IMG/VR virus record: IMGVR_UViG_3300032092_000098
Span: 1 to 38,353 of that record
Strand: one strand, 5' to 3'
Length of the DNA stretch: 38,353 nucleotides
Source: a virus
Shown piece by piece: positions 1-38,353 of the stretch. Positions within the stretch are counted from its first letter, which is position 1. Each line of letters begins with the position of its first letter. The notes under the pieces are model-generated. The model searched no databases. It was not told where the DNA came from and was given only the letters and a program-made list of their open reading frames with translations. Position numbers and translations under genes: made by a program.

Positions 1-1
1 T

Positions 2-502
2 TCTCTTAAGTTGTTTGAGTTCTACAATCTAGATGCAGAACTTAACGGTTTAACCAACCAGCAAACTGGTGAAAAAATTGCTTCTGGTCTTATCCAGGAA
101 AAACTGTCTTTAGTTACTAAGTACTGGCTAACAGAACTAGGTAAGAAAGTGGCTGCTGAAAAAGCTGCCGTAGAAGAACTAAAGAATGACCTTATCAAGA
201 AGTACGGTAAGGAAGATGACAAGGGTGGTATCTCTATCCCTATGGTCATTGATGAACTAGATGAAGAGGGTCAACCTAAAAAAGATCTAGACAAAGACGG
301 TAACTGGTTTACCAAAAAGGTTATCAACCCTGAGTTCCAGTCTTTTGAGCTTGAGTTTAACAACTTGCTTCAGACTGAGAAAGACCTTGAGTATAAAGCT
401 TTTACGCTTGAAGACTTTGAGAAGGTTGAGACTTCTGAGAACTACGGAACCTTCTTTAAGCTTATTAAGGTTGAAGAAACTAAAATTGTTCCATTGAACT
501 AA
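2..502 (+). CDS. conserved phage protein of unknown function, 5' truncated
   Basis: The reading frame is open from base 2 (S-L-K-L-F-E-F-Y-N-L-D) and runs to TAA at 500-502, so the gene begins upstream of the window. The TTG at 11 is an internal Leu codon, not a likely start. The visible 166 residues are acidic, lysine-rich and probably helical, with a stretch around KYWLTELGKKVAAEKAAVEE that looks like a coiled coil. There is no signal peptide, membrane segment or catalytic motif. The pattern 'Y-x-L-x-x-E-L-N-G-x-x-N-Q-Q-T-G-E-K' resembles a small conserved protein I associate with crAss-like phage structural modules, where its role is not known to me. A strong terminator follows directly, so it closes an upstream transcription unit, probably the capsid block. 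Existence is near certain; function is unknown. Confidence 0.9.
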   Translation, partial: SLKLFEFYNLDAELNGLTNQQTGEKIASGLIQEKLSLVTKYWLTELGKKVAAEKAAVEELKNDLIKKYGKEDDKGGISIPMVIDELDEEGQPKKDLDKDGNWFTKKVINPEFQSFELEFNNLLQTEKDLEYKAFTLEDFEKVETSENYGTFFKLIKVEETKIVPLN

Positions 503-532
503 GCCCCCCTGCTTTCTTCTATATATAAAAGG

Positions 533-558
533 CCACCTCTTATGAGGTGGTTTTTTTT
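533..558 (+). terminator. Rho-independent terminator
   Basis: CCACCTC (533-539), a 4-nt loop TTAT (540-543) and GAGGTGG (544-550) form a perfect 7-bp GC-rich stem, followed at once by eight T residues (551-558). This is a canonical intrinsic terminator. It lies about 30 nt after the stop at 502 and ends the upstream unit. Confidence 0.93.
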
Positions 559-577
559 GCTATTTCAACAAAAATAA

Positions 578-589
578 TGTATATTATAT
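578..589 (+). promoter_or_regulatory. candidate phage promoter element TGTATATTATAT
   Basis: A 12-nt motif sits just after the terminator and 33 nt before the ATG at 623. The identical 12-mer occurs at 25748-25759, just upstream of another structural gene. The position (post-terminator, pre-operon) fits a promoter. The motif is nearly all A/T in an AT-rich genome, so chance recurrence is possible. A host-like TTG/TAnnTTTG pair is not clear here. Confidence 0.35.
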
Positions 590-622
590 TGTAGACTAGT
601 TAAAACTTAAACACAAACTTAT

Positions 623-1129
623 ATGGCACTTAAAATTACTACCCAGATTGGAACCGATAAAGGTATTACATCTGAGGCATATGTACGTATAGCTGATTAT
701 CAGATCTCTAAATATGGGTCTGCTAACTTTAGAATTGAACTTTTTCAAAGTGAAGAGGATGCAACTCCTGCTACTTCTTACCCAGGAATGGGTGGCGGTG
801 TAGCTCGTAACCAACAAATTGGTGAGAGTTTATATGTAGCTCTAACTAAACAAGTAGAAGAAACTATCACTGTAAAGCGTATGGTTCCTGTACAAGTAGA
901 GTTTGAAGAAGAAGTTGCTGGTCCTTTGGATTCTGACGGTAATCCTACAAGCACAACTGTTACTAGAACTCGTACAGAAACGCAAGAACAAGATGTAGAA
1001 GAAACAATCACTAAGACTGTTCCTGATCTAACTTCTGCTGAAGATGTAGATGTATTTGAGTTTGGTTACGGTCATTTGAAAGCAAAACTAGAAGGTCTGT
1101 TTGGTGCAGCCAACGTGGTTGATTGTTAA
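623..1129 (+). CDS. possible capsid-associated structural protein (168 aa)
   Basis: ATG start after an A-rich leader (acaaacttat) with no Shine-Dalgarno; first gene after the terminator at 533-558. The N-terminus M-A-L-K-I-T-T-Q-I-G-T-D-K-G-I-T-S-E-A-Y-V-R-I reads as alternating beta structure. The middle (about residues 80-140) is rich in Thr, Val, Glu and Arg, with a charged low-complexity stretch around T-R-T-R-T-E-T-Q-E-Q-D-V-E-E-T. The C-terminus returns to a compact segment, D-V-F-E-F-G-Y-G-H-L-K. No enzyme motif, membrane segment or signal peptide is visible. Its position between capsid-proximal and fibre genes, and its beta-rich, Thr-rich makeup, suit a decoration, auxiliary capsid or head-fibre base protein. 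This is inference from context; a tail component is equally possible. Confidence 0.55.
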   Translation: MALKITTQIGTDKGITSEAYVRIADYQISKYGSANFRIELFQSEEDATPATSYPGMGGGVARNQQIGESLYVALTKQVEETITVKRMVPVQVEFEEEVAGPLDSDGNPTSTTVTRTRTETQEQDVEETITKTVPDLTSAEDVDVFEFGYGHLKAKLEGLFGAANVVDC

Positions 1130-1153
1130 TAACTTATTGATACCCAATATACT

Positions 1154-2389
1154 ATGTTACCTACGAAATCCAATACTGCCGATAAGGGTTGTTCTCCGGT
1201 GTCCTCCAATTGTGTAATCTGGCAAGGACCGGATCTAGGATGCATTGACCTCTGCAACGGTGATGCAATCTCTGATGTAGTGTACAAAGTAGCTACAAAA
1301 CTTTGTACTATTCAGACTTCTTTAGACTTATCTACTTTAGACTTATCTTGTCTAGTTTCTTTTTGTTCGGCAGCAAATCCTGCCCCTACTAATAAGACCC
1401 TATTGGCAGTATTGGATTTTATTATAGATAAAGTGTGCTGTTTAAATACAGCTATTCAAAACTTACCAGCTGGTGGAGGTTCTAGTTATACTGAACCTAA
1501 CGTATCATTACCTACTTGTTTACAATACACTGATCCAGGTACAGGCCAAACTGTTACAGTATTACAACATAGTGCTTATACACTAAGACTTGCTAATCAG
1601 TATTGTAATCTAAAAGCTACAGTAGATAGTCAAACTACTACAATTGCTTCTCATAATACTAGAATTACTGCTTTAGAAAATAGACCTACAACAACTCTTC
1701 CTTTAGTAACTCCTAATTGTATTTTAACTCCTGGTACACCTACAGCTATGAATTTAGTTCTTGATGAACTAGAAGCTCAGTATTGTACACTAAGAGGTGT
1801 ATTAGGAACAAACACTGCATTAACAACAGCTATTGCTCAGCAATGTCAAGGACTTGGAGCATCTAGTGCTTTAAGTACTTCAGGTACTATTAGTAGTCTA
1901 CCTGGATGGAATGCTACTTCTACTACAGTTGCTTCTGCAGTTCAAAATCTTTGGGTTGTATTGTGTGACATGCGTCAGACAATTTTTGATCTTAAAACTT
2001 CAGTTGGTTCTACAGATTGTTCTTCTTTCTTACTTGGTTTTACAGCTGCAACTAATGAAGCTCGTACTCAAGTTACAGTGTTCTTTAATGGTGGTGGTAC
2101 AGTAATTCCTTCAGGATTTGCAAACTGTACAGCTTTAGGATCTAAGATTACTATTAAAGATGCATCTGGAAAAACTTACACTGATAATGTAAACTTACTA
2201 ACTGCTGTTACAGATACAGATGGTATTACTTACACTGTTTCTGGAGCTGCTCTAAATACATCTCAAGCGTACACAATTACTGTAGAAGGGTGTCTTACTA
2301 AGAACGGTAACAGTTGTTCTAAGACAGCTACATTTACAGTTGCTGTACCTTGTCCAATTATTTCATCAGTAACTGCAACACTAACCTAG
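1154..2389 (+). CDS. head/tail fibre-type protein with N-terminal anchor motif and C-terminal FN3-like domain
   Basis: ATG start after ...CAATATACT. The N-terminal 50 residues are Cys-rich (C13, C20, C30, C34) and contain W23-Q-G-P-D-L...N35-G-D-A-I-S-D-V-V-Y-K45. A very similar motif recurs in the protein starting at 2972, so this is probably a virion-attachment module. Residues 100-300 are Ser/Thr/Leu-rich with heptad-like stretches (around Q-T-T-T-I-A-S-H-N-T-R-I-T-A-L-E-N-R), consistent with a trimeric coiled fibre shaft. The last 120 residues form a beta domain of FN3/Ig type. The protein ends in C-P-I-I-S-S-V-T-A-T-L-T, which reads as the first strand of a further FN3 domain whose remainder begins the next gene, one base away (TAGTATG). 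Probably a receptor-binding or decorative fibre. Confidence 0.6.
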   Translation: MLPTKSNTADKGCSPVSSNCVIWQGPDLGCIDLCNGDAISDVVYKVATKLCTIQTSLDLSTLDLSCLVSFCSAANPAPTNKTLLAVLDFIIDKVCCLNTAIQNLPAGGGSSYTEPNVSLPTCLQYTDPGTGQTVTVLQHSAYTLRLANQYCNLKATVDSQTTTIASHNTRITALENRPTTTLPLVTPNCILTPGTPTAMNLVLDELEAQYCTLRGVLGTNTALTTAIAQQCQGLGASSALSTSGTISSLPGWNATSTTVASAVQNLWVVLCDMRQTIFDLKTSVGSTDCSSFLLGFTAATNEARTQVTVFFNGGGTVIPSGFANCTALGSKITIKDASGKTYTDNVNLLTAVTDTDGITYTVSGAALNTSQAYTITVEGCLTKNGNSCSKTATFTVAVPCPIISSVTATLT

Positions 2390-2390
2390 T

Positions 2391-2945
2391 ATGAACGTAA
2401 CATTAGCCTGGACACCTGGTGCAGGGTCTACATCTCAGAGTGTGCAATATAAACTTGCGTCAGCTTCTACATGGACTACTTTTAGTACTGTGTCGGGTAC
2501 AACTGCTACGGTGAATGTTACTGGACTTAGTGATAACTTAATCTATGATTTTAGAATTACTACTGCTTGTAATGGAGGAACATCTACAGTAAGTCCCACT
2601 GTACAAAAGATTAACATTATTTGTCCTACTGTTACAATAACTCCTGCATCTACAAGTTTATCTTATAGTTTTCCAGAGATTGGTGGTTCAGTGACAACTT
2701 ATGCTGTTAAACTATTTGATTCAACAGGTAATTCAGAACTAGCTTCTCAAACTCCTACAGGAACTACAACTCTTACAGGAACTTTTAGTAGTTTAACTGC
2801 TAGTACAACTTATAAACTTAGAGTGATTCCTACAGCAGGAACAATCACTAAAACTGATTGTGCGTTTACAACTGGTGTGACATCTGCTCCTCCTGTGTGT
2901 AATGCTCCTACAAACGTAACTGCTGATTTAACAGCTCAACCATAA
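2391..2945 (+). CDS. tandem fibronectin type III-like fibre protein (184 aa)
   Basis: The ATG lies one base after the previous TAG, so translation is probably coupled by termination-reinitiation. Two FN3-like domains are visible. Domain 1 (about 1-78) starts directly with a B-strand (N-V-T-L-A-W-T-P-G-A-G) and has the typical S-V-Q-Y-K and L-I-Y-D-F-R-I-T-T patterns. Domain 2 (about 79-165) has T-T-Y-K-L-R-V-I-P. The C-terminus, C-N-A-P-T-N-V-T-A-D-L-T, is again a lone FN3 A-strand. There is no signal peptide or enzyme motif. Extracellular-type beta domains in a fibre cassette suggest host binding or capsid decoration. It could be the second half of the 1154-2389 protein joined by a +1 shift, but no canonical slippery site is seen. 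Confidence 0.6.
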   Translation: MNVTLAWTPGAGSTSQSVQYKLASASTWTTFSTVSGTTATVNVTGLSDNLIYDFRITTACNGGTSTVSPTVQKINIICPTVTITPASTSLSYSFPEIGGSVTTYAVKLFDSTGNSELASQTPTGTTTLTGTFSSLTASTTYKLRVIPTAGTITKTDCAFTTGVTSAPPVCNAPTNVTADLTAQP

Positions 2946-2971
2946 TATAAACATTTTAATAATATAAGACT

Positions 2972-3628
2972 ATGTCATGCGGTTGTAACGATACTCCCCT
3001 ACCTTTAGGTAACTGCAACGATGGTTGTGCAGATTGCTCTCCTACTAATACAGTGAGTTTACCTCCTTGTGTAAGTGGTGAACCATGTGATGAAATTTTG
3101 TTTACAGATTGTGTAAAGTTTGCTGGACCAAATCTTCCAGCTCTTGGTATTGTTAACGGTGATCGTTTACTTACAGTATTGACTAAACTACATAGAGTTC
3201 TTAATGGTGTAATTACTCCAACTATTACATTGGCTAACTACACTGCTACAGCTACTACAACTACACCTTTAGTAGTAAGTTATTTAGGACTTGGTCCCGT
3301 TTATACTTCTACTGCTGGTGCAACAAGTAATGGTACAGCTATCACTGTTGGTAGTACTACTGGCTTAGTAGCTGGTATGACTTTAGAAGTGACAGCTGGT
3401 GTAGGTGCATTTCCTTCAGGAACTACTGTGGTAAGTGTTACTAGTACAACTATATTTGTAGCTTCAGCAGCACCAAGTACAGCATTATCTGGCGGTGCAA
3501 CTATCATTAGAGGTACAGGAACTAGTCATCAAATCTTTAACATTACTGTAGTACAAAATACTCCAAGAACATTTAGAGCATTTGTAGGCTCACACGTTGT
3601 AGTGAGTGGTACAGGTACAGTCGTATAA
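2972..3628 (+). CDS. head/tail fibre-type protein with shared virion-anchor motif (218 aa)
   Basis: ATG after ...ATAAGACT. The N-terminus is Cys-rich (M-S-C-G-C-N-D..., C15, C19, C22, C33, C39, C47), then carries F50-A-G-P-N-L...N62-G-D-R-L-L-T-V-L-T-K72. This aligns without gaps over 24 residues to W23-V46 of the protein starting at 1154. Residues about 110-175 hold a Gly/Thr/Val-rich beta repeat (V-G-S-T-T-G-L-V-A-G-M-T... S-G-T-T-V-V-S-V) of a kind common in phage fibre and tail proteins. The C-terminus is a beta segment ending G-T-G-T-V-V. I infer a small fibre or collar decoration using the same docking site as the 1154-2389 protein. It is eleven bases from the next gene. Confidence 0.55.
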   Translation: MSCGCNDTPLPLGNCNDGCADCSPTNTVSLPPCVSGEPCDEILFTDCVKFAGPNLPALGIVNGDRLLTVLTKLHRVLNGVITPTITLANYTATATTTTPLVVSYLGLGPVYTSTAGATSNGTAITVGSTTGLVAGMTLEVTAGVGAFPSGTTVVSVTSTTIFVASAAPSTALSGGATIIRGTGTSHQIFNITVVQNTPRTFRAFVGSHVVVSGTGTVV

Positions 3629-3639
3629 CAAATAACCAT

Positions 3640-4077
3640 ATGCCAGTAGCACCTTGTAATGTATTAAAAACTTTAACTATTCAGTATTCTACAGCTAGTA
3701 TTATGCCTGATAGTGGGTACACCGTTCAGTGGAAAATTGTAGGAGATGATGTTTGGTATACAGAACCTAATAAAAGAGCTAATCCCATTGTAATATCTGG
3801 AGTACCAGCTTGTTATCCTTTAGAAGTTAAACTGTTAGTTGATTGTGGTTCAGGTTTAGAAGTGGTAGAAACATTTGGTGTACAAGGAACTGGTGGCTCT
3901 GTTTGTTACGAGTTTGAACTTCTTGATAATGCTGAATATTCATATACACCATGTGGTGGTTTAACAGCCGTAACAATATTTAATTCTACAGGTTTATCAA
4001 CACCACAAACCGTATGTGCTATTGACGGATCAGTTAGTGGTGGTAGTTACACTCGTAAAAATCAATGTTTAGGATAA
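3640..4077 (+). CDS. FN3-like beta-domain fibre protein (145 aa)
   Basis: ATG after ACAAATAACCAT. The N-terminal domain (L-T-I-Q-Y-S-T-A-S-I-M-P-D-S-G-Y-T-V-Q-W-K) has the FN3-like B/C-strand pattern also found at the starts of the proteins at 4082 and 5400. The pattern V-W-Y-T-E-P and G-V-P-A-C-Y-P-L-E-V-K-L suits the following strands. The C-terminal third is Cys- and Gly-rich (C-Y-E-F-E-L, Y-T-P-C-G-G-L, V-C-A-I-D-G-S-V). No enzyme motif, signal peptide or membrane segment is present. It lies in the fibre cassette with a 4-nt gap to the next gene, suggesting co-translation. The specific role is unknown; an adhesive or structural bead is the best guess. Confidence 0.5.
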   Translation: MPVAPCNVLKTLTIQYSTASIMPDSGYTVQWKIVGDDVWYTEPNKRANPIVISGVPACYPLEVKLLVDCGSGLEVVETFGVQGTGGSVCYEFELLDNAEYSYTPCGGLTAVTIFNSTGLSTPQTVCAIDGSVSGGSYTRKNQCLG

Positions 4078-4081
4078 TTAG

Positions 4082-5197
4082 ATGGCTAATCAATTAACTA
4101 TAAATTTTACTGCAGCTAGTCCAGCACCGTCTGGAGGATATCTAGTTAGATATTGGGATACGTCTACTCCTGGAACAGTGTTAACAACAACTGTTACAAG
4201 TAGTCCAGCTGTTATTAATAATTTACCTGGATACAATTATACAGGTACAATTGAATCAGTTTGTAGTTTTGGTAACTCTACTAGAGTAAATTTTACAGAC
4301 GCTGTTTGTAATGTAACATTTAATATTTCTTCTACATCCCCAACTAACCAACAAGGTACTAATGGTACTGCTACAATTAGTAATATTGTAGGTGGCTCTG
4401 GTTCATATACTTATAGCTGGAATACATCTCCTGTACAGACAACAATAACTGCTACAGGATTAACTGGTGGTCAAACATATATCGCTACAGTTACAGATAC
4501 TGTAACAGGTTGTGTTACTACAGAAAATATTGTAATTGGTGAAACAAACTTTACGTTTGATGCTGATTACATGGTGATAACTTATGAGTTTACAAATGGA
4601 ACAGATTTAGATACAAGGACAAGAATTGTGTCTATTGATGGTACAACATATGCTGATCAAAATGGACAAGGTAAATATATAGGATGGGATCAATATAGAA
4701 GAACTCCACAAAGTGCTACATATATAGAGAATGGTAGTGTATGTACATTACCTGTTAAGCCATTAGCAATTTGGGGTTCTGATAATCTACTACAAGGTTA
4801 TGAATCTGTAATGGTTGACTTTACACAACTTGGTGCTGGACAAAATGAAGTGGTAATAGATTGTCGTGCATTTTGGTATAGTGTACTTGGTACTAATCCA
4901 GTCAACATAAGTTTTACTCTTTATAAAGGAGGATGTATGATTAAACAAGGTGCAAGTGGATCTCCAGCATTTAATTTTACTAATCCTACAGCTACTGCAA
5001 CATTAACTGGAGCATCAGCTAGTAAATTAATTACAGCTAAAAATACTAGTGGTACAGCTACAGGTTCTTCTGATTTAGAAAGTCCTAATGTTTCAGTTAA
5101 TTTAACAAGAGGTCAACGTTTAGCTGTTATTACTTATAACAGAAGTACAAACGTAGGTAATATAGATACTAATGATACAACAACTCCTGTAGTATAA
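4082..5197 (+). CDS. fibre/adhesin protein with FN3-like and SprB-type domains
   Basis: ATG after TAATTAG, no Shine-Dalgarno. Domain 1 (residues 1-75) is FN3-like (L-T-I-N-F-T-A-A-S-P-A-P-S-G-G-Y-L-V-R-Y-W) and closely matches the protein at 5400. Domain 2 (about 76-154) has the SprB-repeat pattern: G-T-N-G-T-A-T-I-S...G-G-S-G-S-Y-T-Y-S-W, then A-T-G-L-T-G-G-Q-T-Y-I-A-T-V-T-D-T-V-T-G-C-V. Such repeats are typical of Bacteroidota gliding/surface adhesins. Domain 3 (about 155-371) is a large beta-rich module with D-L-D-T-R-T, I-W-G-S-D-N, G-Y-E-S and F-T-L-Y-K-G-G, resembling a C-terminal module I associate with flavobacterial phage tail proteins; I cannot name it. Probably a receptor-binding tip. 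The stop overlaps the next start (TAATG). Confidence 0.6.
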   Translation: MANQLTINFTAASPAPSGGYLVRYWDTSTPGTVLTTTVTSSPAVINNLPGYNYTGTIESVCSFGNSTRVNFTDAVCNVTFNISSTSPTNQQGTNGTATISNIVGGSGSYTYSWNTSPVQTTITATGLTGGQTYIATVTDTVTGCVTTENIVIGETNFTFDADYMVITYEFTNGTDLDTRTRIVSIDGTTYADQNGQGKYIGWDQYRRTPQSATYIENGSVCTLPVKPLAIWGSDNLLQGYESVMVDFTQLGAGQNEVVIDCRAFWYSVLGTNPVNISFTLYKGGCMIKQGASGSPAFNFTNPTATATLTGASASKLITAKNTSGTATGSSDLESPNVSVNLTRGQRLAVITYNRSTNVGNIDTNDTTTPVV

Positions 5198-5400
5198 TGA
5201 AAGAACTAACAAAAATAATAGAAGATAATTTAGGTGTTGATCATGTAATACATGCTTCTTATGATCTTAATAATTCTCACTATACTATTTATAAAGAATA
5301 TGATGGTATGAGAAATGTAGTTATGAAAGATCATAATACACTTAGTTCATTCTTTAATAATCTTATTGAGGCTGATAACTGGATAAATACTAATTCATAA
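5197..5400 (+). CDS. small hypothetical protein (67 aa)
   Basis: Start and stop each overlap a neighbour by one base in a TAATG arrangement (5197 and 5400), strongly indicating a real, translationally coupled gene. The product is a small acidic-to-neutral protein, N-terminally helical (K-E-L-T-K-I-I-E-D-N-L), then beta-like (H-Y-T-I-Y-K-E-Y-D-G-M), with a C-terminal helix (L-S-S-F-F-N-N-L-I-E-A-D-N-W). It has no Cys, signal peptide or membrane segment. It is unlike its FN3-type neighbours and separates two paralogous FN3 genes. A fibre chaperone or assembly factor would fit the context, but nothing in the sequence proves it. Confidence 0.7.
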   Translation: MKELTKIIEDNLGVDHVIHASYDLNNSHYTIYKEYDGMRNVVMKDHNTLSSFFNNLIEADNWINTNS

Positions 5401-5627
5401 TGCCAACTTTAAATATAACTTTCCCTGCAGCATCACCTGCTCCATCATCGGGGTATAGGGTAAAGTATTGGCCTACTGATGATCCTGCAAACATAACTAC
5501 AACTATTATAGCTACAAATTCTCTTTCAGTACCTGGATTAACAGGTACATCATATACAGGAACTGTAGAGGTAATTTGTGGAGAAGGAGCTTATAGCTCA
5601 CCAAGGAATTTTACAACAGTAGTTTAA
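5400..5627 (+). CDS. single FN3-like domain protein (75 aa)
   Basis: TAATG overlap with the preceding gene. The protein is one beta domain, M-P-T-L-N-I-T-F-P-A-A-S-P-A-P-S-S-G-Y-R-V-K-Y-W, then Y-T-G-T-V-E-V-I-C-G-E-G-A-Y-S-S-P-R-N-F-T. It aligns well with the first 75 residues of the protein at 4082 (the A-A-S-P-A-P-S, G-Y-x-V-x-Y-W and Y-T-G-T-[IV]-E sections are shared), so the two arose by duplication. It ends exactly where the SprB domain begins in the longer paralogue. It is the last gene of the fibre cassette, followed by a noncoding gap with a hairpin. Role: likely a fibre subunit or a truncated copy. Confidence 0.65.
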   Translation: MPTLNITFPAASPAPSSGYRVKYWPTDDPANITTTIIATNSLSVPGLTGTSYTGTVEVICGEGAYSSPRNFTTVV

Positions 5628-5675
5628 AAATATAAAAAAGTCAGTGGTTTTGTTGGTTTCCACCTGGCAAACAAG

Positions 5676-5711
5676 GCCCCTGGTGTTTCTACATCGGGGG
5701 CTAAAATTTTT
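5676..5711 (+). terminator. possible hairpin terminator after the fibre cassette
   Basis: GCCCC (5676-5680) can pair with GGGGC (5697-5701) around a 16-nt loop, followed by the A/T-rich tract TAAAATTTTT. It lies about 50 nt after the last fibre gene. The stem is short and the loop long, so this is weaker than the terminator at 533-558. A further imperfect CAGTGG/CCACCTG pairing lies just upstream (about 5642-5666), so the gap may fold as a larger structure. Confidence 0.4.
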
Positions 5712-5727
5712 AGAATGTTGATATCTT

Positions 5728-5775
5728 GTGTATAAAAAGTACTATTATTGATTAACATCAACTAACTTTATACAC
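5728..5775. promoter_or_regulatory. 9-bp inverted repeat in the leader of the phosphoesterase gene
   Basis: GTGTATAAA (5728-5736) is the exact reverse complement of TTTATACAC (5767-5775), with a 30-nt spacer. The repeat ends 22 nt before the ATG at 5798. A second pair, GTTGAT (5717-5722) and ATCAAC (5757-5762), interleaves with it in A-B-A'-B' order, the topology of an H-type pseudoknot. It could be an operator for a dimeric regulator or an RNA structure in the 5' leader. Confidence 0.4.
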
Positions 5776-5797
5776 CATATACCCAATCCAAACAACT

Positions 5798-7114
5798 ATG
5801 ACGTTAATCAATCAGGTGTATGGCTCTCTCAGATGGAAAAAAACTGATGAGGTCTGTGCTTCAAAGTTAGGTATTTCACTACAAAAGTACCAAGAAATTA
5901 AGAAACAAATTTTACAGACAAGAGATCTTTTACAAGATGAACTAGATAGTAGTCTTGTTAATATTGTAGGTAAAAGAATGCTAGAACTGATAGATGATGA
6001 GACAATCAAAAATCAGTACATTACAGACCTTGAAGATCAATTGGTGGATGCAATCAACCAAAGTAAAGAAAAGGTCGTAGAATGGAAGGAAAACCTTGAA
6101 GAAGGGGTAGCTGAGATTAAAGGTATAGCCTTCTCAGAACCTAAGAGTCCAGAAGAGATAATTAGGATATTAAAAATAGATACAGAAAAGTGGAAGCTTA
6201 GTTCCTATTGGAACAAACAACATAAGGACTACTGGCTTATTTCAGCCATGGTTACACAGAAAGTCTTGGAACCCAAGGACTTACTACAAGAAACATTACA
6301 GAATTTTAACCCGTCATATAAACCCGTTGCAGAGGTATTTGTTAATGACAAATTTGAAAATCCAACTGTGGGGATCTTGTCTATACAGGATCTCCACTTT
6401 GGTAAAGAGGGTAACCTATCCATAGTGGATGACTTTAAAGATAGTATTAAGAGTCTTATATTAAGATCTTATTACTCCCATAATCTAGAAAAGATTGTAT
6501 ACGTAATAGGTGGTGACCTTTTAAACATGGATACCTTTGGTGGATTAACTACTAAGGGTACACCAGTAGACTCTGAACTTAGAGCTCAAGATGCTTATAA
6601 TGAAGCATTTGACGCCATGTTCTGGTCAGTTAACTTTATCAAGCAGTTCTGTAAAGAACTAGAGGTTGTTTACCTACCTGGTAATCATGACCGTTTATCT
6701 TCGTACCATCTGGTACACGCACTATCTAAGTGCTTTACACAAGAGATATCTATTACATTTAATGCTACCTATGAGGAAAGAAAGGTTGTGACCTGGGGTC
6801 AGAACTTCTTTGCATTTGAACATGGGGATGTAACTAAGAAAATGACAGCTCTTGTTTATGCCACAGAGTTCCCACATCAGTGGGGACAGACTACGTTCCG
6901 TACATGTTATACAGGACACTTCCATACTAAGAAAGTTACTGAGTTTGTAACAGACAATGAGGTGCATGGCTTTAGTATTAAGCATCTTCCTTCTCTATCC
7001 AAGTCAGACTATTGGCACTATCACAACAAGTTTACAGGATCTAAGCGTCAGGCGGTTATGGAAATCCATGACTTAACTAAGGGTAAGATATCTGAGTTTA
7101 CCCATAATGTTTAA
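5798..7114 (+). CDS. calcineurin-like metallophosphoesterase (Mre11/SbcD-like fold) with N-terminal helix-turn-helix-like segment
   Basis: ATG after CCAAACAACT. Residues about 190-390 contain the full metallophosphoesterase motif set: D198-L-H200, G-G-D240-L-L-N, G-N296-H297-D298-R, E-H342-G-D, and G-H374-F-H376. Every metal ligand is in place, so an active two-metal phosphoesterase or nuclease is expected. The N-terminal 40 residues (W-K-K-T-D-E-V-C-A-S-K-L-G-I-S-L-Q-K-Y) look like a helix-turn-helix, and residues 40-115 are helical and acidic. No partner ATPase (SbcC/Rad50) gene is in the window. It has its own leader with an inverted repeat and sits between fibre and connector genes, an unusual place for a DNA enzyme. 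Possible roles are DNA-end or host-nucleic-acid processing, or a virion-carried enzyme. The substrate is unknown. Confidence 0.88.
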   Translation: MTLINQVYGSLRWKKTDEVCASKLGISLQKYQEIKKQILQTRDLLQDELDSSLVNIVGKRMLELIDDETIKNQYITDLEDQLVDAINQSKEKVVEWKENLEEGVAEIKGIAFSEPKSPEEIIRILKIDTEKWKLSSYWNKQHKDYWLISAMVTQKVLEPKDLLQETLQNFNPSYKPVAEVFVNDKFENPTVGILSIQDLHFGKEGNLSIVDDFKDSIKSLILRSYYSHNLEKIVYVIGGDLLNMDTFGGLTTKGTPVDSELRAQDAYNEAFDAMFWSVNFIKQFCKELEVVYLPGNHDRLSSYHLVHALSKCFTQEISITFNATYEERKVVTWGQNFFAFEHGDVTKKMTALVYATEFPHQWGQTTFRTCYTGHFHTKKVTEFVTDNEVHGFSIKHLPSLSKSDYWHYHNKFTGSKRQAVMEIHDLTKGKISEFTHNV

Positions 7115-7176
7115 ACTATAAAAGTTTAAGTAGGAAACCTCGTAGATTTTTCGTAAATTATTAATGTAGCAGTATA

Positions 7177-7761
7177 GTGAAAACATATAGGAAACCAGAC
7201 CTCAATGCTCCAAGATATAGATCTAAGAAATTAAACTTTACAAACGTAGAGTTTTATGATAGGTTTATAGAAGAGAACCCAAAGTACTCTTCGTTAAGTG
7301 TAGATAAGTTTAAAGAAGTGATATCTGTATTTAATGGGAAGCTTTGGGAAACAGCAGTTAATGAACGTGATGGTGTAGAACTACCAGAACAATTAGGTAA
7401 CTTATTCATTGGGTCTTGTCCACGTAAGAAAAGACACAATACTAACTACAAGATGTCTAACGAACTTGGTTCTAAAATACAGTTTCAGAATTGGGAGAGT
7501 GATAACTATGTAGCTAAAATTTTGTACACTAACTACGAGACTAAGTATCGTTTTAAGAATAACGAGATGTGGTCTTTCACCGGTGTAAGAGATTTTAAAA
7601 GAACCATAGCTAGGACATATCCTGAAAACTGGAAAAGATATATACTACTTGATAATATGATTAAGGTGAGTAGAATCTTTAGAAAACAGAAAAGTCAGGA
7701 CATTATTAAAAATGAAACAGAACAGCTGTTACAACAGTATGATGAGTTTAATCTGGATTAA
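7177..7761 (+). CDS. conserved crAss-like phage protein next to the tail-ring genes (194 aa)
   Basis: The start is GTG (TATAGTGAAAAC); no ATG exists in frame until well inside the protein, and the GTG gives the compact basic N-terminus M-K-T-Y-R-K-P-D-L-N-A-P-R-Y-R. Further patterns are N-E-R-D-G-V-E-L-P-E-Q-L-G, then N-W-E-S-D-N-Y-V-A-K-I-L-Y-T-N-Y, K-Y-R-F-K and W-S-F-T-G-V-R-D-F-K-R. I recognise these as recurring in a roughly 200-aa family located beside connector proteins in crAss-like phages. The protein is strongly basic and aromatic-rich with no catalytic motif or membrane segment. Two bases separate it from the next gene, so it is co-expressed with the ring proteins. A DNA-contacting connector or packaging-related role is plausible, not shown. 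Confidence 0.7.
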   Translation: MKTYRKPDLNAPRYRSKKLNFTNVEFYDRFIEENPKYSSLSVDKFKEVISVFNGKLWETAVNERDGVELPEQLGNLFIGSCPRKKRHNTNYKMSNELGSKIQFQNWESDNYVAKILYTNYETKYRFKNNEMWSFTGVRDFKRTIARTYPENWKRYILLDNMIKVSRIFRKQKSQDIIKNETEQLLQQYDEFNLD

Positions 7762-7763
7762 CC

Positions 7764-8438
7764 ATGGCTAAAACTACTATAGGAGATGTAATCTCCAGAA
7801 TGCGTACACAAATAAAAGCTGTCAGACAAGATGCTTTCTTGACTGATAGAGCTATTTATGCATTCATCTTAAAGCACACTAAGTGGTTGATGAAACGTGA
7901 GGACGGTAAGAATCAACTTCTATCTTTTTCAGGAGTTGTACAAACTTTAGATTTTGTTGAGCTTATTGAAGTGGATAAAGTGGAAGCATGCTGCACTGGA
8001 CTAAGTTCTGATTGTACTATCAAACGTACAAAAGACAAGATGCCAATCTTTATGCAGGGATACTACGGCCCACTTATTCGTTCTACTACATCTATTGACG
8101 GTTCTGAAGAACTTCAGCCAACTAATCCTAGTACTTATTTATCTTTATCTAAATCTAAAAATTTTAGATTTAACAAGGCTAAGTATTATTGGTATCTAAA
8201 TGACTATCTATACTTTCCTGATATAGATTGGGATGCTGTACGTATAGAAGGAATCTTTGAAGAAGATATTTCTGTGTTTACTTGTGCGGCTGATAGCTGT
8301 GTTCAAAAAACAGATCAGCCTTTTAATGTTCCTGATTACTTATTTGGTGAAATAGAGAACAACGTATTTAAAGATCTTATGGGAATGATGCAGGTTCCAT
8401 CAGATAGTTCTCAAGATAAACAGAACGTATTACGATGA
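7764..8438 (+). CDS. tail ring / head-tail connector protein, crAss-like (224 aa)
   Basis: ATG after TTAACC. The N-terminal 60 residues are helical (T-T-I-G-D-V-I-S-R-M-R-T-Q-I-K-A-V-R-Q-D-A-F-L-T-D-R), followed by a beta-rich body with V-E-L-I-E-V-D-K-V-E-A-C-C, M-P-I-F-M-Q-G-Y-Y-G-P-L and K-Y-Y-W-Y-L-N-D-Y-L-Y-F-P-D. This helix-then-beta plan and the D-x-x-I-Y-A-F-I-L-K motif match the crAss-like structural proteins that form rings between portal and tail. Several Cys (C-C, D-C, C-A-A-D-S-C) may bind metal or stabilise the fold. The stop overlaps the next start (ATGA), the usual coupling for stoichiometric ring partners. No enzyme motif is present. Confidence 0.7.
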   Translation: MAKTTIGDVISRMRTQIKAVRQDAFLTDRAIYAFILKHTKWLMKREDGKNQLLSFSGVVQTLDFVELIEVDKVEACCTGLSSDCTIKRTKDKMPIFMQGYYGPLIRSTTSIDGSEELQPTNPSTYLSLSKSKNFRFNKAKYYWYLNDYLYFPDIDWDAVRIEGIFEEDISVFTCAADSCVQKTDQPFNVPDYLFGEIENNVFKDLMGMMQVPSDSSQDKQNVLR

Positions 8439-9328
8439 AAAGTGAATTACAATATAGAACCTTTGATGAGCTTCTTAATGAAGTTCAAACAGACTTTGTT
8501 ACCTACAATAATGAGGGGATGATTGAGCCTGCTCAGCTCATTAAGGTAGCACAAAGAGTTAACTATGACTTAGGTCTTAGAATTCACGGTACTAAAGAAA
8601 AGGTAATAGATATTGAAAAGAAGAAAGCCAAGTTACCTGGTGACTTTTATGTACTTAATTATGCATACTTATGTGGTAAATATAAAGTATCATATCCTTC
8701 TATGTCTGGTCGTCACACAGAGAATGTGATATTAGATCCTACTAAGTGTAGTGTTGTAAACGGTGTTAATACATGTAACAAATGTGGAGGTACAGACACT
8801 ACATGTATATGTGAAAGAACATATGCTGTAGAATGTAAGACAGGAGAAAAGATATATGTACAGGTAGTTGAGAAACGTAAGCATGAAGTTAAGACTTACG
8901 AGACAGTAGAAAAACTAAGTATTGCTACTTCTTCAGGAAGAATAGACGCTCTTAATGATACTCAGAAGACTGGATACATTAAGAACGGATTTATTTATAC
9001 TAACCTAGAAGAAGGATCTGTATTCATATCTTACCAAGGTGCTTTAGAAGATCATGATGGCAACTTATTAGTATTAGATCATCCTGTTATCAATGAGTAC
9101 TATGAGTATGCAATGAAACAACGTATTCTAGAAAACTTATATATTAACGGAGAAGATGTTAGTCAAAAGATGCAACTTATTGAGCAACGTTTAAGAGGTG
9201 CTCGTAATAATGCATTAAGTATTGTAAACACTCCAGACTTTGCAGAAATGTATAAACTATGGGAGATAAATCGTAAAGCTCAGTATAATAAATACTATGA
9301 TATGTTTAAATCAACAGACGGTGTTTAA
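8435..9328 (+). CDS. second tail ring / connector protein with Cys zinc-knuckle insertion (297 aa)
   Basis: Overlaps the previous gene by 4 nt. The N-terminus (Y-R-T-F-D-E-L-L-N-E-V... I-E-P-A-Q-L-I-K-V-A-Q-R-V-N-Y-D-L-G) and L-P-G-D-F-Y-V-L-N-Y-A are typical of crAss-like ring proteins. Residues 105-126 hold C105, C114-x2-C117 and C124-x-C126, a likely zinc-binding knuckle inserted in the beta body. The C-terminal half (E-G-S-V-F-I-S-Y-Q-G-A-L, H-P-V-I-N-E-Y-Y-E-Y-A-M-K-Q-R-I-L-E-N-L) returns to helices, as expected for a connector subunit packing around a channel. It probably assembles with the product of 7764-8438 and the muzzle-type protein downstream. It is not an enzyme by any visible motif. 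Confidence 0.7.
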   Translation: MKSELQYRTFDELLNEVQTDFVTYNNEGMIEPAQLIKVAQRVNYDLGLRIHGTKEKVIDIEKKKAKLPGDFYVLNYAYLCGKYKVSYPSMSGRHTENVILDPTKCSVVNGVNTCNKCGGTDTTCICERTYAVECKTGEKIYVQVVEKRKHEVKTYETVEKLSIATSSGRIDALNDTQKTGYIKNGFIYTNLEEGSVFISYQGALEDHDGNLLVLDHPVINEYYEYAMKQRILENLYINGEDVSQKMQLIEQRLRGARNNALSIVNTPDFAEMYKLWEINRKAQYNKYYDMFKSTDGV

Positions 9329-9331
9329 TTT

Positions 9332-9691
9332 ATGAGTATAAGTACAACCATAAAATTACCTACTTACAGTTGTAAAATAATTATAAGTATAGTTGATAGT
9401 GTTACTATTGAAGCAGACAAAATATATAAAAGACATAAAGTAAAAGAAACATTTGGTGATGAAGCGGAAGGAGCATTAGTTATGCCAGATTTAGATGTTT
9501 ATTATTTACTAATAGGAGCAAAGTACTTAACGCATAATACAATAGCTCATGAAATATTTCATGCTGCTGTTAGAGTTACAGAAGATAGAGGTGTGATAGA
9601 TGAAGAAGCACAAGCTTGGTTGGCAGGACACTTAACCGCTGTGACATATAAATTTATAGAAAAGAAGAAGTTAGTAATAAAACATGGCTGA
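9332..9691 (+). CDS. small zincin metallopeptidase (HEIFH), 119 aa
   Basis: ATG after TTTAATTT. The C-terminal half carries I-A-H73-E74-I-F-H77-A-A, the HExxH zinc site, followed 14-15 residues later by I-D-E91-E92-A-Q-A-W, whose glutamate is the likely third zinc ligand. The spacing resembles small phage and ImmA/IrrE-type minimal zincins. The N-terminal 60 residues are beta-rich (I-I-I-S-I-V-D-S-V-T-I-E-A) with no signal peptide or membrane segment. It overlaps the next gene by 8 nt and sits inside the connector/muzzle block, so it is likely made with virion proteins. Possible roles are maturation cleavage of virion proteins or action on a host protein. The zinc site is clear; the substrate is not. 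Confidence 0.82.
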   Translation: MSISTTIKLPTYSCKIIISIVDSVTIEADKIYKRHKVKETFGDEAEGALVMPDLDVYYLLIGAKYLTHNTIAHEIFHAAVRVTEDRGVIDEEAQAWLAGHLTAVTYKFIEKKKLVIKHG

Positions 9692-12600
9692 ACAAGAATC
9701 ACAAAATCCGGGAGCTGTTACCAACACCTTTAATAAAGGGATGGTAAAAGATTACAATGAGACTTTTGTAGGTGAAGGTTTGTGGACGCATGCCCGTAAT
9801 GCAGTTAACAATTCTCATGATGGTCAAGTTGGGGTTATTGGTAATGAACCAGCTAACTTATATTGTGCCACACTTCCTTATACATTAATTGGTACTATAC
9901 ATCTTGGTGACGATCAATGGGCTGTATTTACTACAGATGATCTTAACTCTGAGATTGGAATTTTTGATGAATCAGCTTGTTCTTATACTAAGATTATAAA
10001 TGATCCATGTTTAAACTTTAAACGTACAAACTTAATTACTGGTGTGTCACGTTCAAGGTTTGACTGTGATACACTACTTTATTGGGACGATGGTTTAAAT
10101 CCTACTAGAGTTTTGAATATTAATGACATACCTTATGTATGTGTAGATAGTACAGTAAATACAGCAAAACAACCTTTTAAGTATAAACTTATTGGAGCTA
10201 CTTGTCCTGCTAAGACAGCTAAGACAACTATTATATATAAAGACATTAATTATGTTTCTCAAACTAAGCATTTAGTTGATGGAGAAGTGTTTGAGTTTTT
10301 ATCTTTTGATAAAGCTTCTGATATGCAGGTTACTACACAATCTTGTGTTGCAGAACCATGTTATACTCACATAATTAACATTGCAATACCTACAGCTGGT
10401 CGTACTGCATATGAGTTATGTCTTACAGATCAACAAGCTTATGAACAACAGTTTCCAGGAGGAGTTCTTGATGCGTTAACTGTTATAGCTAAAAAAGTAG
10501 ATAATAATGGAAACCCTATACCTTGTGGATGTGTATCTCAAAGTACAACCACAACTCCATATACTTTAAACGATGTTACTGTTATATCTCCAACTAACAC
10601 TGGTATTGGATGTACAACCCCTGTCTGTTCAGACAGACTTGATTGTGAAAAGATAAGACTAGCAAGTATAGTAAAACATCCTTGTATATCTTTACAAAAA
10701 GGTAAGGGTGCTGGTACGTTAGCCAATGGTTCTTACCAAGTGGCATTAGCGTATACGGTAGATCAAGTTAAGGTGACAGACTACTTTGGTTTAAGTGAAG
10801 TGCAGTCATTGTTTAGTCACCAGAACTTATCTGGTTCTTTAGAAGTGACTATTACAGATATTGATAAAAACTTTGACGAGTTTGAGTTAATAGTTATATC
10901 TAACATTAACCAGCAAACAGTAGCTAAAAGTCTTGGTTACTATTCTACTAGTCAAGGGGTTATTTATATAAGTAGTGTAGGTCCAGAATTAATTACTGTA
11001 CCTCTTACAATGGTTGTTCTTAGAACAGAACCAATTGAGAAATCAGATGCATTATATTCTGTAACTGATTATTTAATACGTGTAGGTACATATACTAAGT
11101 TTAGATTTAATTATCAACAACAAGCTAATGCTATTAGATCAAAGTGGGTAGCTGTACAATATCCATCTACTTATTATATAAAAGGAGGAAACAATCCTTC
11201 TTTTATGAGAGATGAACAATATGCATTTTTTATTAGATGGGTATACAATACAGGTGAGCGTTCTGATTCATACCATATTCCAGGTAGACCTGCTCTAGCA
11301 TCTGATAGAGCTACTGTTGCAGGAGAAGATGTATTTGAAATAGAAGATGGTGTAACACCACAACGTTGGAAAGTAGAAAACACAGCTACAGTAGACAGTT
11401 TAACAACAAGCACATTAGCGGATGGTGGTAAAATTATTGCAAGTGGTCAAATGGGTTATTGGGAATCTACAGAGTTATATCCTGATAATAAACCACAAAT
11501 ATGGGGAACTTTGTGTGGTCAACCTATTAGACATCATAAGTTTCCTGATGCCACTGTAGATCCTATTATTAATCATTTTAATACTGATGGTCAAAACATT
11601 GTTGTTTTAGGCGTACAGTTTGAGAATATTACACATCCATTAGATATGGATGGTAAACCAATTGCTTCTGTAGTTGGATATGAAATACTAAGAGGAACAA
11701 GAGAAGGTCATAAAACTATTGTAGCTACAGGTGTATTTAACAATATGCGTGAGTATACAATTCAAGAAGGCACTGTAGGTGTTCAAGGATTGTTTCAGAA
11801 CTATCCATATAATGACTTATCAGAAGATTATTATTTAACATCTAATGAAGAGATCATTAATGATGGTTCATTTACTAATCGTAAGAAAGATCCTTTAAAG
11901 GACTATAGAAAAGATATATTTTCTTTTCATAGTCCTGATACAACGTTTACTAAACCATTTTTATCTATACAGGAAGTAAAGTTATACGGTGAAGTTTATG
12001 GTAAGTCTCAAGGATTTTTTGAGAATCCTTGGAGACATCCTAAGAATAAGTTTATTGGTAAAGACATAGAGTTTGTAAACAAAGCTTTACAGATAATTAG
12101 AATTATTAATAGTGTATCTACTAAGTTACCTCCAGGTGCTGTAGAGTTTACAGGTAATAATAATCTTCCTGTTAAACTTAATGTTACTCCTGTAGAACCT
12201 GAACCAAAGAAAACTGTATTAGGATCAATTCTTGGAGGTATAACAAACCTTATTGCTCCAGGTGCAGGATCAGCAGTATCAGGTGTAGTTGATAATATAG
12301 CTTATGGTATTAATCAATTTAGTTATGCAGCTCAACTACTTGTAGTAAAATACATACATACTGAAACTACTAGTGCTCAGATACAAATTTTAATTTACGG
12401 TTTAATTCCTAGACGTCAGTATGCTTTACAATACAACTCTCATGGATTCTTTAATAAGTTTGTTCAGTCACAAACTGGTAACAGAAGAAGAAAAATTGAT
12501 GATAGTTTATATGTAGGAGGAAACGTTCAAGGTTTTAATAATGGTTTTAGAATCAATAACTTATATAGAGGAAACTTTGTAGTTATTAAACTTCCATCTG

Positions 12601-14726
12601 GAAAGACTTTTACAAACCCTAGAAATATTGATAATAGTAGGGTGCTTATTAGTGATGCTGGTGTAGAACCTAGAAAAGGATTTCAAAGAAATATATCATG
12701 TCACTATGGTGCTATTAAAATTCCTTTACCAGCACAATATGGTCAGTTAGAGTCTATTAAACAGGTACCAGTTTCTACTTGTATTGGAAAGACTAATGGT
12801 GCAACAGGAGTTAAGTTTACTTCTGATATTTTATTTGGAGGTGATGTATACATTAATAAGTTTACTGAGAAGAACACTATGCCATTCTTTAATGACTGGA
12901 TGATTGACTTCCCAGATGAAACAGCTTATGATTACAGAAACTATATAAACGTACCTTATCCAAGATATTGGATGAATACTGCTGAAGCAGAATATAAACT
13001 TATACAAAGTTCAGCTAAAGAACATCATCATCTAGATAAAAGCTTAAGTAGATTCTTTTACATTCACCAAGGATATATCTACTTATTTAATTCTGGTGTA
13101 AGAGAATTTTTTGTTGAGTCTGAGATTAACTTAGCTTACCGTGATTGGGAAGACGAAACATCTAAGCGTCACTATGATAGCAGTTCATTTACTGATCTAA
13201 GCTTGATGTTTAGAAGTGATATTATTAGAAGCGGTAACTATTATAAGTATGATTACTCTTTAAGTGTATCTAAACTATACAGTAATTTTATTTCATGGGG
13301 TAACGTACTTCCTAGGAACTATGATCCTGAGACTTACTCTACATGCTATACATATAGACCTAACCGTGCAATCTATTCTCTTCCTCAACAGGATGAGATT
13401 AGCAAAGATAACTGGAGAGTATTTTTAGCTAATAACTATAAAGACTTTAGTTCTAGAATATCTAATATAAAGTCTGTTAATAAAAACGGTGCATTGTTTA
13501 TGTTAGCTGATCAAAGTCCTATACAGTTTATGGGAGTAGATCAATTACAGACAGATGCTGGTACTAAAGTTACTATTGGTGATGGCGGATTATTTAGCCA
13601 ACCTTTTCAAAACTTAGTAAATGCTGATGATTCATATGAGTACGGATCAAACCAAGGTAGATATTGTTCTGTAGGTACAACTCATGGTGTATTCTGGGTA
13701 AGTCAAAACCAAGGAAAGGTATTTCACTTTGGTGGTCAACTAGATGAGATATCTCGTAATGGTATGAAGTGGTGGTTTGCTAATTATCTACCTAGCCAAT
13801 TACTTAAAGCATTTCCAGAGTATCCATTATATGATAATCAGGTTATGGGTGTTGGTGTACAAATGATTTATGATAACACCCATGAGATATTATATATTAC
13901 TAAGAAAGACTATAAACCTAAGTTTAGTGACTTAGTGTATGATAGTAAAGGATTTTATAGATTAATTAATGGTGAGAAGAAGTATTATACGTTTAAGAGT
14001 GAGGCTTTTGAAGAATCTTCTTGGACTATAAGTTATGATCCTAAGAGTAAGATGTGGTTGTCATTCCATGACTGGATTCCTACATTCTTGATTCCGGGTA
14101 GATCACATTTTATGTCTGTTAACTCTAACACTATATGGAAGCATAATCAACGTTGTGATAAGTTTGCTAACTTCTACAATAAAGATTATCCTTTTGAAGT
14201 GGAGTATGTATCATCTACAGGACAGACTGTAGCTACAGCTAGAAACATAGAATACTTATTAGAAACATATAAGTATCATAATAACTGTGCTGATAAGTTT
14301 CATGTGTTAGATCAGAACTTTGATCAAGCTATCATATATAACTCAGAACAGATTTCTGGTTTGCTAGAACTTAGACTAAAAAGTAAAACTAATCCTGTAG
14401 ATATGTTATCATATCCACAAGTAACACCTTCTTCTATAAGAATTAACTTTTCTAAAGAAGAGAACAAATATAGATTTAACCAATTCTGGGATGTAACTAA
14501 AGATCGTGGAGAGTTTAATAGTGTAAACTTACCTATGTTTAATACTAAGGCTAACGGTTACCAGTTTGAAATTAATCCTCAGTATATTAATTATCAGAAA
14601 GCACCACTTGAGCGTAAGAAATTTAGACACAATGTAAATAGAGTGCTTCTTAGAAAACTTACAAGCAATGATCTAAAAATGATCTTTAAGATATCTAATC
14701 AGAAAATACAACAATCTTTGAGGTAA
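9684..14726 (+). CDS. giant tail stabilisation / muzzle-type protein, crAss-like (1680 aa)
   Basis: The ATG overlaps the preceding peptidase gene. The N-terminus N-P-G-A-V-T-N-T-F-N-K-G-M-V-K-D-Y-N-E (residues 8-26), then A-R-N-A-V-N-N-S-H-D-G-Q, is the pattern I associate with the large P22 gp10-like stabilisation or muzzle proteins of crAss-like phages. So is the block near residue 500-537: Y-Y-I-K-G-G-N, F-M-R-D-E-Q-Y, W-V-Y-N-T-G-E-R-S, S-Y-H-I-P-G-R. The protein is mostly beta-rich with Cys-rich loops around residues 180-330. A Gly/Ala/Ile segment around 843-875 (V-L-G-S-I-L-G-G-I-T-N-L-I-A-P) is hydrophobic enough to contact membrane or lie buried in a channel. It would close the tail tube below the ring proteins. 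The exact homologue and copy number cannot be told from sequence alone. Confidence 0.72.
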   Translation: MAEQESQNPGAVTNTFNKGMVKDYNETFVGEGLWTHARNAVNNSHDGQVGVIGNEPANLYCATLPYTLIGTIHLGDDQWAVFTTDDLNSEIGIFDESACSYTKIINDPCLNFKRTNLITGVSRSRFDCDTLLYWDDGLNPTRVLNINDIPYVCVDSTVNTAKQPFKYKLIGATCPAKTAKTTIIYKDINYVSQTKHLVDGEVFEFLSFDKASDMQVTTQSCVAEPCYTHIINIAIPTAGRTAYELCLTDQQAYEQQFPGGVLDALTVIAKKVDNNGNPIPCGCVSQSTTTTPYTLNDVTVISPTNTGIGCTTPVCSDRLDCEKIRLASIVKHPCISLQKGKGAGTLANGSYQVALAYTVDQVKVTDYFGLSEVQSLFSHQNLSGSLEVTITDIDKNFDEFELIVISNINQQTVAKSLGYYSTSQGVIYISSVGPELITVPLTMVVLRTEPIEKSDALYSVTDYLIRVGTYTKFRFNYQQQANAIRSKWVAVQYPSTYYIKGGNNPSFMRDEQYAFFIRWVYNTGERSDSYHIPGRPALASDRATVAGEDVFEIEDGVTPQRWKVENTATVDSLTTSTLADGGKIIASGQMGYWESTELYPDNKPQIWGTLCGQPIRHHKFPDATVDPIINHFNTDGQNIVVLGVQFENITHPLDMDGKPIASVVGYEILRGTREGHKTIVATGVFNNMREYTIQEGTVGVQGLFQNYPYNDLSEDYYLTSNEEIINDGSFTNRKKDPLKDYRKDIFSFHSPDTTFTKPFLSIQEVKLYGEVYGKSQGFFENPWRHPKNKFIGKDIEFVNKALQIIRIINSVSTKLPPGAVEFTGNNNLPVKLNVTPVEPEPKKTVLGSILGGITNLIAPGAGSAVSGVVDNIAYGINQFSYAAQLLVVKYIHTETTSAQIQILIYGLIPRRQYALQYNSHGFFNKFVQSQTGNRRRKIDDSLYVGGNVQGFNNGFRINNLYRGNFVVIKLPSGKTFTNPRNIDNSRVLISDAGVEPRKGFQRNISCHYGAIKIPLPAQYGQLESIKQVPVSTCIGKTNGATGVKFTSDILFGGDVYINKFTEKNTMPFFNDWMIDFPDETAYDYRNYINVPYPRYWMNTAEAEYKLIQSSAKEHHHLDKSLSRFFYIHQGYIYLFNSGVREFFVESEINLAYRDWEDETSKRHYDSSSFTDLSLMFRSDIIRSGNYYKYDYSLSVSKLYSNFISWGNVLPRNYDPETYSTCYTYRPNRAIYSLPQQDEISKDNWRVFLANNYKDFSSRISNIKSVNKNGALFMLADQSPIQFMGVDQLQTDAGTKVTIGDGGLFSQPFQNLVNADDSYEYGSNQGRYCSVGTTHGVFWVSQNQGKVFHFGGQLDEISRNGMKWWFANYLPSQLLKAFPEYPLYDNQVMGVGVQMIYDNTHEILYITKKDYKPKFSDLVYDSKGFYRLINGEKKYYTFKSEAFEESSWTISYDPKSKMWLSFHDWIPTFLIPGRSHFMSVNSNTIWKHNQRCDKFANFYNKDYPFEVEYVSSTGQTVATARNIEYLLETYKYHNNCADKFHVLDQNFDQAIIYNSEQISGLLELRLKSKTNPVDMLSYPQVTPSSIRINFSKEENKYRFNQFWDVTKDRGEFNSVNLPMFNTKANGYQFEINPQYINYQKAPLERKKFRHNVNRVLLRKLTSNDLKMIFKISNQKIQQSLR

Positions 14727-14729
14727 GAC

Positions 14730-17700
14730 ATGAATAAGTTATTACAACATATTATAGATGCTGGTGATGTAGATCACAAAGTTCTTCCTGGATTACAGAA
14801 AATGCAAAAGGGTAGTTATCAAGAAGAACTTCCTAAAGCTCAATGGGGAAGTTTTGTAAACCCTGTTACTATAGCTGGTGCTGCAACTCTTTTTGCAAAA
14901 GCTAAAGAATTTTTTGGTTTTGATGAACCTAAGATTGTTAGAACACCAGCATCAGCCCCTAAAAGATTAAGCATACGTGATCCTAGAAAAATCATGATGA
15001 CTACTGGTAAACCACTTAGACCTAACTCAGATTTAGTTACTGGTGAGTATGATTCTGAGCACTTAGGTAATTTACTAACAGAAGCTAAGAGGCGTAAAAT
15101 GTCTTATAATGACATGATGAATCTTGCTGCTATGGGTTTTCAAGAAACTAAGTGGGGAAGATCAGATGATAATATAGGACACACAATGGGTGATTTTGGT
15201 GATGAACCAATGCAAGATACTTATTCAAACTTTATCAATGCTTATAATGCTAAGATGAAGGATGCTGATAGACTGAAGATTAAAGATGAAGCTACACGTT
15301 TACAGGTATATAATGGTTTAGGTAAAGTATTCCCTTCTACAGAAGCAGATTATCATGGCTTCAAAATGAAGAAGATATATGGAGTAGAAGTTCCTAAAGG
15401 AGGTATAGATTTAAGAAAGAATCCTCTTTACGGTAAACAGGTTATGGATATAAGAGATAATGTGCTTAAACGTAATCCTGAGTTTATGAGATATATGGAT
15501 AGTACATATAGAGCTCCTATGCCTAAAGAAGAAGAGTTTGCTAATGGTGGCTTATTTAAAGTGTTTGCTCAAGAAGGTTTAGAATATAAAGGACCAAGTA
15601 TTGTAGATTACTTAGCTACTAAAGGATACTCTGGTAACAAAGCATTTAGAAAAGAACTTGCTGAAAAGTATGGTATAGAAGGTTATAATTTCTCAGCTGC
15701 TAAGAATACAGAACTTCTTAATAGACTACGTGAGAATGATGACTTGTTAGAACAAAACTATCAACCAACTCAGGCTGCTATACCTGTAGAAAGAATGATG
15801 GAGATGGAAAGTCAGGCTAGAGCTGCAAGACAAGCTGCTGCTCAAAGTGCTCCTCAACAACCAGCTCAACGACCTTTTAATCCTGGTAACTATTATACTT
15901 ATAGTCCTGATTATGGGGATATGAGAATACCTCAACCAAAGATAAATACATCACTACAACCTAAAGTAAAGTATGATAAGTTTTCTTTATCACCTCAGAT
16001 GGTAATTCCTTTACCATTTGGGTTTGGTAAACAAACTCCTAGTAAAATACCTAATAGTGAAATTACAGATACTGTTCGTAATGTTCCTGCTAGACCAGAG
16101 TTAGGTACTTTTAATAGTGAAAGGTATAATAATGTTCAAGAAGTAGATCCTGTAAATCAAGAAATAGAACCTGAGTTTTTATTTAATAGTGAAAAGTTAT
16201 TTAATAGTTTTAATAGACCTAAACAAAAGCCATTATTACCTGTAGTAATACCAGCTAAAAAACCAGTTGTTAAAACTGAAAAGTATACTAAACCTGAAGT
16301 AGAAGAACTACCATGGTATGAGGAAACAGCAAATGCTGTAACAAACACTTTAAAAGGTTTCTATGATGACTTTGCAGAATCTGTAGAAAAGAGTCCTCTT
16401 GATTTTAGAGGTATGAACTTTGGTACTCCAGTTTCTCCACAAGGAGCTACTGAGATGACAAGAGACTTAACTAAAAGAGGATTAGGTTTGTTTTCTCCAG
16501 ACTTGGCTGAAAAGTATAATAACTGGATAAATCGTCAACAGGCTATAAAAAACATGGATAAAGATCCTAAGAGTAGCATTATAGTTCCTAAGTACGACTT
16601 TGCTCCTATGTATGTTACAGGAGATACTATTCCAGATGCTGGTAGTCGTCAGTATCATATACCGGAAAGTATGGATGTTGATGCCTTACGTTTTGGTGTA
16701 CGTAACAGAGGAGATAATACTCCTATAGATACAGAAGCAGCTTCTATTACAGCATTTCATCCTTTTGTAGATTCTAAAACATATTTTGCTAGTGCTAAAG
16801 ATGATCCAGCTAATGCTACTTATTTAGCATATAGCCCAGATGGTAGAATACAAGTAGGTGAACGTAAAGACTTTGAAAATAAAAATGTACAAGTAAGCCG
16901 TGTATTTTCTAATAAAGTGGTAGATTTTATTAGAGAACCATCAGGAAGTATTAAAAAAGTTCCTGCTGGAGCTAAGGTTAATAAGAATGCATTTTCACCA
17001 GCTGTTACAGTACTTGATGACCAAGGTAAGCAAGTACAAGGAAAGCTTAATTTAGTAGTACCTCAAGGGGATAAAGCTGATGAAGCTTTTGGTATAGCAA
17101 CGGGTGGACGTTTTATTTTTAAGACTCCTGATGGACAAACTCGTTTAGTAAGTGGCTCATTAAAAAATATTGAAGAAGAGTTTAAACGTATTAAAGGAAA
17201 GAACCCATATGTAACTGTAGTTAGTTTGGATAATGGTTCTTATTCTCGTGGACTTCGTACTTTTGATAAAAAACTTACTGCCAAAGATTTAAACTCATAT
17301 GATAACCTAAACCATGGAGGTGGTGGTAACTTTGCTTATTTACTACCTGGTCAAGAAACTAGTAGACCATTAGCCAAGTTTAAAGAGTTTGAACAAGAAG
17401 CTACTAAGAAACTTCAAGCTTTATATCCTGGTAAGAAAGTTAGTGTAGGTTATCAAAACACTGGTCTTTATGATCAGACTGGTGGGCGTGATATACAGTC
17501 TCAAGTTGAGATTCAGAAAAAAGGTAATTCTCAAACTCCAGTATCTCTTCACAACTTTGGTGCCGCTAAAGATTATATTCTTTATGTAGATGGTAAACCT
17601 ATTGATGCTAATAAAGATAAGAAGATATATAAGGATGTTCTTTGGAGTGCTGCTGATAAAACAGGAATGTATCACCTAGAAGATTGGGACCCTGCTCACA

Positions 17701-20700
17701 TATCATTAGCTAAAGAAGGACAAAAGACTGCGTTTGATGAACTTAAGTCTAAGTATCCTGAGATATTTACAGATCCTAACTTTGTTAAGAGCTTAGAGTT
17801 TATTAACAAGAATAAATCTAATCCTACTTATCAGGAGTACTATGAGTTGTTAAATAACATTCAACCGTTTACTGGACAACCTCGTATTACTGAATTTGAG
17901 AAACGAAAAGGTATTACTAAGAAGCAACGTGGTGGTGAAACTGATTCTACATTAGAAAATATACTAGAAGTAGTTGATCCAACAGGAATAAGTTCTTGGG
18001 ATGATGTATATCGTTCAGCAAATGATCCTAATTCAAAATGGTATGAAACAGCAGTAGAAGTAGCAGGAGCTTTACCGTTGGTAGGTAAACTTGGTAAACT
18101 TACAAAAACTGGTTTACATTTAGCTAAATATAAAGGTTTGGATAAATTTTTATTTAATGCTTTACCTAAATCTACTAAACTTAGCAAAACACTACAAGGT
18201 GCTGCTATACTTGGAAGAGGAACTGATGCTGCACAAGCTGCTATACAAGCTCCTAATGCTCCGTTTTTTCCTTCAGCTCCTCCACCTGAAGTAGGTCAGT
18301 TTGGAGTTTATGCTGGAATGCAAAATTATAAAAAAGAAAAAGGTGGACCTATATTAGATCCTCGTGGTCAATGGGCACACCCTGGTAAGGTTACTCGTAT
18401 ACCTGGATCAGATATTACTATGCAAGGTGTACCATATCCTGTATATGGTGTAGGATCTAATGGTCAAGAGCAGATGATGTACCCAGGACAAGAGTATAAT
18501 TTTGGTGGTTCGTCTTATGTAGATGAATATCCTATTATGCAAGGAGGTGGACAACGTATACCAATAGCTGTATCTGATCCTAAAGATTCAAGATTGCTTG
18601 CATATAATGATAGTTTAGCTAGATACAATAGTACTCGTAATATTCAATCATTTATTAATAAGTACGAACAAGGATCTGGAAATTTAGATCAAATGCAGAA
18701 ACAACTAGGTACTTTAAAAAAACATAATAAAGAAATACTATCTAATAAAGCTAAATCAAAAGTAAAATATAATGTTCCTTTTGGAGGAGGTAGTCCATTT
18801 CTTGAAGGCTCTTATAACCTATTTGAAAAACCACTACAACCTATACAATATAAAAAAACTGAAGAACTTAACCCAATACAATTTACTCCTAAAGGAAGTA
18901 AGAAATATATAGTAAATGGAACGGAGGTTAGTGAAGAAGACTTTTTACGATTAGGACCTATAAATGGTGGTAGTAAAAGAGTTATATATAACACACCAAA
19001 GATAGAATCACAAAAAGTACTTCGTTTAGATGGAACTTCTGAAACAGATCCAGAAAAAATTCTTAGAGCTTTAGGTATTGCAAATAATAGAGAGCAATTT
19101 CAGAATGGTGGGCTTCTTAGTAGGTCAGTTAGTTGTTCTAATTGTGGATGGTCATGGAATGCCGCAGATGGTGGATCTGATCCTATGACATGTCATAAGT
19201 GTGGTGGTATGGTTAAGATGCAAGTTGGTGGATTTAAACCAACGTTTGGTAGTATAGATCTTAAAAAACGCTGGGAAAATGGACAATATGTACCACCACT
19301 TACAAGTGCAGCAACCACAGAAAGACAATTTTTAACTGATTGGAATAACTCTGCAATGGGTAAAAAAATGTTGTATGATAGTGTGGATAAGGATGATCCT
19401 TCTGGAATAAACTATTTATATGCTGATAAAATTAGAGATGATAGAAATGCATTGATTAAACAAGCTAGTGTAAATTTATATGGTAAAAAAGATTTTTCTA
19501 AAAAAGTAGCGTCAGTATTTAGTGATAGAAAGGATGTTTCAGGAATAGCTGGTTATGCAACACTCAAAAATCCTTTAATGGGTAAACGTACCGTAGATAG
19601 TGTAAATGATTGGAATGCTGCTTTATCAAAACCTGGAGGAAATTATGTTGGTTTTACAATGTTACAACCAAATAAAAATTATGAAATACACATGCATAAT
19701 GAAGATGAGGGAGATGGTGGTAATCAAACATTAGTACATGAACTTGGTCATGCTTCAGATGCATCAGGTTACTTAATGCCGGATTCAGATTTACAAAAGA
19801 TAAAGCGTTATTCATATGGTAATGATGGAAAAAGACAACTAAGTAAGTTTCAAAAGTATGTAGCTAATCCTACAGAAACAAGAGCTAGACTTTTAAACTT
19901 TAGGTATAATGCTAAAAATCAAGGACTGTATAATCCTTTTAATCAAAAGGCTACAGGTGATGTTCTAAAAAAATATGAAGATTATTTAATGGATGGATAT
20001 GATCCATTAGAACAACTAAGAGAAGTTTATGATGATAAACAGATTTTAGATATGTTAAACACTATATCTCAATCTAAAAAACAAGCTAGTGATATTATAC
20101 CATATGCAAAAAATGGTGGCTACACTGTAACCAGAAGTAATGATCGTAAAGGTAAGACACATAAAGTTACCGGTCCTGGTGGAGTTGTTAAATACTTTGG
20201 TGATTCTAAACTAGGTCAGCATCCTAAAGATCCAGAAAGAAAAAAAGCTTTCTATGCTCGTCATAAAAAGAACTTAGCTAATAATCCTTTCTTTAGAGCA
20301 TTTGCTAGAAAGACTTGGGAAGACGGGGGTCAAACAGATTATATGCAAGGTGGCGGTCTATGGGATACAGATAAAGTTGCTTACTTAGATAGTACAGTTA
20401 ATGCTAATAGAAACTTAGAGTTTATTAGACGTGCTATAGAAAACGATGGGCTAAGTATTCCTACACCTAAAGGAGCTCCAGGATATGGTAAAGGTATGAC
20501 TAGTTCACATCTTATGACATATGATCCAAAGAGTAGAAGGTCTTATCCTGAACTTGTAAATATAAACGGTACTCTAAAATACTTAACTGGAGATGATGCA
20601 TATAATTATGCAGAAGATACTGGAGAGTATATACAATTCCCTACAGCTGAACAAGCTAATTACTTTAGCCAAAATTATAAGAAAAGTAATTATGTTAAAG

Positions 20701-20756
20701 TAGGTAAACAACCATTAGAAAAGAAACACGGTATTAAAGTAACTTATAAAAAATAA
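14730..20756 (+). CDS. multidomain virion cargo/tail protein with lysozyme-like, M15-like peptidase, zinc-ribbon and HELGH zincin modules (2008 aa)
   Basis: Starts 3 nt after the muzzle-type gene. In order: L-P-K-A-Q-W-G at 34-40. A lysozyme/transglycosylase-like module at about 105-250, with M-G-F-Q-E139-T-K-W-G as the probable catalytic Glu and L-Q-V-Y-N-G-L-G downstream. A Pro/Gln-rich linker at about 350-550. An M15-type metallopeptidase module with S-L-H941-N-F-G-A-A-K-D948 and H-L-E984-D985-W-D-P-A-H990, matching the S-x-H-x-x-G-x-A-x-D...E/D...H zinc set. A C1469-x2-C1472...C1488-x2-C1491 zinc ribbon. A zincin with H1670-E-L-G-H1674 and N-P-T-E1716-T-R-A-R. A basic G-K-T-H-K-V...F-Y-A-R-H-K-K module at about 1797-1862. 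Gly-Gly pairs near 273, 1068, 1205, 1259, 1272, 1460, 1500, 1796, 1866 and 1874 punctuate the modules. Probable peptidoglycan-degrading, ejected virion protein. Confidence 0.75.
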   Translation: MNKLLQHIIDAGDVDHKVLPGLQKMQKGSYQEELPKAQWGSFVNPVTIAGAATLFAKAKEFFGFDEPKIVRTPASAPKRLSIRDPRKIMMTTGKPLRPNSDLVTGEYDSEHLGNLLTEAKRRKMSYNDMMNLAAMGFQETKWGRSDDNIGHTMGDFGDEPMQDTYSNFINAYNAKMKDADRLKIKDEATRLQVYNGLGKVFPSTEADYHGFKMKKIYGVEVPKGGIDLRKNPLYGKQVMDIRDNVLKRNPEFMRYMDSTYRAPMPKEEEFANGGLFKVFAQEGLEYKGPSIVDYLATKGYSGNKAFRKELAEKYGIEGYNFSAAKNTELLNRLRENDDLLEQNYQPTQAAIPVERMMEMESQARAARQAAAQSAPQQPAQRPFNPGNYYTYSPDYGDMRIPQPKINTSLQPKVKYDKFSLSPQMVIPLPFGFGKQTPSKIPNSEITDTVRNVPARPELGTFNSERYNNVQEVDPVNQEIEPEFLFNSEKLFNSFNRPKQKPLLPVVIPAKKPVVKTEKYTKPEVEELPWYEETANAVTNTLKGFYDDFAESVEKSPLDFRGMNFGTPVSPQGATEMTRDLTKRGLGLFSPDLAEKYNNWINRQQAIKNMDKDPKSSIIVPKYDFAPMYVTGDTIPDAGSRQYHIPESMDVDALRFGVRNRGDNTPIDTEAASITAFHPFVDSKTYFASAKDDPANATYLAYSPDGRIQVGERKDFENKNVQVSRVFSNKVVDFIREPSGSIKKVPAGAKVNKNAFSPAVTVLDDQGKQVQGKLNLVVPQGDKADEAFGIATGGRFIFKTPDGQTRLVSGSLKNIEEEFKRIKGKNPYVTVVSLDNGSYSRGLRTFDKKLTAKDLNSYDNLNHGGGGNFAYLLPGQETSRPLAKFKEFEQEATKKLQALYPGKKVSVGYQNTGLYDQTGGRDIQSQVEIQKKGNSQTPVSLHNFGAAKDYILYVDGKPIDANKDKKIYKDVLWSAADKTGMYHLEDWDPAHISLAKEGQKTAFDELKSKYPEIFTDPNFVKSLEFINKNKSNPTYQEYYELLNNIQPFTGQPRITEFEKRKGITKKQRGGETDSTLENILEVVDPTGISSWDDVYRSANDPNSKWYETAVEVAGALPLVGKLGKLTKTGLHLAKYKGLDKFLFNALPKSTKLSKTLQGAAILGRGTDAAQAAIQAPNAPFFPSAPPPEVGQFGVYAGMQNYKKEKGGPILDPRGQWAHPGKVTRIPGSDITMQGVPYPVYGVGSNGQEQMMYPGQEYNFGGSSYVDEYPIMQGGGQRIPIAVSDPKDSRLLAYNDSLARYNSTRNIQSFINKYEQGSGNLDQMQKQLGTLKKHNKEILSNKAKSKVKYNVPFGGGSPFLEGSYNLFEKPLQPIQYKKTEELNPIQFTPKGSKKYIVNGTEVSEEDFLRLGPINGGSKRVIYNTPKIESQKVLRLDGTSETDPEKILRALGIANNREQFQNGGLLSRSVSCSNCGWSWNAADGGSDPMTCHKCGGMVKMQVGGFKPTFGSIDLKKRWENGQYVPPLTSAATTERQFLTDWNNSAMGKKMLYDSVDKDDPSGINYLYADKIRDDRNALIKQASVNLYGKKDFSKKVASVFSDRKDVSGIAGYATLKNPLMGKRTVDSVNDWNAALSKPGGNYVGFTMLQPNKNYEIHMHNEDEGDGGNQTLVHELGHASDASGYLMPDSDLQKIKRYSYGNDGKRQLSKFQKYVANPTETRARLLNFRYNAKNQGLYNPFNQKATGDVLKKYEDYLMDGYDPLEQLREVYDDKQILDMLNTISQSKKQASDIIPYAKNGGYTVTRSNDRKGKTHKVTGPGGVVKYFGDSKLGQHPKDPERKKAFYARHKKNLANNPFFRAFARKTWEDGGQTDYMQGGGLWDTDKVAYLDSTVNANRNLEFIRRAIENDGLSIPTPKGAPGYGKGMTSSHLMTYDPKSRRSYPELVNINGTLKYLTGDDAYNYAEDTGEYIQFPTAEQANYFSQNYKKSNYVKVGKQPLEKKHGIKVTYKK

Positions 20757-20760
20757 AGAT

Positions 20761-21882
20761 ATGTATTATCAACAAGGTGGTCAACAGGATCAAATTATGC
20801 AGATTATTCAGGCTTATGCTCAGATGAATCAGATTGATCCTAAGCAGTTATTAGAGCAGTTTACTCAGATGGCTCCTGAACAACAGAAAGAAGCTATTAT
20901 GCAAATGGCTCAAAGTATTCAACAAGGTGCTTCTCAGCAACAACCTGACATGGCTCAAGCTGCTATGGCTTACGGTGGATATACAACAGGTATCTTTGCA
21001 GGTGGTGGAGAAATGATCCGTAGAGCTGATGGTTCTTATTCTAAAAGAGGATTATGGGATAACATTCGTGCTAACAAAGGATCTGGTAAGAAGCCTACTA
21101 AACAAATGTTAGAACAAGAAAAGAAAATTCGTAAACAAGAAGCAGCTTATGGCGGTGTGTTTGGAAACGGTGGTACTAACAATGCTGGGTTTAACGCATT
21201 ACCTGACTATGTACAAGCTAAGATTTTAAGAAACATGGGTTATGGTGGTTACTATGATCCAATGGAACTAATGGCAGAAGGTGGTGAACCTAATGGTGAA
21301 ATGGCATTAGGACAAATGTCTTCTGTAGTTGATAAGATGAATAAGCTACGTGAGTTTATTTCCCCAGATCAAAATTTAGATCCATGGATTGCTTCTAAGT
21401 TAGCTGTTATGGATTATTCAGCTGATGCTATTTCTGACTATATGATGTATAATCCTGAAGCTCAGGATGAAGAGATGGAAATGGAAGAGATGGAAATGAA
21501 AAAAGGTGGCTCAACATTTAGTGGTAACGCTTGGTATAAAAATGGTGGAACAAATAATCCAGGCTTTAGAGCTCTACCTGAATTTGTACAAAATCAAATA
21601 CTTTCTAACATGGCATATGGTGGTATACAATTAGATCCAGCTAAGAAAGGAACATTTAAAGCACAAGCTACTCGTATGGGTATGGGTGTACAAGAAGCAG
21701 CATCTGCAATACTTAATGCACCAGAAGGAAGATACAGTCCAGCTATGAGAAAAAAAGCTAACTTTGCTAAGAACTTTGCTAAGCAAATGGGTGGTTTAGT
21801 AGAAGGTGATGTAATTGATGTTACACCAGAACAGTTACAGATGTTAAAACAAGGTGGTTATAACTTTGAAATTATTGACTAA
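20761..21882 (+). CDS. virion-associated Gly-motif repeat protein (373 aa)
   Basis: Starts 4 nt after the preceding stop. The N-terminal 60 residues are Gln/Met-rich and helical (D-P-K-Q-L-L-E-Q-F-T-Q-M-A-P-E-Q-Q-K). The rest is punctuated by Y-G-G, G-G-G and N-G-G motifs. Two 28-residue repeats at 136-163 and 261-288 share 20 residues (N-G-G-T-N-N-x-G-F-x-A-L-P...V-Q-x-x-I-L-x-N-M-x-Y-G-G). Between them lies E-E-M-E-M twice (237-246), encoded by a perfect tandem 15-nt duplication. The C-terminus, E-G-D-V-I-D-V-T-P-E-Q-L-Q-M-L-K-Q-G-G-Y, matches the tail of the next protein, suggesting a common packaging or docking tail. There is no catalytic motif. It overlaps the next gene as TAATG. Probably a small cargo or scaffold-like partner of the hydrolase proteins. 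Confidence 0.7.
   Translation: MYYQQGGQQDQIMQIIQAYAQMNQIDPKQLLEQFTQMAPEQQKEAIMQMAQSIQQGASQQQPDMAQAAMAYGGYTTGIFAGGGEMIRRADGSYSKRGLWDNIRANKGSGKKPTKQMLEQEKKIRKQEAAYGGVFGNGGTNNAGFNALPDYVQAKILRNMGYGGYYDPMELMAEGGEPNGEMALGQMSSVVDKMNKLREFISPDQNLDPWIASKLAVMDYSADAISDYMMYNPEAQDEEMEMEEMEMKKGGSTFSGNAWYKNGGTNNPGFRALPEFVQNQILSNMAYGGIQLDPAKKGTFKAQATRMGMGVQEAASAILNAPEGRYSPAMRKKANFAKNFAKQMGGLVEGDVIDVTPEQLQMLKQGGYNFEIID
21166..21249 (+). repeat. 28-residue coding repeat, copy 1
   Basis: Encodes residues 136-163 of the 373-aa protein: N-G-G-T-N-N-A-G-F-N-A-L-P, then D-Y-V-Q-A-K-I-L-R-N-M-G-Y-G-G. It matches copy 2 at 21541-21624 at 20 of 28 positions. The DNA copies have diverged at silent sites, so the duplication is old and selected at protein level. 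Confidence 0.85.
21469..21498 (+). repeat. perfect tandem duplication of a 15-nt unit
   Basis: GAAGAGATGGAAATG occurs twice back to back (21469-21483 and 21484-21498), encoding E-E-M-E-M-E-E-M-E-M just before K-K-G-G. Perfect identity at DNA level indicates a recent slippage event, unlike the diverged 28-residue repeats around it. Confidence 0.95.
21541..21624 (+). repeat. 28-residue coding repeat, copy 2
   Basis: Encodes residues 261-288 of the 373-aa protein: N-G-G-T-N-N-P-G-F-R-A-L-P, then E-F-V-Q-N-Q-I-L-S-N-M-A-Y-G-G. It is the partner of copy 1 at 21166-21249. Confidence 0.85.
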
Positions 21883-23621
21883 TGAGAATACGTATTACAG
21901 GAAAAGGTTTACCTAAAGCTCAAGTTGGACAACAAAAAAGTAATGTCCCTACTACTTTGTTGTATAATGGTGAATTAATATCTTCTAATGATCCTAGATA
22001 TGCTCAACTTATGAGTCAGTCTTCATCATTTTTAAATTCTGGTAGAGAAAGACTTGGTTTACAAAATGCTAATAAGATAGCTGCTCTTAAAGCTGCGGGT
22101 CCTAAACTTCCTAGTTTAACTTTTAAACCGTTTGGTCAAGCACCTATTCAAGCTGCTAATACTTCGGTAGTTACTCCTACCGCACAACCTGCTACTACTA
22201 CTCCAGTTGTAAGTACAACGTCTACAGCCCCTAAAAGATTTTGGCATTCTGAATGGGATGATGAAGGTTTTGACACAGATCCTGCTGGAGAATTTTATCA
22301 AGCACCACAAGCTGCGGCAGTTACTACTCAACCTAATAAATTTGCAAATGCAGTTAATTGGTATAATCAGAATATAGGTGCTCCAGTAGAAAAAGCTTTT
22401 CAAGATTTAGATAAAGCTGTATCATACGGAAACTTTGGTACTGAACTTTTTAATAGTTATAAAAGAAAACAAGACTTTGATAAAAGGCTAAGACGCCAAA
22501 CATCTACAGATTCTTTATTTCCTGAAGTACCTAGTGAGATGTCAGGTAATCGTGGAGACTATGTAGTTAGTGGAAGTAGATTTGGTGAGTTTAGACCAGA
22601 TGAGTATGTTGTAAACAAAGGTATGTACACTGGTCAGTTCTTACCTAGAATGGCACAGTATGGTGGAGGAGTTATTCCTGAAGCATTAACTATGCCTATA
22701 GATCCTATTGAACTATCGTCACCAATACCGTATGCAACATCTGCTCCTGCAGATTCTAATGCTGGTATTCCTACTCCAGCACCAAGATCTTCAAGTGGAG
22801 CTAATCCAGTTGCTGAACAAACATGGGAAGAAGTTTCTACAGAGTTTCCAGGTGTTAAACATTTAGGTATCTGGGGAGATAAAAGACATCAGAAAACTAA
22901 GAGTGATCATAACTCTGGAGATGCTTTAGATATTGGTATTAAAGATTCAAACCAAGGTGAGGAAATTGCTCAAAAGCTTATTAAAGAAGCTCAGGAAAAA
23001 AATATTAAATATATTATTTGGAATAAACAGATATGGAATCCATCTATATCAAATTCTTGGAGACCGTATAATGGAGATAATCCTCATACTACTCATGTAC
23101 ACGTAAGCTTTAATAGATCAGCTCAACCTGGTGGAGGAGAAATTGCTTTAACTCATAATAATCCTTTAAACATACATCATGGAGACTTTACTTCTAAATA
23201 TGGTGGTAAACAAGGATCTAGAGATTCTAATGGCTACGTTAGTATGTTCCCAGATTTTGAAACAGGTATAAGAGCAGCTAAAGATCTTTTGTTTGGTCCA
23301 AACTATTCTAATCTTACTATATCTCAAGCTAGAAATAAATGGGTTAGCGGTAGTCCAGATAAAACTAATAATTCTACCCCAGATATTGTAAAGGCTATGG
23401 GCGGAGATAAAGTGTTAGCAAATCTTACACCAGCAGAACGTGATAAGTTAATCAAGCAGTTTGCTAGATGGGAAGGTAAACAAGCATATCAAAAATTAAG
23501 TGGCATGCAGTTGTATGCTGATGGTGGATCTGTTTCTTATAGAGAAGGTGATATTTATGAACTAACAGAGGATGAAATTAAGTCTATACTTTCTTCAGGT
23601 GGAGACATAGAATTTTTATAA
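21882..23621 (+). CDS. virion cell-wall hydrolase with M15-like peptidase and lysozyme-like domains (579 aa)
   Basis: TAATG overlap with the previous gene. The N-terminus has G-K-G-L-P-K-A-Q-V-G (8-16), echoing L-P-K-A-Q-W-G of the 2008-aa protein, then a Thr/Pro/Ala-rich linker. Residues about 300-410 form an M15/D-Ala-D-Ala-carboxypeptidase-like module: S-D-H343-N-S-G-D-A-L-D350, then I-K-Y-I-I-W-N, W-R-P-Y-N and N-P-H402-T-T-H405-V-H407-V-S-F. Residues about 420-545 are lysozyme-like of the virion-muralytic type: N-N-P-L-N-I-H-H-G-D, G-Y-V-S-M-F-P-D-F-E-T-G-I-R-A-A-K-D-L-L. The C-terminus E-G-D-I-Y-E-L-T-E-D-E-I-K-S-I-L-S-S-G-G matches the tail of the preceding 373-aa protein. No signal peptide, so it is virion-delivered rather than secreted. 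Predicted to cut both peptide and glycan parts of peptidoglycan at entry. Confidence 0.8.
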   Translation: MRIRITGKGLPKAQVGQQKSNVPTTLLYNGELISSNDPRYAQLMSQSSSFLNSGRERLGLQNANKIAALKAAGPKLPSLTFKPFGQAPIQAANTSVVTPTAQPATTTPVVSTTSTAPKRFWHSEWDDEGFDTDPAGEFYQAPQAAAVTTQPNKFANAVNWYNQNIGAPVEKAFQDLDKAVSYGNFGTELFNSYKRKQDFDKRLRRQTSTDSLFPEVPSEMSGNRGDYVVSGSRFGEFRPDEYVVNKGMYTGQFLPRMAQYGGGVIPEALTMPIDPIELSSPIPYATSAPADSNAGIPTPAPRSSSGANPVAEQTWEEVSTEFPGVKHLGIWGDKRHQKTKSDHNSGDALDIGIKDSNQGEEIAQKLIKEAQEKNIKYIIWNKQIWNPSISNSWRPYNGDNPHTTHVHVSFNRSAQPGGGEIALTHNNPLNIHHGDFTSKYGGKQGSRDSNGYVSMFPDFETGIRAAKDLLFGPNYSNLTISQARNKWVSGSPDKTNNSTPDIVKAMGGDKVLANLTPAERDKLIKQFARWEGKQAYQKLSGMQLYADGGSVSYREGDIYELTEDEIKSILSSGGDIEFL

Positions 23622-23624
23622 ATT

Positions 23625-23640
23625 TGTAATATATTATAAT
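23625..23640 (+). promoter_or_regulatory. possible promoter-like AT element abutting a start codon
   Basis: TGTAATATATTATAAT lies directly before the ATG at 23641 and resembles, with changes, the TGTATATTATAT motif at 578 and 25748. If it is a -10-like element, the 23641 transcript from it would have to start inside the gene, so this may only be an AT-rich translation leader. Weak evidence. Confidence 0.2.
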
Positions 23641-25710
23641 ATGAAAACGTATAAAGTAAGAATTAAAAAATCTCCAGAGTCTATGGCTTATGGTGGTCAA
23701 TCAAATTATGGCTTAGATCTAGGTCAGAAGAATATATATTCTGATATGACAGATAATCCATATGAGTCAGTATCTAACACTCTACAACCTGTAGATAGAG
23801 AAGATGCTAATATTGAAGCTGAGTTAAATGAAACTGCATATGGAGACTTTAATAGTGATGGTCGTAAAGAACATATGAAGATTGGTGGTAAAAGACATAG
23901 TCAAGGTGGTACACCACTAAATGTTCCAGAAGGTACATTTATTTATTCTGATACTAAGAAATTAAGAATTGGTGGTCCAGTTCTTGGTCAGTTTGGTAAA
24001 TCTCCAAATACTAAACAAAAGTATACACCAGCTCAGTTAGCTAAACAGTATGACATTAATAAGTATCAAGCTATACTTGATGATCCATATACTGATAAGA
24101 TGGCTAAATCTACTGCTGCTCGTATGATTGATAACTATGAGAAGAAACTTGGTGGACTTGCATTAGTACAAGAGTCTATGAAAGGATTTCCTCAAGGTAT
24201 TCCTGATGTAGCTATGTCTGTATTACCAGAAGGTATGGGACAACAACTTGCTGAGATGGGAGGTTTTTATGGTGGTGATGAAGGTTATTATCAAGGTGGT
24301 GGAACTACTCCTAAAAAAGTTAAGAAGGAAGAAATAGCTAAATATGAGAAAGATGGATATAAGCGTGTAGGTAATACTAATGTATGGAGAAAAACAACAT
24401 CTGGTAAAGATAGTAAAGATATTATTATAACTCCTGGTAAACCAGGTACTATATCTGGTGGTACACCAGGAACATTAACTCCAGGATATAACATTCCAAC
24501 TGGTGGTAGTAGTAGAGGTGGTAGTGGACCATGTGCTAATCTTAAGTACACAGTTGCTGATATGAATGCTAGACCTAATTGTTATAGTACTTTTTTAAAT
24601 AAACAAGGTTTTAAAGATGCTTCAGATGGGGAAAAGCAAAAAGGATTAGATGAGCTTTTACGTGGTAAAATGCCAAAGTATACACCTGGTACTAAACCTA
24701 CAACTACACCTGCAACACCTGAGACTAAAACTTGTCCTGATGGTCCTAATGGAGAAAAAAACTATTATGTTCCAGATCCTAATAATCCTAATCAGTGTAT
24801 TAGAGCTTGGGAAGACGTGAAAGAAATTACCCCCGAAGAAGATCCTACTACTACAACCACAACCGGTGGCGGTGGTGGAAATGGTGGAGGTGGTGGTAGA
24901 CGTCCTTACTTTGGTAAGCAGTTTATGGTTCCTCCTAAACGTTATACTCCTTATGCAGCACCTCTTAATGCTATGATTCCAGAACCTACGTTCTATGATC
25001 CTAATAGAGAGTTAGCTGAAGGTGCATCACAACGTAACATGATGGCTGCTTATATGTCTCAAATGGATCCTCAACAGTTTTCTGCTAGAGCTAGTGCGTT
25101 AAATGCTCAAGGTGCTGAACAAGCTGCTAACACTATTGGTAGATATCAAAATATGAATGTTGGTGTAGCTAATCAGTTTAGTCCTTTACAAACTGATATT
25201 ATGAATAAGGTGATGGCTTATAGAGCAGACGCTGCGGATAAGTTAGCATTTAATGCTCAGCAAGAAGATAAAGCTTATCGTAATACCATGAGAAACTATC
25301 TTAAAGCTCAAGATATGTATGATATTAATGAGTATGATATTAATACTAAACGTATGATGCTTAATGAGACTAATCCATACTATTCTATAGAGGATGGTCC
25401 AAGAGGCTCTACTCTTAACTGGAAAGATAAAACTAACTGGATGAATATGGTTACTGGACAAAGTGCTCAACCTTCAACAGAAGATTATTCTAAAATGGAA
25501 TTAGAGGCTAAACGTTTAAAAGATGAAGGACATGATGCAGCTACTATCAATAATTTTTTAAGATTAAAGTTTCCTAACGCTTATGCTGGTCAAACAGGTA
25601 GAGGTGCAAATAATGCTGCAGCTATTCAAGCTCAGTATATGAATATGAATAGAGTACCATCAGCTCAAAGTGCATACCCATTTGGGTATGATGATGGATA
25701 TGGTTATTAA
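23641..25710 (+). CDS. conserved virion/cargo protein with GG motifs (689 aa)
   Basis: The N-terminus is basic (M-K-T-Y-K-V-R-I-K-K-S-P) followed by S-M-A-Y-G-G. Residues about 59-120 hold a conserved block: A-E-L-N-E-T-A-Y-G-D-F-N-S-D-G-R (an EF-hand/dockerin-like D-x-N-x-D-G loop), then K-I-G-G-K-R-H-S-Q-G-G-T-P-L-N-V-P-E-G-T-F-I-Y-S-D. I recognise this in large virion proteins of Bacteroidota phages but know no function. Y-Q-G-G-G near 217 starts a Gly/Pro/Thr-rich middle with Cys (C-A-N-L, N-C-Y-S, C-P-D-G, Q-C-I). A Thr6-Gly5-Asn-Gly5 linker (403-419) leads to a helical, Ala/Gln/Met-rich C-terminal third (about 430-689) typical of ejected internal proteins. No enzyme motif is present. 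It probably packs with the proteins at 25769 and 28968. Confidence 0.65.
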   Translation: MKTYKVRIKKSPESMAYGGQSNYGLDLGQKNIYSDMTDNPYESVSNTLQPVDREDANIEAELNETAYGDFNSDGRKEHMKIGGKRHSQGGTPLNVPEGTFIYSDTKKLRIGGPVLGQFGKSPNTKQKYTPAQLAKQYDINKYQAILDDPYTDKMAKSTAARMIDNYEKKLGGLALVQESMKGFPQGIPDVAMSVLPEGMGQQLAEMGGFYGGDEGYYQGGGTTPKKVKKEEIAKYEKDGYKRVGNTNVWRKTTSGKDSKDIIITPGKPGTISGGTPGTLTPGYNIPTGGSSRGGSGPCANLKYTVADMNARPNCYSTFLNKQGFKDASDGEKQKGLDELLRGKMPKYTPGTKPTTTPATPETKTCPDGPNGEKNYYVPDPNNPNQCIRAWEDVKEITPEEDPTTTTTTGGGGGNGGGGGRRPYFGKQFMVPPKRYTPYAAPLNAMIPEPTFYDPNRELAEGASQRNMMAAYMSQMDPQQFSARASALNAQGAEQAANTIGRYQNMNVGVANQFSPLQTDIMNKVMAYRADAADKLAFNAQQEDKAYRNTMRNYLKAQDMYDINEYDINTKRMMLNETNPYYSIEDGPRGSTLNWKDKTNWMNMVTGQSAQPSTEDYSKMELEAKRLKDEGHDAATINNFLRLKFPNAYAGQTGRGANNAAAIQAQYMNMNRVPSAQSAYPFGYDDGYGY

Positions 25711-25747
25711 ACTTTTAAGGTTTAGTTTTAAACTTTAAAGATTTTAT

Positions 25748-25759
25748 TGTATATTATAT
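25748..25759 (+). promoter_or_regulatory. candidate phage promoter element TGTATATTATAT, second copy
   Basis: Identical to 578-589 over 12 nt and placed 9 nt before the ATG at 25769 in a 58-nt intergenic leader. Upstream, TTAAACTTTTAAGG (25707-25720) is nearly repeated as TTAAACTTTAAAG (25728-25740). A promoter here would give a very short leader. Chance is possible given the AT content. Confidence 0.35.
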
Positions 25760-25768
25760 ATGTAAACT

Positions 25769-28700
25769 ATGGCACAATACCTTCCTTATATTCCAGAAAC
25801 CATACCTGAACCGGCTTTATACAAACCGGACTTTAACTTCTTTGATAGAATGCTTCAAAGAAAGCAGTCTATGTTTGAACAAGGTGTTAGTAGAGTTAGA
25901 TCAGCGTATACTTCTGTATTAAATGCTCAACTTTCTAATAAGCATAATATACCTCTTAGAGATCAGTATATTAAAAATGCTCAGGAACAGTTAACTAAGT
26001 TATCTTCTTCTGATCTTTCTCTTATGGAAAACGTAAATGCAGCTGAGTCAATATATGCTCCATTTTGGCAAGACAAGTTTATAGTACAAGATGCTGCAAT
26101 GACTAAAGGCTACCAAGCTGAGATGCAAAAGCTTATGTCTTGGAAAGACTCAGCTAAACCTGAAGAGCGTGAAAAATACAACGCTATTGCAATGATGGAT
26201 CTTCAGAATGGTTTAAGTGTATTGCAAAATGCTGATAGAACTCCTGAAGCTTTTGGAGCTGTAGAAATGCGTAAAGCTCAACCATTTACTAATATTGAAG
26301 CTTGGTTACAAGCACAAGCTAAATTAGAAAATAAAGAGGTTAAATATGATGATCCTAATGGACCATATCTAATTGAAACAGTTGGTGGTCAGCGGTCTCA
26401 ACAAAAGTATGCTACATGGGCAGCTTCTAGAATCGGTAATAATTTTCAGGGTCAGTTTGATGTAATAGGTAGAGTAGAAAATGAAGAACGTATTAAGATA
26501 TTAAAACGTAATAATCCTAATCTTACTGATCAAGATGTTAAAGGAATTATTGCTAAAGATGTAGTATCAGAACTTAGTCAGGGATATACTAAAAGAACTC
26601 AAGAAGCAGATGTTGAGATTGCTAGAATAGATAGTTTATTAGGATCTATTGGTCAAACAGGCGGCCCTCAGAATGAGCAGATGTTTAATAAACTTGTGCA
26701 AGAGCGTGCTGAACTTGTAGCTAAAAAGTCTGCTATTAATGAAGAGTATAAGTACTTTGATCAAGGTAAAGATAAAGTTTTAGAATATGTAACAAATGCT
26801 CCTAAACAATACTTTAGTGTATTAGCTAAACAACGTCTTATTAATAACTGGGCTACTGGTACAGCTAGCCTAGATCAAAAGCTTATAAAAGAAAATACTG
26901 GTTTTACTGCTGCTCAAAATATTGATATTAGAAGAGCTGAGCATAATCTATCAGTAATGAAAGCTACTTTTGAACGTGAAAAAGATATATGGAAACGTGA
27001 GCAAGATTTATGGGAAAGAAATAATCCTAAAGCTACAGGAACTGGTACCGGAACAGGAAGTGGTACCGGAACTAATACTACTACAACTGATGTACCAGGA
27101 GTTTCAGAATCTGGTTCTATGATGTATTCTGGTAAATCTGGTATTGATATTACAAGAACTGAAGCTACGGCTTATGATGTATATAATAAAAATCAGAAGC
27201 AAAACTTTGTTGAAGCTCATAACTTAATATTTGATCAACGTGGTATTCTTGGCTTTGCTACAAAGTTAGGCTTGAGTCAAATGGAAATATCACAAGTAGC
27301 TACTTACTTACAAAAAGAGGTGGCTAGTGACTATAAGCATGTTGGTACTAAAGAAGAAATAGCTGCTTATCAGAAATTAGGAAATGCTTTAATAGCTAGT
27401 CCAGCTGTTAAAGAAGCAGGTATTAAAAGTATTCCTGGTCCAGGTACAATGAGAAACGCTCTTATTGCATATTCCGGGCAGTATTTATCTGAACGTAGTG
27501 CTGTTGCTTCAGATGGATCTGATATACCATTAACAAATGATGAGTTTGAAGCTTTAATGAGATATTCAACTGCTGTAAGTAAATTAGATAATTATGCAGC
27601 TAATGATAAACAGAGACAAGAACTTATTGAAAAAAACATAACAACTAATAAAGCTTATAGTCATCTTTTAATAGATAAAAATGGTAAAAAAGATTTAGTT
27701 ACTATTAGTGATCTTGAAAAAAAGTTTAAAGATACACAGTTTGAAGATGAAGATGGTAATAAAGTAACACTATCAGCTAAAGATTTAGCTACTGCTTATA
27801 TTTCTGGTAATATGACATCATATGTACCTGGTGCTTTTGCAGCTATTGCTCAAGCACAAACGGCTGCTGCTGGAACTATTACATTTGGAAAAACAGTAAC
27901 AATTAATGGTAAAAAGTTTAGTTCTTATGGAACACTTACACCAAATGCTTTTTCACCAAGTAAACCATTTACTGATTATCCAAAAGGTTTGGAACAGCTT
28001 GAAGCTAGTACTTTGGCATTAGATAAAACTTATAAATCATCTGGACAGTTAGCTAAAGATATACAAGGAGCACAACATTCTATTGTTCCTAACTTATTAA
28101 TGTATAAAAACTTAACTGGTAGACAAGGTGCTCTTTTTTCATTAGTTTATAAACCTAATAAAACTATGTCTGGAGGAGATGATGCTGCTGCTATTGTTAA
28201 CCAAGCATTTCAAGTTGGTAACTCTGAGGATATATATGATGCTGCTGGAGCTCGAATAACAGATACTAAGCAGATTGAAGCTGTAAGAACATTGCTAAAA
28301 AATGAAAAAAATATGGAAGAATATACTACAGCAGAGTATATTCCACAAGGTATTAATGGTAAAAAAACTGTAAGAGTTACTCTTAGTAAACCACTTTCAG
28401 CAGAAACAAAAGAACAAATTGGTGGTGTTAATTTAAACGAATTAGGTACAACTTTTAATGTTGTTCTTAAAGATAATACTGCTGGTACTGTTCTTGATAA
28501 ACTTCCTTATAATACTGGTTTTCAGATTTATGATGCTTTGACAAGAGGTCAAGAAATAAAATCAGACTCAATACTAAATGCTGCTGGGTTTAGTTATACT
28601 ATTACACCTAATACAACAGGTGTTGATGCTACTCCTGAATATGTTACTGTTGACTTAAAATACAAAGTTAGGACTAATAAAAAAGATCCACAAACTGGTC

Positions 28701-28945
28701 AATTAGTTACTGGTGTTGAAGAAAAATCGTATCTTAGTAAGATAAACCTTATAGGCAATAATGCTAAATCTCCTGATGAGATCGTACAAACTCTTCAACA
28801 GTTGTATTATAATAATATGCAACAGAACAGAGCTGTACAAATGGAGTATCAAAACTTTATGAATACAAATAAAGCTAATGGTGGTTCTGTGTGGGACCCT
28901 AAAGCAGCATTGCAAGCAGCTGGATTGTCTCATTTGATTAAGTAA
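25769..28945 (+). CDS. large virion-internal (cargo) protein, mostly helical (1058 aa)
   Basis: ATG after TGTAAACT. The N-terminus, Y-L-P-Y-I-P-E-T-I-P-E-P-A-L-Y-K-P-D-F-N, then F-F-D-R-M-L-Q-R-K-Q and S-V-L-N-A-Q-L-S-N-K-H-N-I-P-L-R-D, is a conserved opening I associate with internal proteins of Bacteroidota and crAss-like phages. Residues about 30-420 are helical and charged, ending in a coiled-coil stretch (F-E-R-E-K-D-I-W-K-R-E-Q-D-L-W-E-R). A Gly/Thr linker (423-440, encoded with two copies of TGGTACCGGAAC at 27043 and 27061) joins a second helical/mixed half. The end, N-K-A-N-G-G-S-V-W-D-P, contains another N-G-G motif. No enzyme site is present. It probably unfolds and is ejected with DNA, or lines the ejection channel. 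Confidence 0.65.
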   Translation: MAQYLPYIPETIPEPALYKPDFNFFDRMLQRKQSMFEQGVSRVRSAYTSVLNAQLSNKHNIPLRDQYIKNAQEQLTKLSSSDLSLMENVNAAESIYAPFWQDKFIVQDAAMTKGYQAEMQKLMSWKDSAKPEEREKYNAIAMMDLQNGLSVLQNADRTPEAFGAVEMRKAQPFTNIEAWLQAQAKLENKEVKYDDPNGPYLIETVGGQRSQQKYATWAASRIGNNFQGQFDVIGRVENEERIKILKRNNPNLTDQDVKGIIAKDVVSELSQGYTKRTQEADVEIARIDSLLGSIGQTGGPQNEQMFNKLVQERAELVAKKSAINEEYKYFDQGKDKVLEYVTNAPKQYFSVLAKQRLINNWATGTASLDQKLIKENTGFTAAQNIDIRRAEHNLSVMKATFEREKDIWKREQDLWERNNPKATGTGTGTGSGTGTNTTTTDVPGVSESGSMMYSGKSGIDITRTEATAYDVYNKNQKQNFVEAHNLIFDQRGILGFATKLGLSQMEISQVATYLQKEVASDYKHVGTKEEIAAYQKLGNALIASPAVKEAGIKSIPGPGTMRNALIAYSGQYLSERSAVASDGSDIPLTNDEFEALMRYSTAVSKLDNYAANDKQRQELIEKNITTNKAYSHLLIDKNGKKDLVTISDLEKKFKDTQFEDEDGNKVTLSAKDLATAYISGNMTSYVPGAFAAIAQAQTAAAGTITFGKTVTINGKKFSSYGTLTPNAFSPSKPFTDYPKGLEQLEASTLALDKTYKSSGQLAKDIQGAQHSIVPNLLMYKNLTGRQGALFSLVYKPNKTMSGGDDAAAIVNQAFQVGNSEDIYDAAGARITDTKQIEAVRTLLKNEKNMEEYTTAEYIPQGINGKKTVRVTLSKPLSAETKEQIGGVNLNELGTTFNVVLKDNTAGTVLDKLPYNTGFQIYDALTRGQEIKSDSILNAAGFSYTITPNTTGVDATPEYVTVDLKYKVRTNKKDPQTGQLVTGVEEKSYLSKINLIGNNAKSPDEIVQTLQQLYYNNMQQNRAVQMEYQNFMNTNKANGGSVWDPKAALQAAGLSHLIK

Positions 28946-28967
28946 GTAACTATATAAAGATATATAC

Positions 28968-31900
28968 ATGGCACTAGAAACTGGTGTAATACCTCAAGAA
29001 CTTCAAGGAGTTTATTCACAAGATCCATATCTTCCATTGCCAGAACCTATGGGAGCTAATATGTTAGACTTATTAGCAATCCCTAGTATGAGTATGGGTT
29101 CAGTAAGTAACATACCTAGTAGAGATGTGGTACAAAGTGGTCTTGAGGCTTTTAGTTCGGCCCCTGCTAGTATGAATACATTAGCAGCACCTGTGTTTTT
29201 TGACTATGATGCAGCTCAGGTAGATAGATATAAAGGTTCAGCTAATTTTAATGCATTAGGTTTTGATCCATCTGGTCAAACTAATAATGAGTATAAATAT
29301 GGAGCTAGACAAACCTGGGGTGACGTTTGGTCTAATGGTCTTTCTGGTATGTTTAGTTTAGCTGGAAATACTTTTGTAGAAGGATGGAAAGGTTGGGGTA
29401 ATATAGCAGATGCTATAGCAAGTACAAGTTGGGCAGAAGCTGGACAAGATCTTATTGGTACTCCAGAGTATTTGTTAGAGCAGGATAAGATTACTAAAGA
29501 TATCATGAATAAATATGCTATCTATTCTACTCCTGAATCTGAAGAAGGTATATTTAACCGTAAGTTTTTTGGTGATATGTTACAGCAATCTGGTTTTGCT
29601 GTAGGTGCTATTGCTCAATTTTTATCAGAAGAATTACTTACATATGGAATGTCTTCAGCTTTTTCATTATCTAAACTTGGATTAAGAGCTCCAAGTTGGG
29701 TAGGAAGAGTTGTTTCTCATGCAGACTTAGCAGATGATGCTGTTAGATTAGGTACCCCTATTTGGAAAGCTCGTTCTGTATCAGAAGGTTTAGTAACAGG
29801 TGCTAGAAGATTTATTCCTTTTGCAGACACTGCATATGATTTAAGTAGATATGGTAAAGCTGGAGCTGGTATTGGTCAGATGGCAGCTATTACTGTAGGT
29901 GGATTAAGACGTGTTTTATCTGAGTCTAATATGGCTATGACAGAAGCTCGTATGGAAGCTGCTGGTACATATGGAGAGTTATATAATAAATTATATGATG
30001 AGGAACTTCGTAAAACTGGGCAAGCTCCTAGTTTTGATATAGAAGAAAATATTAAGTCTACTGCAATGAATGCAGCTCAGGATAACTTTGGTGTTAACGT
30101 TGGTATTCTAATGCTAAGTAATAGACTTCAGTTTGATAATATGTTTAGCCGTTTTAGTACGGGTCGTGCATTTTTTGGTACTACAGGAGAATTTGCAGAT
30201 GATGTATTAAAAGTTACTGGAAAATCTGCTGCTAAAGAAGCAGGTGAAGCTACAACTAAAGCGTATGTAAAAGGACGTCTTGGTACTTTTGGACTTCTTG
30301 GTCAGATATCAGCAGACTTTGGAAAGAAAGCTGCTGCTTGGCAAGCTACTAAATCACTAGGACGTAACTTATTTAAGTGGGAAACCTCAGAAGGTTTACA
30401 AGAACTTTTTCAAGAAGGATCAAATAAAGGATTAAGTGATTACTATTATGATTTATATCATGGTAAGAAAGGCTATGACTCAAAGTTAGATGCTATTGTA
30501 AGTAATATTGATAATCCTCTTACAGATATACAAGGAGCTAAAACCTTCTTAATGGGTGCTTTAACAGGTAGATTATTATCTCCTATTAATTTTGCTGTAG
30601 GGAAAGCTAAGTTATACGGTGCTACTACTGGTGAACAACGTCAAGAACGTAAACAAAAAGTAGAAGAAGCGGTAACTTTAGTTAATGCTTTTTATGAAAA
30701 TCCTAAGATGTTCTTAAATGAACATATTGCAAATGTTAAAGTACAGAATCGTGCTGCTCAAAGTATGGAAGAAGCAATACGTAACCGTGATCAATATGAA
30801 TTTGTAAACCATAAAGACGGAGCTTTTGCTAAAATGATGTCAGCTGCTATGAAGACTGACATGTTTAAAGCTGTAACTACTACTATACGTGGGTATGGTG
30901 AAACTTTTAATGATGAAGAATTTAAAGAAGCTTTTGGTTTAGATAAGACAGAAGAAAATATTAGTTCTGTTAAAGAATACTTTAACAAGGTTGCTGATGA
31001 AACAGAGTCTTTCCATAAGACGTGGAAACAACTTAAAGATAAGTTTGGTGACTCTGTAATGCTTGATCTATATAAAGAAGGTACTCCTGAGTATGCTACT
31101 GCCCAAAGAGCTAAGCGTGCATTAGATGATGCTATTGAAATACTGGCTACTAATAACTATAAGGCTACACGTTCTGCAGAAAGAGCTGTAAGAATTCAAG
31201 CTGAGACTGCTGCAATACCTGGTATTGGTTCAAGTGTAGCTTCTGCTTTTAGAGTTTTGGGTGCTATTAAGAACACAGAAACTGAAATAGAATTACTTCA
31301 AAATGAACTTGCAGGTTTACAAGCTTTAGAGAAAAAAGATAAGGCTACTAAAGATCTTATTAAAACTAAAAAAGCTCAGTTAAAGTCATTAGAAGACTGG
31401 AGAGATAATCATGAGTCTTTTAAAGAAAAGGGTGTTAAACAAAAAAGAAAGTTTAATAAAGCTCGTAAGTCATTTGAGTCTTACATGACATCTAAAAATC
31501 AGGAGTCTGGTATTGATCAAGAAGTAAAACTTGATCAGATGCAGGAGATCTATGAAAAGATGGTTGACTATATAGAACTTAACAAGGATAGTAAAGACTA
31601 TATTGATGCTTACAATACATTAGCTAATCCTATTAAGTTTGTACAGGCACATCAGCGTTTACTTGATGCTATGGATGCTGCTAAAGAAAGATTAAATGAA
31701 GAACATATTCAAGAAGTTTTAGAAGCTGTTTCAGGTAAAAAGGCTGCTACTCCTGAAGATGGTAAAGATGAAGAAGCTCCTGACTTTACTACGTATATGA
31801 TGGATGCTTATGAAAGCATGAAGACTTCTGGTCAAATTGGTGATATTAATTTTGAAGAATGGCTTAATACTCCTGCTGGTAAAACATTTACTCAGCTTTA

Positions 31901-34900
31901 TAACAAGAAGTATAATAAAAATGAATCTACTAGTCAAGAAGTAATAGATCGTAGAGCTGCTCTTCAATCTCTTAAAGAAGATTTTGAAAATGCTGAGACT
32001 ATTACGGATGAATTTGTAGAAGATATTTTTAATAAGTTATCTTCTATATTAGGTGTTAATATTACAGATCTAGAAAATGATTATACTAATTATAGTACTT
32101 CATTAGCTAAAGAACTAAAACAAGTTCTTTTAGATTTAGGTATTGAAGATCCTACATTAGATCCAGATAGAGCTTCAATTGAAATATTAAAGTACACTGT
32201 TCCTAAGTTTATAGATAAATTAATAACTAATAATGGTCTTGGAAATGCAGAGGCTGAAGTTATAGATGAAACTAATAACTTAGATATAATTGAGCTTCCT
32301 AAAAGAAAGACTAAAATGACTAAGCCTGCTTTACAGCAAGGGGAAAGTTTAATTGATAATGGTAAGGATGGAATATTTATAGTTAAAGCACCAAACGGTC
32401 TTTATCAAATTTTTGATTCTGATCGTAATAATCCTACTGGGGATGGTACATCTGTTTCATATACTACCAGAAATGAAGCATTTCTTGGTAGAGATGAGAT
32501 GATAGCTAATATTACTAATCAAGATACTAAAGACCGTAGTTTCTATGTATTTGATGGTAAAGAAATACGTGCCGGTTTAGTTCTTACAGATAACCAAACA
32601 GGTAAAGAACTTGTAGTAGCTACTAAAGGTGAACCTATTTACTCTAAAGATGATACAGAAAAGAAAAACCCTAGTATTAAAATTGTTCTTCTTAGAAATA
32701 GAATAAGAACAGGAACTACTATAACTATTACTAATCTTAATAACTATAGTATTAAGCAAAAGACTGAAGCTTTAGAGAGTGGAGAAATTGTTGATACTGG
32801 TGTATTTAGACTTGTTCGTACTAACGAACTTAGTAGAATATATCCGTTTGTTGATAGAAGTACAAATGAATCTGAACAAGCGGCTCAAGCTAGACTAGAT
32901 AATTTACTTAGATCAACTGATCCTAAGACTCTTGCTGCAGGTATTACAATCAAGATTAAAGAAAATCCTAAATCAGATGCTGTTAAAAATGTATCTGGAA
33001 ATAAGAAAGTTAATCCTAACTTAGTTCAAGGACGTGAGAAGTATCAGATTCAAATTTTGTTTAATGGTGCACCTATTGGATTTTTGACTAACTATGATAA
33101 CTTACGTTATATTAATGAGAATGGTGTAAACGTACCAATTTCTAATCTATCAGTAGAGCAGTTTAGAAGAATATTTGATAGCCAGGGTAAAGATCCTAAA
33201 GAGATGATGAATGCTTTTAAAGCTAACTTTGAATCATCAAGAGCTGTATATAATGCTTTATCTCAATATGTTAAACCTGGACAAGAAGTAGAAATACCTG
33301 CAGATGAAGTAGCTAAGATTGTTAATTTTAATATAGGATCTGGAGAATCTTCTTATGTAGAAGAAGGCCAAGCTGGTACTCCTTTTAAGAATTTACAACA
33401 TAATACAATTAATGGATTCTATTATATTATAGATAGAAGTAAACGTTATGGTAAAGGTTTTACCTTCCAAACAACAGAAACAGCTATTACTAATGCTGTT
33501 GGTAAAGATCGTAAAGAGATTGAAAAACAAATAGCTTTAGTTAGAGCAGTAAGAGATACTACAGAACAACTAGGTAGATACATGGCTGTAGTAAAATTAC
33601 CAAATGGACGTATTCATTTTATTGAGTTAGCTTCTGATCCAATGAACGATGAGCAGTTAACTGATCTTGTTACAAAACTTAATGATCGTTCTGCTGAAAC
33701 TAAGTCAAAGAACGTAGAAGTAGGAAAGGATGATCAAAAGAACGATACACCAATACGTAAAAAGATTGACTTTAATAAAGAGTTAAATGATGAAATTGTT
33801 TCTAACTTATTTATTTCAGTTCCACAAATTGCTAAAGGTACTTATATAGACTTTGCATTAAATGATACTGGTAGTCTTGAACTTACCTTTCATAAAAAAG
33901 TAGGGGATAAAAACATCCGTAGACAGATATATGTTTATGGAAAAACTAAGTTTGACCCTGCTAACTTTAAAGATGCCGATGATATGCTTGAGCAGATAAA
34001 CGCTGCTATAGAAAAGCATGACAAGGAATATGCTAAAAATGAGTCACATAAGATAGGCTTTAAACTAACTAAGCAAAACTTTAAAGTATCTGTTCCTGAT
34101 GCTATTTCTGTTTCTCAGTTAGAAAATAATCAAGTAGAATTAAGATCGTCTGTATATAATACTATTGTTAAAAACTTACCGTTAACTATTAAAGCAGTAG
34201 CTGTTGATTCTGCTAGTCTTCCTGCAATTCCACAAACCGTAGTACCTACTACTCCTCAACCGGCATCTAAAAATAAAGAAGTAACTGATGCTGAAATACA
34301 AGCTGTTTTTGATCAATTAGGAGGAACTCGTGATACTCAAACGCCTTCTACTAAACCTGCACAAACACCAGTTAATACTGAACTTGAGCAGGCTAAGATG
34401 GAAGTAGATACTCTTATTAGAGATAAAGAGCTTGAGGTTGTAAGACGTAGAGATGAAAAGATTGCTACTGGTATGCGTCCTTCTTTGGCTATGATTGAAG
34501 CTAATAATGAAGCTTCTTCTATGTTTGATAAAAAGATTAAGGAGGGTAAGGATAAAATTAATCAGATTAAGAATGCTGGTAGAAATACAGCCTTAAAGAT
34601 TACTAATCGTCCTACATTTAATCAAGGTAGTGTAGTTAATATTGATGACTTTAAAAAGTATATTAGCCGTATCCTTGGAGATAAGGTCTCTGTACAAGAG
34701 CTAGACTTTATGGCTACTGCTCTTAAAGATGGTCAAGTTACAGTGGGTAAATTCTTGACATATCTTGAAGTACTTCAAAACGGTACAAAAGCTGTTAAAG
34801 GTCGTATAGAAGTAGGTGCTGATACTGGTTTTAAATACCATGAAGCTTTCCATGCTGTCTTCCGTTTAATGCTTACAGATAAGCAGATAGATAAGCTATT

Positions 34901-37900
34901 GGCTTATACTAAAATGGAGGTTAACAAAAAAGGTATTGATGTAAAAGCAGAGATGCAGAAAATGCGTGAACTGCATACTATCTATGCTGAAATGAATGAG
35001 CAAGAACTGGAAGAAAGATTCTATGAGGAATACATGGCTGACCAGTTTGAAGACTTTAAAGGTAACCAAAAAGATAGCAAGACTCTTCCAGGTATTCGTG
35101 GATGGTTCCAAAAACTTCTTGATCTTATTAAAAGCTTGTTTAATCGTTTCTCTCGTAATGAGCTTACAAACTTATTCCGTGAAATAGATAGAGGAGCTTA
35201 TAGAAATAATAAAGTAAGAGAAAATAGATTTACAAAGCCAGATGCTTTAAGTATAAGTGAACCTGTACTTAAAGCTATTAAAGTGGGAGAAGTAGATGTA
35301 CTAGATGAAAATGGTATGTACATTACTATTCCTAGATATCTTTCACAACAAGAAGGAGATCAACTTGCTAGTAATATAGCATCTAAGTATCATTTAAGAG
35401 TATTAAATGGTACTGGTCAGTATAATAAGATGCAGGTGCTTAATGAAATCTTTGCTGACTTTATGGATCTGTATGATATTAATGGTTCTAAAAAAGAGTT
35501 CTATCTTAATGAGATTGATACTCTTTATGAACAAGATCCAGATCTTGCTAGACAATACCAAAATAAACTACAGCAGAAATATCAAATTTTTGTAGAAGAA
35601 CAAAACAGAAAGTCTCTTGCTGAAGCTATTGATACCCATCTTAAGATAATGGGTTATCAACAAGAGCTTGAAGATGATGAGTTAACATCTATGGAAGATG
35701 AGTTTGGTTCTAGAGTTACTACTGATAACTGGAAAGAAACTCACTCTATTGGTGGTTTTGGAAGTCTTAGTAAGTTCTTACGTCAATATATTGCAGCTAC
35801 TACTTATGTAATAGATAAAGACGAGTTTGGAAATACTGAGTTTGTAAATGGAGAACCATTGGTCCAAGCAGTAAACGCTAATTTAGTTTATAATGGTGTA
35901 TTAAAAGCTGTTGCTAATATTACAGATCAAAATCAGTTTGTAAACAGACTTCAGCAACTTCGTTCTGAAAATACAGAAACTGGTAAGTTCTTAAATAAAT
36001 TCTTTAATGATGTTGATCTAAACATAGATCCAACTACTGGTGGCTTTTCTGTAGATAATGCTAAGCAATCTACATTATTCCAGATGGTTATTAAAGGGTT
36101 TCAGCAGTATACTGTTGACTATATCTTTATTAACAAGGACATTCGTCAGAGTAAGAAAGTTTCTGCTCTTATGATTGCAAACAGAATGGGTGTAGCTAAG
36201 ACGCAGTTTACACAATGGCAAAATGCTTATGTACAAGTATTTGAAGATCAAATTCTTAAGCTTAAGACTACTCAAGAAAAGAAAGCTTTTGCTAAAGAAC
36301 AGACTAGTGCTCTTCAAGATTTAATGACTTACTTAGATCCTGGTGCATACATCTCAGATGAAGATATGCATATTGAAACTCAGCGTATTAGTAACGAACT
36401 AAAAGAAAATCTTGGTATTTCTTTATCACCTTTGTTCTTAAAGTTCTCTATCTCTGCTGCTAAAGATCCAGGTATTAGAACTGAAAGCCAAAGAAAGCTT
36501 GCAGAATCATACTCTGATGTAACTGGTATTACTATAGATTCTATTAAACAGATTGTTAAGTCTGTTCAAGCTTTAGAAAATCCATTTGCTAAAAACATTG
36601 ATAGTCTTAAGAAAGATGATACTGAGATTGTTCTTCCAGGAGAAGATAATGATCCATCTGATCTTTCAGATGACATGGGTGAAGGAGGTAACGTTACTCG
36701 TATAAATGAACTAGCTAAAGGTAATGCTATCTTTGATGAGACTGTAAGCAGTACTTCATATAAGAATGCAGAAGGAGAGTTAGTATACAGCCATCAACTT
36801 CCTACATTCCACTTAGTTAAAGTTAATTCATTAAACGATCCTTCAGTTTTAGATGACATATCACAGGATGATTTTGTTTCTGGAAATATATTACTAGACT
36901 CTTCTGAGTTCCGTAGTTTAGTAGGGGATTTAAGAGTAGAAAGAATAGAGGGTATGAAAAGCTCTATTCTTAATGAGACTGCAGATGGTGGTTTGATTGA
37001 AGATAAGACTATTACTTCTAACCAGAACAAAGGTATCACCTATGGTAGTTTTTCTGATCGTGAGTTTATTATATCACTTCTTGAACTATATAAGTATAAT
37101 AAAGAAGCAAGAGGAGAAAACGGTATATTCTATACAACACAACACTTAATAAGGGTAATTGAAGCTTCTAATACTGCTGATACGGTAGCACTACCAGTTA
37201 TTAAAGCAGTAGAGACAGACCCTGATAATAATACAAAGCTTTCAAAAGAAGCTGTAGATATTCTAGCTAAAGAGGTAGCAAGAGAGTTTGCCCGTATTCA
37301 AAAAGTAGGTAATGAAATTCGTACTAAAGTTTTTGAAGATGGAGAGATTGAAGGATACCACTATGCTGTAGATCAGAACGGTTTTAGAGATTCTAAGAAA
37401 AAGCCTAGAGGTGTTAAGTTCTACAAGATGGCAAACATGCTTGGAAAAGAACTAGCTGAAGAACTTGAAGCTGATGCTACAAATCCAGCTTTTGATTTAA
37501 GTACAAAAGCAGCCAAGATTAATGCACGTATTCAAGAATACTGGGCAGAAAGAATGGATGAGTTTGTAGATACATTAGACAACCTTGGTGTTATAACTAT
37601 AAGTAATACTGCTGAAGCAGGTGAGACTATAACTAATAATTTAGTTGATGACTTTATTACTACTGGTTTTACAACTAAAGGAGATGATAAAAAAGCTGTA
37701 GCTGACGAAAGAAAGAATGATAAACTAAATCTTATCCCAGGATCTGTTAGACATAACCTTGGACAGATTTTACTTAACGATTATATTAATACTTTGGCTT
37801 TCAATCAGTTATTATATGGTGATGAAGCTAAAGCATTTAAAGATGAGATTGATCAGGTTAAGCGTGCTAAAGGTGCAAACGGTTCTGGTCCAAGTTTAGA

Positions 37901-38353
37901 ATCTGTTATACTATCTCCTGAGCTTGGTATTACTGAACAGTTTACTAAGTCTCACATGTTAACGTTTACAGACCCTAAGTATAAATCTAAATATGCTGGT
38001 GGTTTAAAAGATAAAGCAGATGCTCAGTCTTACACTACTGTTAAAGGTGCAAGATATACATTATATGGTCTTGGTCAACTTACTCCTCAAATAGCAAAAA
38101 TTCTTGATAAGATTGAAGCTGGAATATCACTTACTCCAGATGAGATATTTGGTCCAAATGGATTAGAAGCTATAAAAGGTATGCTTAACTCTAAAAAGCT
38201 TGTATACTTTGATGGACCAATGTATGTTAAGACATCAACTATAATGCTTACTAAAGAGTTTACTTCTATGCAAGTAGATGGTAAATGGGTTGCTCATGTT
38301 GGTAATGAAGAGCTTCATGACTTAAGAGAGAGAATGGAAGCATTTGAAGCAGC
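28968..38353 (+). CDS. giant ejected virion protein, 3' truncated, with HEAFH zincin; candidate virion RNA polymerase-type polyprotein (at least 3128 aa)
   Basis: ATG at 28968 (after TATATAC, 22 nt after the previous stop); the frame stays open to the window end with 3128 complete codons. Residues about 110-480 are amphipathic and hydrophobic, with M-F-S-L-A-G-N-T-F-V-E-G-W-K-G-W-G and the E472-T-S-E-G-L-Q-E-L-F-Q-E motif seen in very large phage virion proteins. A charged coiled-coil region follows (about 700-900). A zincin site, Y-H1958-E1959-A-F-H1962-A-V, is followed by E-R-F-Y-E2020-E2021-Y-M-A-D as likely third ligand. Near the end, F-N-Q-L-L-Y-G-D-E-A...V-K-R-A-K-G and D3018-A-Q-S-Y...L-G-Q-L-T-P resemble blocks I associate with crAss-like giant proteins that contain RNA polymerase-like barrels. 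No D-x-D-G-D motif occurs in the visible part, so the polymerase call depends on sequence beyond the edge. Confidence 0.7.
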   Translation, partial: MALETGVIPQELQGVYSQDPYLPLPEPMGANMLDLLAIPSMSMGSVSNIPSRDVVQSGLEAFSSAPASMNTLAAPVFFDYDAAQVDRYKGSANFNALGFDPSGQTNNEYKYGARQTWGDVWSNGLSGMFSLAGNTFVEGWKGWGNIADAIASTSWAEAGQDLIGTPEYLLEQDKITKDIMNKYAIYSTPESEEGIFNRKFFGDMLQQSGFAVGAIAQFLSEELLTYGMSSAFSLSKLGLRAPSWVGRVVSHADLADDAVRLGTPIWKARSVSEGLVTGARRFIPFADTAYDLSRYGKAGAGIGQMAAITVGGLRRVLSESNMAMTEARMEAAGTYGELYNKLYDEELRKTGQAPSFDIEENIKSTAMNAAQDNFGVNVGILMLSNRLQFDNMFSRFSTGRAFFGTTGEFADDVLKVTGKSAAKEAGEATTKAYVKGRLGTFGLLGQISADFGKKAAAWQATKSLGRNLFKWETSEGLQELFQEGSNKGLSDYYYDLYHGKKGYDSKLDAIVSNIDNPLTDIQGAKTFLMGALTGRLLSPINFAVGKAKLYGATTGEQRQERKQKVEEAVTLVNAFYENPKMFLNEHIANVKVQNRAAQSMEEAIRNRDQYEFVNHKDGAFAKMMSAAMKTDMFKAVTTTIRGYGETFNDEEFKEAFGLDKTEENISSVKEYFNKVADETESFHKTWKQLKDKFGDSVMLDLYKEGTPEYATAQRAKRALDDAIEILATNNYKATRSAERAVRIQAETAAIPGIGSSVASAFRVLGAIKNTETEIELLQNELAGLQALEKKDKATKDLIKTKKAQLKSLEDWRDNHESFKEKGVKQKRKFNKARKSFESYMTSKNQESGIDQEVKLDQMQEIYEKMVDYIELNKDSKDYIDAYNTLANPIKFVQAHQRLLDAMDAAKERLNEEHIQEVLEAVSGKKAATPEDGKDEEAPDFTTYMMDAYESMKTSGQIGDINFEEWLNTPAGKTFTQLYNKKYNKNESTSQEVIDRRAALQSLKEDFENAETITDEFVEDIFNKLSSILGVNITDLENDYTNYSTSLAKELKQVLLDLGIEDPTLDPDRASIEILKYTVPKFIDKLITNNGLGNAEAEVIDETNNLDIIELPKRKTKMTKPALQQGESLIDNGKDGIFIVKAPNGLYQIFDSDRNNPTGDGTSVSYTTRNEAFLGRDEMIANITNQDTKDRSFYVFDGKEIRAGLVLTDNQTGKELVVATKGEPIYSKDDTEKKNPSIKIVLLRNRIRTGTTITITNLNNYSIKQKTEALESGEIVDTGVFRLVRTNELSRIYPFVDRSTNESEQAAQARLDNLLRSTDPKTLAAGITIKIKENPKSDAVKNVSGNKKVNPNLVQGREKYQIQILFNGAPIGFLTNYDNLRYINENGVNVPISNLSVEQFRRIFDSQGKDPKEMMNAFKANFESSRAVYNALSQYVKPGQEVEIPADEVAKIVNFNIGSGESSYVEEGQAGTPFKNLQHNTINGFYYIIDRSKRYGKGFTFQTTETAITNAVGKDRKEIEKQIALVRAVRDTTEQLGRYMAVVKLPNGRIHFIELASDPMNDEQLTDLVTKLNDRSAETKSKNVEVGKDDQKNDTPIRKKIDFNKELNDEIVSNLFISVPQIAKGTYIDFALNDTGSLELTFHKKVGDKNIRRQIYVYGKTKFDPANFKDADDMLEQINAAIEKHDKEYAKNESHKIGFKLTKQNFKVSVPDAISVSQLENNQVELRSSVYNTIVKNLPLTIKAVAVDSASLPAIPQTVVPTTPQPASKNKEVTDAEIQAVFDQLGGTRDTQTPSTKPAQTPVNTELEQAKMEVDTLIRDKELEVVRRRDEKIATGMRPSLAMIEANNEASSMFDKKIKEGKDKINQIKNAGRNTALKITNRPTFNQGSVVNIDDFKKYISRILGDKVSVQELDFMATALKDGQVTVGKFLTYLEVLQNGTKAVKGRIEVGADTGFKYHEAFHAVFRLMLTDKQIDKLLAYTKMEVNKKGIDVKAEMQKMRELHTIYAEMNEQELEERFYEEYMADQFEDFKGNQKDSKTLPGIRGWFQKLLDLIKSLFNRFSRNELTNLFREIDRGAYRNNKVRENRFTKPDALSISEPVLKAIKVGEVDVLDENGMYITIPRYLSQQEGDQLASNIASKYHLRVLNGTGQYNKMQVLNEIFADFMDLYDINGSKKEFYLNEIDTLYEQDPDLARQYQNKLQQKYQIFVEEQNRKSLAEAIDTHLKIMGYQQELEDDELTSMEDEFGSRVTTDNWKETHSIGGFGSLSKFLRQYIAATTYVIDKDEFGNTEFVNGEPLVQAVNANLVYNGVLKAVANITDQNQFVNRLQQLRSENTETGKFLNKFFNDVDLNIDPTTGGFSVDNAKQSTLFQMVIKGFQQYTVDYIFINKDIRQSKKVSALMIANRMGVAKTQFTQWQNAYVQVFEDQILKLKTTQEKKAFAKEQTSALQDLMTYLDPGAYISDEDMHIETQRISNELKENLGISLSPLFLKFSISAAKDPGIRTESQRKLAESYSDVTGITIDSIKQIVKSVQALENPFAKNIDSLKKDDTEIVLPGEDNDPSDLSDDMGEGGNVTRINELAKGNAIFDETVSSTSYKNAEGELVYSHQLPTFHLVKVNSLNDPSVLDDISQDDFVSGNILLDSSEFRSLVGDLRVERIEGMKSSILNETADGGLIEDKTITSNQNKGITYGSFSDREFIISLLELYKYNKEARGENGIFYTTQHLIRVIEASNTADTVALPVIKAVETDPDNNTKLSKEAVDILAKEVAREFARIQKVGNEIRTKVFEDGEIEGYHYAVDQNGFRDSKKKPRGVKFYKMANMLGKELAEELEADATNPAFDLSTKAAKINARIQEYWAERMDEFVDTLDNLGVITISNTAEAGETITNNLVDDFITTGFTTKGDDKKAVADERKNDKLNLIPGSVRHNLGQILLNDYINTLAFNQLLYGDEAKAFKDEIDQVKRAKGANGSGPSLESVILSPELGITEQFTKSHMLTFTDPKYKSKYAGGLKDKADAQSYTTVKGARYTLYGLGQLTPQIAKILDKIEAGISLTPDEIFGPNGLEAIKGMLNSKKLVYFDGPMYVKTSTIMLTKEFTSMQVDGKWVAHVGNEELHDLRERMEAFEA

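Follow-up and report, generated by a model that had tools for sequence, protein, structure and literature searches.

Organization of the locus

The window, the whole 38,353-nucleotide stretch of viral record IMGVR_UViG_3300032092_000098, contains a gene cluster (623–5627) flanked by two terminator-like hairpins, one upstream (527–556) and one downstream (5675–5702), and all cluster features described here lie on the forward strand. The presumed fibre shaft protein, P1 (1154–2389, 411 aa), has an N-terminal motif, central coiled-coil-like repeats, an Ig/FN3-like domain (residues 286–397) and a lone FN3 A-strand at its C-terminus. Its last residues are CPIISSVTATLT, and the reading frame 1154–2389 closes with ...VPCPIISSVTATLT. 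The strand and its leading cysteine, C400-PIISSVTATLT, are encoded at 2351–2386. The TAG stop of P1 (2387–2389) is followed by a single T and the ATG of P2 at 2391, giving a TAG-T-ATG junction at 2387–2393. P2 (2391–2945, 184 aa) begins MNVTLAWTPGAG..., opening at an FN3 B-strand, and is made up of an FN3 domain without its A-strand (A-less; residues 1–76), an intact FN3 domain (77–167) and a second lone A-strand (170–180) in its C-terminus, ...PVCNAPTNVTADLTAQP. This second tail, C170-NAPTNVTADL (2898–2930), can be aligned to the tail found in P1 homologues that are not split. A TAA at 2382–2384 in the P2 frame places the upstream A-strand outside the reach of any in-frame P2 start.

The original prediction was that one FN3 domain is divided between the two genes, with P1 ending in strand A, P2 opening at strand B and P2 itself closing with another lone A-strand. 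The ends of both reading frames agree with this, as does the Pfam fn3 profile (PF00041, E 4.7e-10), which matches P2 from profile position 16 of 84 and, when P1–P2 is read across the junction, from position 6. Profile and predicted fold both identify the domain as FN3. Scores in phmmer against the same FN3 chains rise when the tail is joined (FN3con, 25.8 to 30.8 bits), but as a comparison made without a shuffled control this carries no weight here.

Further downstream, 9684–14726 matches a csAssE-Sib gene annotated as muzzle as well as structural proteins of Cellulophaga phages phi17:2 and phi4:1, and this muzzle homologue, one of the conserved tail genes, points to a crAss-like podovirus. 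The products of two other genes (7764 and 8435) have virion structural PHROGs as matches. P1 and P2 are themselves probable fibre components of the virion, to judge by gene order and family resemblance. P1 itself had no match among 50,697 phage records and no PHROG at E 0.01, and no relative of P2 was found in genome_contigs.

Structure models of the split domain

The AlphaFold model of P2 alone has a mean pLDDT of 93.7, with both domains folded and the first FN3 lacking exactly its first strand. FN3 chains match this model at Z up to 13.4, and the start of P2 falls some 13 residues into the FN3 fold, leaving a beta-sandwich one strand short; the alignment starts, for example, at residue 14 of 1qr4_A (14–175) and at residue 1828 of 9a3v_B. 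Residues 170–184 form no strand in the model. Since this C-terminal strand stays unpaired and the gap unfilled, P2 does not appear to complete itself, and packing of the tail within its own protein, which would have spoken against strand exchange, was not seen. As the A-less domain is predicted confidently in the absence of any donor, it may nevertheless be stable alone.

For a fused model we used the relative at locus L010, where P1 and P2 can be read through in frame with the TAA read as Lys. Here a strand (122–125) is placed ahead of strand B (132–135) and the terminal tail is again unpaired; mean pLDDT is 90.7, falling to about 72–83 near the junction. The completed domain now aligns with 1qr4_A from residue 1, starts at 1816 of 9a3v_B and matches 3tes_A at Z 12.6 (model 114–207 on 1–93), so that the joined sequence reads as a normal FN3 domain, as had been proposed. 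As modelled, the fused and P2-alone forms differ by a single strand, which occupies the A position. Because a covalent tether favours strand insertion, the fused model speaks for compatibility, not exchange. Judged from sequence and this tethered model, the strand missing from P2 is carried by the adjacent protein as a terminal extension.

Conservation of the cut

Scans of viral contigs recovered first 10 and then 15 loci with P2 relatives, and the cut is kept in all 15, each on a different contig. Chance or a base error can be excluded on these grounds, and an assembly error at the junction was likewise discarded as an explanation. Across the P2-relative loci, the P1 tail has invariant Cys, Ala and Leu residues; in the P2 tail the invariant residues are Cys, Pro and Ala. 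The dN/dS of the two tails is 0.23 (P1) and 0.27, compared with 0.26–0.30 in folded domains, and the A-strand tails are under purifying selection like that on the folded domains.

Candidate acceptors downstream

Directly after P2 lies a Cys-rich 218-aa protein (2972–3628) with an N-terminal motif resembling that of P1; the resemblance is weak (hhalign E 7e-4, probability 26%), and the common motif is perhaps a docking end. Three further genes are candidate acceptors for the P2 tail. The product of 3640–4077, a candidate tip, has an FN3-like domain starting near strand B behind a short Cys-containing leader. The product of 4082–5197, also a candidate tip, combines an A-less FN3-like N-terminus with a C-terminal domain related to phage proteins, and 5400–5627 encodes an A-less FN3 of 75 aa that stands by itself and has only one cysteine (C60). 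Close relatives of the 5400 protein keep the domain and have C-termini of differing length (75, 172 and 230 aa), as expected for exchangeable tips. A 67-aa Cys-free protein, kept in close relatives, lies between two of the candidate tip genes (5197–5400).

An HMM of the A-less FN3 was used to scan every forward-strand ORF at every locus. All 80 matches were N-terminal, with none behind another domain; 73 started within residue 12 and the other seven behind a leader of 13–24 residues. The seed consisted of N-terminal examples; the search itself would allow internal matches. Loci L032, L035 and L049 and the group to which the window belongs have up to three A-less genes per terminal donor tail, a number that would suit a shaft made of three chains, each with its tail. 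Donor–acceptor pairing is not one-to-one, since in some genomes a single terminal donor faces as many as three candidate acceptors. At four other loci (L033, L036, L037 and L040) a different series of genes follows P1, several per genome, with a similar short-strand motif (M...I.LTLNxSGPDTGPYxI..D) that is possibly another plug domain obeying the same logic. The cluster of L038 is adjoined by a 134-aa protein resembling an HNH endonuclease (10320–10724).

Co-occurrence of tails and acceptors

Pattern matches included 389 P1 relatives, of which 80 were kept. We sorted 60 non-redundant loci into classes by eye: 33 have both an A-strand tail and an A-less gene, and 19 have neither. One locus (L094) has an A-less gene with no A-strand tail, another (L079) lacks a tail and encodes an FN3 with its own A-strand (4699–4998), and the rest comprise five in a different arrangement and one (L069) that is incomplete. 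In L079, P1 stops right after the cysteine, as if the cut had moved. On a tree built from the N-terminal parts of P1, the state with neither tail nor acceptor is explained by two changes, an 18-member clade and the separate lineage L070. Members of the clade have a long P1 (738–1313 aa) with extra C-terminal domains and no acceptor genes; some carry a vWA-like C-terminal domain after the last FN3 (L064, 6001–8256), and in the L064 clade the extra domains stand on P1 in place of separate tip genes. Tail and acceptor have mostly been gained and lost together, but with only about two independent events this co-occurrence is supportive and not decisive.

Origin of the split

In a large group of P1 relatives of about 490–510 aa, the Ig-like domain is followed directly by an intact FN3, alignable with the second FN3 of P2. 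These proteins also end in a lone A-strand (C-x-P-P-T-x-V...), and are followed by a Cys-rich gene and then a gene opening at strand B. The suggestion that an ancestral fusion was split is partly supported by these homologues; because they too end in a lone strand, that strand probably predates the cut between P1 and P2. P2 probably represents an extra FN3 plus the ancestral end of P1, with the cut located after strand A. At L034, P2 is reduced to 93 aa, a single FN3 plus the tail. The P1 of L071, at first sight an exception, does contain the strand, as CIPVGVLATT, with an extension behind it.

A probable donor-strand joint and its alternatives

We consider donor-strand complementation between consecutive fibre proteins to be the probable explanation. 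P1 and P2 would be successive segments of the virion fibre of a crAss-like podovirus, with residues 400–411 of P1 serving as the A-strand of the first FN3 of P2, inserting beside its B-strand and completing the domain, so that the chains would be joined without covalent fusion. The C-terminal A-strand of P2 would in turn complete the A-less FN3 with which a tip protein begins (that of 4082 or 5400, perhaps of 3640). Of the three options originally put forward, this one is best supported, by the conserved split, the N-terminal A-less domains, the co-occurrence and the selection on the tails, from which we infer insertion between chains. It is favoured because the P2 tail leaves its own gap open and because A-less domains are found at N-termini only. 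Modules cut after strand A would be interchangeable units running from B to G plus A, onto which any protein beginning with an A-less FN3 could snap.

The cysteines may add to such a joint. P2 has four (C60, C78, C157 and C170). In its intact FN3, C78 precedes strand A and C157 lies at the F strand, so these two could form a pair, leaving C60 and C170 with no partner within P2. The donor tails have an invariant cysteine just ahead of the strand (C400 in P1), and a cysteine at position 60–61, the end of the F strand, is found in P2 (C60), in the 5400 protein (its C60) and in the 4082 protein (C61). Given these positions, an intermolecular disulfide from the donor cysteine to the acceptor cysteine at 60–61 may staple the joint. 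It is possible, although we propose it only tentatively, that all joints of the fibre consist of a donated A-strand and an intermolecular disulfide, with a constant A-less plug and tips exchanged on an unchanged shaft.

An unlikely alternative is neutral gene fission or insertion, leaving two independently folding, translationally coupled products in which the lone strands are leftovers and the A-less FN3 is self-sufficient. The confident prediction of the A-less domain without the strand agrees with this, as do tight stop–start junctions elsewhere in the genome (5197, 5400 and 8435). However, the tails are under selection similar to that on folded domains, they recur at the ends of P1, P2 and unsplit P1 homologues, and they are mostly lost along with the A-less genes.

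P2 could also chain with itself, its tail filling the slot of the next P2 to give a polymer, P1-(P2)n-tip. This variant of donor-strand complementation, which we regard as rather improbable, draws on the open slot and donor strand that P2 combines, also in the single-domain P2 of L034, but the P1 and P2 tails are consistently different (CPIISSVTATL and CNxPTxVTAxL), which suggests different partners. It is quite improbable that the tails are docking peptides binding elsewhere, for example on the 2972 protein or on a tip trimer, and not in the A-strand slot of an FN3. Some tails do occur ahead of a gene that is not A-less (L032, L035 and the 490–510 aa P1 group); against this, the tail resembles an A-strand, is close in length to what the acceptors lack (about 13 residues) and occupies the place at which unsplit homologues have the A-strand of an intact domain.

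Finally, a programmed +1 frameshift (the remaining original suggestion) or stop read-through, fusing P1 and P2 in a fraction of chains, would yield an intact FN3 and fits the +1 position of the ATG, one base past the stop, in most relatives, but is highly improbable: the distance from stop to ATG is 1 nt in most relatives, −4 in L014 and 6 in L010, and in more distant arrangements 6 (L029), 8 (L038) and 3 (L043), so that each of the three possible frames is represented; moreover, the codons that precede the stop (ACC, ACA and TCA among them) are not slippery, no slippery site is shared and the ATG is always kept. The same variation over all three frames, together with the cut common to every P2 relative, contradicts an indel at 2387–2391 as the cause of the split.

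Comparison with known systems

Ig-like domains are added by frameshift to some phage tail proteins. P1 and P2 resemble these in having Ig/FN3 domains on presumed phage structural proteins, but involve no frameshift and divide the domain between two chains. Closer in principle are chaperone–usher pili, where a subunit lacking its final strand is completed by the N-terminal extension of another (PMC10903470). As in the proposed joint, an incomplete Ig-like sandwich is filled by a neighbour's strand to build a chain of subunits; in P1/P2, however, the missing strand is the first, the putative donor is C-terminal and the fold is FN3, so the polarity differs from that of the pili, and no chaperone or usher was noticed. 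TasA/TapA biofilm fibres are likewise beta-sandwich subunits linked head-to-tail by a donated strand, with a separate first protein supplying the first strand (PMC10903470). TasA has an N-terminal donor and builds an extracellular fibre by repeating a single subunit, whereas P1 and P2 are different genes with a putative C-terminal donor and are probably part of the virion.

As a presumed crassvirus podovirus fibre, the assembly can be likened to the tail fibres of phi-crAss001, in which the trimeric fibre gp22 is docked by its N-terminus on gp38/gp39 hubs, further fibre proteins are added distally and disulfides link subunits of the tail (PMC10172136). The distal proteins there are poorly resolved, and the portion of the text searched makes no mention of a donor strand (PMC10172136). 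A literature search covering few subscription papers turned up no description of such joints in phage fibres. Pili and TasA already exemplify the principle, and the combination of a C-terminal A-strand donor, an FN3 fold and a phage fibre looks to be a new form of it.

P1 and P2 provide a natural split FN3 domain. If the proposed joint is correct, phage fibres would join the structures assembled by donated strands, here with the polarity of pili reversed. The sequence rule of an A-strand tail followed by genes that begin at strand B would then predict which tips go with which shafts in uncultured phages, and crAss-like phages could swap their receptor-binding tips as separate genes.
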